The translations under genes were made by a program, and so were the position numbers. A stretch of 64,000 nt of DNA from NCBI RefSeq assembly GCF_002715865.1, contig NZ_CP017696.1, positions 1 through 64,000 on the forward strand, in the 5' to 3' direction. The notes under the pieces are model-generated. The model was not told the origin of the DNA. It saw nothing but the letters and a program-made list of their open reading frames with translations, and ran no database searches. Shown here one piece after another: positions 1-64,000 of this stretch. Each line of letters starts with the position of its first letter. Within the stretch, counting starts at the first letter, position 1. Source of the stretch: Bifidobacterium asteroides DSM 20089 (lineage in GTDB: Bacteria > Actinomycetota > Actinomycetes > Actinomycetales > Bifidobacteriaceae).

Positions 1-23
1 AACAGCGGGAAGGAGTGATGACC

Positions 24-515
24 ATGGTCAGGGTGGATCCCGAGACCAGGCGGATCTATCTGGCCTGCGCTCGCGGCCTGGTGGCCGGGCGCATCAGCCT
101 GGATGCTGCCGACGATGCCGGCTTGGACATCGAGCTGCCGGTCTTCAGTGTCGGCCAGGTCGGGCAGTTGGCCAACATCCATCCGCAGACCCTGCGCCAA
201 TACGACCGGCTGGGTCTGATTGTGCCGGAACGTACCGAGGGGGGTGCGCGCCGTTACTCCCTGCGGGATCTGGACCGGCTGGGCCAGGCCCAGCATCTGA
301 GCCAGGACGAGTCCATCAACCTGGCTGGCGTGACCAGGATCCTGGCCCTGGCCGAGGAGAATCGCCAGCTGAGGCGCCAGCTGCGCCGCTCCCACCAGTC
401 ACAGGGGTCCAGTATGTTCGCAGCCGCCGCCGATGGCCGGGTCGTCGAGGTCAGGCGGTCCAGCAGGGCCCGGCTCTGGCGGCAGGACACGACGCATGAC
501 GAGCCGATCGACTGA
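24..515 (+). CDS. hspR: HspR-type MerR heat-shock repressor, left copy
   Basis: The protein is the same MerR-family regulator as at 15479-16009. The winged-helix DNA-binding segment is visible around VGQVGQLANIHPQTLRQYDR, followed by a dimerisation coiled coil and a basic tail. The start is placed at ATG 24, eight bases after AAGGAG (10-15); the GTG and ATG just upstream are too close to that site. The last residues differ from the right copy because single bases missing near 495-510 shift the frame to an early stop. In actinobacteria HspR represses the dnaK operon. The altered C-terminus and the odd duplication make it doubtful that this is a separate functional gene. Confidence 0.6.
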   Translation: MVRVDPETRRIYLACARGLVAGRISLDAADDAGLDIELPVFSVGQVGQLANIHPQTLRQYDRLGLIVPERTEGGARRYSLRDLDRLGQAQHLSQDESINLAGVTRILALAEENRQLRRQLRRSHQSQGSSMFAAAADGRVVEVRRSSRARLWRQDTTHDEPID

Positions 516-737
516 TTCCAATCGCTGATCGTCTGGAGCGTACGCTCCTGAAATGGGTGCGGGCCTGTGCTATGGTGTACAGGTTGGCCGCTCGCCCAAG
601 AGCTGCGGGCTGATGTCGCCTGAATGCTTTGAGTACGGGGAAACCGCTTGCGCGAAATTCGTCATTCTCTGCTTTGCACGCGGCCTGCGAACTGTCGACC
701 GACAGTGTCGTTTTCTTCCCTGTTGTGAAAGGTCATT

Positions 738-1110
738 GTGACTGGCTTCATCCATGCCTGATTCCAATTCGTCCATTCCGGCCAGTCTGCCGTAGAACTA
801 TGACTTTTGACCAGCTGGGGGTGCCTGAGCCCTTGGTTCGCGTCCTGCGCAAGGACGGCAAGACCAGGGCCTTCCCCATCCAGCGGGATACCCTGCCTGA
901 TGCCCTGGCTGGCCGTGACATTCTGGGACGGGGCCGGACCGGTTCCGGCAAGACCCTGGCTTTTCAGCATCCCTCTGGTGGCTCAACTGGCTGCCTGCGA
1001 AGGAGGACGGACCCGCCATGGCCGCGGTGGTGCCGCCGGTTCAGACAGTCTGCCCCGGCCCGCGCGGTCTTGTCCTGGCTCCCACCCGCGAGCTGGCCAA
1101 TCAGATCGAC
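738..1110 (+). pseudogene. DEAD-box helicase 5' fragment, left copy
   Basis: From the GTG at 738 the sequence matches the first 370 bases of the helicase gene at 16197. It includes the Q-motif region, the Walker A motif GRTGSGKT and the PTREL motif. Small insertions and deletions relative to the right copy break the frame several times (for example TTTT for TTT at 961). Homology stops at 1110, after which the sequence belongs to an oppositely oriented, unrelated gene. It cannot encode a helicase. It is either a duplication scar or an assembly artefact. Confidence 0.85.
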
Positions 1111-2311
1111 GTGGCAAAGCGCCGGAAGCGATTGATTTTCGGGCGCTCGCAGCGTTGCTCAAGGCCGATTGTGTCGAGTTGTTGATGCCGTTGGCCGCCG
1201 AGACTGTGCTGGTTGTCGTCGCGCCGAGATTGGGTGTTGAGATCGGTGATGGTTTTGATGGAATCGCCGAGGCTCGCTTTTGTGCCTTGAGCTTGGCGAT
1301 TGCGTCCGTGCTGCCGGGCACGCCCGCGGTTTCCAGACGATTGATGAGGCTGGCGGTGTCGCTGTTGATCTGCTGGGCGGAGGAAAGTGCCGAGCTCGCG
1401 TCGCCGTTGGCTTTGGTCAGCCCGGCCGCAATGGAATTGATGGCGATGTTGGATTGGGAACTGGCCTGTGAAGCAGGCTTGAGCTCTGGTCGAGCGTGCT
1501 GCCGGCGCTGCTGGTGAAATCGTTCAGCGTGTTCTGTGTGCTGGTGATTGCGGCGGACGCGTCACTCAGCTTTTTGGCCGTTTGTGTATTGGCTTTTTGC
1601 GTTCTGTCGAGCGTCCCTTGTGCTGCTTTGGTTTTGTCGGGAATGCCGTTCAGCGTCGCGGTGAGCTCGGCGATGCCACCGCGTTATGTCGCTGACGGAG
1701 CGTTGCGCCTTGTCGAGATCGGCCAGAACGTCGGTCGTGGTGGTATCGGCTTTGGCGTTGATGTCGTCGTCGTTTGGTTGATGGTGCTCGAAACGACCTT
1801 CTTACCGTGGAGACAAAGGTTTCGTTGACCTGGCTGTCGACGGTCGAAGCACCGGTGTCGGTCATTGCGGCTGGCCAGTGCGTTCGCTTTTTCGTTGACG
1901 TAATATTCGAGCGTGGGGCGCGTGCTGCGTCCTTCGATGACCCCGGCCACCCGGTCACTGAAGTTCTTGGGGATGACGATGGCAGCGTAGCTTTTCCCGG
2001 ATTCCACGCGCTGCATGGCCTCGGACTTGTCGGCGAATTTCCAACCCAGCTGGTTGTTGCCTTTGAGCTGTTTGACGATCTGATCGCCCCATGTTCATCT
2101 TGCCGATGGTCTGAGAATCGGTGCCGCGGTCGTTGTTGGCTACGATCACTTCGATGCTGCTGGTGTTGCCGTAAGGGTTCCAGAAACCGGCGATATTGAA
2201 CCACGCGTAAAGCGGTGGAATGAAGATGATTCCGAACAGGACGACCCACGCTGCCGGCACACGCAACAGGCGCACGATATCGCGTCGTACGATGGCCATC
2301 ACGTTGTTCAT
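1111..2311 (-). pseudogene. YhgE/Pip-type membrane protein, truncated and frameshifted
   Basis: The start (2311) encodes a typical YhgE/Pip N-terminus: a short basic region, a membrane segment with FGIIFIPPLYAWFNIAGFW, then a periplasmic-type region with NDRGTDSQTIGKM. The same protein continues in other frames: SGKSYAAIVIPKNFSDR near 2000, and an Ala/Ser/Asn-rich coiled-coil stalk down to 1111. Frame changes are needed near 2090, near 1870 and again near 1650-1320. The gene is then cut at 1110/1111, so the C-terminal membrane domain is missing. Family members are phage-receptor or export-associated membrane proteins. The frameshifts may be real decay or sequencing indels. Confidence 0.7.
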
Positions 2312-2670
2312 AGAGAGGCTCCTTCAAGCTTATTCGTCGGATGAAATCAAAAACTTCCGACTAGCCCGTCGGGTTCCTGTTTATATTCATTATTATTCCT
2401 GCTGTATCACCATATTTGACCCCCTAAATCTTTTGTTCAAAGCGAATACTTTGTTTATTGGTCAGAAGAGGGCCGTCGCGGCGCCAGGGGGATATCGAGC
2501 TTGTGAACGACAGGCATGGCAAGATCGGCATTGTCTGGTTCGAGCATAGAGCCGACAAGGTGTCAGACCGATTTCAAAGACGTGGGCGAGCCCCGGATTC
2601 GGGTACGACCACCGCGTTTGGTAGCCTTATAAGAATTGTAAGAGGACTTGCTCGGGTAAGGGGAGTGGGC
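2312..2670. other. Intergenic region between divergent broken genes
   Basis: About 360 bases separate the pip-like gene (leftwards) from the CmpB-like gene (rightwards). The left half is AT-rich and suitable for promoters. A 77-codon plus-strand frame (2458-2691) shows no recognisable domain. A GGGGAG site (about 2657-2662) serves the start at 2671. Nothing else is evident. Confidence 0.4.
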
Positions 2671-4021
2671 TATGGGAACTGCTCCCGATAATGAAACTTC
2701 AAAGAAGTCGGCGGTTTCGCAAACTCTGGCGTGACTCGGCGCAGACTTCGGCAAACGCCCTTGGCAAGGCCGCCAGCAGTGCAGCGGACGCCGTCGTGCA
2801 TTCGGCCACACGGGCCGCGGAAGGTGTCGGCGATGCCTCGCGCAGCCTCGCAAACCATGCATCCCAGCACCTGACTCTGATCGGCCCATATCTATGGTGT
2901 TCTGGTGCTGCTGGTTGGCTTGGTCGGCGTGCCGTACGTCGGCTATGAGATTTTCGACGGCATCCAGAAGTTCGTTACCCGGACGGCTTCACGCCGACCC
3001 ACTTGATCTGACATTTTGCTTACTTGTGCGCAGGCGGTTGTCGCGTTTGCCAACGCCGTCGCCCTGATCGTATTCGGTGTCATGCTGCTGCGCGACATGC
3101 GTCGGCACGCGGCACGATGGGCGTACATGATGATGGCCGTGACTTTCGTTCAGGGCATGCTGGCGTTGGCATTGCAGGGCCTTGGCCTTGGCGTGGGGCT
3201 TTCCATGATCCAGATTGCCATCCTAGTGGCGCTCGCCATCGCTCTCGATCCGGCGCTGATCGGCGAACGTGCTGTGCGACGCAGGCTCAAGCGGATGGAT
3301 GAGCACGACGAATACATCGAGGCGAAGGGTGCGGGTATGCTCGGCCCGCGACCCGAGCGGCAAAGGCTACGTCGAGCTCAATGTTTTCAATGTGTTCTGG
3401 CTTTTTGTGGTGGGTTGCGTCGGTGGGGCTCATCGTCGAGGAGATCTATCACCTCATCTTTTACAACGTTTGGCAGGACCGTGCAGGGCTTATCTGGGGA
3501 CCGTTCTCGCCGATTTACGGGTTCGGGGTCGTGGTGCTGACGATGTGCCTGAACCGTCTCTGCATGCCAACGCCGTCCTGGTTTTCTTTGCCAGTGCGGT
3601 TATCGGCGGGACGTTCGAAGCGTTTGTCAGCTGGTTCATGCAGGTGGCCTTCGGCATTATCGCCTGGAATTATTCAAACGACTGGCTGCCGCTTTTCGGC
3701 GGGCGGACCAGTGGCAAATACATGGTTTTCTGGGGGCTGGCGGGCCTGATCTGGCTGCGTGAGCTGCTGCCACGCATCCTCAAATTCATCAACCTCATCC
3801 CGTGGAAGTGGCGTTACGCACTGACCGCTGTCGCGCTGGTGCTGATGCTCATCGACATCGTCGTCACCCTGATGGCGCTGGATTGCTGGTACGGCCGCGT
3901 TGCCGGCCTGCCGCAGACTTCACCGGTCGCCCGCTTCTTTGGGGAGCATTTTGACAATGCGGTGATGAAACAACGTTTCCAGACCATGAGCATCAATCCT
4001 CAGTGGTCTGGCCGTGGGTGA
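2671..4021 (+). pseudogene. CmpB-type (PF06541-like) multi-membrane protein, frameshifted
   Basis: The reading starts at ATG 2671, after GGGGAG. It runs through a soluble Ala/Ser-rich segment, hydrophobic segments (VLVLLVGLVGVPYVGYEIF; LALALQGLGLGVGLSM) and a C-terminal part with WGPFSPIYGFG and AFGIIAWNYSNDWLPLFGG, typical of putative type-IV ABC-transporter membrane proteins. At least four frame changes (near 2730, 2890, 3010-3030, 3360-3430 and 3560) are needed to read it. The last 150 residues from about 3560 are in one frame. All defects look like single-base indels, so either recent inactivation or poor sequence quality is possible. Its cellular role is unknown. Confidence 0.6.
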
Positions 4022-4048
4022 AAACAGCCTATTCCCGGTTCTGTTTCG

Positions 4049-4115
4049 ACTTTTCATAGTATAACTAGAAAAATCCAGTTTATTGTGTGACTTTTTAATT
4101 TATACTATGAAAAGT
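4049..4115. repeat. AT-rich inverted repeat upstream of an ATPase gene
   Basis: ACTTTTCATAGTATA (4049-4063) is the exact reverse complement of TATACTATGAAAAGT (4101-4115), with a 37-base spacer. A related TAGTATAAATGGAAAAGTT follows at 4139-4157. The set sits in a strongly AT-rich stretch before the ATPase start at 4232. It may be operator-like or a cruciform. Confidence 0.6.
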
Positions 4116-4231
4116 TGAATAATTTGATATGCTTTTAATAGTATAAATGGAAAAGTTGGTGGTGTAATGGTGCGTGATGAAAACAGCAAAGGTGTCGGCA
4201 TCGAATACCTAATGCCAAAAAGCTTAATAAA

Positions 4232-5481
4232 ATGTCTGTCGGCAGGGCCGCCTTGCTTGATAGTTCAACATTGAAGTTGAAGCCGCGACCCGATTATCTT
4301 GCCATGTTGGTCAAGTTTCTCGATAATGAGGCTATCAAAGTCATATCCGGCATGCGCCGCTGTGGAAATCAAGTCTGCTTATCATGCTTGCGGAGTATTT
4401 GCGCGAAATGGGTATTCCGCAAAAAAATATTGTGATGGCTAATTTCGAGTCTTCTGAGTTCTTTGATGTGACGGATTATCGGAGTTTGACAGCATGGCTA
4501 TACAAGCGGATGGATGAACCGGAGCATTATTATGTGCTGCTTGACGAGGTGCAGTTGGTGGATCACTGGGAACGTGCCATCAATGCCCTGCGCGTGGACG
4601 CCGATGTGGACATTTATCTGACTGGGTCGAATGCTTATCTGCTTTCTTCCCAACTGGCCACGTTGCTTTCCGGACGGTACGAGGAAATCAATGTTTATCC
4701 ACTTTCGTTCAAGGAATTTATGAACTATGCCGGACTTTCCGACCGCCGACTTGGGCTAGAGCGCTATTTGCGGTTTGGCGGATTGCCACCTGTCGTTGAT
4801 CAAGGTGATGATTGTCAGTTGGCTGAGACCATGCTTTCCGGAATCTATAACACCGTGGTGGTGAAAGATGTTGCACAGCATGTTCAGATTCGCAACATGT
4901 CGGTTTTGGGCGATGTTGCGCGTTTCCTCGCTGATACCACCGGTTCGAGCGTGGCCATCACAAATATTGAGCGTCGCTTGGCCAGTGCTCACCGTAAGAC
5001 CGCAGGCGGCACGGTCGAACGTTACGTGCAGGGTTTGGTTGATGCCTTCTTGTTCTCGCGGGCGCAGCGTTACGATCTGAAGGGTGGAGCGTATCTGCAA
5101 GGTGGGGAGAAATACTATCCTGCCGATTTGGGCATTCGCAATATGCTATTGGATTTTCCTGCAGGCGATCTCGGATTTGCGCTTGAGAATGTGGTCTATA
5201 ACGAATTGCTGGTCAGGGGATTTCATGTTCGTGTCGGCAAACTTGGCAATATTGAGGTTGATTTCATCGCAACCAAAGGCGAAACGAAACTAGCGATTCA
5301 GGTTACGGCCACCATGTTGGACGAAAAGACCCGTCAGCGTGAATTGGCTCCGCTACGTCAACTTGTGACGAAGTCTGCTAATGAAGGTTTACGCCGTATG
5401 GTTCTTACGTATGACACTGTTGGTCTCGGGGTAGTTGACGGTATTGAGATCGTCAACGCTATCGATTGGTTGTTGGAGTGA
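4232..5481 (+). pseudogene. DUF4143-type AAA+ ATPase, one frameshift in the Walker A motif
   Basis: The N-terminus (from ATG 4232) reads up to ISGMRRCG. The rest, from LLIMLAEYLREMG, continues one frame away to 5481. Restoring a single A in the run at about 4367-4370 gives an uninterrupted protein of about 416 residues with the P-loop GMRRCGKSSLL, Walker B YYVLLDEVQ, sensor region IYLTGSNAYLLSS and the C-terminal nuclease-like DUF4143 domain (VEVDFIATKG, IQVTATM). This family is common in gut bacteria and in accessory DNA, with unclear function. One missing A in a homopolymer is a classic sequencing error, so the gene may be intact in the organism. Base composition is AT-richer than the window average. 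Confidence 0.8.
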
Positions 5482-5611
5482 TGTTTTACGGCTTAAAGTG
5501 CTGATTTCTTGTGTGAAGTCTAAAATCGGAAGGAATCGAAACAAATTGTCTGGATATGAAATATCGAGTAGTGGGCGTATTGGGAAATGACGAACTTGTT
5601 GGTGGGCAGCT

Positions 5612-6694
5612 ATGGCACAGCATGCTAATGACAAACGCGTTACGCTTCAGCAGGTTGCGGATGATGCTGGTGTATCCAAGTCTGCTGCGTCTTTTGCTCT
5701 TACGGGTCGGACTGATCAACGAATTTCGCAGGTGACCATTGCAAGGGTGAAGGCGGCTGCAAATAAGCTCGGCTACCATCCAAATTTAGCGGCGAAGACT
5801 TTACGAACGGGTACCTCGGATACGGTGGCTTTGGTGTCTGATTTCGTTGCTACAACTTCTGTGGCGAATGAGATGGTTGCAGGTGTGCTCAACGAGCTTC
5901 GCGTTCATAGTAAGTTTCTCTATACTGTGGATACTGAGGGTCGGCCTAAGGCGGAAAAGCATCTTATCCAGACGTTGTTGGATCGGCAGGTTGACGGAGT
6001 TCTATATGCTTCCATGTTCACTCGCGAGATACCAGTTTCCGCTATTTCGGATCTTTCAAATATAACCGGCCAGATGCCTCTCGTTTTGCTTAATTGTTTG
6101 AGTAGCCATCCGACAAAAATTTCAGCCGTAGTCCCGGATGAATATAATGCCGGCCGGATGGCTGCTGATGTATTAATCAAGGCTGGCCATGGGCAGCGCA
6201 TTGGATTTATGGGCCAATTTCCACCAGAGGTAACCGGCGGGGTCCAATGGCATGGTTGGCACCCATGGGCGCTGGAGCAGCGCTTGTTGGGCATCAGGGA
6301 TCGTCTTGCAGAGTCGAATTTCAAATTAATGAAAATATATGAATCGGATGAATGGGATGTCCGATCTGGCCGGGCTGTCGCTCGCAAGCTTTTGGCTTCA
6401 AAAGAGGATTTGCCGTCTGCCATAATATGCGTTAACGATTCAATGGCCTTCGGGCTTATGCAGATTTTGCAACTCAATGGCTTTTCTGTGCCTCGAGATA
6501 TTTCATTGATTTCGTTTGATGGTAGTGAATGGGCGAAGGCATGCATACCTAGCCTCACAACTATCTGCTTGCCGCAAAGGGAAATGGGACGTTCGGCGGT
6601 TCGATTGATGCTGAGCCAAAAAAGTGGAGTTACAAAGCATGTTCCGATGCCATTGTCTGTCGGCGGAACTGTCGCGCGCCCGTCTTCACGGTAG
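5612..6694 (+). CDS. LacI-family transcriptional regulator
   Basis: A 360-residue LacI/GalR-type repressor. The helix-turn-helix and hinge lie at residues about 9-60 (VTLQQVADDAGVSKSAAS, then NLAAKTLRTGTSD). A periplasmic-binding-protein-like sensor follows, ending with the usual ISFDGSEWAKACIPSLTTI strand and loop. The ATG at 5612 gives the standard family length. It lies upstream of, and in line with, an esterase-MFS-esterase-SGNH cluster, so it most likely controls that cluster through sites in the 290-base gap before 6983. The ligand is unknown, presumably a sugar or sugar ester. It belongs to the AT-richer segment. Confidence 0.9.
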   Translation: MAQHANDKRVTLQQVADDAGVSKSAASFALTGRTDQRISQVTIARVKAAANKLGYHPNLAAKTLRTGTSDTVALVSDFVATTSVANEMVAGVLNELRVHSKFLYTVDTEGRPKAEKHLIQTLLDRQVDGVLYASMFTREIPVSAISDLSNITGQMPLVLLNCLSSHPTKISAVVPDEYNAGRMAADVLIKAGHGQRIGFMGQFPPEVTGGVQWHGWHPWALEQRLLGIRDRLAESNFKLMKIYESDEWDVRSGRAVARKLLASKEDLPSAIICVNDSMAFGLMQILQLNGFSVPRDISLISFDGSEWAKACIPSLTTICLPQREMGRSAVRLMLSQKSGVTKHVPMPLSVGGTVARPSSR

Positions 6695-6874
6695 GTGCCT
6701 GGTGCCGAATCGGTGTGATTGCAGGTTAAGTGTTTGGAATATGCATTATTCAGGTGTTCTTCTTTAACGATGACGCATTCGAAGAGATAGCCAGTTGGGT
6801 TTCGCGTTGAAAAGGTTCCCGGATAGATGAGCTGATTTGTTCAAAAGCTACCTTCGTTATGCAAGCCAATCAAG

Positions 6875-6950
6875 TTATTTGATAACGCTTAAATAAATTT
6901 TAGAGAAACGCCTAAATATAGTTGCTATATTGATTTAGCAATGTTACTAT
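6875..6950 (+). promoter_or_regulatory. Promoter with candidate LacI operators before the esterase cluster
   Basis: A -35-like TTGCTA (6922-6927) and a -10-like TACTAT (6945-6950) are 17 bases apart. Upstream lie two similar CG-centred elements, GATAACGCTTAAATAA (6881-6896) and AGAAACGCCTAAATAT (6904-6919), 12 of 16 bases alike. The first is nested in a TTATTT/AAATAA dyad (6875-6896). Operators with a central CG are typical of LacI proteins; linking them to the regulator at 5612 is inference. Confidence 0.5.
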
Positions 6951-6982
6951 ATCAATTTAGCTAATATAGGAATGAGGTTTTG

Positions 6983-8020
6983 ATGATGGGTGATGTTTTT
7001 CCGCACTTATCTGATGCATGTTTGTATCCAGGCGACCCATACCTGCGGATTGATCCGTTTTTCAAGAATCGTCTTCATCTCGCTCCTAACGTCGCGCCGG
7101 CCGGGGAACTTCCTGATGATTTCATGAAGCCTGCGGGTCATTGGTTGTGCCCCTCCACTGTGACATTTGAGGATTCTACGGTGAGTGGACCGTATGGTGC
7201 TATCCCGATTCGAGTATATCGACGTAAAAAAATCACGAATGCTTCAGTAAAATCGTGGTTGCTTTGGATGCACGGAGGTGGGTTCACGGAAGGTGATCTT
7301 AATTTGCCGGAAGCCCATGCGTTTTGCGCCGAGATGGTTGATCGCTGTGGCATTGGCTGTGTCTCCGTCGATTATCGTTTGGTAAAAGGCAATACAAATC
7401 GTTATCCCACTGCATTTGAGGAAATATTGGCTGTATGGCAATGGCTGGTGAATGATTTTCTTGATACTGACGTAAGCACAATCCCTCAAATGTTTATTGG
7501 TGGAGCAAGCGCTGGCGGTAATCTCGCGTCGGCTTTGTGCCTGAAAGCAAGTGATTGTCCTGATATAGTCCGTAAGCCAGATGGTTTGTTGTGCGCTTAT
7601 GGAGTGTTTCATGCTCTAACGTGTCCCTCAATAACAGGCTGGGAACATAACATGTCGATCCTTCCTCAGCCGCTTCGTTTCGACGACAAAGTCTTTAGGG
7701 ATACTCAGCTGACGTATGTGGGGAATGTTGATACTAAGCCTAGATACAGCGCAGCCGGTGAATCGCAGCCCATTGGTTTTCCTCCGACTGCCCTAATTTG
7801 CGCCGAATTTGACGACCTTGCACAATCCACGATACAGTTTTCCGCTCAGCTTCAGCGAGCCGGCGTGGAAGTCAGAACGCGGATGGCATTGGGGACATTG
7901 CATGGCTTTTTGAATTGGTATCCGGTCAAGGAATTGCCGCAGACGCTTGAAACCATAGATTTCTTTGTTCGGTTTGTTCGTGAATTGGAAAGGAGGGGCA
8001 CCGCTCATACGAGAGAATGA
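6983..8020 (+). CDS. Alpha/beta-hydrolase, hormone-sensitive-lipase-like esterase
   Basis: About 345 residues. The oxyanion-hole motif HGGGF (around residue 95) and the nucleophile elbow GGASAGGN (around 175) mark the HSL/arylesterase group. A late acidic residue in CAEFDDLAQS and the histidine in LGTLHGFLNWY complete the triad. GAGG at 6974-6977 supports ATG 6983 (or 6986). No signal peptide is seen, so it should act in the cytoplasm. It is first in a cluster with an MFS carrier, a second alpha/beta-hydrolase and an SGNH esterase, which suggests uptake and de-esterification of an acylated plant sugar or phenolic ester. The substrate is inferred only. Confidence 0.8.
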   Translation: MMGDVFPHLSDACLYPGDPYLRIDPFFKNRLHLAPNVAPAGELPDDFMKPAGHWLCPSTVTFEDSTVSGPYGAIPIRVYRRKKITNASVKSWLLWMHGGGFTEGDLNLPEAHAFCAEMVDRCGIGCVSVDYRLVKGNTNRYPTAFEEILAVWQWLVNDFLDTDVSTIPQMFIGGASAGGNLASALCLKASDCPDIVRKPDGLLCAYGVFHALTCPSITGWEHNMSILPQPLRFDDKVFRDTQLTYVGNVDTKPRYSAAGESQPIGFPPTALICAEFDDLAQSTIQFSAQLQRAGVEVRTRMALGTLHGFLNWYPVKELPQTLETIDFFVRFVRELERRGTAHTRE

Positions 8021-8095
8021 CCGCGTTTATGGCAGTTTAGATGACATTTATGAATGTTTTCATCTTTAGTGATGTGTTTCAAAGGAGAAAGATTG

Positions 8096-9433
8096 ATGAT
8101 ATCTACTACAACAGAGTTGACTGAGAAAAAGAAGAAAAAACATCCCAATCAGTGGTGGGTCGGATTTGTATGCGGCATGGCTACGTTTGTCGATAATGCG
8201 GCTACGGCCGGTATTGCGACAGCTCTGGTTTTATATCAAAAAGGCGGCATCACCGGTAATCAAGTTGGTATGCTGACTGCGGCATTGACTATTGGTGTGG
8301 CGGTCGGTTCTTTCCTTGGTGGTCGGCTTGGCGATCAGTTTGGGCGACGTCGTGTGTTTATTGCAACGATGCTAATCATTATCATTGGTGCTTTTGCGCC
8401 ATTTGTCAGTATTAAATTCGCATTCATGCTACCTGGTGTCTTTTTGCTCGGACTAGGCATCGGCGCAGATCTGCCGGTTGCTTTGGCCACCATTTCTGAG
8501 ACTGCTGACGATAAGAGCCGTGGCAAGATTCTGGTCTTTTCGAATTTGCTTGGAGGCTTTGGTATCCTTATGTCTGTGCTCCTTGGCATTTTCTTCGGTA
8601 ACTCAGGAGTGTTCGGTGGGCATATGATTTTCGGAGCTTTCGGCGTCGTTGCTGTAATCGTATTGCTGCTGAGGCTGACTATTCCTGAAACCGATGCATG
8701 GTTGAAGGCTCGTGAGGAGCGTCAAAAAGGTATCCGTACCGAACGCGCCGATAAGGTCCATATCTCGGATTTGTTGAAGAAGCCATATGATAAGCCTTTC
8801 TGGACTTTGATTTTCTACTATGGCCTGGCAGCTATGGCCGTTTCGGTTGCTTCCAGCTTCGGAACTTACGTGGCTTACAATGTCGCGCATATTTCAGTGT
8901 CGACATTCTCCACTGCGTCTTTGGTCTCCATGCCCTTGGCCATTGTTGGCGCAGCTTGGTTCATGGCTGTCACCGATACAAAATGGCGTATGCCTTACTA
9001 CATTGTTGGCTCTGTACTTGTAGTCTTCGCAAACTTCATTCCGGTGATCTTCGGTTTTAACCTCGTGTCTTTGTGCGCTTCGACCTATCTTTGCACGTTC
9101 GCCGGCGCATTCTGCTACGAGACGATCATGAAAGTATGGACACAGGAATCTTTCCCGACTATGTTGCGTGGTACTGCGCAGGGCACTATTTATGGTGTTT
9201 CCCGTATTCTGACCGCTCTGCTCAATACGGTAACACCTGCTCTTTTGGTCTTCAATCCTAAGCTTCTTTATAGTGGTGTGGCCATTGTCGCGGCAGTCGG
9301 CTTCTTCATCGGTTGGCTTGGGTTCCATAAGGATACAAGAAACACCTTCCACACAGAAGGAGAACTCGAAGAACGTTCCGATGCGAATGCCGCTGATGTG
9401 AGTCCGGCCGTGACAGTTGCAGTGGGGCAATGA
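8096..9433 (+). CDS. MFS transporter (metabolite:H+ symporter type)
   Basis: About 445 residues with twelve predicted membrane segments and the MFS signature GGRLGDQFGRRRVF between segments 2 and 3. A charged Lys-rich N-terminal tail (TEKKKKKHPNQW) precedes the first helix. The start at ATG 8096 is set by AAAGGAG (8081-8087). It lies 75 bases after the esterase gene and probably shares its transcript. The family moves sugars, organic acids or aromatic acids with protons; the context suggests it imports the substrate of the neighbouring esterases. Confidence 0.85.
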   Translation: MISTTTELTEKKKKKHPNQWWVGFVCGMATFVDNAATAGIATALVLYQKGGITGNQVGMLTAALTIGVAVGSFLGGRLGDQFGRRRVFIATMLIIIIGAFAPFVSIKFAFMLPGVFLLGLGIGADLPVALATISETADDKSRGKILVFSNLLGGFGILMSVLLGIFFGNSGVFGGHMIFGAFGVVAVIVLLLRLTIPETDAWLKAREERQKGIRTERADKVHISDLLKKPYDKPFWTLIFYYGLAAMAVSVASSFGTYVAYNVAHISVSTFSTASLVSMPLAIVGAAWFMAVTDTKWRMPYYIVGSVLVVFANFIPVIFGFNLVSLCASTYLCTFAGAFCYETIMKVWTQESFPTMLRGTAQGTIYGVSRILTALLNTVTPALLVFNPKLLYSGVAIVAAVGFFIGWLGFHKDTRNTFHTEGELEERSDANAADVSPAVTVAVGQ

Positions 9434-9554
9434 AGTCAAAGCATTTGTTCGAACTTTATTCAAATTAAAGAATTATTGAGTGAACCGTCTTTAAGTGGAT
9501 GGAACTATTTGAAGACGGCATAACCGGATAAATAGACATTGAAATGAGATTGCT

Positions 9555-10343
9555 ATGAAATTGCGTCCTATTGATTTTGAAGTCGATGATTTGACTCTAC
9601 GAGGGACTGTGTATGAGTGCGATGGGGGTATCGAAAAGGGGAAGAAATATCCGACAGCCGTACTTTTTCATGGTTTCGGCGGGAATCGTGTTGATTATGC
9701 TCAATTCATCGTTCAAATGGCTCAGTCCCTTTCACAAGCTGGCTTGGTGGTGATTACTTATGACCGCGCGGGCCATGGCGAATCGGATGGCGATTTCTTC
9801 GATACGAGTGTTTCATTGGATGTTCGACATGCAATACAGGTTATAAGACAGGTGGCATCTTTAGATTTTGTCGACGTCAAAAACCTCCATTTTGGGGGTC
9901 TCAGTCTGGGATCTGTTATCGCTTCCATCGTGGCTGCGGAGTGCGACTTTATGCCGAGATCCTTAGTGATGTGCTCAAGCGCTGCGGTTTTTGTAGATGA
10001 GATTGCAGACGGCAAAATTCAAGGAATGCCGATTGATGATCTTAAGACCAAAGGTTATTTCGATTTCAACGGAATGAAAATGGGGCCGGCAATGGTCGAG
10101 GATGCTAGTTCCATCGATGTCTATGCAAGAGCTGCACGATATTCCGGCAACGTGTTGCTCATGCATGGGACCAAAGATTTTGTGCCGTTGAGTTATGCCG
10201 AGCGATATAAGGATTTATTCGGAGACAAGGCGAGGTTGCTGGTACGTGAAGGTGCTGACCATGGTTGGAGTTCGGTGCCTGATCGCGAGTTTGTTATGGG
10301 CAATGCTGCAGAATTCATGGCTCATTGCGCTGGCTTGCGCTAG
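9555..10343 (+). CDS. Alpha/beta-hydrolase, cinnamoyl/feruloyl-esterase-like
   Basis: A 262-residue single-domain hydrolase with the oxyanion segment HGFGGNRVDY (about residue 37), GHGESDGDF, the nucleophile elbow GLSLGS (Ser about 120), an acid in HGTKDFVP and the histidine in GADHGWSSV. The size and the GHGxSDG pattern resemble bifidobacterial and lactobacillar cinnamoyl esterases. There is no export signal. It sits between the MFS gene and the SGNH gene in the same orientation, 121 bases after the former. Removing aromatic acyl groups from imported esters is plausible but not shown. Confidence 0.75.
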   Translation: MKLRPIDFEVDDLTLRGTVYECDGGIEKGKKYPTAVLFHGFGGNRVDYAQFIVQMAQSLSQAGLVVITYDRAGHGESDGDFFDTSVSLDVRHAIQVIRQVASLDFVDVKNLHFGGLSLGSVIASIVAAECDFMPRSLVMCSSAAVFVDEIADGKIQGMPIDDLKTKGYFDFNGMKMGPAMVEDASSIDVYARAARYSGNVLLMHGTKDFVPLSYAERYKDLFGDKARLLVREGADHGWSSVPDREFVMGNAAEFMAHCAGLR

Positions 10344-10370
10344 ATTAACGACTTTTATTTTGGAGACTTT

Positions 10371-11627
10371 ATGATTTCGAAAAATAAGGTTTTAAATGAT
10401 TCCATGCGTGTAATCACGTTGCCTGAAGGCGGTTCAGTCAGGATATTCGGTGTGCTGGATATTGAGCAAACGCAAGAGGGTGGAAGATATGGGCTTCGTC
10501 CGTTGCGATTGCCTAAGCGATATTTCGCTGAATTTCCGCGGTTTGAGGGCGAGTCTATGCGAACTGTCGTCTCGGGTTGTGCGGGGGTCCGAATCTCTTT
10601 TGTCACTTCTGCGGAAGAGGTTAGGCTCACTGCTCGCTGCACGCGTATTGATTACGGTGAATTACCGAGTGACTTGAATGATTTTGTGGCATGCGTTGAT
10701 GGTGAAAAAAGATGCAGTGTTGAGCCAAAAGTCAATATAGTCGAGCGCATCCCGCGAGATGGCCGAACCTGTGAGCGACACGTCTACAGCAATGGTTCTG
10801 TATTGCGTTTTCCTGGACTCGGCGCTGGGGAAAAAATAGTGACCATTTGGTTCCCGCAGACCGTTATCGTGGATCTTATAGGAATTTCGGGCATGGGTTC
10901 CGAGAATGGAGATATCAAGGAAATCAAACCTGCACCGTATAAGAAGGAAATCCGTTGGCTTCACTACGGAAGTTCCATCAGCCATTGTCATCTATTGCGG
11001 GACCCTACCTCGGCTTGGCCTTCTCTGGTCGCCAAGCAAGTCGGCTTGGATTTGACTAATTTGGGTTATTCTGGACAGTGCATGCTGGATCAGTATGTTG
11101 CCCGAGCTATCGCTCAAACAGCCTGTGATATCATGACAATTACTGCCGGAGTAAACATCACGGGTGAGCGCTCGATGAATCAGCGAACGTTTATACCTGC
11201 TGTACATGGTTTCTTAGATATTATTCGCCAAGTGCAGCCTAATGTCCCGATTGTGCTTTTCTCTTCAATTCTTTGGCCGGGCAGTGATGATATTCCTGGG
11301 CCATCCGATGTGAAATTACTCGATGATGGCCGTATGCAGTGTTACTGCTATGGCGATAGAAAGGATGCGGAGATAGGAGCGCTTACTCTCAGGCAATCGC
11401 GTCTTGATTTGCAGTATGTGGTTGAGCAGCGCAGCAAGACAGATTCAAATCTGTATTACTTTGATGGACTTACTCTGTTTGGTAATCAAGATGCAGGCAA
11501 ATACCATCTTGTCGATGGTCTTCATCCTGATGTGCAGTTGTTCTCGCAGATTGCAAAACGGTTTGCGAAAACGGTCTTTGGCGACGATGGTCTTGTTCCG
11601 ATTACTGGTTTGCGAAGTAATGAGTAG
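10371..11627 (+). CDS. Two-domain SGNH carbohydrate esterase (CE2-like layout)
   Basis: 418 residues. The first half (about 1-190) is beta-rich without a known motif. The second half is an SGNH hydrolase with block I HYGSSISHC (nucleophile Ser around 205), an Asn/Gly block TITAGVNITG and block V DGLHPD with the Asp/His pair. A beta-sandwich followed by an SGNH domain is the arrangement of family CE2 deacetylases. GGAG precedes ATG 10371, 27 bases after the previous gene. It is last in the cluster and most likely a cytoplasmic deacetylase of imported acetylated sugars. Confidence 0.75.
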   Translation: MISKNKVLNDSMRVITLPEGGSVRIFGVLDIEQTQEGGRYGLRPLRLPKRYFAEFPRFEGESMRTVVSGCAGVRISFVTSAEEVRLTARCTRIDYGELPSDLNDFVACVDGEKRCSVEPKVNIVERIPRDGRTCERHVYSNGSVLRFPGLGAGEKIVTIWFPQTVIVDLIGISGMGSENGDIKEIKPAPYKKEIRWLHYGSSISHCHLLRDPTSAWPSLVAKQVGLDLTNLGYSGQCMLDQYVARAIAQTACDIMTITAGVNITGERSMNQRTFIPAVHGFLDIIRQVQPNVPIVLFSSILWPGSDDIPGPSDVKLLDDGRMQCYCYGDRKDAEIGALTLRQSRLDLQYVVEQRSKTDSNLYYFDGLTLFGNQDAGKYHLVDGLHPDVQLFSQIAKRFAKTVFGDDGLVPITGLRSNE

Positions 11628-11720
11628 TCGTTTCTTTAGATTCAACAAGACTCGGAGATTGCGATAATTTCTTGTGCACAAACGGATTGGGATTGCTTCT
11701 AAAGATAATGTACTGGACAG

Positions 11721-11765
11721 CTGAACGGTTTGGCCTTTGTGCTTATAAAAGGCTCAACCGTTCAG
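11721..11765. terminator. Hairpin shared by converging SGNH and nrdF transcripts
   Basis: CTGAACGGTT (11721-11730) pairs with AACCGTTCAG (11756-11765), extended by GGCCTTT/AAAGGCT. The nrdF stop codon (11762-11764) lies in one arm. Position and symmetry suit a bidirectional terminator. Confidence 0.65.
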
Positions 11766-13102
11766 AAATCCCAATCGTCGTCGCTGGTTTCCTCGGCCTT
11801 GTTGTTGGCGGTCGCGCCAGTCGAGGTCAAGGATGTAGGACCTGCGACGCCGGCAGAAGCCTTGGCTGCGGGTAAACCGGATGCGCGGAGTCCTGAAACG
11901 GAGCCGAACGAACCAGAAGATCTGAGCGCGGTGTTGAGTGATTCCATATCGTTGAGCTCGTCGATGACGGCCGGGTTCGGCTGGCTGATCTCGGCGGGGA
12001 ACAGAGCCGGATATCCCAAGTAGGAGAGCGCCTTGTTGGCGTTGTAGCTGAGGAACTTTTCCATATCGTCCTCGAGGCCGAGATTGGCATACGGCAATGT
12101 GTAGTTGTAATCTTCCTCGGCGAAATACAGGTTGTTGGCGAGGTCATAGGCATACTGGCGCATGGCTTCGCGGAGGGTGTCATCAAGGGGTTCGAGCTTG
12201 CGTTGGTACATGGCGCCGAGGTATGAGCTGGAGGTGACGATATCGCGATTGATCAGACGGACGATATAGGCGGATTTTGCCATTGTCCCGCGGCTCGAAA
12301 GCCACATCGGCAGATAGAAGCCGGATTCGACCACGAGTGCTTCTGCAAGCACTGCCGCCGTCAGCCGCTTGAGGGATCCGAGGTTCAGGACCGGGTTGAT
12401 GGCGGGATCGTCGCCATTGGCATTGGCGGGATTATGTGCGGAATCGGAGGCCAAAGCGCTTGGTGCGGTAATCTCGGTCGGTGAGGAAACGCTTGATGAA
12501 CCAGCGGTTGTGTGTTGGTTCAGATTTTGGGCTTCATCCAGGTCGGCCACGGTGGCCACACCATTGATGGCGGTGGCATATACGTCACTGAGCAGTCTCA
12601 GCTTTTCCTGCATCGATTCGTTCTGTTGTGCCCACGCGAATGGGGATTGCGCGGAATCATCGACATTTTTGGTGTCGTTGGCAGTTGCGGAATCAATCGA
12701 GTCTGTGTAAACGCCGGTGCTGGTGTTGGGTGCACCATCTGTTTTGCCGGCGTTATCGTTAAGCTCGGCAATAAGCGCTGAATAAGCTTTGGTATGTATC
12801 GATTCGCTGAATGCGATAGCGGTCAGTACCGCCTGACGTGTGCCGGTGTCATCTCGACTGGCATCGGCACTCAAGGCGCTGGTTGCGTTGCCGGCCTGCA
12901 AGGATTCGATGTTGCACAACCCCGCGAAAACGCGGACAAGCGTAAGCCGTTCAGTGTCGCTTAGCCCGCGCATGTCCTCGGCGTCTTCGGCAAGTGAAAT
13001 CTGCTCCGGTGTCCACAGGTTCGCGCTCATGGTGTTGAAGGCGTCGCGATCCGTGTCCGCGTCCGCGCCGGCGAGATTCCAATTAAGCGGGGTGAAAGTC
13101 AT
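11762..13102 (-). CDS. nrdF: NrdF-like ribonucleotide reductase beta subunit lacking metal ligands
   Basis: 446 residues from ATG 13102 (AAGGA upstream), against about 320-330 usual for NrdF. Fold landmarks are clear: INW-like start, FSESIHTKAYS, SGFYLPMWLSSRG, YNANKALSYLGYPALFPAE and the C-terminal DDDWDF tail that docks on NrdE. Aligned by eye to E. coli NrdF, ligands E98, H101 and E158 and tyrosine Y105 are kept (here E100, H103, E254, Y107). D67 is Glu (E66), E192 is Ile (I288) and H195 is Ser (S291). Two low-complexity Ser/Thr/Asn/Ala insertions (about 116-152 and 178-240) explain the extra length. It follows an SDR gene and truncated nrdE. It may be a degenerate paralogue or an unusual cofactor variant. 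Confidence 0.8.
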   Translation of the reverse strand: MTFTPLNWNLAGADADTDRDAFNTMSANLWTPEQISLAEDAEDMRGLSDTERLTLVRVFAGLCNIESLQAGNATSALSADASRDDTGTRQAVLTAIAFSESIHTKAYSALIAELNDNAGKTDGAPNTSTGVYTDSIDSATANDTKNVDDSAQSPFAWAQQNESMQEKLRLLSDVYATAINGVATVADLDEAQNLNQHTTAGSSSVSSPTEITAPSALASDSAHNPANANGDDPAINPVLNLGSLKRLTAAVLAEALVVESGFYLPMWLSSRGTMAKSAYIVRLINRDIVTSSSYLGAMYQRKLEPLDDTLREAMRQYAYDLANNLYFAEEDYNYTLPYANLGLEDDMEKFLSYNANKALSYLGYPALFPAEISQPNPAVIDELNDMESLNTALRSSGSFGSVSGLRASGLPAAKASAGVAGPTSLTSTGATANNKAEETSDDDWDF

Positions 13103-13291
13103 GAAAATTCCTTCGGATGTGAATGTGCCAATGCTGTTTAAAGGATACCGGTTCCCGCTCACCGGTACGCCCACAGAAAGACCCGCCATGTTCAGAAGGG
13201 CTGCCTCAAACGTCACTCCATCACGAAGCAAGGCTCTGCCTTTTCCAATATGACGCCGAAGGCTCAACCGAGCGCGACTATTCCCAGCGTT

Positions 13292-14089
13292 TTAGAGTAC
13301 GGACCGGGTGTCGTTTTCGTAGGAATTGCGGCCCTGGCCGGTCGCTGCAGTGGTGCCACCGTCTACGGGAACCACCAAGCCGGTCAGATATGCGGCGTCG
13401 TCGGAGGCAAGGAACAGTGCAACTCCCGCACAGTCTTCGGGGCGTCCGTTGCGTCCTAACGCCACCCGTTGCGTATAGGGCGCCACACGATCGGGGTCGC
13501 TCCAGACTTCCCTGTTGATTTCAGTTTCGATGAATCCGGGGGCGAAGGCGTTGACACGTACGCCTTTGGCGCCGTAGTCGAGTGCCACGCACCGCACGAA
13601 GCCGTTCATGGCGTGTTTGGTGGAATTGTAGGCTGTCTGCCCCCAGTCGCCGTACAGGCCGGAAACGGAGGTGTCGACCACGATGTTGCCGTGCGATTTG
13701 ATCAGGTAGGGCAGAGTTTCCTTGGTCAGGTAAAAGAGTCCGTCGAGATTGACTGAGAAGAGCTTGTGCCACACTTCGTCGGTGACGTGCTCGACCTCCC
13801 CGCCCTCGAAGATGCCGGCATTGGAAACGACCACGTCGAGATGGCCGAATTCGGCGACGACGGCTTGCACAAGTTCCCTGACCTGCGCGTGGTCGGAAAT
13901 GTCGGTGATGTGGGTGTGACCTTTGTCGTAGTCCTTCACCGTCTCGTCGAGCGGTGCCTGCCGGCGTCCAACAGCCACCACCGTCGCCCCGTTGTCGAGG
14001 AAGCCTTGCGTTACAGCCCGCCCGATGCCGGTTCCGCCGCCGGTGACGATAACGACTTTGCCATTGAAATCATACGTGTTGCTGGTCAT
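13292..14089 (-). CDS. Short-chain dehydrogenase/reductase
   Basis: 265 residues with the classical SDR set: cofactor motif TGGGTGIG (about residue 17), NAG (about 90), catalytic Ser in DTSVSGLYG, the YxxxK motif as YNSTK, and the C-terminal DGG. The GRR after the second strand suggests NADP(H). Typical homologues are FabG-like or sugar/polyol dehydrogenases. It lies between truncated nrdE and nrdF on the same strand but is separated from nrdE by hairpins, so it is probably independent of reductase metabolism. The substrate is not predictable. Confidence 0.85.
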   Translation of the reverse strand: MTSNTYDFNGKVVIVTGGGTGIGRAVTQGFLDNGATVVAVGRRQAPLDETVKDYDKGHTHITDISDHAQVRELVQAVVAEFGHLDVVVSNAGIFEGGEVEHVTDEVWHKLFSVNLDGLFYLTKETLPYLIKSHGNIVVDTSVSGLYGDWGQTAYNSTKHAMNGFVRCVALDYGAKGVRVNAFAPGFIETEINREVWSDPDRVAPYTQRVALGRNGRPEDCAGVALFLASDDAAYLTGLVVPVDGGTTAATGQGRNSYENDTRSVL

Positions 14090-14242
14090 TCAAACTCCTT
14101 TGTCGAAATACAATTCTTAGGTTATTTGAAGTTCCGGACGTATTGTTTTGGACTACGGGCAAATGATTGTAGCCATATCCTGCACCCAATGGTTGGAATA
14201 TGGCCATTTCCCGCTCGTGGCATCGGACGAGGCGGAAAGCGT

Positions 14243-14270
14243 TGAGCCCCGGACTTGATGCCGGGGCTCA
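14243..14270. terminator. GC-rich hairpin followed by an AT tract
   Basis: TGAGCCCCGG (14243-14252) and CCGGGGCTCA (14261-14270) form a perfect 10-bp stem with an 8-base loop, followed on the plus strand by AATAATAATTATTTT. It looks like an intrinsic terminator. It stands between nrdE and the SDR gene, both on the minus strand. Confidence 0.6.
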
Positions 14271-14318
14271 ATAATAATTATTTTCGAATAGAAAGAATCC
14301 GTGATCTTTACGGCTGAA

Positions 14319-14398
14319 GCTCACGCTAACGCATGGTTACCAAAGGATACTGTACGTATTCCCATGGTTTCCTTTGGTAACCATGCGTTAGTGTGAGC
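14319..14398. repeat. 29-bp near-perfect inverted repeat after nrdE
   Basis: Arms 14319-14347 and 14370-14398 are reverse complements with one mismatch, around a 22-base loop. The element begins eight bases after the nrdE stop (14406-14408). No T-tract follows on the minus strand, so it is either an unusual terminator or a small palindromic element. Arm core: AACGCATGGTTACCAAAGGA. Confidence 0.75.
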
Positions 14399-14405
14399 GC
14401 GCAAC

Positions 14406-15000
14406 CTACAGCATGCAGCTGACGCAGCCTTCGACCTCGGTGCCCTCAAGCGCCTGCTGGCGGATGCGGATGTAGTAGAGGGTCTTGATGCCCTTGCGCC
14501 AGGCGTAGATTTGCGCCTTGTTGAGTTCGCGCGTGGTGACGCCGGCGGGGAAGAAGAGGGTCAGCGACAGGCCCTGGTCGACATGCTGGGTGGCCTCGGC
14601 GTAGGTGTCCACGATCTTCTTCCAGCCGATCTCGTAGGCGTCCTGGAAGTACTCGAGGTTGTCGTTGGTCATGTACGGTGCCGGGTAGTAGACGCGGCCG
14701 ACCTTGCCTTCCTTACGGATCTCGATCTTCGAGGCGATCGGGTGGATCGAGGAGGTGGAGTGGTTGATGTAGGAGATCGAACCGGTCGGCGGCACGGCCT
14801 GCAGGTACTCGTTGTAGATGCCGTCCTTGAGGATCTCGTCGCGCAGCGTCTCCCAGTCGGCGACGGTGGGGATGGCGATGCCGAAGCGCTCGAAGAGGTC
14901 CTTGACCGTCTGGGTCTTGGGCTCCAGGGAGCGGCGGCCGTCGGTGTACTTGTCGAAGTAGTTGCCTTGGCCAGCGGCCTTGGCGTAACCCGCCGGGGTT
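14406..15000 (-). pseudogene. nrdE: NrdE (class Ib reductase alpha subunit), C-terminal part only
   Basis: About 195 residues of the class Ib large subunit are present. They include the conserved [18 protein letters not shown] segment, [24 protein letters not shown] and the redox tail GCVSCML with its CxxC pair. Around 500 N-terminal residues, including the catalytic cysteines and allosteric sites, are missing because the sequence changes abruptly at about 14990-15003 into the middle of dnaJ on the other strand. The GTG/TTG codons near the junction are not real starts. NrdE reduces nucleoside diphosphates with NrdF. The cut is either a real rearrangement or an assembly join. Confidence 0.85.
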
Positions 15001-15426
15001 CGCAACGGTCAGCGGATCAGGTTGGCCGGCAAGGGTCGGCCTGGCAGGGACGGGGGCGCCAATGGCGACCTCTACCTACAGATCAGCGTCCAGCCCAGCC
15101 AGCGGTTCGCCATGAAGGACAGGGATCTGGTCATGACCCTGCCGGTGACGGTAGCTGAGGCGGCCCTGGGGGCCAAGGTCCAGGCCCGGGACATCGACGA
15201 CCAGGTCGTCACCTTCAGGATCCCGGCCGGCTCCTCCAGCGGCGACGAGATCCGCATCGCCGGCAAGGGGGTTCAGGACAGGCGCGGCAAGGGCGACCTG
15301 GTGGGGCGGCTTGAGATCCGCATGCCTGGTCGGCTGGGCATGGCCCAGAAGAAGGCCATGCGTGACTTTGCCAAGTCCAGTGGCGACTTCGACGAGCGGA
15401 TCGCCGGGGAGCGCATGAAGATATGA
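15001..15426 (+). pseudogene. dnaJ: DnaJ co-chaperone, C-terminal part only
   Basis: From about 15001 the frame reads [14 protein letters not shown] and on through GDLYLQISVQPSQRF, VTVAEAALGAKVQ and IRIAGKGVQDRRGKGDL, which is DnaJ C-terminal substrate-binding domain. It ends with TGA 15424-15426. The J domain, Gly/Phe region and first part of the protein are absent; the sequence before 15001 belongs to antisense nrdE. The next gene is hspR, as expected in the actinobacterial dnaK operon. In the real chromosome the upstream part is presumably dnaK-grpE-dnaJ, so the join is suspect. Confidence 0.85.
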
Positions 15427-15453
15427 CGATCCGGATGCCGGATCAAGTCGGAG

Positions 15454-16568
15454 CGAAGAGCGGAGAGGAGTGATGACCATGGTCAGGGTGGATCCCGAGA
15501 CCAGGCGGATCTATCTGGCCTGCGCTCGCGGCCTGGTGGCCGGGCGCATCAGCCTGGATGCTGCCGACGATGCCGGCTTGGACATCGAGCTGCCGGTCTT
15601 CAGTGTCGGCCAGGTCGGGCAGTTGGCCAACATCCATCCGCAGACCCTGCGCCAATACGACCGGCTGGGTCTGATTGTGCCGGAACGTACCGAGGGGGGT
15701 GCGCGCCGTTACTCCCTGCGGGATCTGGACCGGCTGGGCCAGGCCCAGCATCTGAGCCAGGACGAGTCCATCAACCTGGCTGGCGTGACCAGGATCCTGG
15801 CCCTGGCCGAGGAGAATCGCCAGCTGAGGCGCCAGCTGCGCCGCTCCCACCAGTCACAGGGGTCCAGTATGTTCGCAGCCGCCGCCGATGGCCGGGTCGT
15901 CGAGGTCAGGCGCTCCAGCAGGGCCCGGCTCTGGCGGCAGGACACGACGCATGACGAGGCCGATCCGACTGATTCCAAATCGCTGATCGTCTGGAGCGTA
16001 CGCTCCTGAAATGGGTGCGGGGCCTGTGCTATGGTGTACAGGTTGGCCGCTCGCCCAAGAGCTGCGGCTGACTGTCGCCTGAATGCTTTGAGTACGGGGA
16101 AACCGCTTGCGCGAAATTCGTCATTCTCTGCTTTGCACGCGGCCTGCGAACTGTCGACCGACAGTGTCGTTTTCTTCCCTGTTGTGAAAGGTCATTGTGA
16201 CTGCTTCATCCATGCCTGATTCCAATTCGTCCAATTCCGGCCAGTCTGCCGTAGAACCTATGACTTTTGACCAGCTGGGGGTGCCTGAGCCCTTGGTTCG
16301 CGTCCTGCGCAAGGACGGCAAGACCAGGGCCTTCCCCATCCAGCGGGATACCCTGCCTGATGCCCTGGCTGGCCGTGACATTCTGGGACGGGGCCGGACC
16401 GGTTCCGGCAAGACCCTGGCTTTCAGCATCCCTCTGGTGGCTCAACTGGCTGCCTGCGAAGGAGGACGGACCCGCCATGGCCGCGGTGGTGCCGCCGGTT
16501 CAGACAGTCTGCCCCGCCCGCGCGGTCTTGTCCTGGCTCCCACCCGCGAGCTGGCCAATCAGATCGAC
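15454..16568 (+). repeat. Right copy of the 1.1-kb direct duplication
   Basis: This is the better copy of 1-1110: its hspR and helicase frames are intact and it continues into the complete helicase. It is preceded by dnaJ sequence, as expected for this locus. Confidence 0.9.
15479..16009 (+). CDS. hspR: HspR, MerR-family repressor of the dnaK operon
   Basis: About 176 residues. The MerR winged helix spans residues about 40-110 (VFSVGQVGQLANIHPQTLRQ, then ARRYSLRDLDRLGQAQ). A leucine/glutamine coiled coil (ALAEENRQLRRQLRRS) and a variable C-terminal tail follow. ATG 15479 is eight bases after GAGGAG; it lies 52 bases after the dnaJ stop, so the genes are co-transcribed. In actinobacteria HspR binds HAIR-type inverted repeats with DnaK as co-repressor and switches off dnaK, grpE, dnaJ and hspR after heat shock. 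No HAIR site is visible here because the operon promoter is outside the window. Confidence 0.9.
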   Translation: MVRVDPETRRIYLACARGLVAGRISLDAADDAGLDIELPVFSVGQVGQLANIHPQTLRQYDRLGLIVPERTEGGARRYSLRDLDRLGQAQHLSQDESINLAGVTRILALAEENRQLRRQLRRSHQSQGSSMFAAAADGRVVEVRRSSRARLWRQDTTHDEADPTDSKSLIVWSVRS

Positions 16569-17861
16569 GAGGTTCTCAACCCCCTGGCTCAGGCCTACGG
16601 CATGCGGACCTGCACCGTCTACGGCGGGGTTGGCCAGGGTCGTCAGGTCGATGCCCTGCGGCGCGGGGCCAAGATTGTGGTGGCCTGTCCGGGTCGCTTG
16701 GAGGATCTGCTCCGCCAGCACAAGCTCAGTCTGGGGGAAGTGGAGATCGCAGTGTTGGACGAGGCCGACGAGATGGCCGACATGGGCTTCTTACCAGCTG
16801 TGGAGCGGATTCTGGCCCAGGTTCGTCCGGGTGGTCAGCGCATGCTCTTCTCGGCCACCCTGGATCACGGTGTGGATGCCGTGGTCAAGCGTTTCCTCAA
16901 GGACCCCAAGATTCACGAGGTGGATTCCGCTACCCAGCATGTAGATCTGATGACCCACCACATCTTCCGCACCACCCAGGCAGCCAAGCACGATCTGGTG
17001 CGCAGGCTGGCCTCGGGTACAGGACGGCGCATCCTCTTCACCCGGACCAAATTCCAGGCCAAGAAGCTGGCCAAGAACCTGATCGACAACGGCATTCCGG
17101 CTGCACAGCTGCACGGCAACCTTTCCCAAAACCAGCGCGATCGCAACCTGGAGGCTTTTTCCCGGGGTGAGGTGAAAGTCCTGGTGGCTACCGACGTGGC
17201 CGCCCGCGGTATGGATATCAGCGACGTAGACCTTGTGGTCCAAGTGGATCCACCGGCCGATCCCAAGTCCTTCCTTCACCGGTCAGGGCGCACGGCCCGG
17301 GCCGGTCGTTCCGGGGACGTGGTCACCCTGGTTCTTCCCGACCAGTGGCGTGACACCAGACGGATGCTGCGCATGGCCCATATCGATGCCAAGCCGGTTC
17401 AGGTGACTGCCGATTCGTCCGAGGTTACCGAGCTCGTAGGACCCGTGGCCAAGCCGGTACACGGCTGGTCCTTGCAGACCGAGCAGCCGCAGGCTTCCGC
17501 TGGTCGCCCTGCTCGTAGCGGGCGTGGCGGCCGCAGCGGACATCGGGGCCGTTCCCGCGCAAACAGGCGCTTTGATCGCGGCGGCCAGGCCCGGGCTGCA
17601 GGTCGAGATCGGGATCGCCGGCCTTCCCGTTCCAGGCGGTCAGATGACCGATCGGCATTCAATCGTGAGGATGGTCCCTTGGATGGCCGGACCAGAGGCC
17701 ATCGTCATGCCGACAGTAGCGGGCGTGTCCATGGTCATGATCATGGGCACGGCAACGGTCGCGCCGGCTCCCGTTTTGATGCAGACCGTCGGGGATTCCG
17801 CCGCGGTCATCGCCACCATCGCCGTGACGATAATCCTTTCCGCTCTGCTTCCCGGCGCTGA
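16197..17861 (+). CDS. DEAD-box RNA helicase with a basic RG/DR-rich tail
   Basis: 554 residues. Helicase motifs run in order: Q-motif region FPIQ, motif I GRTGSGKT, Ia PTRELANQ, Ib, II as VLDEADEM, III SAT, IV ILFTRTKFQAKK, V ATDVAARGMD and VI HRSGRTARAG. The last 120 residues are an Arg/Gly/Asp/His-rich low-complexity tail (RGGRSGHRGRSRANRRFDRG) that would bind RNA. The GTG at 16197, preceded by AAAGG, gives the longest sensible frame. It resembles RhlE/CshA cold-shock helicases that unwind mRNA and aid ribosome assembly. The 188-base gap after hspR holds its own promoter region. Confidence 0.9.
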   Translation: MTASSMPDSNSSNSGQSAVEPMTFDQLGVPEPLVRVLRKDGKTRAFPIQRDTLPDALAGRDILGRGRTGSGKTLAFSIPLVAQLAACEGGRTRHGRGGAAGSDSLPRPRGLVLAPTRELANQIDEVLNPLAQAYGMRTCTVYGGVGQGRQVDALRRGAKIVVACPGRLEDLLRQHKLSLGEVEIAVLDEADEMADMGFLPAVERILAQVRPGGQRMLFSATLDHGVDAVVKRFLKDPKIHEVDSATQHVDLMTHHIFRTTQAAKHDLVRRLASGTGRRILFTRTKFQAKKLAKNLIDNGIPAAQLHGNLSQNQRDRNLEAFSRGEVKVLVATDVAARGMDISDVDLVVQVDPPADPKSFLHRSGRTARAGRSGDVVTLVLPDQWRDTRRMLRMAHIDAKPVQVTADSSEVTELVGPVAKPVHGWSLQTEQPQASAGRPARSGRGGRSGHRGRSRANRRFDRGGQARAAGRDRDRRPSRSRRSDDRSAFNREDGPLDGRTRGHRHADSSGRVHGHDHGHGNGRAGSRFDADRRGFRRGHRHHRRDDNPFRSASRR

Positions 17862-17957
17862 TCCGTTTAGCGGCAATCATGATTCCCAAGCCTCGGTTGG
17901 CATAAAATCGGTATTGACGGCGTGCCTGGTCTCCAGCAGGGAAAAGAGGAGGATCCG

Positions 17958-18614
17958 ATGTCAGTAAGTAAGCGCACGTTGGCCTACGATTACCTGCGCG
18001 ATCAGATCGTCTTCTGCAAGATGAAACCTGGTGATCTGATTGACGAAAAGGCTGTGTCGGCCCGACTGGGATTCAGCCGCACACCTGTACGCGAGGCTAT
18101 CAATAAGCTGGCTGAGGAGGGTCTGGTCCAGGTTTTTCCGCGCAAGGGGATCATCGTCAGCCAGCTTTCTCTTAAAGACCTCAACGACATGCTCGATAGC
18201 AGGATGCTGGTCGAGCCTTATCTCATGCATCAAGCCTTCGCTCATCTGGATGCCCAGACCCTGCGGAGCTACCGTGCGGCCGCCAATACCAGGCTGGAGC
18301 GTGGATCAGTCAAGCCGGTCTCCATTCAGGATGACTTCGATTACACTTTTCACATGTATTTCGCCAGGCAGGCAGGGAACAAGTACCTGCTTGCCTTCAT
18401 GAGCACCCTGCTGGCATTGAGCCAGCGCACCCGTGTTTTCCTGCCTTATCAGGAGGGGAGGGACGAGGCTTCCTGCCAAGAGCATATAGCCATCATCGAT
18501 GCAGCGCTCAATGGTGACGAGGAAGGCGCGGTGGAGGCCATCCGCGCCCATCTGCACAATTCGCGAATCAGCTATCTACAGGCCAGCAGGGTTCATGCCG
18601 ATTACTTCCGCTGA
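17958..18614 (+). CDS. GntR-family regulator, FadR/FCD subfamily
   Basis: 218 residues from ATG 17958 after AGGAGG (17947-17952). The winged helix is at about 5-72 (YDYLRDQIVFCKMKPGDL, SARLGFSRTPVREAINKL). An all-helical FCD sensor domain with metal-binding-type residues (DFDYTFHMYFARQAGN, EHIAIIDAALNG, RAHL) follows. It overlaps the 3' end of the convergent transketolase gene by 13 bases. Such regulators usually sense organic or sugar acids, and the nearby enolase-superfamily dehydratase and MFS carrier fit that. The tandem TAATATATCAG repeat at 20837 is its most likely binding site. Confidence 0.85.
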   Translation: MSVSKRTLAYDYLRDQIVFCKMKPGDLIDEKAVSARLGFSRTPVREAINKLAEEGLVQVFPRKGIIVSQLSLKDLNDMLDSRMLVEPYLMHQAFAHLDAQTLRSYRAAANTRLERGSVKPVSIQDDFDYTFHMYFARQAGNKYLLAFMSTLLALSQRTRVFLPYQEGRDEASCQEHIAIIDAALNGDEEGAVEAIRAHLHNSRISYLQASRVHADYFR

Positions 18615-20725
18615 TAGCATCTTCTTCCGCACCGTCCGACCTTAAGCAGGGACGCGTGTGCTGCATCCACTACATGGTCAGCGGTGATGCCGTAGTCTAT
18701 GAGATTGCTTTCGCCGTCTCCCTGAAGTCCGAAGTCCTCGACTGAAACAGCCTTGCCTGCGTCTCCCAGATACTGGTGCCAGGACAGGGCGAGTCCGGCT
18801 TCGACGCTTACTCTTGCTCGTATCTCCTCCGGCATGACCCAGCTGCGGTAATCCTGGTCCTGTTGCTCGAACCATTCCATGCAAGGCACGGAGACAACGC
18901 GGGCGCCGATGCCTTCGATCGCCAGGCGGTTGGCTGCCTCCAGAGCCAGCTGCACCTCAGATCCTGATGCCATGATCAGCATGTCCAAACGGTTCTCGGG
19001 CTCTTGGAGGATATATGCTCCGCGGGATACGCCCTGGCGGGCTCGAGCTGCGGTTGCAGCCAAGTTGGGCAACGGTTGTCTGCTGAGCACTATGGCCGTG
19101 GGATGTGTGTCGCTTTTTTCGAAGATGTGTCGATAGGCTTCTGCCGTTTCGAATTCATCGGCAGGGCGGACAACAGCCAGACGGGGGATGGCCCTCATGG
19201 CAGCAAGATGCTCGACTGGCTGGTGTGTCGGGCCATCCTGCCCAAGGGCGATTGAATCGTGGGTCCAGATGTAGATATTGGGAATGTCCATCAGAGCGGC
19301 CAACCGTACCGCCGGCCGCTCATAGTCGGCAAATTGGAAGAAGGTGCTGCCAAAGGGCCTGGTGTCCGAGTCCAACAGGATGCCGTTGGTAATGGCCCCC
19401 ATGGCGAATTCTCGGACGCCGAAGTGGATCTGTCTGCCATAAGGATTGGCCTTTGGGAACTGGCGAGTGGCCCGACCGGCGGGAGCGAAGGAGTCCGCTC
19501 CTTCCAGATCAGTCATGCAGGCGCTGCCCAGGTCAGCGGATCCGCCCCAGAGTTCAGGCATGATCGGGGCGATGGCGTTGAGCACGCGCCCTGAAGCCTG
19601 TCGCGCCGGCACGGAATCTCCCACATGCAACTCGTTTTCAAGTTCATCGATGGCGCTGTCGAGCTCCTTAGGCGGCTCGTGCCTACGGATGCGGTCGTAG
19701 AGAGCGGCCCGCTTGGGATTGTCCTTTCGCCACTGTCTATAGCGTCGATCCCAATCAGCGTGGGCTCGAACCCCGCGTTGCGCAGCCTGTCGGGCGTGCG
19801 CCAGAGCCTCCTCGTCAATGGGGAAGTCCTCATTGGGATCAAATCCAAGAAGGCTCTTCAGGTCAGCCAGAGCCTTTGCGCCCAAAGGCGAGCCGTGGGT
19901 GGAGGCATCATTGGTCAAACCTGGGGTCGGCCAAGCAATCAGGGTGTTGACCTTGATGAACTTGGGGCGATCGGTGATCTCGCCTGCTTGATCCAGGGCG
20001 CGGGACAGCGCAGACAGGTCTTCTTTGTAGCTACCGTCCGGCTGGACAAAATCGATGGAGTCGGTGTACCAGCCGTAGGCGCGCATACGTGCGCATACAT
20101 CTTCGCCTAGGACCATGCTGGTGTCGCCTTCAATCTGGATATGGTTGGCGTCATAGATGACGGTCAGATTGTCCAAGGACTGATTTCCGGCCAATGAGCA
20201 GGCCTCTGCGCTCACGCCCTCCTCCAGATCGCCTTCTCCGCATATGGCCCAGATTCGATGATCAAAGGGAGAGGAACCCCTGGGGGCATCAGGATCCAGC
20301 AGGCCGCGCTGATAGCGCTGGCCATATGCGAAGCCTACGGCCGAAGCCAACCCCTGTCCCAGCGGACCGGTGGTCATCTCCAGACCAGGGGTGACACCCA
20401 GCTCGGGGTGGCCTGGAGTCCGTGTGTGGGCGCCGGACCGGTAGTTTCTCAAATCATCCAGCGTCAGGCCGTAGCCGGCCAGGAAGAGCTGAGTGTATTG
20501 AGCCAGGGATGCATGGCCGCCGGAGAGGATGAACCGGTCGCGGCCGGGCCAATGGGGGTCGGTCGGGTCATGCGTCAAATACCGCTGATAGAGGGCGTAG
20601 ACGATTGGGGCCAAGGATATGGCCGAACCCGGATGTCCATTGCCGGCCCGCTCCACCGCATCAGCCGTCAGCACCTTGGCCATGTTGATGGCTCGTCGAT
20701 CCAAATCATCCCAAGGCTTTTGCAT
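18602..20725 (-). CDS. tkt: Transketolase
   Basis: 707 residues, full length. The start has RRAINMAKVLTADAVERAGN and GHPGSAISLAP. The thiamine-diphosphate motif is CGEGDLEEGVSAEACSLAGN; histidines are in SGGHASLAQYT and THDSIALGQDGPTHQPVEHL, with REFAMGAI in the middle domain. It moves two-carbon units between pentose and hexose phosphates, essential to the bifid shunt. It faces away from the MFS-dehydratase pair with a shared 220-base promoter region, and converges on the GntR gene. That linkage could mean a pathway-specific second transketolase rather than the core enzyme; the window cannot settle it. Confidence 0.9.
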   Translation of the reverse strand: MQKPWDDLDRRAINMAKVLTADAVERAGNGHPGSAISLAPIVYALYQRYLTHDPTDPHWPGRDRFILSGGHASLAQYTQLFLAGYGLTLDDLRNYRSGAHTRTPGHPELGVTPGLEMTTGPLGQGLASAVGFAYGQRYQRGLLDPDAPRGSSPFDHRIWAICGEGDLEEGVSAEACSLAGNQSLDNLTVIYDANHIQIEGDTSMVLGEDVCARMRAYGWYTDSIDFVQPDGSYKEDLSALSRALDQAGEITDRPKFIKVNTLIAWPTPGLTNDASTHGSPLGAKALADLKSLLGFDPNEDFPIDEEALAHARQAAQRGVRAHADWDRRYRQWRKDNPKRAALYDRIRRHEPPKELDSAIDELENELHVGDSVPARQASGRVLNAIAPIMPELWGGSADLGSACMTDLEGADSFAPAGRATRQFPKANPYGRQIHFGVREFAMGAITNGILLDSDTRPFGSTFFQFADYERPAVRLAALMDIPNIYIWTHDSIALGQDGPTHQPVEHLAAMRAIPRLAVVRPADEFETAEAYRHIFEKSDTHPTAIVLSRQPLPNLAATAARARQGVSRGAYILQEPENRLDMLIMASGSEVQLALEAANRLAIEGIGARVVSVPCMEWFEQQDQDYRSWVMPEEIRARVSVEAGLALSWHQYLGDAGKAVSVEDFGLQGDGESNLIDYGITADHVVDAAHASLLKVGRCGRRCYQRK

Positions 20726-20836
20726 GATTCTTTATCCGCCTTTCCAGGTGTGTTCGTGCACCGTTGGTCGTCTTCTGTGGTCAGCTTTCGCCAATCCTCT
20801 TGGACGGCCCAAATTGACACCGCTGTCTTTCGCCTT

Positions 20837-20858
20837 TAATATATCAGTAATATATCAG
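20837..20858. promoter_or_regulatory. Tandem 11-bp repeat in the tkt/MFS divergent promoter region
   Basis: TAATATATCAG occurs twice head to tail (20837-20847 and 20848-20858), between the starts of tkt (20725) and the MFS gene (20948). One helical turn of spacing suits cooperative binding, presumably by the GntR protein at 17958. It also overlaps likely -10 hexamers. Confidence 0.55.
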
Positions 20859-20947
20859 TTACGCAATGAAGCACTGATTCTGGCATCGGGCAGGAGAACA
20901 GTCATCAATGGGCTCAGACCGAGCGCCGGAGTGAACAAAGGAGTCCA

Positions 20948-22360
20948 ATGACGGATTTATCAATTTACCAGACCCTTGACAGGGCCAAGGCCATTCTGGA
21001 CAGACAGGAGGCCAAGCACTCCTCGAGGGCCGGTTGGCTCATGGTGACGGCTCTGTTGATCGAATCCTGGGATATCTACTCGATGTCGTTCATCATGACC
21101 CACCTCAAGGATGTCTTCCACCCCAGCAGCTTTCTGCTTGGATTCGCGGCAGCCGGCACCCAGCTCGGTGCCATCGTCGGTTCCATCCTGGGCGGCTGGC
21201 TGACCGACCGGTTTGGGCGTCGCAACATCTTCTTGGCTTCCATGAGCATGTTTGCGGTCTGTGCCGTTCTTCAGGCGCTTTCGCCCAACATGTGGGTTCT
21301 GGCAATCATCCGCTGCTTTGCCGGCCTGCCTGTAGGGGCCGATGTGGCCAATGGCTTTACCTATATGATGGAGATCCTGCCCAAAGGCAAGCGCGAGATC
21401 ATGGGCAACCGATGGCAGTTCATGTTCTCCTTGGGGATTTTATGCGCCATTCTGCTGGTCACCGCCTTTGAGCTGAGCAAGATGCCGGCCAACCTGACCT
21501 GGCGGTTCATCCTGGCTGTGCCCGCCATCCCTGCCGGCCTGCTTCTGCTGGTCAGGTCCGGCCTGCCCGAGACCCCCGTCTGGCTTGTGGAGCATGGTGA
21601 TTTCGTCAAGGCCCGGAAGGTGGCCAACGAATACTATGGCAAGGATGTTTTGGCTGGCGTTTTGCCTGATCATGATATGCATATTCCCCAGCCCTCCTGG
21701 CGTGAGGCCATCTCGGACCTTTTCAGCGACAGCTTCAGTCGCAGGAGCACCATATTCGCCTGGATATCCTGCTTCGTCCAGGCGTTCGAGAACTATTCGT
21801 TCTCCTTCTATCTGCCTACCATCCTGGCCGGCCTGGGCATAGCGACCCTCGTTCAAAACAATATGGCCATGTTCGCCGTTTACCTGCTGGCCTCCATCTC
21901 CGCTTTCGTAGGACCTCTTACCCTGCCCAAACTGGGGCATAAGGGACTGAGCGAATGGGGCTTCGGCCTGGTGACCATCGGCATTCTGGTCATGGTCTTC
22001 GGCATCACCCGGACCAGTATGGCCATCATCATCACCGGATCGGGCATCATGCTCTGGGGCCATTACTGGTCTTCGGAGAGTGGAATGACCATCGCCTCGT
22101 TGGTGGCCAAGCCGGCCTATAGAGGAGCCGCTTCAGGTATTGCCTATGTCTTCGTCAAGCTGGCCTCCTTCCTGACCCTCTGGGTGTTCCCGACCCTTTA
22201 TGACCGGCTGGGCGTGCCTAAAGCCACCCTGCTGATCGCTATCGGTCCTGTGGTGGCCTTCCTGGCCGCGGTCTTCATTCTGCCCGAGACCTTCGGTCAC
22301 GCGGTCAATGCGGAGACCATACAGTCGGCAGAAGCCAAGGCGACCGGATCTAAAGACTGA
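20948..22360 (+). CDS. MFS transporter, sugar or acid-sugar type
   Basis: 470 residues with twelve predicted helices. MFS motifs are GGWLTDRFGRRNIFLAS between helices 2 and 3 and PETPVWLVEHG before the central loop, as in sugar-porter and metabolite:H+ symporters. AAAGGAG (about 20938) supports ATG 20948. It is followed after 100 bases by an enolase-superfamily dehydratase, so it probably imports that enzyme's acid-sugar substrate. The C-terminal tail is short and hydrophilic. Confidence 0.85.
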   Translation: MTDLSIYQTLDRAKAILDRQEAKHSSRAGWLMVTALLIESWDIYSMSFIMTHLKDVFHPSSFLLGFAAAGTQLGAIVGSILGGWLTDRFGRRNIFLASMSMFAVCAVLQALSPNMWVLAIIRCFAGLPVGADVANGFTYMMEILPKGKREIMGNRWQFMFSLGILCAILLVTAFELSKMPANLTWRFILAVPAIPAGLLLLVRSGLPETPVWLVEHGDFVKARKVANEYYGKDVLAGVLPDHDMHIPQPSWREAISDLFSDSFSRRSTIFAWISCFVQAFENYSFSFYLPTILAGLGIATLVQNNMAMFAVYLLASISAFVGPLTLPKLGHKGLSEWGFGLVTIGILVMVFGITRTSMAIIITGSGIMLWGHYWSSESGMTIASLVAKPAYRGAASGIAYVFVKLASFLTLWVFPTLYDRLGVPKATLLIAIGPVVAFLAAVFILPETFGHAVNAETIQSAEAKATGSKD

Positions 22361-22460
22361 TTCGCTGATTGGAACGCTTTGTCTGTAAAGGATGGGCGCG
22401 TTTGGATCAACATGCGATGTGACGCTATGAAAAGGCGTCGATAAGAAAGGAATTATCACC

Positions 22461-23561
22461 ATGTTCCAAGTACCGAAAATCAAGAAAATAGAACTGACGA
22501 CCGCCCGGGTTCCGTTGCCGGAAGGCCCATGGGGCGACCAGATCCACCATGTCGAGAACATAGAGGTCGTCGTTGCTGATGTCACGGCAGACAATGGGAT
22601 CACCGGCACGGGGTTCAGCCATACCTCCGGCTGGTGCGGGGCCACCATCGCCGCTCTGGTGAGGGAGATGATCCCCGATGTGATTGGCCTGCCCGTATCC
22701 CCTCGCGCGCTTTGGCTGCGCTCGTGGAAGTACATTCACGATGTAGGTGGGGCCGGTGTAACCACCCACGCCCTGTCCGCTTTGGATATCGCCTATTGGG
22801 ATCTGCTCGCCAAGTCCCTTGACGTCTCTCTGTATGATCTGCTGGGCAAGGTGCGCGATCGTGTCCCGCTCTATGGGTCCGGCATCAATCTGAATCTATC
22901 GGCGGATGAGATTGTGGATCAGGTCAAGCGTTGGAAGGCCAAGGGATTCATCGCCGCCAAGGTCAAGGTGGGCAAACCCGACATCGAAGAGGATGTAGAG
23001 CGCCTGAAGGCCATCCAGGAGGCTGTGCCAGGCTTCCCCCTGGCGGTGGATGCCAACCAAGGATGGGATTTGCCGGCCGCCTTGCGTGCCTTCAAAAAGT
23101 TCGATGATCTGGATTTGCTTTGGATCGAGGAGCCATTGCCTTCAGACGATATTCTGGGGCATAGGATTCTACGTGAAAGGGTCAATACCCCGCTGGCCAT
23201 GGGCGAGAACATATACAACCTCAATCAGTTCAATCAGTATTTTGAGCAAGGTTCCTGCGACTATGTTCAGGCGGATCTGGGCCGCGTGGGCGGTATCACC
23301 GGCTACCTGGATATTGCTGCAGCGGCCAGGGCCCACAATCTGCCCATGACGCCGCATTTCGTCTTCGAGCTCAGTGCCAGCCTCCTGTCGACCATTCCTA
23401 ACATCTATGCTTCCGAGGTCACGGATGGCGGCACTTGGACGGATCTGCGGATCTTCAAATCCTCGGGGCATGTGGATGAGGATGGCTTCTGGGTGCCTCC
23501 CACTGGTCCTGGACATGGCATTCAGTTGGACAGGGACTATCTGGAGGATCATCGCTTCTGA
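22461..23561 (+). CDS. Enolase-superfamily acid-sugar dehydratase (mandelate racemase group)
   Basis: 366 residues. The capping domain (1-130) is followed by a TIM barrel with the KxK motif AAKVKVG (about 170), metal ligands in AVDANQGW, WIEEPL and MGENIYN, an Asp in QADLGRVGG and the His catalyst in TPHFVFELS. This pattern belongs to the mandelate-racemase subgroup, which abstracts an alpha-proton and usually dehydrates aldonic acids to 2-keto-3-deoxy acids. An aldolase or kinase to finish such a pathway is not in the window. Substrate candidates are hexonates or 6-deoxyhexonates. A strong hairpin follows it. Confidence 0.85.
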   Translation: MFQVPKIKKIELTTARVPLPEGPWGDQIHHVENIEVVVADVTADNGITGTGFSHTSGWCGATIAALVREMIPDVIGLPVSPRALWLRSWKYIHDVGGAGVTTHALSALDIAYWDLLAKSLDVSLYDLLGKVRDRVPLYGSGINLNLSADEIVDQVKRWKAKGFIAAKVKVGKPDIEEDVERLKAIQEAVPGFPLAVDANQGWDLPAALRAFKKFDDLDLLWIEEPLPSDDILGHRILRERVNTPLAMGENIYNLNQFNQYFEQGSCDYVQADLGRVGGITGYLDIAAAARAHNLPMTPHFVFELSASLLSTIPNIYASEVTDGGTWTDLRIFKSSGHVDEDGFWVPPTGPGHGIQLDRDYLEDHRF

Positions 23562-23589
23562 CGGCATCGTATGTTCTGTGCCAAGATAA

Positions 23590-23636
23590 CGGGGATTCGC
23601 CCACGATGACCGAGCGTCATCTTGGGCGAATCCCCG
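23590..23636 (+). terminator. Long hairpin after the dehydratase gene
   Basis: CGGGGATTCGCCCA (23590-23603) pairs with TGGGCGAATCCCCG (23623-23636), and an inner GATGAC/GTCATC stem adds six pairs. It lies 28 bases after the stop. No T-run follows, but the strength and place suit a terminator. Confidence 0.7.
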
Positions 23637-24724
23637 ATGTCCTGCCCAGTGACTTAATAGAACCATTTACGCTGTTCTTGTATGCAGACCCCGCGTGCCT
23701 GTGCTTAGGGGAAGCCGGCGGATTTATGCCAAGGTCTGACAAATAGCGAAGGAAGGCCCGAAGGCTGATGGGGATAGCCGTAAGCCTGATCTTTAGGCGC
23801 GAGGAGCCTGGCGACAGAATCTCACGTGAGCGCAAGCGCCGGTCGCTTGCACCTGAGCCAGCTTCATTCAGTCGATTCGCGCTTTGACAAGTATTCTCGT
23901 TTCATTGGCCGGCTTTGGCCCGATCTCCTGCGGTGAAGATACAGACAAAGCGGAAAGTTGAAGGGCTCAACGGCGATTTCGTCTGTGGCCTGAGCTGCTG
24001 CGGTCTCAAGGGTATCCCTATGAAGGAACGTCGGTGGTTGGTGATTTGCCGTCTCTCGTCGGCCTGGCGATGGATATCATCTCAAATAAGCGGTCGGACC
24101 AACTTTCGCCTGGTCCTGAATCCTGTGTTGACGATGACTGTGCTCGAGAATGTTCTTATTTCTGCCCAGTTTGCTGGTTTGGGCATTGACGTGAGGCGAG
24201 CCGGATTTATTTTGCAGCTGCTGGGCCTTGCTAATTACTTGCTGATTGTATTCATGACTTTGTTCTGAATTTGTCTGGAAGGCAACAACTGAGAACCGCT
24301 GTAGTGCATGTGACTCCACCTCCAGCCCAGGATTGTCTTCGCGGACGAGCCGCTTGGAACTCTTGATTCGGCAAACGTTCCACTCGTCATTGGGCAACCG
24401 CGATTTCTGGCCAAGCGTGTTTCCATTGCAATAATCGTGACGCGCAGTTTGGATGCCGTAAGCGCATTTGACCCCCCACCCTTGGTGGGTTCATGAGGTC
24501 GTTTGACTCATCAGATTATGCAGCCCAGGGAGTATGAGCTTGGCTTTGCGTCGGCACATCGTCGTCCTTGCAATCTGTATGCCTAGCAGGGCAGAAAATG
24601 CACGCCTTGCAATAAGGGAGTCGGTTTGATGTGAATTAGGCAAGCACCTGCTGCAGGAACTGCCCAGACTCAAGGTCAATATATGTGGAACGCAGATTTA
24701 CTACAGCGGAATCTCTTGCGAGAG
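23637..24724. other. Gene-poor stretch with weak coding remnants
   Basis: About 1.1 kb without a convincing gene. Two remnants are suggestive. On the minus strand near 23700-23835 a frame reads LTAIPISLRAFLRYLSDLGI, reminiscent of the N-terminal core-binding region of tyrosine recombinases. On the plus strand 24090-24268 encodes a hydrophobic C-terminus (LQLLGLANYLLIVFMTLF) of some membrane protein. Neither has a proper start. The stretch next to the tRNA gene could be the trace of an old integration. Confidence 0.35.
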
Positions 24725-24797
24725 TGGAGCTGAGGGTAGTCGAAACCCCGACCTCTTCGATGCGAACGAAGCGCTCTACCAACTGAGCTACAGCCCC
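24725..24797 (-). tRNA. tRNA-Ala (anticodon CGC)
   Basis: The reverse strand folds as a complete cloverleaf: acceptor GGGGCTG/CAGCTCC, D arm GCTC-AGTTGGTA-GAGC, anticodon stem CTTCG/CGAAG with loop TTCGCAT, variable AGGTC, T arm GGGGT-TTCGACT-ACCCT and discriminator A. It totals 73 bases. The anticodon is CGC, and the G3:U70 pair that specifies alanine is present. CCA is not encoded. The flanking upstream stretch is gene-poor. Confidence 0.93.
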
Positions 24798-24880
24798 ATT
24801 CGTTGCCCGACCGTAGCCGAACAACAGAAATTTACTTTAGCGTGTGCCCTGGCCAAACGCAAAATATCACAGATCAGACA

Positions 24881-25561
24881 TCAGTCCGCCGTGGAGCTGG
24901 TTTTTTCTGAGGGAGCTTTATGACCGAACTTGGCCTTGAGCAGACCGATGACCGTGGGCAGGACCGAAATGACCAGAATCAGGATGATGACCAGCTCGAA
25001 GTGCTGCTGGACTGCGGGGATGCCGCCGAAGAAATAGCCCAGGAGGGTGAAGAGGGTGGACCATATTAGGCCGCCCAGGATGCTGAATGGGGTGAAGCGC
25101 CTCCAGCGCATTCCGGAAATGCCCGATATGAAGGGCATGAAGGTCCTGATGAAGGGAAGGAAGCGTCCCAGGACCACGGCCAGGGGTCCCCATTTGTCGA
25201 TCAGCCCCTCGGTCTTGGCGATTCGTTCGGGGGTCAGTGACTTCACGCGGCCGGAACGGACGATGGCCCGGCCGAAGAAGTGTCCGATGAAGTAGTTGCT
25301 CTGGTCGCCCAGGATGGGGGCCAGCCAGACGACGGGAAGGAGCACATCCAGGGCCATCCCGCTGGACGGGTCATGGGCGAAGACACCGGCGGCGAAGAGT
25401 AGGGAGTCTCCTGGCAGGAAGGGCATGAAAACCACGCCGGTCTCGATGAAGATGATCAGGAAGATGAACGCATATGTGGGTACCAGTCCCATGGCAATCC
25501 ACCCCGCGATGGCGCTGCGCGGATCTTTGAGCAGGTTGATGAGCCAGTGTATGAATCCCAT
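24881..25561 (-). CDS. DedA-family membrane protein
   Basis: 226 residues, the usual length. Motifs of the SNARE-associated/DedA family are visible: an amphipathic N-terminus, ETGVVFMPFLPGDSLLFAAG, the re-entrant region LGDQSNYFIGHFFGR, and GRFLPFIRTFMPFISGISGM followed by further membrane segments. Members act in the cytoplasmic membrane in lipid-carrier (undecaprenyl phosphate or phospholipid) flipping and envelope homeostasis. It is probably monocistronic; the next gene upstream is the broken YesL-like gene, with a dyad between them. Confidence 0.9.
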   Translation of the reverse strand: MGFIHWLINLLKDPRSAIAGWIAMGLVPTYAFIFLIIFIETGVVFMPFLPGDSLLFAAGVFAHDPSSGMALDVLLPVVWLAPILGDQSNYFIGHFFGRAIVRSGRVKSLTPERIAKTEGLIDKWGPLAVVLGRFLPFIRTFMPFISGISGMRWRRFTPFSILGGLIWSTLFTLLGYFFGGIPAVQQHFELVIILILVISVLPTVIGLLKAKFGHKAPSEKTSSTAD

Positions 25562-25581
25562 TTGTCAAAGACCGTCCTGTT

Positions 25582-25608
25582 GTATTGAAACGCAAACCGT
25601 TTCAATAC
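25582..25608. promoter_or_regulatory. Perfect 11-bp dyad upstream of dedA
   Basis: GTATTGAAACG (25582-25592) and CGTTTCAATAC (25598-25608) are exact reverse complements with a 5-base spacer. It sits 21 bases before the dedA start and over the end of the YesL-like remnant. It could be an operator or a weak terminator. Confidence 0.55.
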
Positions 25609-26436
25609 TGTAGCAAGACTGCTCCACGGCAGGTAGGTCTCCAGTAGACCCTTGCGAGGAAGACACAACTGTGGCCCATAACGGCTGATGCGCAGACAAT
25701 CCATATGAAGTGTGCCTTTGACATCAAGAGGGCCGGTGGCAGGGTGATGGCACCGTCCTGGCCGTGCCCTGCACATATTCCGTGTGGAAAGGGGGAGGCC
25801 AGCCATATACCTATTTCCTCATAGCCTTCCAGGGAACCTTTCTTGTAAGTAGTTTTGGCGTCGCCCCTGGTTCCGCGTTCGAAACGGTCGAAGGCCTGCA
25901 GATAGATTAGTGATTTGACTAATGCCAGTCGGGAAAAGCCGAAGATGATGGCCGGGACCTGCAGGAAGGACGCGGAGTAGATGAGGAAAGCGAAGACCAC
26001 GTAGATGGCCAGGAGGCAGATGGCGTAGAACGGGGTACCTATGGGAATCTCGACACAGAGTTTGAAAACCCAGTCTGTATTGGTGTAGCGGGATTGTAGG
26101 GGGTAGAAGAACTTGTATGAAAGGACTAGGAGCGCGATCCTGATGATCAGGATGATGAGGGCAAGGTAGGTCACTACCCCCCCCCCCCCAGCGTCGCGTG
26201 GATGATGAATGCGATGATGGACTGTCTGACCACCCGGACGAGGAGTTGCGGGTACTGCCTGCAGAGGAGGATGTCCTTGTGGTTCTCATCGCAAGACCGC
26301 GCTGTAGAGGGCGCTGCGGGCGAGGCCTATCGAGACCAGGGGTAATGCAGGTGAAAACGAAGAACAGGTTCAGGGTTGTGAATCTGAGTAGGGTGTTCAA
26401 GGAGAGTCAGAAGGGGCTTTCGAGGTTGAAGTGCAT
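25602..26436 (-). pseudogene. YesL-like (DUF624) membrane protein, broken
   Basis: The start at 26436 reads MHFNLESPF, then a TGA where Trp is expected, then LSLNTLLRFTTLNLFFVFTC. A frame change follows near 26340, another occurs at the C13 run (26177-26189), and the last 190 residues (TYLALIILIIRIALLVLSYK onward) are in one frame to 25602. DUF624 proteins are small membrane proteins found in LplB/YtcP-type sugar ABC operons. This one belonged with the decayed operon to its right. The nonsense change plus two shifts indicate real decay. Confidence 0.7.
26177..26189. repeat. C13 homopolymer inside the YesL-like pseudogene
   Basis: Thirteen consecutive C on the plus strand (G13 in the coding strand of the pseudogene), between codons for a Thr/Leu/Gly-type segment and VTYLALII. 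Length change here would switch the frame of the downstream two thirds of the gene. Confidence 0.95.
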
Positions 26437-26843
26437 GATCCGCCTTTCCTTCCTGCAGGGTTGGCGACGTGCAGGCAGGCGAATGGGCCCGGCCATCCCG
26501 TGTAGCGCTGTCTCCTGCTCGGTCGGCTATAGGATAATCGTCTTTGACCAACCCTGGACAATCTGTCTGATTAATGGGCTGACAGTCCAATCCTGCCTCA
26601 TGTAGTGACATGCTTGGCAGCGGGCTGCGGTTTGACGGCTTAGTCAAATCGACGTACCAATCTATTTACAAATGTATAAATAAGACAACTATGATCTGCG
26701 CGGTGCCGAGACGTGGTAGAAATATGCGGTGCTGGCTGGTAATGCAAGGGAGCGGGCTTATGGGAAAAGACAGAAGGGCAGTATGTCAACTGTCGACATT
26801 CATTGAAAGCCACCCGGCGGCGTAAGACTAAACGCCAAGGGAC

Positions 26844-27642
26844 ATAAGCGGCAGGAAGAAACACAGCATCAACCTTTTCCTCTTGACCGTCCCCTTTCTG
26901 ATACTGTTCGTCCTCTTCAGTTACTATCCCCTGCTCGGCTGGGTATATGCCTTCTATGACTATCAGCCACCCATCCCACTGTCGGAGAGCGAGTTCGTCG
27001 GCTTCCAGTGGTTCAAGATGATTGTCCAGAACCCTGCCCAGTTGCACGCGGTCGTCCAGGTCCTGACCAACTCTGCCTAACTTCATCAGCCGGGTCCTGG
27101 TCCACGCCGCGGCATTCGCCATGTTTTCCTCCGTTGGCATGGTCAATGAGCTCTTGCAGAACCTCCGCCTGATTTCATAGCCTATCCATTTCCTGGATTC
27201 CGACAGCGGGGCCTACATCAAGATGCTCCTGTGGAGCCTGTGGAAGGGTCTGGGCTGGGGATCGATCCTCTACCTGGCCGTCATATCCGGCATCGACCCC
27301 GAACTCTACGAGGCCGCCAGGCGGATGGAGCCAGCCGCTTCCAGCAGATCATCTATGTTACGGTCCTGTAGCTCATACCCACCTACCCAGTAATGCCGAT
27401 GCTGAGCGTCTCCAACTTCCTCAGCAACGGGATGGACCAGTACTTCGTCTTTCCGCAACACCTTCAACCTCAAGCACATCCAGGTGCTTGGCCTCTACGT
27501 CTACAACACGGGCATGGGCGAGAACAGCCTCTCTCTGGCTGCAGCCAAATCCATGCTGAAATTCTTGGTCAGTGTGGTCCTCCTGTTCCTGGTCAATTGG
27601 GCCTCGAAGCGGAACCGTGGCGAGTCAATCATCTGGGTGTGA
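26844..27642 (+). pseudogene. LplB-type sugar ABC permease, decayed
   Basis: The pieces, in order, are SINLFLLTVPFLILFVLFSYYPLLGW, VGFQWFKMIVQNP, FISRVLVHAAAFAMFSSVG, HFLDSDSGAYIKMLLWSLWKGLGWGSILYLA, the EAA-like loop DPELYEAARRM and the end FLVNWASKRNRGESIIWV. They lie in different frames with TAG stops near 27179 and 27370 where Gln codons are expected, and with missing bases near 27075, 27335 and 27450. No start codon survives. Its next homologue is the intact permease at 34094. It was the first gene of an importer operon that is now dead. Confidence 0.8.
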
Positions 27643-27656
27643 GGGGAAAACAACCA

Positions 27657-28520
27657 TGAGAGACAGCATGACAATCGAATCGGAGGGCATCTCTCCTCTC
27701 TTGCAGCGGACCAGGGATAAGAAGATGTTCAATGTCTTCAACATCGCCTTCTTCGTCCTCTTCGCCTTCATCTGCGTCTACCCGTTCTACTACCTGATCA
27801 TCAACAGCATCTCCGACAACACCCTGAGTGCCGCCGGCAAGATAGCCGTTCTGCCCAAGGGAATCAACTGGAGTAACTATGTGGAGGTCTTCAAACAGGA
27901 GTGCCTGGGCACAGCCGCCATGGTCTCCCTGGGACGTACCGTGATCGGTGCCGCCCTGACCGTACTGGCCAGTGCCTTCCTGGGCTTCCTTTCACCCAGG
28001 CGAGCATGTGGCACCGTAAGTTCTGGTATCGCTTCATCATCATGACCATGTATTTCAATGCTGGTCTGATCCCCCTGTTCATCGTGATGAAGAACCTGGG
28101 TCTGACCAACAACTTCTGGGTGTACGTTCTGCCGACCATCGTGCACCTTTCAACATCATCCTGGTGAAGACCTGCATCGAGTCCATCCCCTCCTCCTTCC
28201 CGGAGGCGGCCGAAGTGGACGGCGCCGGCACTCTGACGGTCTTCTTCAAAATCGTCTTGCCCATCTGCACGCCGATTCTGGCCACGGTGACCATCTTCTC
28301 GGCCGTGGGGCAGTGAAACTCCTTCCAGGACACTTTGATATACATGACCGATTCAAAGCCTTACTTCCTGTAGTACTTGCTCTATCAGTACATCAACCAG
28401 GTAAGCTCTCTGGCCACCCAGCAGACCCCGTCGTCCATCAGGATGACTGTCTCGGTCATCGTGGTCCTACCCATCCTCTTTATCTATCCGCTCTTCCAGC
28501 GTTACTTCGTCAAGGAGTGA
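27657..28520 (+). pseudogene. YtcP-type sugar ABC permease, decayed
   Basis: A good start at ATG 27657 leads into MFNVFNIAFFVLFAFICVYPF and NSISDNTLSAAGKIAVLPKG, matching the second permease of LplB/YtcP systems. The frame is lost near 27990 and again near 28145. In-frame TGA (28315, Trp expected) and TAG (28372, Gln expected) follow. The EAA loop FPEAAEVDGAGTLTVFFKIVLP and the terminal LFIYPLFQRYFVKE are still readable. It follows the first permease remnant by 15 bases. The intact paralogue is at 35132. Confidence 0.85.
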
Positions 28521-28909
28521 TCGAGAGGAGGTGCAATCCCGCCACCGTACGGGTCTGATTCCACGCGGTGGCCAGGAAGTGTTCATGTCGATTCATCAAG
28601 GAGGACAAATCGATGAGAGATGCAAGGCCGACAGTGATCCCTTCAGTCCGCAGAAAATCAACCACTGGGTTGACCATCACCGCTGCCGAAGTCGTCGGCG
28701 GTGGCAGATTATCCGACCGCAAGTCGGCGGGCAGGGCCTGGAGGCCGGAAGCGTGGACCGAGGAGGATTACGCAGTCCGTTGAGACAATCGTATGAGCCA
28801 TAAGGACGTAAGCGGAAGTCGGTACCATCCCGATGATCTGCGGTCCGCCGGCCTGCAGAAAGTGACAGGACGGGTCCGGGAGCCGGACAGTGTCTGGAAA
28901 GGGGAAACA
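28521..28909. other. Region between permease and binding-protein remnants
   Basis: About 390 bases. One 71-codon plus-strand frame (28568-28783, starting MARKCSCRFIKEDKS) has no recognised domain. The last part holds the GGGGAAAC region before the lipoprotein start. In the intact operon the corresponding gap is occupied by the YesL-like gene. Confidence 0.35.
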
Positions 28910-29990
28910 ATGCAAGCCAAGAAGCTGGCGGCGGTGGCTGCCGCTGTCTTAACCATGTCCATGGCCTTGGCGGGCTGTGGCGTCCGAGACAACTCTGCCA
29001 ACGAGAAGGACGACGGGTCGCTCATGCAGGTGGAAGTCTTCGATTGGCTGGCAAACTACCAGGGCATCCAGAAAGGCTGGTTCGCCAAGACGGTCAAGGA
29101 CACAAGTTCAACTCCAAGTTGAACATTGTGGCCCCCAATGTGGTGGACGGGGGCAACTCCCTCTTCAATACCCGTTCAACAGCCGGGAACCTGGACGACA
29201 TCATCATCGCCGGCTCTGGTCAGGCGCCAAGCCGGTCAAGGTCCACCTGATTGAGGACATGACGCCGTACCTGAAGAATGCCAAGAAAATCAAGAAGTAT
29301 AAGTCCGTCACCGATGCCCTCAACAAGGCGGCCGGGCAAACCGGCGGGGTCTGGAGCCTGCCCGGGTCGGTCACTTCTCTGCCGCCCCACGGAGACCTCC
29401 GAGGGGCCGGAGCCCACTTTCGGCCCTTATGCGCGGTCTGACATCCACAAGGAAATAGGCTATACCAGGATTGCCGACCTGGATGACCTGGTCAAGGCCC
29501 TCTAGTTCCTTTAGCAAGGCCAACCAGATGGGCCTGGCCGACCCCCAGTCCTCCACCCAGTGCTACGACTCCAGCATGTGGAAGTCCACCATCGGCCGGT
29601 TCAGTAACTCCGCCCTGGACAAGGATCGGTCCGAGCATATGGACAGGGCCAAGACCTCCATGCAGTGTCTGGAGAAAGCGAGCAAGCTCATGATCGCCCC
29701 AGGCTCCAGCTTCACCCAGTCCGATGAATCTTCTCAGATCTCCACCTTGCGCGGTCAGGTGAAGACCGAAATCACCAACACCTCCTGGAAGGCAGTCTTC
29801 GCCAAGGAAGACAACGAGTTCAACGGTCTTATGGATGAAATACGCTCCAAGGTCGACGGACTGGGCTTCAAGCAAGTCCTGAATGTGGACATGAAGAACG
29901 CCAAGGATCAGAACACGGCCCATGTCAACGTCAAGAAACGGCTCACCAACTGCAGGCGTCGGAAAGCAGCTGATTCCACGCCAGACGGTA
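28910..29990 (+). pseudogene. Sugar-binding lipoprotein of the decayed ABC operon
   Basis: ATG 28910 starts a signal peptide with lipobox LAGC (AVLTMSMALAGCG), then VEVFDWLANYQGIQKGWFAK. The reading continues through three or more frames: KLNIVAPNVVDGGNSLFNTR, HLIEDMTPYLKNAKKIKKY, GPEPTFGPYARSDIHKEIGY and a long last segment to VNVKKRLTNC. Frame changes fall near 29103, 29222, 29395 and 29505, with a TAG near 29503. Family members capture oligosaccharides outside the membrane for an LplB/YtcP importer. The intact paralogue is at 36926. Confidence 0.8.
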
Positions 29991-30220
29991 GGGCAGGGCA
30001 GCCTTGGCGACCTCATGCATGTACTTCTTGGGAGCGTGTAGCCGGGCGGTGATCAACCACCTTCCGTCGCGCTCCCTTGCCATGCCGGTGGCACGACGGT
30101 TGGTTCCCCGGTCACCGCTTATGAATGCGGCCTCGGTCCCGATTAGGAGCCATGCCGCGGATGGCGGAGAAAAAATAGAGAAGGGAAACGGGGTGCGAGA
30201 GCGGCATGCTCCCATTTGGA

Positions 30221-30708
30221 TAGAATTCGAGGATCGTCTTCTGCGGGGACTCGGTCACCGATGACAACCGTGGTTGCAAGGCCGTCCCCGTCAGCTGGGA
30301 TTCCTTCGGCGGCGGCTATGCCAACCCGGTCCACGCCCTTCTTGCTACTGCCTACCACGACAGGGAACTTATGATTTTGAACGACGAGGTCAGCGGGGAT
30401 GACATCGAGTTGATGGCAGCCCGATGGGACATGGACGTGCTCGACATGAAGCCCAACAGGAATGATTCGATGAGGGCCATGGTCGACCGGTATGCCGAGG
30501 TGGCCAGGCAGGTGGCTGACAACCACGGGGACACCTACGTGGACGACCAGGCCGCCATGGACGACTTTCTTGAGAAACTGAGTAGCTATATACTTTAGCG
30601 TGGATTGTTGCAACCTCAGAATCGAGGGGCATATGCTGGTGGCCAGGATCTGGCTCCAGGCCGTCGGCTTCGACTGGGAGAGGACCACATTCGATGACGA
30701 AAAGTGAG
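30221..30708 (+). pseudogene. SGNH/GDSL esterase remnant
   Basis: The frame near 30224 reads IVFCGDSVTDDNRGC, the catalytic GDS block I. SWDSFGGGYANPVHALLATAY, SGDDIELMAARWDMDVLDMKP, MVDRYAEVARQVADNH and finally GHMLVARIWLQAVGFDWER follow, ending at TGA 30706-30708. The GxND block and the DxxH block are missing through small deletions (near 30462 and 30590), and the frame shifts near 30616. The stop overlaps the fucosidase start, so the two once formed an operon. Homologues are acetyl or acyl esterases acting on plant glycans. Confidence 0.8.
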
Positions 30709-32217
30709 CAGGAGCCCCGTCCCCTGCGTGAAGACGTGGTTGGGGCCGACGACCTTTCGCGGGTGGATGACGAGATCAGCCGTGGCGCTTTCAAGGCCGA
30801 TTGGGCCTCTTTGTGCGCCATGGAGCCCCCCACTTGGTTTACCGATGCCAAGTTCGGCATTTTCACCCACTGGGGCTTGTACAGCGTTCCCGCCTATCAT
30901 AACGAGTGGTACTCGCGCAACATGTACATCAAGGGGTACCCGGAGTTCGACCACCATGTGAAGACCTACGGACCCCAGAAAGAGTTCGGCTACAAGGACT
31001 TCATCCCTATGTTCAAGGTGGAACGTTTCGATCCCGACCAATGGCTGGATCTTTTTCGCCGGGCTGGCGCCCGCTACTACATGCCCGTGGCTGAGCATCA
31101 CGATGGATTCCAGATGTACCGCAGCGACCTGTCAGAATGGAACGCCTTCGACAAGGGGCCACACCGCGACCTGATCGGTGAACTGCGACGGGCCACTTTG
31201 GATCAGGGCCTTCACTTCGCCCTGTCCGACCACCGGGCTGAGCACTGGTGGTTCATGGGCCACGGGCAGGAGTTTGATAGCGACGTGTGTCAGCCAATGA
31301 AGAAGGGCGACTTCTACTGGCCCGCCATGCCCGAGCCTGACGACCAGGATCTCTTTAGCAAGCCCTATCCCACCAAGGAGTACCTGGACGACTGGCTCCT
31401 GCGGGTCTGCGAGGTGATCGACGCTTATCGGCCCGAACTCCTCTACTTCGATTGGTGGGTTCAGCACGAGGCGTTCAAGCCCTATTTGCAGCGCTTGGCC
31501 GCATACTATTACGACCGGTCCGTCGAGTGGGGGGTTCCGACCGCTATCTGTTACAAGATGGATAGCATGGCCTGGGGTTCAGGCATTGTGGATGTGGAAC
31601 GCGGCGGCTTCGCCAACCCCACCCCCTTCGTCTGGCAGACGGACACTGCCATCGCCCGTAACTCCTGGTGCCATACGACCACCCTGGACCACAAGTCGGT
31701 GGCTGAAATCCTGGCCGCGCTCCTCGACGCGGTCAGCAAGAACGGCAATCTCATGCTCAACGTGGGTCCTTGCGCCGACGGATCCATCGATCCTGAGGAG
31801 GCGAGGATGTTGGAGTCCATCGGTCGGTGGATGGATGTGAACGGGGAGGGGATCTACGGGTCCCGCCCCTGGTGGGTCGCCCAGGAGGGCCCTACCCACC
31901 CGGCAGCGGGATCCTTCGCGGATCAGACCGAGGCCGTCTTCACCCCCGAGGATTTCCGGTTCACCTCGGCGTCAGGCGCCATCTACGCCTACCAGCTCAA
32001 GCCGTCCGCAGACGGACGGGCCCTGATTAAGGCTTTCGCCCCACGGGGAGAGGAGGGACCGATATTTCAGGGGATTGTCCGACAGGTCAGCCAGTTGGGT
32101 GCAGGACCGGTCAGTTATGAGCTGACAGACCGGGGGCTGGAGGTTCAGGGCCTCAAGGACCCCGCTGGGACCATGGCCACCGGCCTGCCCCTGGGCATCC
32201 GGATCGATGTGGAGTGA
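30694..32217 (+). CDS. GH29 alpha-L-fucosidase
   Basis: 507 residues, no signal peptide, so intracellular. Family landmarks are AKFGIFTHWGLYSVPAYHNEWYS, YYMPVAEHHDGFQMY, DHRAEHWW, the nucleophile Asp in LLYFDWWVQHE and the late LMLNVGPCADGSIDPEE. The catalytic acid is not certain from sequence alone. The start ATG 30694 overlaps the end of the esterase remnant. It is the only intact gene in the 25.6-33.9 kb graveyard; its transporter and companion enzymes are dead. It would release L-fucose from fucosylated oligosaccharides if these still enter through another importer. Confidence 0.9.
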   Translation: MTKSEQEPRPLREDVVGADDLSRVDDEISRGAFKADWASLCAMEPPTWFTDAKFGIFTHWGLYSVPAYHNEWYSRNMYIKGYPEFDHHVKTYGPQKEFGYKDFIPMFKVERFDPDQWLDLFRRAGARYYMPVAEHHDGFQMYRSDLSEWNAFDKGPHRDLIGELRRATLDQGLHFALSDHRAEHWWFMGHGQEFDSDVCQPMKKGDFYWPAMPEPDDQDLFSKPYPTKEYLDDWLLRVCEVIDAYRPELLYFDWWVQHEAFKPYLQRLAAYYYDRSVEWGVPTAICYKMDSMAWGSGIVDVERGGFANPTPFVWQTDTAIARNSWCHTTTLDHKSVAEILAALLDAVSKNGNLMLNVGPCADGSIDPEEARMLESIGRWMDVNGEGIYGSRPWWVAQEGPTHPAAGSFADQTEAVFTPEDFRFTSASGAIYAYQLKPSADGRALIKAFAPRGEEGPIFQGIVRQVSQLGAGPVSYELTDRGLEVQGLKDPAGTMATGLPLGIRIDVE

Positions 32218-32302
32218 AATCCCTACAGGGTTTCCGTCACCGGCCCGAGGACATAGTGACCGACAATAACAAGGAAAGATAGGAAAACAATAAGTTCCTC
32301 AA

Positions 32303-32314
32303 GGGGGGGGGGGG
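32303..32314. repeat. G12 homopolymer
   Basis: Twelve G about 85 bases after the fucosidase stop, followed by a frame reading EWLVRDGFDIK. That short coding remnant was not identified. Confidence 0.95.
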
Positions 32315-32400
32315 AATGGCTGGTGCGCGACGGTTTCGACATCAAAATATGCGGCTAATATTTACCGTGCAGACGTCGAAGAGAAGAGGCTGATTCTCTA

Positions 32401-32413
32401 CCCCCCCCCCCCC
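32401..32413. repeat. C13 homopolymer followed by G5
   Basis: Thirteen C immediately followed by GGGGG (32414-32418). The bases before it read YRADVEEKRLILYP in one frame, the end of an unidentified coding remnant that begins near 32313. Confidence 0.95.
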
Positions 32414-32589
32414 GGGGGACAATCAGGGACCCCGGCTTGATTGAGGTCGGCGAAGGTCTGGTCGACTTGGTCGTCCCTCTTGAAGCGCTCAAGGAGGGCG
32501 TGTGCGGGTTTCTTATTGATGATTCCCGCCTTGGCGGGGTTATCTGGGTCCTCCCACTTGTCTTCCTTATATCGACTCCGAGAACGACC

Positions 32590-33098
32590 TGCTCAGGGAT
32601 GGTCATGGAGCAGGCCTACGACTCCTCTGAGGCCAACCAGTTCATCTATACGACCTGTACGGGGACGGATGCGGACGGGCACAACCTCCTCTTCTTTCCC
32701 TGATTCTGCGCCAACAATGTCATTTTTAATGCCCGCAGGCCGGAGATGGTCAAGCTCTTCTCTATCCTGAACGGAGAGGCTCTCAGCCCTTCGCACCCAG
32801 CCCACCGCTATTTCATAGGTCGCAACCAGAAGTTCTGGCAGACCATCAAGTCACTGAACTGGTGCCTGCCCAGAGGGTACGACCTGGGCCGCTCCCACCC
32901 ATGTGGATGCTGTGCGTGTCGGCCATGGATGGCTTGCAGTACCGCTGGCTAGCGGACGGGTCAGCCGATCTGGTGGTCGAGTGGCTTGCCTTCTCCGACG
33001 AGCTCTTCTCCCCGGAGAAGTGGCATGGGTTTATGGACCCCAAAGACATCGACCCGGACTCAGAAGAATGCCTGGCCTCCTTCAGCCTTATCACGGGT
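32590..33098 (+). pseudogene. TetR-family regulator, C-terminal remnant
   Basis: Readable segments are QAYDSSEANQFIYTTCTGTD, RPEMVKLFSILNGEALSPSH followed by PAHRYFI, then MDGLQYRWLADGSADLVVEW. The order and spacing match the ligand-binding domain of TetR-like regulators (HPAHxYF and DGLQxxWL are common there). No DNA-binding helix-turn-helix remains, and the parts lie in different frames with a stop near 32701. It ends against a G10 run. Function is lost. Confidence 0.55.
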
Positions 33099-33108
33099 GG
33101 GGGGGGGG
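33099..33108. repeat. G10 homopolymer
   Basis: Ten G (preceded by GGGT) at the end of the TetR remnant. Confidence 0.95.
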
Positions 33109-33254
33109 CAGTCGGTTCAGGACCGGCGGCTTCGACCAGACGACCCCTGCGGTCGAACAGCGGTCACCGAGGATGTCCACCGGCCGGAGAGCAGCAAATG
33201 GCCGCAGGCGAGAAAAGCGCCATGAATATGAAAGAAATGAAAGAGAGCATCAGC

Positions 33255-33620
33255 ATGGGTCAAGAGGGCAAGTTCATATTCCCGTCCGATTTCATCTAGG
33301 GAACGGCCACGGCCGCCTTTCAGGTGGAAGGGGCAGCACATGGGTATGGTAGGACGGATTCCATCTGGGGCACATGAGGACCTCGCCGCCAAGAAGAGGG
33401 CCGACCTCTTCACCGACGAGGTCTTTCTGGCCCATGCCGGAAGGTTCCTTATCCGGAAAATGCCAGTCAGGCGGGGGGGAGGGGGGCACTGACCGGTGCT
33501 TCGTGCAGGATGGTGACCTGGAGGCCATCCATCCGGTCTGCGGTCGGCAACGGCTCCGTGTAATCTGTGGGCCGCCCGCCGACCCTGACCGTTTAATCAG
33601 GTCGGCAGGAGGGTGACTCT
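33255..33620 (+). pseudogene. GH1 beta-glucosidase remnant
   Basis: ATG 33255 starts GKFIFPSDFI, then a TAG where Trp is invariant, then GTATAAFQVEGAAHGYGRTD and SIWG, the hallmark GH1 N-terminus. A large internal deletion joins this to AKKRADLFTDEVF, then PYPENASQAG in another frame and DLEAIHPV, which correspond to a region around two thirds along a GH1 enzyme. A G7-A-G6 tract (33473-33486) interrupts the last part. The catalytic glutamates are gone. Confidence 0.75.
33473..33486. repeat. G7-A-G6 tract in the GH1 remnant
   Basis: Two G runs separated by one A at 33480. An originally longer pure run interrupted by substitution would give this form. Confidence 0.9.
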
Positions 33621-33700
33621 TCCCGTCGGCCTGATTGATGTGTTTGGTTTCCGGATTTCTGGACCCCTCATATCTGGCTTGGCGTTCACGTGTCAATTTG

Positions 33701-33920
33701 TCAGAACCCGTAAGGGACCTGAAAGGTCATCCATAGGGACAAGAAGAGGAGGGAGGCCAGCACGATGAGGCCTGGGATGATCGCGTACCAGCATCGATAG
33801 GTGGTCCGTCCTGCAATACGCACGAGCCAGTCGGCCTTGTAGCAGATGGCCGGCACCATCCAAGGAAGGATGACCCGCCTAAGTGGAGATGCTCCTGGTG
33901 GTGACCGGGTTCGTCGCTTT
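33701..33920 (-). pseudogene. C-terminal remnant of a second protein O-mannosyltransferase gene
   Basis: The minus strand reads VILPWMVPAICYKADWLV, a hydrophobic stretch and MTFQVPYGF, ending at TGA 33701-33703. It aligns with the last 60 residues of the intact PMT at 39392 (VILPWMILAICYVANWL and MPIPYDF), with clear divergence. Upstream homology fades after about 33920. It is oriented like the intact gene and lies on the left edge of the intact ABC operon. Confidence 0.65.
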
Positions 33921-33977
33921 CCGCAGACGGACGCTTTCCATGTACACCTACAGGCGTCAAGGATTGAATTGACTTTT

Positions 33978-33993
33978 TTTACAACGTTAGATA
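33978..33993. promoter_or_regulatory. Candidate LacI operator upstream of the intact ABC operon
   Basis: TTTACAACGTTAGATA matches 13 of 16 positions of the consensus TTTCTAACGTTAGAAA derived from the 57-60 kb sites, centred on CG at 33985-33986. It is about 100 bases before the permease start. Confidence 0.6.
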
Positions 33994-34093
33994 AACTAAC
34001 TTTTGTCATGACGGCACAGTTGCCGAATGTGGATTCCTTCAGGTTCAAGGATTGAGCCGGATGGGAGCAATACTAGTCATAGAAGGGCTGAGC

Positions 34094-35113
34094 ATGAACG
34101 GAACCGATGCAGAAGTCGACCGTCAGGTCAAGACTTCCGGTAAAACCGCGCGCCTCGCCTCCTCCAAACCCGCCAAGGCACATAAGGTCCTTTCGTCGCG
34201 GGGGGGGGGGGGGGGGTATAAATCTTCCCTGAAGCGCTGTTGGCCCTTATGGGTCATGGTGCTTCCCGCCATGCTGTTCGTGGCCGTATTCAACTACGGC
34301 CCTATGTACGGCATTCAACTGGCGTTCAGGAAGTATGATTTCACCAAGGGCCTCACCGGAGGCGACTGGGTGGGCTTCCAGTATTTCAAGCAGTTCTTCG
34401 CCTCACCTATGTTCAAGCCCCTCATGGTCAACACGATCAGGATCAGTCTGTGGACTCTGGTCATGGGCTTCATCGCCCCCATCATCCTGGCTCTCCTGAT
34501 CAACCAGATCCATTCCACCAAGGTCAAGAGCTTCGTACAGACCATCACCTACATGCCGCACTTCATATCTACGGTGGTGATTGTGGCCATGATCAACCTT
34601 TTCCTGACCCCCTCCACAGGTCTGCTCACCCGTTTCCTTGCCTTCCTCCACATCGACAACGCCAACTTCATGGGCAATCCCAGCACCTTCACGCCCATCT
34701 ACTGGATCAGCGAGGTCTGGCAGCATATGGGCTGGAACTCGATCATCTACCTGGCCGCCCTCAGTTCGGTCGACGTGGCCCTCTACGAGGCAGCCAAGAT
34801 GGACGGGGCAGGCCGTTTTCAGCTTATTCGTTACATCGATATACCCGCCATCATGCCCACGGCCGGCGTCCTCCTGATCCTGAACATGGGCGGTGTGCTC
34901 AACGTAGGCTTCGAAAAGGTCTTCCTTATGCAGAACACCCTGAACCTGCCAGCCTCCGAGGTCATATCGACCTACACCTACAAGATCGGCATCCTGCAGA
35001 ATCAATTCTCGTATTCCACAGCCATCGGCCTGTTCAACATGCTCATCAACTTCGTCTTCCTGGTCATCGCCAATCAGATCTCCAGGAGGGTGTCTCACAC
35101 CGGCATCTTCTGA
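34094..35113 (+). CDS. LplB-type sugar ABC transporter permease containing a G17 tract
   Basis: 339 residues from ATG 34094, preceded by AGAAGGG. A 35-residue hydrophilic N-terminus ends in the codons of a G17 run (SSRGGGGGYKSS). Six membrane segments follow, beginning MVLPAMLFVAVFNYGPMYG. The EAA loop, which contacts the ATPase, is YEAAKMDGAGRFQLIRYIDIP. The protein is in frame as sequenced. It is the first gene of a permease-permease-YesL-lipoprotein operon; no ATPase gene is present, so a shared MsmK/MsiK-type ATPase elsewhere would be needed. Gain or loss of one G would abolish it. Confidence 0.9.
   Translation: MNGTDAEVDRQVKTSGKTARLASSKPAKAHKVLSSRGGGGGYKSSLKRCWPLWVMVLPAMLFVAVFNYGPMYGIQLAFRKYDFTKGLTGGDWVGFQYFKQFFASPMFKPLMVNTIRISLWTLVMGFIAPIILALLINQIHSTKVKSFVQTITYMPHFISTVVIVAMINLFLTPSTGLLTRFLAFLHIDNANFMGNPSTFTPIYWISEVWQHMGWNSIIYLAALSSVDVALYEAAKMDGAGRFQLIRYIDIPAIMPTAGVLLILNMGGVLNVGFEKVFLMQNTLNLPASEVISTYTYKIGILQNQFSYSTAIGLFNMLINFVFLVIANQISRRVSHTGIF
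34200..34216. repeat. In-frame G17 tract in the permease gene
   Basis: Seventeen consecutive G, encoding part of Arg and five Gly at about codons 36-41, ahead of the first membrane segment. Tracts of this length slip readily during replication. Confidence 0.95.
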
Positions 35114-35131
35114 GGGGAGGAAGACAACAAA

Positions 35132-36070
35132 ATGGAAAACACGCAAGACATGGCACGCTCCGGGGCCCGCAGGGTCAGACGGCTTATCGGGGGGAAGACA
35201 CTGGGAGACTGGCTGGCTGACCTGATCATCGTCCTCATCCTGCTGCTGATAGTGGCCTCCATCCTCTACCCAATCTGGTTCATCATCATCGCTTCGGTCT
35301 CTGATCAGACCCTGGTCAACACAGGCCAGGTCACCTGGATTCCCAAGGGCATTTCGGCCTACGGCTTCCAGCAGATTCTCGGGGATGACAGGATCTGGAA
35401 CGGCTACCGGAATACGTTGATCTACACTGTGGCAGGCACCGTCTTGAACCTGGTGGTCACCATGCCGGCGGCCTTCGCCCTCTCCCGACCCGAGTTCAAG
35501 TGGCGCCGCCTGATCATGCTCTTCTTCACAATTACCATGTTCGTCAACGGCGGTCTGATCCCGACCTACCTCCTGTACAAACAGTTGGGCCTCCTGGACT
35601 CCTGGGCGGTCTTCGTCATTCCCCAGGCCCTGAATGTCTACAACCTGATTATCGCCCGGTCCTTCTTCGAGAGCTCCATCCCCGAGGACCTCCACGATGC
35701 CGCTCAGATCGACGGGGTGGGGTACTTCCGCTACTTTACGCGGATCGTCATCCCCCTGAGTTCCGCCATCATCGCCGTCATCGGCCTGTACTACCTGGTG
35801 CAGCACTGGAATGACTTCTTCACCGGCTTGGTCTACATACGCACCTACGACAAGCAACCCCTGCAGATCGTCCTGCGTGACATCCTCCTGTCCAACCAGG
35901 CTTTCCAGGGGGGGTCGGGCTCGACGGCCGGTGCCGGATACGGGCAGGAGTTCGCTGACCAGATCAAATACGGGGTGATCATCGTCTCCACCCTCCCTCT
36001 CCTGGTCATCTACCCCTTCATACAGAAGTACTTCAACAAGGGGGTCATGATTGGGGCGATCAAAGGCTGA
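35132..36070 (+). CDS. YtcP-type sugar ABC transporter permease
   Basis: 312 residues, six membrane segments, starting 19 bases after the first permease behind GGGGAGGAAG. Family marks are the first helix with LILLLIVASILYPIWFIIIA, SDQTLVNTGQVTWIPKGIS, the EAA-like loop IPEDLHDAAQIDGVGYFRYF and the C-terminal YPFIQKYFNKGVMIGAIKG. It pairs with the permease at 34094 to form the membrane channel for oligosaccharide uptake. It is the intact paralogue of the pseudogene at 27657. Confidence 0.92.
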   Translation: MENTQDMARSGARRVRRLIGGKTLGDWLADLIIVLILLLIVASILYPIWFIIIASVSDQTLVNTGQVTWIPKGISAYGFQQILGDDRIWNGYRNTLIYTVAGTVLNLVVTMPAAFALSRPEFKWRRLIMLFFTITMFVNGGLIPTYLLYKQLGLLDSWAVFVIPQALNVYNLIIARSFFESSIPEDLHDAAQIDGVGYFRYFTRIVIPLSSAIIAVIGLYYLVQHWNDFFTGLVYIRTYDKQPLQIVLRDILLSNQAFQGGSGSTAGAGYGQEFADQIKYGVIIVSTLPLLVIYPFIQKYFNKGVMIGAIKG

Positions 36071-36157
36071 CTGCACCGGACCGTCCTACTGACGGGGAGC
36101 AAAGACAGGTCGGATATGGGCCGGACAGCCATGGCTGTACCCGGGAAAGGAGGAAGC

Positions 36158-36829
36158 ATGCAAAGATTCGCCCTCGGATACGAGCAGGCGGCCCGCCTGG
36201 TCCTGGTGACCTTCATCTCCAACCTGGCCCTCCTGGCACACACCATCATGGGGCTTGTCCTGGTAGGCTTCTTCCCCTCCCTGGCCGCAACCTGTGGGGT
36301 TTTCAGGAGGTGGCTGACAGACGAGGACAGGGAGTGGGGGATCGCCCAGACCTGGCGGACCTTCCACCGTCTGTGGAAGAGGGAACTCAGGGGGGCCAAC
36401 ATCTTCGGTTGGGTACAGGCCGCCATCTGGGCCCTCCTGCTGGGGGATTATTGGATCGTCAACTTTCACCGGACCGGCGGGATCGGGGTTTTCGTCTCCG
36501 GAATCCTCTTCTGCCTCATGGTCTTCCTGACTTTGGCCACTGCCCTGTCCTGGGTTCTTTTCGCCCTTTATGACCAGGGGGTCGGCTGGATTCTGGTCAG
36601 GTCGGTCCAGATGGTTCTGGCGCGTCCCTGGATGAGTGTGGTCCTGGCTTTCGGTCTGGCCCTTATGGCCTTTGCCTGCTGGTCCTGGCCCGGCCTGGCC
36701 GTGGTCTTCGGGCCTGCCCTGCCCTGCCTCCTGTCGTCGTCGGCGGTCTGGTTCTACGGCAGGCTCGACGGTTTTTCCGTCCGGATGCGCCGGGGCGCAC
36801 AGGGCGGGATGGCAACGAAAGGAGAGTGA
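36158..36829 (+). CDS. YesL-like (DUF624) membrane protein
   Basis: 223 residues with about five hydrophobic segments. AAAGGAGG (36146-36153) fixes ATG 36158. Sequences such as LVLVTFISNLALLAHTIMGL, FFPSLAATCGVFRRWL and TWRTFHRLWKRELRGANIFG fit DUF624, a family seen next to LplB/YtcP/LipO-type transporters. Its role is not known, possibly assisting transporter assembly. It lies between the second permease and the lipoprotein gene and should be co-transcribed. Confidence 0.75.
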   Translation: MQRFALGYEQAARLVLVTFISNLALLAHTIMGLVLVGFFPSLAATCGVFRRWLTDEDREWGIAQTWRTFHRLWKRELRGANIFGWVQAAIWALLLGDYWIVNFHRTGGIGVFVSGILFCLMVFLTLATALSWVLFALYDQGVGWILVRSVQMVLARPWMSVVLAFGLALMAFACWSWPGLAVVFGPALPCLLSSSAVWFYGRLDGFSVRMRRGAQGGMATKGE

Positions 36830-36925
36830 CGGATCCGTCATTAAGTACACCGCCTGGACCGGTGCGATCTGCGCATGGGCCCGGGGTAAGCAGAGAAGTT
36901 CACTGTCGAACAGGAGGAGCGAATC

Positions 36926-38548
36926 ATGAGTTCGTTCGGGAAACACAGGTTCAGGAACCGTCTGGTGGCCATAGGGGCCATGACGATGGCCATGTCGATG
37001 ATGCTGGCCGGTTGCGGCGGTTCCAAGGAGCCCACCACCAATGCCCAGGGCCAGCCGATCATCACGATAGCCGTAGCCAAGCACCCTCTGACCAAGAAGA
37101 TATCCAAGATGAAGTGGCCCAAGCAGCTGGAGAAGGAGTGTGGCTGCGAAATCCATTGGCAGGAGGCGAGCTCGGACTGGGACCAGAAGAAGCAGGCCAT
37201 GCTGGCGGCCGGCGATGTGCCCGACCTCATTCTCAAGGGGATCAACCTGGCGGACATAGCCACTTATAGCACGCTCTTCGAGGATCTGAGCCAGGACCTG
37301 GACAAGATGCCGAATGTCAAGAAGATGTTCAATACCGACCCCACGGCCAAGCAGGTGGTCTCCATGCCGGACGGGAAGATCTACATCCTGCCCGCCGTCA
37401 AGAAGGGTATCTGGCCCAAGGCCGTCAGCCACATGTACATCAACAAGCAGTGGCTGGACACGCTGGGCCTGAAGGTGCCGACCACCTGGGATGAGCTTGA
37501 GGAGGTGCTCAAGGCCTTCAAGACCAAGGACCCCAATGGGAACGGGCAGGCCGACGAGATCCCCTTTGACTTCCAGTCTCCCGGTACCGGGGGTTTCGGT
37601 GACTATCAGCCGACCCTCCTGCTGGGGAGCCTGGGCATCGTGACCTCGGTAGGTGGCGGCCAGGGCTTCTATGCCGACAAGGGCAAGGTCAAGTCCTTCC
37701 TGACCGATGACCGTTACAAGGAACTGATCCAGTACCTCAACAGGCTCTGGGGGGAGGGGTTGATCGCCAAGGACGCCTTCACCCACGACTACTCCAAGTC
37801 CCAGTCCACCGCACGCGGCCAGGGCGATAAGGCCAAGATCGGCTTCACCTGGGGGTGGACGGCCTCCGACCGCTTTGGCGACAAGTTGGCCGGTCAGTAT
37901 GTGGCCATGCCCCAGCTGAAGGCCAAGGCCGATCAGAACCCGGATGAGTTGGTCTATGACACCCAGGGGGACCGGTTGGACTACAGCGAGTTCGCGCTTG
38001 TGGTCTCGGCCAAGAGCAAGAACAAGGAGACCGCCATCAAGGTGGCTAATGCCTTCTATGGGCAGGACATGTCCCTGCAGATGCTCTGGGGTGATCTGGG
38101 CACGGATGTGCAGAAGACAGGGCCGGACTCCTATAAGGTCCTGCCGCCTGCTGACTCCACCAAGGACCCCTCCACCTGGAAGTGGACGGAGACCCTGGCT
38201 GATGACTCTCCCTACTGGATACGTCCGAATCTCAAGATCGAGCTGCCGGCGGATCTCGAGGAGGTCAAGGGCCAGGAGCAGCCCCTTGAGCCGGCCTTGG
38301 CCCATGTGGACCCCAAGTTGGATGTCATCCCGGGTGCCCTCAAGTATTCCTCCGAGGACCAGACCACCATGCAGAACAACAACACGACCCTGATGAACAC
38401 CGCCATGACCAAGTTCGCCCAGTGGGTGACCAAGGGTGGTGTGGACCAGGAGTGGGACAACTATGTGGAGACCCTGAAAAAGGCCAATTTGGATCAGAAC
38501 ATCAAGTTGGTGCAGAAGGCCTACGACCAGTACTACTCCAAGAACTGA
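36926..38548 (+). CDS. Oligosaccharide-binding lipoprotein (ABC transporter)
   Basis: 540 residues. The signal peptide ends in the lipobox MLAGC (about residue 28), so the protein is tethered to the outer face of the membrane. A family-1-type solute-binding fold follows, with the EF-hand-like TKDPNGNGQADEIPFDF calcium-loop motif common in LipO-like proteins and WDELEEVLKAF. AGGAGGAG precedes ATG 36926. As last gene of the operon it delivers substrate to the two permeases. Regulation through the operator at 33978 would link it to the arabinan-type hydrolases. The substrate is inferred. Confidence 0.9.
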   Translation: MSSFGKHRFRNRLVAIGAMTMAMSMMLAGCGGSKEPTTNAQGQPIITIAVAKHPLTKKISKMKWPKQLEKECGCEIHWQEASSDWDQKKQAMLAAGDVPDLILKGINLADIATYSTLFEDLSQDLDKMPNVKKMFNTDPTAKQVVSMPDGKIYILPAVKKGIWPKAVSHMYINKQWLDTLGLKVPTTWDELEEVLKAFKTKDPNGNGQADEIPFDFQSPGTGGFGDYQPTLLLGSLGIVTSVGGGQGFYADKGKVKSFLTDDRYKELIQYLNRLWGEGLIAKDAFTHDYSKSQSTARGQGDKAKIGFTWGWTASDRFGDKLAGQYVAMPQLKAKADQNPDELVYDTQGDRLDYSEFALVVSAKSKNKETAIKVANAFYGQDMSLQMLWGDLGTDVQKTGPDSYKVLPPADSTKDPSTWKWTETLADDSPYWIRPNLKIELPADLEEVKGQEQPLEPALAHVDPKLDVIPGALKYSSEDQTTMQNNNTTLMNTAMTKFAQWVTKGGVDQEWDNYVETLKKANLDQNIKLVQKAYDQYYSKN

Positions 38549-38840
38549 CGGATGCAGGCGTACCCTGGGGTCCTCCAGTGATTCAAGGAGAGTCCCCAGG
38601 GTCCGTCGGACCCCGGGGCCACCAACTACACGATATGGTCCCTGGGAGGGCCGATGAGGCGGCCGGGTTGGCGACAAACCGCCGTCTGAGTTCAGGGCTG
38701 CCTCAGACCATCCGTCAAAGCTCGGCTGTTTCTGTACACGGGTCTATGGCCGTCAATAGTCCGGATTCTCCGGTTCTTTTCTGGTTCCCCTCCGGTTGGA
38801 CACTACCTATCCGATGCAGACTGAGGGCATGCATGGCATT

Positions 38841-38863
38841 CCCCCCCCCCCCCCCAAAAAAAA
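38841..38863. repeat. C15-A8 double homopolymer
   Basis: Fifteen C followed directly by eight A, in non-coding DNA between the lipoprotein gene and the metG remnant. Confidence 0.95.
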
Positions 38864-38969
38864 GGCTGTCGGATTCACGGAACAGGGGGGCTGCCCGCCG
38901 GGCTCTGCCTTCTCCCGGTGGGTTGCCCTCTTGCGCCATTGGCCGACTGCCAGCGTTTTTGCTGGAGTG

Positions 38970-39212
38970 GTCATGACCGGCAATCTTGGGAAGGTGATCC
39001 AGGAGCTCTTCCGCCAGTACCGGGGCCAACCTGGCTTTGCTGAAGACCCGCAGCGCCTGGCGCAGCAATGTGCTCAACTTCTCCCTGGGGCTGTTCAAGG
39101 AGGTCAAGCCGCGGGTCATCACGCGCGACATCGACTGGGGCATTCCCGTACCCGTGGACGGCTGGGTCGATGCCGTCATCGGCTATTTGTCGGCATCCAT
39201 CGAATGGGCTCT
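38970..39212 (+). pseudogene. metG: Internal fragment of methionyl-tRNA synthetase gene
   Basis: This segment closely matches 43710-44232 of the intact metG, including [31 protein letters not shown] and [13 protein letters not shown]. Relative to metG it lacks two internal blocks: 255 bases between copies of GCCAA (43760 and 44015), and 33 bases between copies of CGA (44158 and 44191). It also has a one-base insertion near 39020 that shifts the frame. Start, HIGH region, KMSKS loop and 3' half are absent. It lies 4.5 kb upstream of the real gene in the same orientation. Confidence 0.9.
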
Positions 39213-39391
39213 GGTCTGAACTAAACGTTTTGGGCTGATCAGACGACTATAAAACCCAGGAGCGGATCTGGAAGGATTGCGGTCCGGGGTACGCGCAAAT
39301 CATCAGCGATCGAGCTGTCTGAGTATGACGGTATCCAAACGCTGTTGCAAGGCGGGTCGGGCATCCTTGTCCGACCCGCCTTGCCTTTGTC

Positions 39392-41137
39392 TTAGATCCA
39401 GCTGGACAGCCACATGTGCATGCGCCAGAAGTCATAGGGGATGGGCATGGCGGTCCATAGCGGGTAGAAGAAAGCTGAGGTCAGGCCCAGCAGGGTCAGG
39501 CCCATGATCATGGTCTGCCGGTAGAGGACGCTGTCCGAGTTCTGCCGTAGCCAGTTGGCCACATAGCAGATTGCCAGGATCATCCAGGGCAGGATGACGA
39601 TGGAGTAGAAGGTGAAGGTGGTCCGGTTCATGTATTGCATCCAGGGTAGCCAGCCGGCCAGCAAGCCTGCCAACACCCCCCAGATGCGCCAATCACCGTG
39701 CTTGACCACAACGGCGATGAAGATGGCCAGAATCACGCAGATGCTGCCCAGCCACCAGGTCAGGGGATTGCCCAGGGAGGTGACGGCGGCTACGCAGGGG
39801 GAGTCCTTGGCCAGTCCGCACAGGCCGGGGAAGCCCGTGATCTTCTGCCAGTAGAAGCTGGTGGGCCTGATCTGCAGGGGCCAGGTCAGGGGGTTGGCCA
39901 TGTATGGGTGGCGGGTATGCAGGGTGGTGTGGAAGTGCCACATCTGCCGGTGGTATTCAGCCAGGGACCGTAGCCCCTCAGGCAACCAGGTCAGACCCTG
40001 GCCAGGGTGCTGGGCCGCCCAATTGTGCATGAAGGAATCGCCGTGCAGGAACCATCCCGTCCAGGAGGCCAGATAGGTTCCCGCCCAGACGGGGATCATA
40101 AGCAAGGCCGCTGGCAGCCCGTCCCTGAACACTGCACTCTGCAGCCAGGATCCATACCCTGCCTGATGGCGCTCCCATCCGTCCCAGAGCACTGAAATCA
40201 GGGCGAAGACGGCGAAGAAGTAGGCCCCTGACCACTTGGTGCCGGTGGCCAGCCCCAGCAGCAGGGCGGCGCCGGTACGCCACCAGGACCAGGCGATGAA
40301 GGGGCCGGTAGTGGCCACGGGCAATTCGACACGGCTTTCCTGCCCTGGATGCCCCTGTGACTGAATGACCTTCACCCGGTAGTGCAGACGGAAGTCTGCC
40401 TGATCCTTGGCCCAGGATTGTCGCAGCCTGGCCCGAGCCCAATCCCGATGGCCCATCAGGCACAGCCAGGCTCCCAGGACGAAGATCATGATGAAGTTGT
40501 CCAGCAGACCGGTACGGCTCATGACGATGCCCAGACCGTCGATGGCCATGAGGAAGCCGGCTGTCAGGGCGATGGGCAGGTTGTGGAAGAGGCGCAGGGC
40601 GACACGGCATAGCAGCAGGATGGCGATGGTGCCGGCCAAGGCAGTGGCCACTCGCCAGGCGAAAGGATTGCCGGCTCCACCGAAGAGCTTGAGACCAAGG
40701 GCGATGCACCACTTGCCTACCGGTGGGTGGACCACGTATCCGGCCTGGGGCAGCCAGCCGCTGGTGTGTCCCTGGGCGAAGATCTGGTCTATGGGAAGAT
40801 CAAGCGGGCCGGCTGTTTTCGGCCAGTTGCGTGGCTCGCCGGTCATCAGCATGGTCCAGGCGTCTTTGACGTAATACGTCTCGTCGAAGACAATGGCGCG
40901 AGGACTACCCAGCCGCACAAACCGCAGAAGCCCGCCCAGAAGCGCCATAAGTATGCAGGCCAGCCAGCCGCTTTCCCGATGGGAGAGCCGGGGAATCCGG
41001 TCGATTCCTCTCTTGGTATGCTGACCTTTGGGCCCGCTGAAGATGGACAGCATGGCAGGGCGACCGGACCGGTGGGCGGCGTGCCTACCGTGTCTGGAGG
41101 AGCGATGCTGCGAAGAAAGCCCTACCAAAGATGTCAT
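39392..41137 (-). CDS. pmt: Protein O-mannosyltransferase (PMT, GT39)
   Basis: About 581 residues, multi-spanning. The catalytic first loop shows RAIVFDETYYVKDAW (the DE pair of GT39), then GYVVHPPVGKWCIALG, a large central loop and the C-terminal LPWMILAICYVANWLRQ and DFWRMHMWLSSW. It transfers mannose from polyprenyl-phosphate-mannose to Ser/Thr of exported proteins. The start is uncertain: ATG 41137 is used, ATG 41053 is possible. It is divergent from rsmI with almost no gap, the same arrangement as Rv1002c/Rv1003 in mycobacteria, known from established actinobacterial synteny. Confidence 0.88.
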   Translation of the reverse strand: MTSLVGLSSQHRSSRHGRHAAHRSGRPAMLSIFSGPKGQHTKRGIDRIPRLSHRESGWLACILMALLGGLLRFVRLGSPRAIVFDETYYVKDAWTMLMTGEPRNWPKTAGPLDLPIDQIFAQGHTSGWLPQAGYVVHPPVGKWCIALGLKLFGGAGNPFAWRVATALAGTIAILLLCRVALRLFHNLPIALTAGFLMAIDGLGIVMSRTGLLDNFIMIFVLGAWLCLMGHRDWARARLRQSWAKDQADFRLHYRVKVIQSQGHPGQESRVELPVATTGPFIAWSWWRTGAALLLGLATGTKWSGAYFFAVFALISVLWDGWERHQAGYGSWLQSAVFRDGLPAALLMIPVWAGTYLASWTGWFLHGDSFMHNWAAQHPGQGLTWLPEGLRSLAEYHRQMWHFHTTLHTRHPYMANPLTWPLQIRPTSFYWQKITGFPGLCGLAKDSPCVAAVTSLGNPLTWWLGSICVILAIFIAVVVKHGDWRIWGVLAGLLAGWLPWMQYMNRTTFTFYSIVILPWMILAICYVANWLRQNSDSVLYRQTMIMGLTLLGLTSAFFYPLWTAMPIPYDFWRMHMWLSSWI

Positions 41138-41165
41138 CACCCCTAGATTAGGCCATACTAAAGGC

Positions 41166-42128
41166 ATGAGCAGCATGAATGGCCGGAGCGATGGACATAC
41201 ACCGGGCGGAGAAAGTCATGAGGAGACGATTTCGTCGGGTGTTTCACGTGGAACAGTGGTGCTGGCGGCCACGCCAATAGGCAATGTTGGCGATGCCTCG
41301 ACACGCTTGGTGGAGCTCCTGCAGTCGGCGGACCTGGTGGCTGCGGAGGACACGCGGCGGCTCTATGATCTGGCCAACCGGTTGGGGGTGCGCGTAGGCG
41401 GCAGGGTGTTGGCTTATCACGATCACAACGAGCGGCGAATGGCTGATCCCATCCTGGACCAGGTTCGCGACGGAGCCTGTGCGCTGGTGGTTTCGGATGC
41501 TGGCATGCCCACCATCAACGATCCGGGCATGGCCATCGTCAGGCGGGCCATCGAACGAGGCATACCGGTCACCTGTGCGCCCGGCCCCAGCGCCGTGCTG
41601 GATGCCCTGGCCCTCTCCGGTCTGCCCACTGACCGCTTCTGTTACGAGGGGTTTCTTCCCCGCCGACACCAGGAACGGCTGCGGCATCTGCGCACCCTGC
41701 GCAGCGAGGAGCGGACCATGGTCTTCTACGAAACGCCCCACCGCATTGATCAGGCTATGCAGGACCTTCAGGAGGTCTTCGGCCCCGACCGGCTCATGGC
41801 CCTCTGCCGGGAGTTGACCAAGGAGCATGAGCAGATCCGGCGGGGCACCATCGGCGACATTGTGCGCTCCCTTCAGGAGGATCCTCCCAGGGGCGAGATG
41901 GTCCTGGTCGTGGCCGGTGCTTCCGCCCTGGAAGCCAGACGCAACGATCCGGATGCCATGGATGACCGGCAGCTGGCAGTCCTGGCTCGTGACCTGGCCC
42001 GATCCGAGGGCCTGCGGCTCAAGGAGGCCATCGCCAGGATAGCTGTCGAGCATCCCCTGGCCGATGGCAGCCTGCCCAATCGCAAAAGGATTTATGCCTT
42101 GGCCGTTGAAGAGGATAAAGAGGACTGA
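41166..42128 (+). CDS. rsmI: 16S rRNA 2'-O-ribose C1402 methyltransferase RsmI
   Basis: 320 residues from ATG 41166. Motifs of the family are VVLAATPIGNVGDASTRLVE, AAEDTRRLYDLANRLG, VSDAGMPTINDPG, APGPSAVLDALALSGLP, FLPRR, FYETPHR and CRELTKEHEQIRRGTIGDI. RsmI uses S-adenosylmethionine to methylate the ribose of C1402 in the decoding centre. The N-terminal 25 residues are variable. The frame overlaps the end of the convergent hypothetical gene by 37 bases. Neighbours pmt and metG are the usual actinobacterial ones. Confidence 0.93.
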   Translation: MSSMNGRSDGHTPGGESHEETISSGVSRGTVVLAATPIGNVGDASTRLVELLQSADLVAAEDTRRLYDLANRLGVRVGGRVLAYHDHNERRMADPILDQVRDGACALVVSDAGMPTINDPGMAIVRRAIERGIPVTCAPGPSAVLDALALSGLPTDRFCYEGFLPRRHQERLRHLRTLRSEERTMVFYETPHRIDQAMQDLQEVFGPDRLMALCRELTKEHEQIRRGTIGDIVRSLQEDPPRGEMVLVVAGASALEARRNDPDAMDDRQLAVLARDLARSEGLRLKEAIARIAVEHPLADGSLPNRKRIYALAVEEDKED

Positions 42129-42553
42129 TTCCCTTTCCCCTCTTCCAGCAGTACCTCCAGTGCCCTGCGTACACCAGGCCCGCCCAGCTGGGAGACGGCC
42201 TCCAGCAAGGCTGGCGAGGCGGCGGGATTGGCTACCAGCCATCGACGCAGCCGGGGCTCTTCCCGGGCGATGGCCCAGAGGATGCTCGGATCGGTCTCGG
42301 GGTCTGTGGCCATCAAGGCCGTTGGCACCAGGGGAGGCTCTGGTGGTGAGGCGTGCACCTGGGCCATTGGTTCCAGGCTATAAGGCTCGTCTTGGCTCAA
42401 ATTGTCTTCTGCCGCGAGGTGCGACCGGTTACTGAGGGCGGTCATGAGTTGGGCCATGCGTTCAGCGGCGGAGAATCCACGGCGGCCCCGATTCCGTTCC
42501 CGGTGTCGAAGATGGCCATGCCAGCGTCGGTCACCCCTCATCTCCTGATTCAT
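42092..42553 (-). CDS. Variant leucine-rich-repeat (LRV) type small protein
   Basis: 153 residues. The C-terminal half (DPSILWAIAREEPRLRRWLV, NPAASPALLEAVSQLGG, VRRALEVLLEE) shows the spaced helical pattern annotated as variant leucine-rich repeat in actinobacteria. The N-terminal third is basic and probably disordered. The start ATG (42551-42553) overlaps the stop of the upstream gene as ATGA, so translation is coupled. It converges on rsmI with a 37-base overlap. Function is unknown; a protein-binding role is a guess. Confidence 0.6.
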   Translation of the reverse strand: MNQEMRGDRRWHGHLRHRERNRGRRGFSAAERMAQLMTALSNRSHLAAEDNLSQDEPYSLEPMAQVHASPPEPPLVPTALMATDPETDPSILWAIAREEPRLRRWLVANPAASPALLEAVSQLGGPGVRRALEVLLEEGKGNQSSLSSSTAKA

Positions 42554-43284
42554 AGAATCGCCCTGAGTCGTCTTATGGTCTCCAGTCCTTGGGCGTGGCC
42601 AGGCCAGCGCGGATTGGAGGATAGAAGTTCCTCGCAGGATCCACAGCTGACCTGATACCGCTCCATGAGCTCATGCAAAACCGCCATGGTCTCCTCCCCG
42701 TTGCATTGGCCCGAAGAATCGCAGGCCAGATCACAGGCCGTCCAGAGCGGCGAAGTCACCCAGAGCTTCCCAAGCTTCATCAGGTAACGGGCATCCAGCT
42801 GGCGCTGGTGGGGCCGCAGAGGCCTGCCGTGAACCGGAGTGCGAAAGTGGGAGTTGGAGATGATGTCCAGCGTATCGGGGAATTGGCCGTTGATCCATAT
42901 CCAGAGCGCCAGCCCGCCGCATGCCGCTGCACCGTATGGGACCATGGGCGTGACGATGGAGGCGCGACCGTAGAGTCCCTCCGCCTGTTCGTTCAGGTAG
43001 CAGCAGGATTGGTCCAGACAGGTCACGATTCCTTCATTCACCAGCAGGCTAAGACTGAGCGGACCGGGCAGATCCTCAGTTCGGATCAGACTGGGCAGCG
43101 GTTCGGGTTCAGGGGCTGGGGCCGCCAATTCGGGAGTAGTCGGACGGCCGCGGGTGTGTGTCGGCGCTGCCCCGGCTTGTAGTGGTCGACTTGGCGGCTT
43201 GGTAGTAGCTCTAGGGGGGCGGCTGGCGCCAAGGGCACTGGTAGGCGTCCACGTCGCTCCCCCGAGCGCGTGTTCTCGATTCAT
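42550..43284 (-). CDS. Hypothetical protein with AbiEi/DUF559-like signature
   Basis: 244 residues from ATG 43284. A Pro/Arg/Thr-rich N-terminus precedes an ordered part with VHGRPLRPHQRQLDARYLMK and LWVTSPLWTACDLACD. The second segment resembles the VTSPxRTxxDLAR signature of proteins annotated as AbiEi-antitoxin-like or DUF559-associated in actinobacteria. Five clustered cysteines (CLDQSCC; CDLACDSSGQC; CGSC) are unusual. No toxin partner is adjacent. The identification is weak; I treat it as a conserved-hypothetical candidate coupled to the downstream LRV gene. Confidence 0.55.
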   Translation of the reverse strand: MNREHALGGATWTPTSALGASRPPRATTKPPSRPLQAGAAPTHTRGRPTTPELAAPAPEPEPLPSLIRTEDLPGPLSLSLLVNEGIVTCLDQSCCYLNEQAEGLYGRASIVTPMVPYGAAACGGLALWIWINGQFPDTLDIISNSHFRTPVHGRPLRPHQRQLDARYLMKLGKLWVTSPLWTACDLACDSSGQCNGEETMAVLHELMERYQVSCGSCEELLSSNPRWPGHAQGLETIRRLRAIL

Positions 43285-43423
43285 GGTTCGACTGTAAATG
43301 GTTGTGCCCGGGTTTGCCTGAAGGAGGGCCAAAATTTGTGTACTTGTGGATAATTTCCTTGCTCGGCTGCAGTCCTGTGGACGAGCAGGGGGATTGTAGG
43401 CCTGAGTCGATAATCTTGCTGGT

Positions 43424-45295
43424 ATGAGTCATATCCTTGTTTCCGTCGCCTGGCCCTACGCGAATGGGCCCCGTCACATCGGCCACGTCGCTGGGTTCGG
43501 CGTCCCCTCGGACGTCTATGCACGCTACGAACGCATGAAGGGCAATGATGTCCTTATGGTTTCGGGGACTGACGAGCACGGCACTCCCATTCTTGTGGAG
43601 GCCGATGCCGAAGGAGTGGGCCCCCAGGAGATCGCCGATCGCTACAACCGGGTCATTGTCAAGGATTTGTGTGATCTGGGGCTCAGCTATGACCTTTTCA
43701 CCAGGACCACGACCGGCAATCATGAGAAGGTGGTCCAGGAGCTCTTCCGCCAGTGCCGGGCCAATGGTTACATCTATGAGGGCCAGCAGAAGGTGGCTAT
43801 CTCGCCTTCCACCGGCCGAACCCTGCCGGACCGCTATATCGAGGGGACCTGCCCCATCTGTGGCGCCGATGGCGCTCGTGGCGACCAGTGCGACAACTGC
43901 GGCAACGAGCTGGATCCGGACGAGCTGATCAACCCTGTGTCCAAGATCAATGGGGAGACGCCACGGTTTGAGGAGTCCAAGCACTTCTTCCTGGATCTTC
44001 CCGCTCTGGCCGAGGCCAACCTGGCTTGGCTGAAGACCCGCAGGGGCTGGCGCAGCAACGTGCTCAACTTCTCCTTGGGGCTGTTCAAGGAGGTCAAGCC
44101 CAGGGCCATCACGCGCGACATCGACTGGGGCATTCCCGTGCCTGTGGACGGCTGGGTCGACGACCCTAACAAGAAGCTCTATGTCTGGTTCGATGCCGTC
44201 ATCGGCTACCTGTCGGCATCCATCGAATGGGCCCGCCGTCAGGGCGATCCCGAGGCCTGGCGCAAGTGGTGGAACGACCCCAAAGCCCTGGGCTACTACT
44301 TCATGGGCAAGGACAACATCACCTTCCACTCGCAGATCTGGCCCTCGGAGATTCTTGCATACAACGGCCAGGGCTCCAAGGGCGGGCAGCCGGGAGCCTA
44401 CGGCGAGCTCAACCTGCCTGAGCAGGTGGTGGCCAGCGAGTTCATGACCATGGAGGGCAAGAAGTTCAGCTCGTCCAGGGGCATCGTCATCTATGTGAAG
44501 GACATCCTGGCACGCTATCCGGTCGATGCAGTCCGCTACTACATTTCCATCGCCGGACCGGAGACCTCGGACTCGGACTTCACCTGGGCGGAGTTCGTCC
44601 GGCACAACAACGAGGAGCTGGCCGCCTCCTGGGGCAACCTGGTCAATCGCGTGGCCAACCTGCTCAACAAGGACTTCGGCAGTATCCCCGCCGTCGAGCA
44701 ATCCTGGCTGACCGAGGAGGATGGTGCCCTGCTGGATCGCAGCCTGCAGGCCTTCGATACTGTAGGATCCTTGATCGAGCACCATCGTCAGAAGGCCGCC
44801 CTGGTCGAGGCCATGGCTCTGGTGGGTGACATCAACAAGTACATCTCTGCCCAGGAGCCCTGGAAAATTAAGGATGACCAGAATCGACTGGCTGCCGTTC
44901 TGCATACTGCCGCCCAGGCCGTACTGGATGCCAACACGATGTTGGCTCCCTTCCTGCCCCATGCCTCTCAGCAGGTCTGGGAGACCATGGGCGGCAAGGG
45001 CACCTTCTCGCCCCTGCCCCGTGTCGAGGAGGTTGACGACCTGGATCGGTCCGACTTCCACTATCCCATCATCACCGGCGACTACCGGCTGGGGGAGACG
45101 GTCCATCCTTGGGCGCGCGAGCCCCTCAGGGATGGCACGCCGATCGATCGACCCACACCTATCTTCCCCCGCATTCCCAAGGAGGCCGTGCAGGAAGAGC
45201 TGGACCGCTTCCAGGAGCAGCTTGACCGCCGCAAAGCCAAGGAGCGCGCCCGGTTCGAGGCTGAGCAGGCCAAGCTGGGTGATCAGGGTAAGTAA
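43424..45295 (+). CDS. metG: Methionyl-tRNA synthetase
   Basis: 623 residues. The HIGH motif is in [19 protein letters not shown], a zinc knuckle in [20 protein letters not shown], and the KMSKS-equivalent loop is [10 protein letters not shown]. The anticodon-binding helical domain follows and there is no C-terminal tRNA-binding appendix. It charges tRNA-Met and is essential. A well-formed terminator lies at 45460. A deletion-scarred fragment of the same gene sits 4.5 kb upstream. Confidence 0.96.
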
Positions 45296-45459
45296 CAGTC
45301 GACACGCCTGGGACGACATCCGTGATTCACAGAAAACTTTGAGGTTTTCAGGCACTTCCTCCAAGGTAGCGCTGGTTATATTTGTTCTGTCGGTTGAGGT
45401 ACTGGCCGATGGGGGTCATGCGGCCCCGATAACTGAACCCCTTCTTCTCTCTCTTCTCG

Positions 45460-45484
45460 CCCGGCGGTTCTCAGAACCGCCGGG
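45460..45484 (+). terminator. Rho-independent terminator after metG
   Basis: CCCGGCGGTT (45460-45469) and AACCGCCGGG (45475-45484) form a perfect 10-bp stem with a 5-base loop, followed by TTCTTTCG. It ends 36 bases before the next gene. Confidence 0.85.
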
Positions 45485-45520
45485 TTCTTTCGTCATGGAA
45501 GACTCATAGGATGAGAAACC

Positions 45521-48500
45521 ATGAAAGTTGCCCAATTCGCCTGTGTGCTTTTCGACTTGGACGGGGTGCTGGTGCCCACGACCATCCTGCACAAGGCCGC
45601 CTGGAAGGCATTGTTCGATCAGGTCCTGCCCGGGAACGTCCCGGCCTATACGGAGCAGGACTACTACGCTTACGTGGATGGCCGGCCCCGCTATGACGGT
45701 GTCGACGCCCTGCTGCGCAGCAGGGGTATCGAATTGGACTGGGGCAGCCCCAATGACGATCCGCAGCTGGACACCGTCTGCGGATACGGCAATCGCAAGA
45801 ACGTGACCTTTGAGCGGATGCTGAAGCAGAAGGGCATCGATCCCTACCCGGACACAGTGGATCTGCTTCGGCACCTGCGCGCTGACAAGAAACGTCTGGC
45901 TGTGGTATCCAGTTCGCGCAACACGGCCGAAGTCCTCCAGGCTGCTGGAATCGCCGGATACTTCGACACTGTGGTGGACGGCAATCTCAAGGACGAGATG
46001 GGTCTTCAGGGCAAGCCTGCCCCGGATACCTACGCCTATGCGGCCAAGGTGCTGGGCCTGCGCAATGAGGATGCCGTTGTGGTCGAGGACGCCCTCTCTG
46101 GCGTGGCCGCGGGTCACGCGGGCAGGTTCGGACTGGTCGTGGGCGTAAACAGGGGCGCCGGCCGCGAGCAGCTGCTCAAGGCGGGTGCGGACCTGGTGGT
46201 GGATCAGTTGATCGAGCTGATCGACGACGATGCCAGCGAGCGTGGGCAGGGGGAAGACCCCAGTCTGGATGAGGATCGCTTCCCTGTGGAGGAGTGGGGG
46301 CTCAGCGAGGTCGGTCGGCCTGATGCGGTCAGTGCCACAGTCTTCTCGGTCACCAACGGCTCCGTCGGTGTCAGGGGCGAAGGCGGCGGGGAGCGGTGCC
46401 TGGGCAACGGCACCTTCCTGAGCGGTTTCCATGACACCTTCCGGATAGCCCATCCCGAAAGCGCCTACGGATATGCCAAGGTTGGCCAGCTGATTCAGGG
46501 AGTGCCCGACGCTTCGGATTTCACCCTCAAGGTGGAGGGGTTGCCCTTGGGTCGACCGGAGAAGACCACTCAGCGTCTGGACTTCCGAACCGGAATCGCG
46601 ACCACCGCCAATCTGTATGATCTGGGCCATGGCATCCATCTGAAGACCGTGCTCACCCGCATGGTCTGCCTCTATGACCGCAGCCTGACCGTTTGCACGC
46701 TGACTGTTGAGTCACCCGACCGGGACATGGCTGTGGTGGTCGAGGGGCCGGTCAACGCCGACAACCCCCGACATGTCAATTCCAGCGACCCCCGCAAGTC
46801 GACCTTTGTGGACGGCTGTGGAATTCACGAGGTGCTGGACAATGCGGTCTACGGTGAGCTGAGTGCGGATTGCAGGGTCTTTCGTTGCAATAATTCACGG
46901 CTCAGTCTGGCCCTGGGCGTCCGGCAGTTCAGGGACGGCCGACCTGTCGAGGGATCCGGCTGGCGTATGGATGTGCCCAAGGGCGGTTCCACCCGTCTGG
47001 TCCGTTACGCTGTCTACCGCAGCCACCCCATTCTTCCGGCTGGTACCAGCGGCAACGGTCTGGTCGTGCAGACCCGGGGCGAGGGGACCAGGAATCTGGT
47101 CGAGGACTGCCGTGATCGGTTGGAGGAGGTCAGCACCCTCTCTCTGGATGAGCTGGAGCATCGCCAACGGGAATGGCTGGATCGGTTCTGGGAGCGGCAG
47201 GATATCCGCATCCAGGCCGATGATGGCGGTCGTACCCAGCAAATGGTGCGCTGGGAACTTTTCCAGTTGGCCCAGTCCACGGCCCAGATCGAGAACGGTG
47301 TGGGCGCCAAGGGTCTGAGCGGATCCGGCTACAGCGGCCACTACTTCTGGGACACCGAGATCTACATCCTCCCCTTCCTGATCTATTCGGCGCCTGCTCG
47401 GGCAAGAGCCGTCCTCCACTACCGCTACCTGATGCTGCCAGCCGCCAGGCGCAGGGCCTGCGCGCTCAACCTGAACGGCGCCCTCTTCCCATGGAGGACC
47501 ATCGATGGCGAGGAGGCCTCCGCCTACTTCCCTACGGGCACGGCCCAATACCATATCGATGCCGACATCGCCTACGCGGTGGCCCAGTATGTGCAGGTCA
47601 CCGGCGATGAAGACTTCCTGCAGGCCGAGGGCATCGACATCCTGGTTGAGACGGCCCGTCTCTGGATGAGTCTGGGGCGTTACAAGGAGGACGGCCGTTT
47701 TCACATCCACTGTGTGACCGGTCCTGACGAATACACGGTCCTGGTTGACGACAACCTCTACACCAATCAGATGGCCCGGTTCAACCTTCTGGCTGCTTAC
47801 AAGGCCTACCAGCACCTGCGCGAGAAGCACTCCGACCTGATTGGCGCCATCCGTGAAAGGCTGCACTTCGACGACGCTGAGACCGACACGTGGTCTCGTG
47901 CGGCTGAGGCCATGTTCGTCCCCTTCGCCGATCAGGAGGGGGTCCATGCCCAGGATGCCCAGTTCATGCAACGCCCCCGCTGGCACTTCGACCAGTTCAC
48001 GGCCAGGCCCCTGCTGCTGCACTACCATCCGCTGGTCATTTACCGGCACAAGGTGCTCAAGCAGACCGACGTGGTCATGGCCCTCTACCTGCTCAGCTCC
48101 TGGTTCACCCCGGAACAGAAGCTGGCTGACTTCGACTACTACGATCCGCTGACCACCGGGGATTCGACCCTGTCTGCAGCCTCCCAGTCCATCCTCGCCG
48201 CCGAGGTGGGGCATGATCAGCTGGCCATGCAGTACTTCCGTCGGTCCTTGTTCACGGACGTGGACGACCTGCATGCCAATACGACCGATGGCATCCACCT
48301 GGCCGCCTGCGGAGGCGTCTGGTCCAGCCTGGTCTGTGGTTTTGGAGGCCTGCGCGACACCGGTGGTACTGCGCTGAGCATTAATCCCCGCCTGCCTTCT
48401 TCTTGGCGCTCGCTGACCTACGAGCTGGAGGTGCGGGGCACCAGGTTCCAGGTTGCTGTAACGACAGACGGTGTCGATCTGAAGCGCTTGTCAGGACCGG

Positions 48501-48541
48501 AGCTGGACCTTCTGGTTCAGGGGCATCCCCGCCATATATGA
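45521..48541 (+). CDS. Fused beta-phosphoglucomutase (HAD) and GH65 disaccharide phosphorylase
   Basis: 1006 residues in two parts. Residues about 1-230 are a HAD mutase: nucleophile motif VLFDLDGVLVP, VVSSSRNTAEV, KPAPDTYAYAAKVLGL and VEDALSGVAAG. Residues about 250-1000 are a GH65 phosphorylase with NGSVGVRGEGG, the catalytic glutamate in CVTGPDEYTVLVDDN, the helical barrel, and the phosphate-loop region TGGTALSINPRLPSSW. GH65 splits alpha-glucosides (trehalose, maltose, kojibiose) with phosphate to beta-glucose 1-phosphate, which the HAD part would convert to glucose 6-phosphate. The fusion lets both steps occur in one cytoplasmic protein. The exact linkage specificity is not readable. Confidence 0.9.
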   Translation: MKVAQFACVLFDLDGVLVPTTILHKAAWKALFDQVLPGNVPAYTEQDYYAYVDGRPRYDGVDALLRSRGIELDWGSPNDDPQLDTVCGYGNRKNVTFERMLKQKGIDPYPDTVDLLRHLRADKKRLAVVSSSRNTAEVLQAAGIAGYFDTVVDGNLKDEMGLQGKPAPDTYAYAAKVLGLRNEDAVVVEDALSGVAAGHAGRFGLVVGVNRGAGREQLLKAGADLVVDQLIELIDDDASERGQGEDPSLDEDRFPVEEWGLSEVGRPDAVSATVFSVTNGSVGVRGEGGGERCLGNGTFLSGFHDTFRIAHPESAYGYAKVGQLIQGVPDASDFTLKVEGLPLGRPEKTTQRLDFRTGIATTANLYDLGHGIHLKTVLTRMVCLYDRSLTVCTLTVESPDRDMAVVVEGPVNADNPRHVNSSDPRKSTFVDGCGIHEVLDNAVYGELSADCRVFRCNNSRLSLALGVRQFRDGRPVEGSGWRMDVPKGGSTRLVRYAVYRSHPILPAGTSGNGLVVQTRGEGTRNLVEDCRDRLEEVSTLSLDELEHRQREWLDRFWERQDIRIQADDGGRTQQMVRWELFQLAQSTAQIENGVGAKGLSGSGYSGHYFWDTEIYILPFLIYSAPARARAVLHYRYLMLPAARRRACALNLNGALFPWRTIDGEEASAYFPTGTAQYHIDADIAYAVAQYVQVTGDEDFLQAEGIDILVETARLWMSLGRYKEDGRFHIHCVTGPDEYTVLVDDNLYTNQMARFNLLAAYKAYQHLREKHSDLIGAIRERLHFDDAETDTWSRAAEAMFVPFADQEGVHAQDAQFMQRPRWHFDQFTARPLLLHYHPLVIYRHKVLKQTDVVMALYLLSSWFTPEQKLADFDYYDPLTTGDSTLSAASQSILAAEVGHDQLAMQYFRRSLFTDVDDLHANTTDGIHLAACGGVWSSLVCGFGGLRDTGGTALSINPRLPSSWRSLTYELEVRGTRFQVAVTTDGVDLKRLSGPELDLLVQGHPRHI

Positions 48542-48545
48542 CCTA

Positions 48546-48577
48546 CGGATTCCGGGCTTAGACACGCCCGGAATCCG
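48546..48577 (+). terminator. Hairpin after the GH65 gene
   Basis: CGGATTCCGGGC (48546-48557) pairs perfectly with GCCCGGAATCCG (48566-48577), 8-base loop, five bases after the stop. It is followed by GGGTTGC rather than a T-run. Confidence 0.7.
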
Positions 48578-48767
48578 GGGTTGCATCTGCTTCGGGCTCC
48601 AATAAAATAGGCAACGCTTGACGAATCCAGGGCGGACATGCGCGGCGTTGCAGAGGCGGGGAACATAGCCGGGCGTCATCATCGGTCAGTCACTCTCCCG
48701 GACGGTCACGGCAATGAGAAGAGACCAGATCAGAGAAGTTCAACAGGGAACGTGAGGGTGTCCTCCA

Positions 48768-50606
48768 ATGTATGTCGATTCTGCGAAGAATCAGCACAGC
48801 AACAACCTTCGATGGATTCTCCCCTACTGCAGGCCGGACGCCGGTAGAATAGCCGCCGCCCTCCTGCTCTTTGCGGGGGATAAGGTCCTGGTCATGCTTA
48901 TGCCCATTTTGGCGGGCATGATCGTGGATCAGGTCATCGGCCAGGGGCACGAGGACCGGCTGCCCAGGCTTTGTTTCGCCATGATAGCCGTCACCCTAGG
49001 GCGCAGCGTCTGCCGCTACGGCTATCAGATGTTCATGGAGCGTTTCGGTCAGAACACCATCTATCGACTGGTCAGCGACGAGTACGAGAAGCTCCACGAC
49101 ATGGACTTCACCTACTTCAATCACACCCGCAATGGCGACATCATGAGCCGGATGACCTCGGACACCGATGCCATCCGCCACTTCGTCTCCTGGGTCTCCT
49201 ACAACATCCTGGATGCCGTCTGCCTCTTCGCCGGCTCCTTGGCCGTCATGTTCACCATCGAATGGCGGCTGGCCCTGGCCCTGCTGGCCGTGACGCCGTT
49301 CCTCTTCTACTTCACCTGGCAGCTTTCCAAGCACGCCCACCCGCTCTTCTATGCCATCCGCAACTCCCTGGCATCCCTTAATTCCATGGTCGAAGAGAAC
49401 ATCGAGGGCAACCGGGTGGTCAAGGCCTTCGTCCGCGAGCCCTATGAGACCGAGAAGTTCGATCGGCATAACGATGACTATATGCAGCGCAACATGGACT
49501 CCGCCCGCAACAGCCGCACCTATATGCCCTGGCTGGACGGCTGCTCCTACATGCTCCAGCTGATTACCCTGATTCTGGGTGGCTGGTTGGTCATCCGTCA
49601 GCAGATGACCCTGGGTGCCCTGGTCTCCTTCAACAGCTTCCTGTGGATGATTGACGGCCCGGTGCGCCAGTCCGGCTGGCTGATCAACGATGTGGAGCGT
49701 TTCAACGCCTCCTGTGTCAAGATCCGTCGGCTGCTGACGGCCGAGCCCAGGATCGTCGAGCGCAAGAACGCCCAGGCCGGCGTGGTCCAGGCGGCCACGG
49801 TCCGCGCCAAGGTCAACGGCGAGCAGACCGGTGACCCGGTCAGGATTCGCGGTGACATCCGCTTCGACCATGTCAGCTTCGCCTTCCCTGACGACCCGGA
49901 GACCCCCATCCTCAAGGACATCGACTTCCACGTGGCGGCCGGCACCCGGCTGGGCATACTGGGGGAGACCGGATCGGGCAAGTCCACCCTGGTCAGCCTG
50001 GTGGCCCGCTTCTACGACCCCACCGTGGGCCATGTGCTCATCGATGGAATCGACGCCAGGCAGTGGCCCTTGGACCTGCTGCGGCGGCAGGTCAACATCG
50101 TGGCACAGGACACCTTCCTCTTCTCGGACACCATCGGCGACAACATCGCCTTCGGAGCCCACCGCGACGACGAGCAGTACGTCAGGACCATGGCCTCCAT
50201 GGCCGGCGCCGACTCATTCATCAACCGGATGCCCGAGGGCTATGACACCGTGGTGGGCGAGCGCGGGGTTGGCCTGTCGGGTGGCCAGAAGCAACGGCTC
50301 AGCCTGGCACGGGCCCTGGCTGACGACCCGGCTATCCTGATAATGGACGACACCACATCGGCCGTCGACATGGAGACCGAGGCCACCATCCAGCGGCATC
50401 TGCAGGAGATGGAGGGCACCAGGACCATGGTCACCATCGCCCACAGGATCTCCTCCATCAAGGATTCCGACCTGATCCTGGTCCTGGACCACGGCAGGAT
50501 CGTGGAACGCGGATCCCATGAGGATCTGGTCCACGCCCACGGCCGCTACTACCGGATATACCGCAAGCAGTTGGGGCTGCAATCCGGACAGTCGGCAGGA
50601 TTCTGA
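48768..50606 (+). CDS. ABC exporter half-transporter A (degenerate catalytic site)
   Basis: 612 residues: six-helix exporter domain (1-330), then an ATPase domain with Walker A LGETGSGKSTL, Q loop, signature LSGGQKQR and Walker B ILIMDDTTSAVD. The residue after the Walker B Asp, normally the catalytic Glu, is Asp, as in the degenerate half of heterodimeric exporters. The start ATG 48768 follows GAGGGTG. The next gene begins 30 bases later and supplies the matching half. Substrates of such pairs are drugs, lipids or peptides; no clue is given here. Confidence 0.92.
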   Translation: MYVDSAKNQHSNNLRWILPYCRPDAGRIAAALLLFAGDKVLVMLMPILAGMIVDQVIGQGHEDRLPRLCFAMIAVTLGRSVCRYGYQMFMERFGQNTIYRLVSDEYEKLHDMDFTYFNHTRNGDIMSRMTSDTDAIRHFVSWVSYNILDAVCLFAGSLAVMFTIEWRLALALLAVTPFLFYFTWQLSKHAHPLFYAIRNSLASLNSMVEENIEGNRVVKAFVREPYETEKFDRHNDDYMQRNMDSARNSRTYMPWLDGCSYMLQLITLILGGWLVIRQQMTLGALVSFNSFLWMIDGPVRQSGWLINDVERFNASCVKIRRLLTAEPRIVERKNAQAGVVQAATVRAKVNGEQTGDPVRIRGDIRFDHVSFAFPDDPETPILKDIDFHVAAGTRLGILGETGSGKSTLVSLVARFYDPTVGHVLIDGIDARQWPLDLLRRQVNIVAQDTFLFSDTIGDNIAFGAHRDDEQYVRTMASMAGADSFINRMPEGYDTVVGERGVGLSGGQKQRLSLARALADDPAILIMDDTTSAVDMETEATIQRHLQEMEGTRTMVTIAHRISSIKDSDLILVLDHGRIVERGSHEDLVHAHGRYYRIYRKQLGLQSGQSAGF

Positions 50607-50635
50607 CACATCAGCAGGTTTGACAAGGTGAGACG

Positions 50636-52543
50636 ATGAAGCAGCAAGAGCAACGTTCGGCTGGCACCGCTCGCAGGAACACCTTCCGCGAGGACGAGGA
50701 CCTGGAAGAGCAGATCGATTTCGGTGACATCAAGCGCATAGGGGCCTATCTCAAGCCCTACCTGCGCCAGGGGGTGATCATCCTGGCGGCGGTCCTGTCC
50801 ATGAGTGTCATCGCCGTGGCCATTCCCTACATGACCAAGACCATGATCGACACGGTCATCCCCTCCAAGGACCCGGTCCGGCTCTTCGCCCTGGGCGCGG
50901 TCTTCCTGCTGGCAATCGTGGTCTACGAGCTTCTCCTGCGCTACCGGACCGTGGCCATCACCCAGGTGGGCCAGCTCATGCTCAAGGACATGCGCAGGGA
51001 CCTCTTCACCCACATCCAGACCCTGCCCTTCTCCTACTTCGACTCCCGGCCCCACGGCAAGATCCTGATCCGGGTGGTCAACTATGTCAACACCCTCTCG
51101 GATACCCTGAGCTCGGGTCTGATCAACGTCATTGCGGACATCTTCACCTTCCTGCTGACCCTGGTGGTCATGTTCGTCATCGACTGGAGGCTGACCCTCT
51201 GGTCCCTGGTCCTCATGCCTCTGCTGGTGCTCTACGTGCTGGTCCTCCAGCGCTTCCAGCGGCGGGCCTTCCAGCGTCTGTCCAACAAGCAGAGCAATCT
51301 GAACGCCTACATCCATGAGTCCATCGCGGGGGTCAAGACCACGCAGACCTTCGTCAGGGAGCGCGAGCAGTTCCGCACTTTCCAGGAGCAGCAGGGCCAG
51401 GTTCGCAGCGCCTGGATGCGGGCCGTGCACATCCAGTACCTGATGTGGCCAGGAGTGCAGAACATCTCCACCATCACCATCGCACTGATCTACTATCTGG
51501 GGGTCACCGGCCTGGGTGGTGTGCAGGTGACCACGGGCATGCTGATCGCTTTCGTCGGCTATGCCAACAACTTCTGGAACCCCATCATCAACATCGGCAA
51601 CTTCTACAACCAGCTGATCACCTGCTCGGCCTACCTGGAGCGCATCTTCGAGACCTTGGACGTCCACCCCGAGATCGAGGACCGCCCCGGGGCCAGAGAG
51701 CTGCCACCGATCAAGGGCAGGGTGGACTTCAACGACGTGGTCTTCAAGTACGAGCCCGGAGGCCGCAACATCCTCAACCTGGTGGACTTCCATGTGCCGG
51801 CAGGCAGCACGGTCGCCCTGGTAGGGCCCACGGGCGCCGGCAAGACCACCATCGTCAACCTTCTCTCGCGCTTCTACGACGTGACCGAGGGCAGCGTCTG
51901 CGTGGACGGGCATGACGTGCGCGACGTGACCCTGGCATCCCTGCGGCGGCAGATGGGGGTCATGCTTCAGGATACCTTCATCTTCACCGGCAACGTGCGC
52001 GAGAACATCCGTTACGGCCGCCTGGATGCGACCGACCAGCAAATCGAGGAGGCCGCCAAGGCCGTCCATGCCCACGAGTTCATCATGGAGCTGCCCGACG
52101 GCTACGATACCAAGGTCGAGGAGCGCGGATCCACCCTCTCCGCCGGTCAGCGGCAGTTGATCGCCTTTGCCAGGGTCCTGCTGGCCGACCCCCGCATCCT
52201 GATCCTGGACGAGGCGACCAGCAGCATCGACACCCGCACGGAGGAGGCCCTCCAGGCCGGACTGGCGCACCTGCTCAAGGGGCGGACCTCCTTCGTCATC
52301 GCCCACCGGCTGTCCACCATCGAGAATGCGGACCAGATCTTCTATATCGATCACGGGCAGATTGTGGAGCACGGCACCCATCAGGAGCTCCTGGACAAGA
52401 GGGGCGCCTACTATCGGCTGCACGAGTCCCAGTACGCCATGATCCGCACAGCCAACGGCGACCAGGCGCAATCGGCACAGCCTGGCGATGATGCAGGACA
52501 GGATAACCAGGTTCGACAGGATTCGGCTGTCTCTGCCCAATAG
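50636..52543 (+). CDS. ABC exporter half-transporter B
   Basis: 635 residues. A charged N-terminus (EDEDLEEQIDFGDIKRIGAY) precedes six helices and an ATPase domain with Walker A VGPTGAGKTTI, an altered signature LSAGQRQL and a canonical Walker B ILILDEATSSID. In the dimer its altered signature faces the Asp-type site of the partner, so one site is degenerate and one active, the known asymmetric design. A Gln/Asp/Ala-rich tail ends the protein. It is co-transcribed with the gene before it. Confidence 0.92.
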   Translation: MKQQEQRSAGTARRNTFREDEDLEEQIDFGDIKRIGAYLKPYLRQGVIILAAVLSMSVIAVAIPYMTKTMIDTVIPSKDPVRLFALGAVFLLAIVVYELLLRYRTVAITQVGQLMLKDMRRDLFTHIQTLPFSYFDSRPHGKILIRVVNYVNTLSDTLSSGLINVIADIFTFLLTLVVMFVIDWRLTLWSLVLMPLLVLYVLVLQRFQRRAFQRLSNKQSNLNAYIHESIAGVKTTQTFVREREQFRTFQEQQGQVRSAWMRAVHIQYLMWPGVQNISTITIALIYYLGVTGLGGVQVTTGMLIAFVGYANNFWNPIINIGNFYNQLITCSAYLERIFETLDVHPEIEDRPGARELPPIKGRVDFNDVVFKYEPGGRNILNLVDFHVPAGSTVALVGPTGAGKTTIVNLLSRFYDVTEGSVCVDGHDVRDVTLASLRRQMGVMLQDTFIFTGNVRENIRYGRLDATDQQIEEAAKAVHAHEFIMELPDGYDTKVEERGSTLSAGQRQLIAFARVLLADPRILILDEATSSIDTRTEEALQAGLAHLLKGRTSFVIAHRLSTIENADQIFYIDHGQIVEHGTHQELLDKRGAYYRLHESQYAMIRTANGDQAQSAQPGDDAGQDNQVRQDSAVSAQ

Positions 52544-52584
52544 CAGGCTGACCTATGTGTTGGTTCTGGTCTCTAGCTAGCAGA

Positions 52585-52600
52585 ATTACATCGTTATAAA
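52585..52600. promoter_or_regulatory. Weak candidate LacI operator before the GH43-GH27 pair
   Basis: ATTACATCGTTATAAA shares 11 of 16 positions with TTTCTAACGTTAGAAA, with the central CG at 52592-52593. It lies 58 bases before the GH43 start. Confidence 0.4.
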
Positions 52601-52657
52601 ATCAGTAGCGACAAGTCAAAGCCGACAGGATCGGCAGCCAGGGCAAAGGAGCAGACC

Positions 52658-53725
52658 TTGAGCAATACGGTTCATAAGGACGTCGAAGGAGCCGACCCCT
52701 ACGGGTATCTGATGGTGCACTTCATCGAAGACCCCCAGGGGTATGCCGAGCGCCTCTACTTCGACCTGTCCCGGGGTGACGACCCTCTGAAGTGGGATCC
52801 GCTGTACGGGGGCAGGCCGTTGCTGACCTCGAACCTGGGCACCACCGGTCTGCGGGATCCCTACATGGTGCGTGACCCGCGCAACGGCCGGATCTATGTC
52901 ATGGCCACCGATCTGCGGGTGTTCGGCGGCGATCAGTCGCAGGGTAGCGGTTGGGAGCACTGGTCCCGCCATGGCAGCACCAAGCTGATGATCTGGTCCA
53001 CTGACGACCTGATCCATTGGTCAGGTCCCTGGCCCTTGGATGTGTCCTTGCAGCAGGACGGCAGCAGGGTCCCGCTGGGCATGGCCTGGGCGCCGGAGTG
53101 CCTATGGGTGCCCGACTATGAGGGACCGGGACAGGGGGCCTTCGTCCTCTACTGGTCATCCAAACTCTTTGACCGGGATGATCTTGACCATGCCGACCCC
53201 TCGGCCTACGACCGGGTGCTCTGGGGGTCGACCACCGACTTCACCCAGGAGCATTTCCGCTATGGCGGGGTCCTCATCGATACCGGCCGCAATGCCATCG
53301 ACACCACCATGGTCCAGCGTCCTCTGCCTGGGGGCGGCCTGCGCACCTACCGTGCCACCAAGGACAACGGCTTTGGACGGGGCATCTGGCTGGACAGCAC
53401 CGACGATCCTCGATGGTGGCTGCCACAGGCCCGGTGGACCACCATCCAGGAGCGAATCGGCGCCGGCTGGTGCGCCGATGGCAACCCCTCGGGTGTAGAG
53501 GGTCCCGCCCTCTATGCCGACCATGCCTGTAACCGTTGGTATCTGCTTGTGGATGTGATTCCCTCAGTGGGTTACAGGCCCATGGTCAGCGATGATCCGG
53601 ACACCGGGTTCGACTATGCCCGGGAACAGGACTTCCACCTGTGTCCCCATACCAAGCACGGCGGAGTCCTGTCCCTGACCCGGCAGGAATACGAGCGTCT
53701 GCGCCCACTGGCGCAGCAGGACTGA
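52658..53725 (+). CDS. GH43-like intracellular arabinosidase/xylosidase
   Basis: 355 residues beginning at TTG 52658, six bases after AAAGGAG. Five-bladed-propeller features are LRDPYMVRDPRNGRIYVMAT (probable catalytic base Asp), WAPECLWVPDYEG, NAIDTTMVQRPL (second Asp) and VEGPALYADH (probable acid Glu). No export signal, hence cytoplasmic. It is followed 28 bases later by the GH27 gene, so the two should work on the same imported oligosaccharide. Whether it prefers arabinose or xylose cannot be told from sequence. Confidence 0.8.
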   Translation: MSNTVHKDVEGADPYGYLMVHFIEDPQGYAERLYFDLSRGDDPLKWDPLYGGRPLLTSNLGTTGLRDPYMVRDPRNGRIYVMATDLRVFGGDQSQGSGWEHWSRHGSTKLMIWSTDDLIHWSGPWPLDVSLQQDGSRVPLGMAWAPECLWVPDYEGPGQGAFVLYWSSKLFDRDDLDHADPSAYDRVLWGSTTDFTQEHFRYGGVLIDTGRNAIDTTMVQRPLPGGGLRTYRATKDNGFGRGIWLDSTDDPRWWLPQARWTTIQERIGAGWCADGNPSGVEGPALYADHACNRWYLLVDVIPSVGYRPMVSDDPDTGFDYAREQDFHLCPHTKHGGVLSLTRQEYERLRPLAQQD

Positions 53726-53753
53726 AACAAAAGGACTGAGAAAGGAACAAGAC

Positions 53754-55136
53754 ATGGACAAGGCCTGGAGACCACCTATGGGGTGGAATAGCTGGGACAG
53801 CTACGGGACCACCGTCACTGAGCAGGAGGTGCTGGACAACGCGCAGGTCATGCGCGATAGGTTGCTTCCGGTGGGCTGGGATACGGTTGTCATAGACATC
53901 GCCTGGTACGACCCGACCGCCAGGGCCCATGGCTACAACGCCAAGGCGCCTCTGGTCCTGGATGACTATGGCCGGCAGCTGCCGGATCCGGTCCGGTTCC
54001 CGTCGGCGGCCGACGGCCAGGGGTTTGCCCCTCTGGCCTCTCGAATCCACGATCTGGGGTTGCGCTTCGGCATCCACGTCATGCGGGGCATACCCAGGCT
54101 GGCGGTCGAGCGGAACCTGCCCGTCCTCGGCACCTCTTATACAGCCGCCCAGGTGGCTGACACCACCCATGTCTGTGCCTGGAATCCCGACAACTATGGC
54201 CTGGACCAGTCCCATCCGGGAGCCCAGGCCTGGTATGACGCCCAGGTTGACCAGTTTGCCCGTTGGGGGGTGGACTACCTGAAGGTGGACGATATGCAGG
54301 CCCCTTTCATGGACCGTGAAATCGACGCCTATGCCCGGGCCATCCGCAAGGCCGAGCAGGCCCATGGGCATTCCATGACCCTCTCCCTGTCCCCGGGTAC
54401 CCGGGTGCCCACCACCCACCTTGGTTTCCTCCAGGATCATGCTCAGCTCTGGCGGATCTCGGACGATCTCTGGGATCGTTGGCAGGATCTTTATGCCCAG
54501 TTCGCCCGTCTGGCCCGCTGGGCTCCGCTGCAGAGCACAGGTCACTGGGCCGATGCGGACATGCTGCCCCTGGGGCATATCGGCCTGCGGGCTGAGCGGG
54601 GCGGGGACCGGTCCAGCCTTCTGACAGCCGACGAGCAGCGCACCATGCTGACCTTATGGGCCATGGGGCGTTCGCCGCTGATGGTGGGCGGCGACCTTCC
54701 CAGCAGCGATGAGGCCACCCTGTCCTTGCTGGACAACCCGGTCCTGCGGGAGGTTACCGCCGGCTCGGCCGACAACGGTGAGATCATCCGGGAGCCGGTC
54801 GAGGGCGGGGACGGCCAAGACAAGAAGGTCTTAGGCGAGGAGATCGTCTGGAGGGCTCTGGCCAGCGACTGGGCTGACGGAACCCCCTCGGCCCATGCCG
54901 ACGGGGTCTATGCGGCTGTCTTCTGGACCGGGGATCGCCCCCGGCGGATCAGGACGGCCCTGTCCTCCCTGGTGGGACTGGATAAGGCGGACGGGGCCTG
55001 GACCCCGGTCGATTTGTGGCGGAACCGAACCACCGAGCCTGCCCGGATCAGCCTGGAAGGACAGGGTGTCGATCGGGAGCTGGTGGCTCTTGTGCCCGCA
55101 CACGGCGTGGTCTGGGTGGCGCTGGATCCCCGCTGA
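53754..55136 (+). CDS. GH27-like alpha-galactosidase or beta-L-arabinopyranosidase
   Basis: 460 residues, cytoplasmic. The GH27 start PPMGWNSWDSYG, nucleophile region YLKVDDMQ and the acid/base Asp in RISDDLWDRWQDL are clear. GRSPLMVGGDLPSSDEATLSLL closes the barrel, and a C-terminal beta domain follows. GH27 enzymes remove alpha-galactose or, in some actinobacteria, beta-L-arabinopyranose. Next to GH43 enzymes, arabinogalactan side chains are the plausible target. The gene ends six bases from the convergent lipoprotein GH43 gene. Confidence 0.85.
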   Translation: MDKAWRPPMGWNSWDSYGTTVTEQEVLDNAQVMRDRLLPVGWDTVVIDIAWYDPTARAHGYNAKAPLVLDDYGRQLPDPVRFPSAADGQGFAPLASRIHDLGLRFGIHVMRGIPRLAVERNLPVLGTSYTAAQVADTTHVCAWNPDNYGLDQSHPGAQAWYDAQVDQFARWGVDYLKVDDMQAPFMDREIDAYARAIRKAEQAHGHSMTLSLSPGTRVPTTHLGFLQDHAQLWRISDDLWDRWQDLYAQFARLARWAPLQSTGHWADADMLPLGHIGLRAERGGDRSSLLTADEQRTMLTLWAMGRSPLMVGGDLPSSDEATLSLLDNPVLREVTAGSADNGEIIREPVEGGDGQDKKVLGEEIVWRALASDWADGTPSAHADGVYAAVFWTGDRPRRIRTALSSLVGLDKADGAWTPVDLWRNRTTEPARISLEGQGVDRELVALVPAHGVVWVALDPR

Positions 55137-55142
55137 GACTGC

Positions 55143-56723
55143 TCAGCGCTTGGAACCCCAGATGCAGACGTTGTCGCCCAGGGCGCTGAAGGTCATGACC
55201 GTCCGGTGATCCTTGTCCCTGGGTAGCCGGGCGAAGACCCCCTGGTAGGTCACGGTCCCGTCCTCCTCCTTGAGGTCCATGGACAGCCGTCCCTGGTCGT
55301 CGACCTGCCAGTGGCCCTGTCGCGCTCCGGTCACCTGGCCGCCGGGCTCCAGTCGGATGTCCACGGCCTTGACCACGCCCCGGTATCGGGTGCTGTGAGT
55401 GTCGGTCACCTTGCGCGGCCCCTTGAAGAAGATGGTCGGATCATGCTCCACCAGCTCATAGGTGCCGGCCTCGTCCTTGGCGCTGTATGGGTCGCCGGCC
55501 TTGGTGCCCAGATACTCATAGGGGGCAGCCACCAGCCACCCGTCCGCTGTGGGCATCAGCTGCCGGACCCGGATCTGATGCTCCTCCTTGCGGTCGGAGA
55601 ATCTGGTGTGGTAGACCACGTAGTCCCGGCCGTCCTTGTCATGCAGGGCCGTGTTCCCGCCCTGCGAGACCTCGATGTCGCTCTTCTTGTCCCCGCTCCA
55701 CTGGTAGGAACCCATCAGGCGGATGCCTGTCTTGCTGGTCCAGTTGTCGGCCTCGCCGCTGGTGGCGATGGCCGGGTTGCCCTGCTGGTCCAGGTAGGGG
55801 CCGGTAATGGAGTCCGAGCGGAACATCCGCATCTGGTAGCCGCCGGTCTGCACCAGCTTGCCATAGGAGAGGAAGAGGTACCAGTGGCCGTTGGTGTGCA
55901 ACAGCGCTGATCCTTCGCCTGAGTTGCCGAAGCCTCCGGCGAGTTTGTGCCCGTAGTAGGCGTCGGACTGGTTGGCCTGGGTGGGGTAGGTGGTGGAGTA
56001 GTCGCGCAGCCCGGTCTTGGGGTCCAGGCGGATCATCCAGATGCCGCCGAGCCAGGAGCCGAAGCTCATCCACAGGCCCCCCTGCCCGTCATCCTTGACA
56101 CAGGCGTCAATCGCATTGATACCCGTATCCGTGTAGGACTGGTAGCGGTCCAGCTTCGGGTCAGAGCCCAGCACCTTGGGAACGTCGGTGCTCATGTAAT
56201 TGGCCCGGGTGAAGCCGGAGTAGACCACTGGTCCCACATAAGTCCAATCGCCGTCCACCCGGTCGGCGGTCAGCAGGACGATGACCGAACGATGCTCTGC
56301 CCCGTTCAGGCTCAGGTACATGCACCACTTCTTCATGGTGGCGTTGTAATAGACGTCGGGCGCCCACATGTTGCCGGTCACATCCGGATTGGAGGACTGC
56401 TTGGGCCAGTCCTTCCATATCTGTGCAAAGATCTTCTTGTAATCGCGGCTCAGATTGTTGGTGAAGGGGGTCCAGTTGACCAGGTCGGTACTGCGGGCAT
56501 AGGCCCGATGCGAGCCGAAGACGTAGTAGTTCTTGCCTGAGCGAACCACGGAGGGGTCGTGGACCGAGACGCGCTTGGGCTCCTGGGTGGCGGCATTTGT
56601 GCCGCTGGCCGATGGCTGCTGGTTAGAGCAGGCGCCCAGCGCTCCTGTCAGCAGCACCGCCAGACCCGCCGTCAGGGCAGTCAGGGCCTTCATGGCCCGT
56701 CCGGTGCGTTTGGGTCTTCTCAT
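55143..56723 (-). CDS. GH43 endo-arabinanase-like lipoprotein
   Basis: 526 residues from ATG 56723 after GAGG. The signal peptide ends with the lipobox LGACS, so it is anchored outside the membrane. The propeller has VSVHDPSVVRSGKNYYVFGS (base Asp), GINAIDACVKDDGQGGLWMS (pKa-tuning Asp) and GGFGNSGEGSALL (acid Glu), the pattern of arabinan endo-1,5-alpha-L-arabinosidases. A C-terminal beta domain follows from about 400. Two DNA islands are almost identical, in inverted orientation, to the anchored GH43 gene at 60344. The divergent promoter region carries the 56872 operator. Confidence 0.88.
   Translation of the reverse strand: MRRPKRTGRAMKALTALTAGLAVLLTGALGACSNQQPSASGTNAATQEPKRVSVHDPSVVRSGKNYYVFGSHRAYARSTDLVNWTPFTNNLSRDYKKIFAQIWKDWPKQSSNPDVTGNMWAPDVYYNATMKKWCMYLSLNGAEHRSVIVLLTADRVDGDWTYVGPVVYSGFTRANYMSTDVPKVLGSDPKLDRYQSYTDTGINAIDACVKDDGQGGLWMSFGSWLGGIWMIRLDPKTGLRDYSTTYPTQANQSDAYYGHKLAGGFGNSGEGSALLHTNGHWYLFLSYGKLVQTGGYQMRMFRSDSITGPYLDQQGNPAIATSGEADNWTSKTGIRLMGSYQWSGDKKSDIEVSQGGNTALHDKDGRDYVVYHTRFSDRKEEHQIRVRQLMPTADGWLVAAPYEYLGTKAGDPYSAKDEAGTYELVEHDPTIFFKGPRKVTDTHSTRYRGVVKAVDIRLEPGGQVTGARQGHWQVDDQGRLSMDLKEEDGTVTYQGVFARLPRDKDHRTVMTFSALGDNVCIWGSKR
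55911..56132. repeat. 222-bp inverted repeat, left arm (219/222 identical to 61946-62167)
   Basis: Compared by eye, the reverse complement of this segment differs from 61946-62167 at only three positions. A second island, 56301-56408 against 61661-61768, is nearly identical too. Sequence between and around these islands is much more divergent, so the islands are probably homogenised by gene conversion. Confidence 0.92.
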
Positions 56724-56866
56724 GGTTCCTCGCTTTCCGTGGAGGCAGTCCGATCGACATCGATGACGACCCGCGGCGTATGGCCGACCTTGCGGCTCGG
56801 TTCGAATGAGCGAACAACCCGGCCTCATCCATGCGGGCGTCGGGCGTCGGGGGACTGATCTCCATG

Positions 56867-56893
56867 TATAATTTCTATCGTTAGAAACGATAG
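56867..56893 (+). promoter_or_regulatory. Promoter -10 element with overlapping LacI-type palindrome
   Basis: A -10 hexamer TATAAT (56867-56872) runs into TTTCTATCGTTAGAAA (56872-56887), itself inside the larger dyad CTATCGTT-AGA-AACGATAG (56875-56893). The palindrome covers the expected transcription start of the gene at 56936, a classic repression position, and could also act on the divergent lipoprotein gene. Confidence 0.7.
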
Positions 56894-56935
56894 TCGTCGG
56901 CGTTGAAGCCGGCAAGCCGGATGGAAGGAATCGTC

Positions 56936-59107
56936 ATGGGTGAGGATGCTCTGGACGGTGGACGAGATTTCGGGGATGGGGTTGCACTCATGTGCTACAC
57001 CCGGCATCCCACTGATCGGCAGGAGGCCAACAACGAGGATATCGCCCTGAGCATGCACCTGGCGCTGCGCTCGCGGGCGAATGGCCATTGGGAACCCCTG
57101 AACGGCGACTATGGCATCTTCTTCGCTGCGGCTGTACCCACCAAGGCAGTGCCGGATAGTGCCCTCGGGGCCTGCACGGCCGGGGCCGCCCTGCCGGGCG
57201 AGGAGGCACCGCAAGAGGGCGAACACAATCCTGGACTGGACGCTCACCAGGCATCGCAGGCGGCCCAGGAACTTGCGGTGGTACCAGGGCAGGATCTGAT
57301 CCTTAAGAGTCTGATCGACCCGTTCCTGCTGCCTCTGAGAGACGGTACCTTCGTCATTCTGGCCACCAGGGTGGCCAGGGGCGGTCAGCAGGACGGCTCC
57401 CAGGCTGACTCCTTCCTGATGGCTCTTTCGCCGGATCTGTTGACCTATAGACGACTGCCGCAGGTCCATATCCTGGGCGCTCATGGTGTCCACCGGCCCA
57501 GGGCGCGGCTTCTGGACGATGGCCAGGGCTGCCGGCTTTACTGGGACGACGACCGCGGGCGGCTGTGCACGGCCACGGCGGATGACCCGACGCGGATGGG
57601 CACAGTGACCGGCATGAAGGTCCTGGAGGATGACGCTCCCCTGGCCCAGGGCGACCCCCTGCCCCTGGATCGGCGGCGCGCCCTGGAGGAGGACTGCGGC
57701 ATGAAGGGCATTCTGGCTGGCAACGTCGTGTCGGTCAGCGCCGATTGCGAGCGTGGCCTGCTGGAACGCTTCGGCCGCATCTACAACACCGGCGTGAAGG
57801 TGGATTCGGTTCAGGTCCGTCGGGGCGACGGCCTGGAGTCGGTCCGGCAGGCCCGGGCGCGGCTCCTCTACAGCGACGGGTCCACCGCCTTGCGCGAGGT
57901 GGACTGGGACCAGGGCCAGTTGGATCGTCTGGCCGGTGACCTGGCGCAGGGTCGTCTGAATCCTGGAGCGACCAGGCTGATCGGCGGACGGGTCCGGCAG
58001 ACGGCCTACCCTGTACCCTTCGCCCGGCAGCGTGCCGATCCCTCCATTTTCCGCTGGTCCTGGAGGGGCGAGCGCCTGTTCATGTTCATCGCCACCGAGG
58101 ATGCGGATGGCAATTGTGTCGACCCCTTGAACGGGCACACGCACATGCCTCTGCGGGTTGCTGACACGATCGAGGGTCTGAGCGATCAGGCCGGGGGCCA
58201 TGAAAAGGAAGTGGACCTGCTGCGCAGGGGCGATCGCAACAGCGAGGGCCGGGTCATGACCGGCTGCTTCTGGGCTCCGGAGATTCACCTGATTGGCGGC
58301 AGGCTCTCCATCCTCTTCATGCCTTGCTTCGATGGTCCGCAGACCAACCCGGACGGGACTGCCAACGATCGGGCCGGAAAACCGGACATGTGGACGGGCT
58401 GCTGCCACATCATGCAGTTGCGCCGCGACGACCAGGGCCGGGATCTGGACCCTCGCCGGCCTGAGAACTGGGACAGGCCCCGACCCATCCTGCGGGCTGA
58501 AGGCACCCCTCTCAACCCCATCCAGCGCATCAGCCTGGACATGACGGTCCTGCATGATACCGGCCGCTGGTATTACGCCTGGCAGCAGCTGGGTTCGGTC
58601 TGGATCGCCGCCTTCGACCCGGCCCGCCCCGACCGTCTGACCAGCACGCCGCGCCAGATCATCGTCCCTGAGTTCGCCTGGGATAACATGATTGCCGAAG
58701 GGCCCAACGCCGTGGTCCATGACGGCCGGATTTTCCTGATCTATTCCGGCTCCCTGGTGGGCATCGACTACACCACTGGACTGGTAACTGCACCGGCCGG
58801 AGTCGGCGCCGATCTATGCGATCCCGGTGTGTGGAAGAAACTGGACTACCCATTGCAGAAGTCCGGGAAGTACAATGGTCACTGGCAGCTGGGCACCGGC
58901 CACGGCATGTGGTCCCAGGACGAGGACGGCACCATGATCTACGTCTTCCATAATGCCGAGCATGACCAGGACCGCTACCTCGGCCGCGACAGTCAGGTAC
59001 GGCGGGTACATTGGTCTGCTGAGGGGATGCCCGTATTGGATATGCAAACGGATGAGGAGCTCGACCCCACCCGCGCCACGGTAACCTTGGAGGTCAGGGT
59101 CTTATGA
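56936..59107 (+). CDS. Two-propeller GH43-type glycosidase
   Basis: About 723 residues; ATG 56936 is six bases after GGAAGGA. The first half has propeller-like repeats (SLIDPFLLPLRDGTFVILAT, RLYWDDDRGRL) without a complete catalytic set. The second half is a full GH43 module: ARQRADPSIFRW (base Asp), CFWAPEIHLIGGRLSILFMP, ISLDMTVLHDTGRWYYAW (second Asp) and AEGPNAVVHDG (acid Glu). No signal peptide, so cytoplasmic. Its stop overlaps the start of the LacI gene (ATGA), so enzyme and regulator are translationally coupled. Arabinose- or xylose-containing oligosaccharides are likely substrates. Confidence 0.8.
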   Translation: MGEDALDGGRDFGDGVALMCYTRHPTDRQEANNEDIALSMHLALRSRANGHWEPLNGDYGIFFAAAVPTKAVPDSALGACTAGAALPGEEAPQEGEHNPGLDAHQASQAAQELAVVPGQDLILKSLIDPFLLPLRDGTFVILATRVARGGQQDGSQADSFLMALSPDLLTYRRLPQVHILGAHGVHRPRARLLDDGQGCRLYWDDDRGRLCTATADDPTRMGTVTGMKVLEDDAPLAQGDPLPLDRRRALEEDCGMKGILAGNVVSVSADCERGLLERFGRIYNTGVKVDSVQVRRGDGLESVRQARARLLYSDGSTALREVDWDQGQLDRLAGDLAQGRLNPGATRLIGGRVRQTAYPVPFARQRADPSIFRWSWRGERLFMFIATEDADGNCVDPLNGHTHMPLRVADTIEGLSDQAGGHEKEVDLLRRGDRNSEGRVMTGCFWAPEIHLIGGRLSILFMPCFDGPQTNPDGTANDRAGKPDMWTGCCHIMQLRRDDQGRDLDPRRPENWDRPRPILRAEGTPLNPIQRISLDMTVLHDTGRWYYAWQQLGSVWIAAFDPARPDRLTSTPRQIIVPEFAWDNMIAEGPNAVVHDGRIFLIYSGSLVGIDYTTGLVTAPAGVGADLCDPGVWKKLDYPLQKSGKYNGHWQLGTGHGMWSQDEDGTMIYVFHNAEHDQDRYLGRDSQVRRVHWSAEGMPVLDMQTDEELDPTRATVTLEVRVL

Positions 59108-60186
59108 GTTTAGCCGCTTCCCCCGGCACCGGACGTGGTTCCACCCCGACCATGAAGGATGTGGCCCAGGCTGCAGGAGTGTCGGTCAAAACCGTTTCCA
59201 ACGTGGTCAATGATTACGAATTCGTCTCCGAGGCCACCAGGGGCAAGGTCAATAAGGCCATAGAGGAGCTGGGCTACCGGGTCAACGTACCGGCCAGAAA
59301 TCTGAGGCTGGGCTACACGGGAATGATCTCCCTGGCCATACCTGATCTGACCATGCCCTACTTCGCTCAGCTCTCTTCCCTGGTCATCGAGGAGGCCAAG
59401 AAACTGGGCATGAGGGTGCTGGTGGAGCCCACCCTCTACTCACGTGAGGGTGAAATTGAGTCCCTGCACGGCTCCCAGCGGTCCATGATCGACGGCCTCA
59501 TCTACAGCCCACTGGAGCTGGGCATGGAAGACCTGGACCAGCTGCGGGTGGACTACCCCTTGGTGGTCGTGGGGGAGCGGATCTTCAGCGATCAATTTGA
59601 TCATGTGGCCACGGAGAATGTGGAGGGTGCCAAGCACGCCACCGCCTATCTGATCAATACCGGCTGCCGTCGTGTGGCGGTCATCGGCACCCACCCCGGC
59701 GAAAAGCTGGGGTCGGCCGCTCTTCGCCTGGAGGGGTACAGGCAGGGTCTGGAGGAGGCAGGCCTGGACTACGATCCCCGGTTGGTAGCCCCATCGCGCA
59801 TGTGGCACCGTATCGACGGGGTCAATGCCATGAACTCCTTGCTGGACCAAGGCATCGTCCCCGACGGGGTGGTGGCCCTGAATGACATGCTGGCGGCAGG
59901 GGTTCTGCATTCCATACAAATGCACGGTATGTCGGTGCCGGACGACATCTCGGTCATCGGCTTCGACAATTCGGACGATTCCCAGTATCTGTCGCCTTCG
60001 CTGACCAGCATCTCGCCCGGGCTCAAGGCCGTGGCAAGGCTCTCCGTCCGGGTCCTCAAGGACAGAATCAATGGGGTGCGTCCGCTGAACACCAAGGAAG
60101 GCCAGCACGTCTTCCGGAAGGTGTCCTCCTCGCTGGTGGTCCGTAAATCAACCCGTGCCTTGCCCGGAAACGAAATCGCGGTCTGA
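59104..60186 (+). CDS. LacI-family regulator of the GH43 locus
   Basis: 360 residues. The DNA-binding part is PTMKDVAQAAGVSVKTVSNV followed by the hinge helix VPARNLRLGYTG. The sensor domain has family strands such as GLIYSPLELGMEDLDQLR and SVIGFDNSDDSQYLSPSLTS. It overlaps the preceding glycosidase gene by four bases and lies amid the hydrolase genes. The palindromes at 33978, 56872, 60225 and (weaker) 52585 and 63261 are its most likely targets, with an arabinose-type oligosaccharide as inducer. The link is inference. Confidence 0.9.
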   Translation: MSLAASPGTGRGSTPTMKDVAQAAGVSVKTVSNVVNDYEFVSEATRGKVNKAIEELGYRVNVPARNLRLGYTGMISLAIPDLTMPYFAQLSSLVIEEAKKLGMRVLVEPTLYSREGEIESLHGSQRSMIDGLIYSPLELGMEDLDQLRVDYPLVVVGERIFSDQFDHVATENVEGAKHATAYLINTGCRRVAVIGTHPGEKLGSAALRLEGYRQGLEEAGLDYDPRLVAPSRMWHRIDGVNAMNSLLDQGIVPDGVVALNDMLAAGVLHSIQMHGMSVPDDISVIGFDNSDDSQYLSPSLTSISPGLKAVARLSVRVLKDRINGVRPLNTKEGQHVFRKVSSSLVVRKSTRALPGNEIAV

Positions 60187-60224
60187 GTGCTGACGTTCTT
60201 TTGCGGGTTCTCTGGGTTTCTTGA

Positions 60225-60240
60225 TTTCTAACGTTGTAAT
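60225..60240. promoter_or_regulatory. Candidate LacI operator before the anchored GH43 gene
   Basis: TTTCTAACGTTGTAAT matches 13 of 16 positions of TTTCTAACGTTAGAAA; its complement shares the 13-mer TTACAACGTTAGA exactly with the site at 33979-33991. It lies about 105 bases before the gene start. Confidence 0.65.
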
Positions 60241-60343
60241 ATACTGAAGAAGATCTCGGATAATTTGAGGCAGCATCGGCGGACCATGGAGGCCTGCCGG
60301 TCGGAGCGCGGTCGCTTCGATGCCGATATGGAAAGGTGTGAGC

Positions 60344-63184
60344 ATGCGTCATCAATCGTCATCAGACGCGGGACGACGAAGCCGAGGAGGGGTTGCAGCG
60401 GCGGCCCTCGTGGGCATGGGCATGATACTGGCGGGCGGTACAGTTGCATCTCCAGCCTGGGCGGATCAGTCCCAAGCCGGCGGCGGAGCCACAGCCACGA
60501 TGCCGACCAGTCAGCTGCAGCCCCTGCTTGGCTATGATTTTTCAGCTCTTGCCCCAGAAGCCAGGGAGGCAAAAAATACCGTCTCAGGCTCATCCTTTGG
60601 CCCGGCCCGCATCCTGGACGCCGATGGTCGGCCGGCCGGGGCGGTCAAGGCCGACGATGCGCTCCTGCTCGATGGATCCACCTATGTCAAGCTTCCTGAT
60701 GGCATACTGAGCGGACACGCCAGCGCCACGGTGTCCATCCGCGTGCGCAACGACCGATTCAATGCCTCAGGCCCCTGGACCTATCTCTGGTCACTAGGGG
60801 GGACCGGCCAGCGGGCTGTCGGCTCCTGGACCGCCTCCACCCACACCTCCCTGTACACCTCCATCACTTCCAAGGCCAACGGCCAGGGCGAGACCTATCT
60901 GCCGGCATCCAAGAACCTGCCCGACGACCGCTTCTCCACGCTGACGGCCACCATCGACGGCAAGGACAACATGGTTCGCCTCTATATCAACGGTCTGCAG
61001 GTGGCTGAGGGCAAGGCCACGGTCAATCCAGCCGCCTTTGGCGACCACCATCACAACGTAATCGGCCAGTCTCGATACCCTGGCATAGGCGACGCGCTCT
61101 TCCATGGCGCAGTACAGTCATTCGCCGTCTACCCGCAGGCCCTGGATGCCGATCAGATCGCTGCCACGCTGCCCTCGGAGGACCTGGGCGAGCTGATTGA
61201 CCAGCAGGCCACATCGCTGGCGGTCCCAGCCGCTGTGGACGGTGATTTCAACCTGCCGGTCTCAACTACTGTTGCCTCAGTGGTGTGGACCTCTTCGGCT
61301 CCCGGAACAGTCAGTGTCGATGCAGCCACCGGCAGGGCCCATGTGGTCCGCGGCAAGCGGGATGTCCCCGTTACGCTGACGGCCCGGCTGCAGGCGAGCA
61401 AGGCCTCGGGGCCCTCCCTGGACGCTGAGGCCATCCAGCAGGACTATCGGCTTATTGTCAGGGGCACCTCCAAGGACGGTCAGAATGCCTACTCGCGCGT
61501 CTCCGTGCATGACCCTTCCGTGGTCAAGGCCGGTGGGCGCTACTACATCTTCGGCTCCCACCGGGCCTGGGCCCGCAGCACCGACCTCAAGCATTGGGAG
61601 CCCTTCACCAACAATCTGAGCCGGGATTACCAGCGCATTCTGGATCCCATCTGGAAGGCATGGCCCAAGCAGTCCTCCAATCCGGATGTGACCGGCAACA
61701 TGTGGGCGCCCGAGGTCTACTACAACGCCACCATGAAGAAGTGGTGCATGTACCTGAGCCTGAACGGGGGAGGATTCCCCTTCCAGAAGTCGGTCATCGT
61801 TCTGCTGACCGCCGACGACATCGAGGGGGACTGGAGCCTGGTGGGCCCGGTGGTCTACTCCGGTTTCCAGAAGTCCAACGTGGCGGCGACCGACGTTCCC
61901 AAGGTGCTGGGCCCCAATGCCGATCTGTCGCGATATGCCAGCCTCACGGATACGGGTATCAATGCGATTGACGCCTGTGTCAAGGATGACGGGCAGGGGG
62001 GCCTGTGGATGAGCTTCGGCTCCTGGTTCGGCGGCATCTGGATGATCCGCCTGGACCCCAAGACCGGGCTGCGCGACTATTCCACCACCTACCCCACCCA
62101 GGCCAACCAGTCCGACGCCTACTACGGGCACAAACTCGCCGGTGGCTTCGGCAACTCAGGCGAAGGAACCGCCCTGGTCCATCAGGGCGACTGGTGGTAT
62201 CTGATGCTTTCTTACGGCGGACTGGGGCAGACCGGGGGCTATCAGATGCGGGAATTCCGCTCCCGTTCCATCACCGGCCCCTACCTGGATCAGAATGGCA
62301 AGCCGGCCGTCTACGCGCGTGAAATGAATGATCTGGATGCCAACCGGGGTCTGCGGATCGACTCCTCCCTCGCCCAGCCCGGACAGGACCAGGTGCTGAC
62401 CTCCCAGGGGGGCAACGCACTTTTGATTGACGAAGATCGCGTCTTCAACGTCTACCACACTCGCTTCGTGCGCGCTGAGGGCAATCTTGAAGAGCACCAG
62501 GTCCGGGTCAAGCAGATGGTGCAGACCCCTGACGGCTGGTTGGTCATGACGCCCTTCGAATACCGGGATTCGGTGGGCAGGGTCTCCTCCAGCCAGGTGG
62601 TCGGCGACTACCAGGTGGTGGTTCATGACCCTGTCCACTACTATGTGGGATCTGGCTTGTCCAGTCCGGCCATCTACCGGTCGGTGTCAGTGAGTCTGCT
62701 GGCCGACGGTCGGCTGGGCGGCCAGGTGCAGGGCTCCTGGACGGCGACCGGCGGCGATCTGACCATCAAGGTGGACTCGGCGGATCCGGGCACTCTGTTG
62801 CATGATCTCTATCGGGCCAGACTGGGCCGACAGCTTGATGAGCAAGGCCATCCGGTCGTCTTCTTCTCAGGGCTGGGCGGCGATGTCTTCACCGATGCCG
62901 GTGCCGATGTCTCCAAGACGGCAGGCGCCGCGGCCATCTGGGGCTCGCGTCCCCTGACCGATGCCGAGGTTCAGGAGGAAGTCGACAGTGGCAACGGTCA
63001 TACGACTGTTCCCGCCTCGAAGTCCACTCGTGAACCCGCAGGCCGGTCCGGCAAGGAAGGCAAGGCCGGTCGCCTGCCCTCGACTGGATCGGCCCTGTCG
63101 GCTCCCGTCGCGGCCGCATCTGCGGCCCTTGTATTGGGTCTGGGAGCACTGGTCTTCACTGCAATTCGCCGAGCCCGGGGCTGA
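60344..63184 (+). CDS. Cell-wall-anchored GH43 arabinanase with LamG-like module
   Basis: 946 residues from ATG 60344 (GAAAGG upstream). In order: signal peptide ending SPAWA; a concanavalin/LamG-like domain (about 50-260, with DRFSTLTATIDGKDNMVRLY); a small beta domain (about 290-370); a GH43 catalytic propeller with VSVHDPSVV, GINAIDACVKDDGQ and GGFGNSGEG; a C-terminal beta domain; and a sorting signal LPSTG, hydrophobic helix and RRARG tail. Sortase would attach it to peptidoglycan. It is the obvious extracellular enzyme for an arabinan-type polymer. The catalytic part shares near-identical DNA with the lipoprotein GH43 gene. Confidence 0.9.
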   Translation: MRHQSSSDAGRRSRGGVAAAALVGMGMILAGGTVASPAWADQSQAGGGATATMPTSQLQPLLGYDFSALAPEAREAKNTVSGSSFGPARILDADGRPAGAVKADDALLLDGSTYVKLPDGILSGHASATVSIRVRNDRFNASGPWTYLWSLGGTGQRAVGSWTASTHTSLYTSITSKANGQGETYLPASKNLPDDRFSTLTATIDGKDNMVRLYINGLQVAEGKATVNPAAFGDHHHNVIGQSRYPGIGDALFHGAVQSFAVYPQALDADQIAATLPSEDLGELIDQQATSLAVPAAVDGDFNLPVSTTVASVVWTSSAPGTVSVDAATGRAHVVRGKRDVPVTLTARLQASKASGPSLDAEAIQQDYRLIVRGTSKDGQNAYSRVSVHDPSVVKAGGRYYIFGSHRAWARSTDLKHWEPFTNNLSRDYQRILDPIWKAWPKQSSNPDVTGNMWAPEVYYNATMKKWCMYLSLNGGGFPFQKSVIVLLTADDIEGDWSLVGPVVYSGFQKSNVAATDVPKVLGPNADLSRYASLTDTGINAIDACVKDDGQGGLWMSFGSWFGGIWMIRLDPKTGLRDYSTTYPTQANQSDAYYGHKLAGGFGNSGEGTALVHQGDWWYLMLSYGGLGQTGGYQMREFRSRSITGPYLDQNGKPAVYAREMNDLDANRGLRIDSSLAQPGQDQVLTSQGGNALLIDEDRVFNVYHTRFVRAEGNLEEHQVRVKQMVQTPDGWLVMTPFEYRDSVGRVSSSQVVGDYQVVVHDPVHYYVGSGLSSPAIYRSVSVSLLADGRLGGQVQGSWTATGGDLTIKVDSADPGTLLHDLYRARLGRQLDEQGHPVVFFSGLGGDVFTDAGADVSKTAGAAAIWGSRPLTDAEVQEEVDSGNGHTTVPASKSTREPAGRSGKEGKAGRLPSTGSALSAPVAAASAALVLGLGALVFTAIRRARG
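61946..62167. repeat. 222-bp inverted repeat, right arm
   Basis: Partner of 55911-56132, in opposite orientation, about 5.8 kb away. Recombination between the arms would invert the two-propeller GH43 gene, the LacI gene and their promoters. Confidence 0.92.
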
Positions 63185-63253
63185 ACCCGAACGGGCGCTG
63201 CCGAAGCCGTCCTCCGCCTTCGCCTTCGATCGCCCCGGCGGAGGGTGAGCCGT

Positions 63254-63280
63254 CCAATAATATTCAACGTTGTATATTGG
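63254..63280. promoter_or_regulatory. Dyad before the last GH43 gene
   Basis: CCAATA (63254-63259) and TATTGG (63275-63280) flank TATTCAACGTTGTATA (63261-63276), which has a perfect CAACGTTG core. It shares 10 of 16 positions with the proposed operator consensus and lies 45 bases before the start. Confidence 0.5.
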
Positions 63281-63322
63281 TCGTACAGACCAGTACCTTC
63301 GTCTTCGTGATAGGAACACATG

Positions 63323-64000
63323 ATGAGCGCATACCACAATCCCCTGGTACTCCAGAGGGCCGATCCTTGGGTCATCAGGCACAAGGGCCTCTACTATTTC
63401 ACCGCCTCCTACCCGGCCTATGACAGGATCATCCTGCGTGCCGCCGCCAGGCTGAACGACCTGCAGGCCGCACCTGAGCGCACCATCTGGCGCAAGCACG
63501 AGTCCGGCCCCATGAGCAAGTACATCTGGGCACCTGAACTCCACCGGATCAACGGGGCCTGGTACATCTACTTCGCAGCAGCCGAGCAGGACTTCGGTTC
63601 TGCTGATCTGCCCACCCACCGCATGTACGTACTGGAGAACACCGGCGAAGATCCCATGGATGGCGAGTGGACCGAGAAGGGGCAGATCCACACCCCGATC
63701 GATTCCTTCTCCCTGGATGCCACTACAGCGGTGATCGGGGGCAGCCAGTACCTGATTTGGGCCCAGAAGGATCCGGCCATCGAGGGCAATTCCAATCTCT
63801 ACATCGCCCGCATGGCCAACCCCTGGACCCTGGCCACCGATCCCGTCCTGCTCTCCAAGCCCGAATACGACTGGGAATGCATTGATTTCAAGGTCAACGA
63901 GGGGCCGGCTGTCCTGCTTCACCAGGGTATGGTCTACCTGACCTACTCGGCATCGGGCACCGGGGTCCCTTATGCGGTGGGCATGCTGACCGCCCGTGAG
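63323..64000 (+). CDS. GH43 exo-arabinofuranosidase-like enzyme, 5' part (runs off the window)
   Basis: At least 226 residues, open to the window end. The start YHNPLVLQRADPWVIRHKGL then YYFTASYPAYDRI carries the base Asp. YIWAPELHRINGAWYIYFAA, SLDATTAVIGGSQYLIW (second Asp) and KVNEGPAVLLHQG (acid Glu) complete the GH43 triad. The pattern resembles actinobacterial exo-acting alpha-L-arabinofuranosidases. ATG 63323 is used (63320 is also ATG); there is no signal peptide, so it is cytoplasmic. The dyad at 63254 suggests joint control with the neighbouring arabinanase genes. Confidence 0.85.
   Translation, partial: MSAYHNPLVLQRADPWVIRHKGLYYFTASYPAYDRIILRAAARLNDLQAAPERTIWRKHESGPMSKYIWAPELHRINGAWYIYFAAAEQDFGSADLPTHRMYVLENTGEDPMDGEWTEKGQIHTPIDSFSLDATTAVIGGSQYLIWAQKDPAIEGNSNLYIARMANPWTLATDPVLLSKPEYDWECIDFKVNEGPAVLLHQGMVYLTYSASGTGVPYAVGMLTARE

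What the first reader, a model, noticed from the sequence alone, without database searches (positions are those of the whole stretch)
26177..38863. Seven long G/C homopolymer sites confined to a 13-kb decaying transport region
Runs of C13 (26177), G12 (32303), C13 (32401), G10 (33099), G7AG6 (33473), G17 (34200) and C15A8 (38841) all fall between 26 and 39 kb; I saw none comparable in the rest of the window. Such tracts are contingency loci in other bacteria, and G-tract slippage has been reported for bifidobacterial pilus genes. Confinement to the sugar-transport graveyard suggests a mutational or selective property of this DNA.
Basis: partly seen in the sequence, partly recalled or inferred. 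Interest (0 to 1): 0.75.

Follow-up and report, generated by a model that had tools for sequence, protein, structure and literature searches.

The report
Slippery G-tracts switching bee-symbiont genes
Long runs of G in a bee-gut type Bifidobacterium look like slippage switches for a sugar-transporter gene and a family of surface proteins, while most of the runs in the flagged stretch look like by-products of slippage in broken genes.

Summary
The runs are real and at the stated places, but not confined there. The single-contig genome (2.19 Mb) has 36 G/C runs of 9 or more: 6 in 26-39 kb, a real local cluster (P about 5e-5), and 30 elsewhere. A-runs of 11+ are absent. All 27 genus genomes searched have NucS and none has MutS; mycobacterial NucS does not repair small indels (PMC11551767).

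I see two kinds of tract. (1) Switch-like tracts in genes. In the window this is G17 at 34200, in the N-terminal tail of an ABC sugar permease. The same site is G11, G12 and G13 in three related species; two of four are in frame from the main starts, and the rest of the gene is under purifying selection in all four (dN/dS at most 0.07). Outside the window, nine RCC1-type surface genes carry such a tract near the N-terminus. (2) Tracts in decayed or intergenic DNA. At 33099, relatives' short G run in an intact tetR is G10 in this genome's broken copy.

Unexpected: in relatives, 41 of 54 surface-gene copies sit one G above the reading length. Switching within a culture is untested.

The parts
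34200..34216 (+). G17 tract in the N-terminal tail of permease 1; candidate frame switch (in frame at 3n+2 from the starts at 34052, 34061 and 34094)
   Evidence: orthologous G11, G12, G13
34052..35113 (+). ABC permease 1 (BPD_transp_1, UgpA/GlcT-like), open over the tract, 353 aa from the TTG at 34052
35132..36070 (+). ABC permease 2 (BPD_transp_1, UgpE/GlcU-like)
36116..36829 (+). DUF624 protein of the same gene set
36926..38548 (+). solute-binding protein (weak match to TIGR03850, below its cut-off)
33969..33997 (+). sigma-70-like promoter match upstream of permease 1 (TTGACT, 17, TAAACT)
   Evidence: similar sequence in three relatives by eye
33099..33108 (+). G10, local expansion in a broken tetR gene; relatives have GGGTGGGGAG or GGGTGGAGGA
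   Evidence: intact relative ORFs matched TetR_N in 2 of 2 scanned
33473..33486 (+). G7AG6 in unaligned DNA after the remnant of a GH1 gene
32303..32314 (+). G12 in unassigned DNA after the fucosidase
32401..32413 (-). C13 in unassigned DNA before the tetR remnant
26177..26189 (-). C13 (G13 on the minus strand) inside a broken, hydrophobic, unassigned coding remnant
   Evidence: no Pfam match
38841..38863 (.). C15A8, intergenic between convergent genes; C14 in G011 and G019, not found in G003
26721..28514 (+). decayed relatives of permease 1 (26721-27612) and permease 2 (27773-28514), matches spread over several frames

Best explanation
The organism tolerates long poly-G/C tracts because small slippage indels are probably not repaired: it has NucS, whose mycobacterial counterpart ignores such indels, and no MutS was found. 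In some genes the tract acts as a reversible frame switch: in the N-terminal tail of ABC permease 1 (G17, 34200), and near the signal peptide of RCC1-type surface proteins. A length of 3n+2 joins the start to the rest of the gene; at other lengths translation from the main start ends soon after the tract. In broken genes and much intergenic DNA, where little opposes slippage, short G runs grow without function, and this accounts for most of the flagged cluster. Shown: tract places, length differences between species, changed frames, purifying selection after the tract, broken neighbours, NucS present and MutS not found. Inferred: slippage in growing cultures, the phenotypes, and neutrality of the other tracts.
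For: Orthologous permease tracts are G17/G11/G12/G13 in four species at dS 0.04-0.29, with in-frame and out-of-frame states, and 298 open codons with dN/dS 0.00-0.07 in 6 of 6 pairs. Nine RCC1-type genes of this genome have tracts near the N-terminus: 4 in frame, 4 out of frame with 1,152-1,207 open codons after the tract, 1 broken. Of 36 runs of 9+, 10 are in these genes and the permease; no other run was found inside a gene with family support, though small ORFs overlapping some runs were not scanned. G10 at 33099 grew in a broken gene. NucS 27 of 27, MutS_V 0 of 27. NucS of M. smegmatis does not repair 1-2 base indels (PMC11551767, passages). A closely similar switch is shown for B. breve pili (PMC9187656, passages).
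Against: No reads or within-strain data: every length is an assembly consensus. In G019 and G003 an ATG 92-93 bases before the permease tract is in frame (333 residues), so 'off' may be only 'reduced'. Surface-gene tracts in relatives cluster at one length (G12 in 41 of 54 classified relative copies by recount), which free switching would not predict. Genome G008 has no G11+ run although NucS/MutS status is the same, so repair alone does not set tract number. The intergenic tract at 743837 is kept in all three relatives (C16/C10/C10/G11), so not all noncoding tracts are lineage-specific. Only one of five decayed-DNA sites (33099) has a direct before/after comparison.
Confidence: 0.72

Rival explanations
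1. All seven window tracts are selected contingency loci.
For: One of them fits well; 38841 is conserved in 2 of 3 relatives; the cluster is above chance.
Against: 33099 lies in a gene with several other lesions; 26177 lies in a remnant with stops and frame changes besides the tract; 32303, 32401 and 33473 lie in DNA without an assignable open gene.
Confidence: 0.06
2. The tract state does not set expression by DNA length alone: transcript slippage, ribosomal frameshifting or a second start gives some product at most lengths.
For: 41 of 54 relative RCC1 copies sit one G above the reading length; 22 of 28 classified leader tracts in G002 do too; a second ATG serves the permease in G019 and G003.
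Against: In-frame copies do occur (8 of 54 in relatives, 3 of 7 classified by the motif here). In B. breve tract length decides joining of the two ORFs (PMC9187656, passages). The second permease ATG has no ribosome-binding site that I could see by eye.
Confidence: 0.14
3. The tracts, or their lengths, are assembly or sequencing artefacts.
For: Poly-G piles within tens of bases or near contig ends occur in some other genomes (G026, G124); nearly all G002 leader tracts are exactly G11; Penno et al. warn about annotated tract lengths.
Against: The permease tract is present at the same place in four separate assemblies; tracts here are single, with unique flanks, and 33099 aligns through its flanks.
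Confidence: 0.05
4. This 13-kb DNA has its own hypermutable property.
For: Six of 36 runs in 12.7 kb.
Against: Thirty runs of 9+ lie elsewhere and 26 of 27 genus genomes have runs of 11+; much of this stretch is broken coding DNA, a simpler cause. Noncoding density could not be normalised without an annotated whole genome.
Confidence: 0.03

Closest known systems
G-tract ON/OFF switch of sortase-dependent pilus genes, Bifidobacterium breve UCC2003 (Penno et al. 2022, PMC9187656; passages seen)
   Same: Intragenic G10-G12 tract between the secretion signal and the body of a sortase-anchored surface protein; length decides whether the two frames join; family Bifidobacteriaceae.
   Different: There two pilus loci, with slippage measured in culture and mice. 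Here a multicopy RCC1-type family and an ABC permease, longer tracts (up to G19), and no culture data. The passages found have no mention of asteroides; the authors say they know of other tracts in UCC2003 but give no detail.
RCC1-repeat, Listeria-Bacteroides-repeat, wall-anchored proteins of bee bifidobacteria (Bottacini-type report on PRL2011, PMC3447821; Ellegaard et al. 2015, PMC4449606; passages seen; author names partly recalled)
   Same: Same domains, tandem arrays and copy number (19 copies; 7-24 per genome); here 42 Flg_new matches in about 20 genes.
   Different: In both main texts 'homopolymer', 'frameshift' and 'slip' occur 0 times. The tract near the signal peptide and the frame states are what is added here.
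Homopolymeric-tract phase variation in mycobacteria (ESX-1 variants, PMC11898584; listing and start of abstract seen; NucS indel blindness, PMC11551767; passages seen)
   Same: Actinobacterial genome with NucS and slippage-prone tracts.
   Different: Other genes; here a multicopy surface family and a transporter.

Membership tests
Simple-sequence contingency (phase-variable) locus: permease tract 34200 | hypermutable simple repeat in a coding region where length sets the frame | tested here: met
   G17 in ORF 34052-35113; other lengths end translation from the main starts 2-13 bases after the tract
Simple-sequence contingency (phase-variable) locus: permease tract 34200 | length differs between close relatives while the gene is conserved | tested here: met
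   G17, G11, G12, G13; dN/dS 0.00-0.07 in 6 of 6 pairs; between species, not strains
Simple-sequence contingency (phase-variable) locus: permease tract 34200 | off state abolishes the product | tested here: inconclusive
   a second ATG is in frame in G019 and G003
Simple-sequence contingency (phase-variable) locus: permease tract 34200 | reversible length change within a clone, with a phenotype | not testable with these tools
   no reads, strains or cultures
Simple-sequence contingency locus: window tract 33099 | tract in an otherwise functional gene or promoter | tested here: not met
   broken tetR with an insertion, a stop and a deletion relative to three relatives
RCC1-repeat surface proteins of bee bifidobacteria (nine tract genes outside the window) | Listeria-Bacteroides (Flg_new) repeats | tested here: met
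   open frames with Flg_new matches at all nine loci, 406502 in two pieces
RCC1-repeat surface proteins of bee bifidobacteria (nine tract genes outside the window) | RCC1 repeats | tested here: met
   2 of the 9 scanned, both match (375159 and 288094); the other 7 not scanned for RCC1
RCC1-repeat surface proteins of bee bifidobacteria (nine tract genes outside the window) | signal peptide and C-terminal LPxTG-type anchor | tested here: inconclusive
   hydrophobic leaders by a simple score and LPxAG-like ends with a hydrophobic stretch by eye; no dedicated predictor was run

The most novel reading that the evidence does not exclude
Bee-gut bifidobacteria run a large stochastic surface programme: many RCC1 beta-propeller wall proteins (and, in one related species, leucine-rich-repeat proteins) are held one G above their reading length as a cocked off state, so that loss of a single base turns on a few members per cell, while the same mechanism toggles sugar uptake.
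Probability: 0.3. Interest if true: 0.75.

Novelty: new member of a known kind. Interest (0 to 1): 0.55.

Why it matters
If confirmed, a gut partner of the honey bee would carry a large set of slippage-switched genes resting on indel-blind repair. Cultured isolates with mostly out-of-frame surface proteins would then misrepresent the bacterium in the bee, and some annotated pseudogenes in these genomes would be switched-off genes. The genome also offers a direct contrast between tracts kept in genes and tracts that grew in broken DNA.

Tried and rejected
A palindrome over the promoter at 33986 looked like an operator of the lost TetR; it is not kept in three relatives, so I dropped it. Confinement of tracts to the flagged DNA was dropped after the census. 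G026's 84 runs were not used as biology, because some pile up within tens of bases or near contig ends; they remain in the genus totals. In G002 nearly all leader tracts are G11, and a sequencing effect cannot be excluded; it is used only as a parallel. Promoter roles of intergenic tracts (743837, 2071450) were not tested. Pfam found nothing in ten fragments of the decayed stretch and its surroundings; a differently framed 50-residue piece matched MetRS. tblastn with the window's own DUF624 protein and solute-binding protein found no significant copy in 25.5-34.0 kb. The mean-length comparison shows this genome at 13.9 for runs of 11+ against 11.0-13.5 in 24 others and 17.2 in G025; I could not separate biology from sequencing method.
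Full report
OBSERVATION. The window is bases 1-64,000 of a single-contig genome of 2,190,368 bases. A census finds 36 G/C runs of 9 or more: 6 in the flagged interval (G7AG6 falls under the cut) and 30 elsewhere. Six of 36 in 12.7 kb is a real local excess (reached in 1 of 20,000 uniform placements), but 'confined' is wrong. A-runs of 11+: 0 here, 10 in the 27 genus genomes. G-runs of 11+: 33 here, 503 in the 27, with 26 of 27 genomes having any. In a draw of 151 genomes of the family, the genus has a median of 15 such runs against 2 in the best-represented other genus (74 genomes; Mann-Whitney P 1.6e-9). Some of these counts include poly-G piles that look like assembly errors.

HOST. An exact scan of named genomes for the surface-gene tract motif gave 47 stretches, all from Bifidobacterium records: asteroides (two strains), apousia, mellis, mizhiense, choladohabitans, polysaccharolyticum, sp. 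7101 and sp. B4142. That these are bee-gut species is recalled, apart from what the two genome papers say. Matching contig lengths identify G011 as B. choladohabitans, G019 as B. mellis and G003 as sp. 7101. The species name of the window's own genome was not obtained.

THE SWITCH-LIKE SITE IN THE WINDOW. G17 at 34200 lies in the N-terminal tail of permease 1 (PF00528), the first of an open gene set: permease, permease, DUF624, and a solute-binding protein with a weak family match. The orthologous tract is G11 in G011, G12 in G019 and G13 in G003. From the starts at -148, -139 and -106, G17 and G11 read through. G12, and G13 with its 1-base upstream deletion, end 2 bases after the tract. The remaining 298 codons are open in all four, with dN/dS 0.00-0.07 in 6 of 6 pairs. 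Against a clean off state: in G019 and G003 an ATG 92-93 bases before the tract is in frame (333 residues); I saw no ribosome-binding site for it by eye.

THE OTHER WINDOW TRACTS. From 26.6 to 33.5 kb most of the sequence is decayed: relatives of both permeases are spread over several frames, and tetR and GH1 are broken here but open in three relatives (TetR_N and GH1 matches in 2 of 2 relatives scanned). The fucosidase at 30694-32217 is open. At 33099 relatives have GGGTGGGGAG or GGGTGGAGGA where this genome has G10, inside its broken tetR. This is the only site with a direct before/after comparison. For 26177, 32303 and 32401 no counterpart appears among 82 of the 85 tracts of three relatives, but their flanking DNA does not align in the fetched stretches; 33473 likewise lies in unaligned DNA. 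38841 is C14 in two of three relatives, between convergent genes. Growth by unrepaired slippage where selection is weak is the simplest reading; it is inferred for all but 33099.

WHY TRACTS PERSIST. NucS is found in 27 of 27 genus genomes and the MutS_V domain in 0 of 27. NucS of M. smegmatis does not repair 1-2 base indels (PMC11551767, passages); that this holds in Bifidobacterium is inferred. Repair status alone does not set tract number: G008 has the same status and no run of 11+. I did not test repair genes in the tract-poor genus.

ELSEWHERE IN THE GENOME. There are 42 Flg_new matches, by my grouping about 20 genes and one fragment. Nine loci have a G tract near the N-terminus: 375159, 625950, 1076517 and 288094 are in frame; 371087, 403754, 1068265 and 1072371 are not, yet keep 1,152-1,207 open codons after the tract; 406502 is broken and not classified. 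RCC1 repeats were confirmed by Pfam in the two tract genes scanned. The other 21 runs outside the window were not found inside a gene with family support; 30 neighbouring ORFs, including one non-tract gene pair near RCC1 loci, were scanned, but small ORFs overlapping some runs were not. The run at 1089344 lies at the joint of two ABC genes. Some noncoding tracts are kept between species, for example 743837 (C16/C10/C10/G11), 1873120 and 2071450 (each in 1 of 3 relatives).

ONE G TOO MANY. I collected 65 distinct RCC1-type tract copies from this genome and nine relatives, using a motif just after the tract; 61 could be classified, 4 could not. Here: 3 in frame, 3 needing one G less, 1 needing one more (288094 lacks the motif and is not counted). 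In relatives 41 of 54 need one G less, 8 are in frame and 5 need one more (P 2e-10 against one third; copies are related, so this overstates independence). G12 is found in 43 of 61. A general mutational equilibrium does not explain it well: in B. mizhiense 14 of 15 RCC1 tracts are G12, while its other 8 runs of 11+ average 14.1 (arithmetic). In G002, another species of the genus, 28 of 35 runs of 9+ in 20 fetched stretches could be classified as leader tracts, 27 of them G11; 22 are one above the reading length, 4 two above, 2 in frame. Of seven G002 proteins scanned, four have RCC1, two LRR and one Flg_new only. A culture-selected off state, transcript slippage, concerted evolution of the copies or, in G002, a sequencing effect remain possible.

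LITERATURE. RCC1 families of bee bifidobacteria are known (PMC3447821, PMC4449606; passages). G-tract pilus switching in B. breve is known (PMC9187656; passages). Searches for asteroides with phase variation, bifidobacteria with RCC1, bee gut with phase variation, and honeybee/Bifidobacterium/homopolymer terms listed no paper whose title or abstract start reports the present switch. Only open-licence papers were searched, and the listings were capped.

VERDICT. The tracts are real and locally enriched, but not confined. One is a likely phase-variable transporter switch; most of the others in the flagged stretch are probably by-products in dead DNA. The larger result is the tract-bearing surface family outside the window.

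Noticed in passing
window 39061-39210 (+): Remnant of a methionyl-tRNA synthetase gene (PF09334, E 4e-9 over 50 residues) just beyond the C15A8 tract; whether an intact copy exists elsewhere was not looked for.
   Followed up: partly
G002, e.g. L214, L217, L220, L221: A related species with 47 G11+ runs: leader tracts inside the signal peptide of RCC1- and LRR-type surface proteins, nearly all exactly G11 and mostly one above the reading length.
   Followed up: partly
G026 C89:83629-83747 and C34:142-213; G124 C1:523134-523314: Piles of poly-G runs within tens of bases, likely assembly artefacts that inflate tract counts.
   Followed up: no
   Followed up: no
G000:C1:743837-743852 (L039): Intergenic C16 between tsaD and an arabinofuranosidase gene, kept as C10/C10/G11 in three relatives; a candidate regulatory tract.
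   Followed up: no
L031-L053 and RCC1 loci of relatives: The short sequence after the tract (reading RQTPRVA) is shared by RCC1 genes whose leaders differ strongly, suggesting exchange of leaders or selection on this junction.
   Followed up: no
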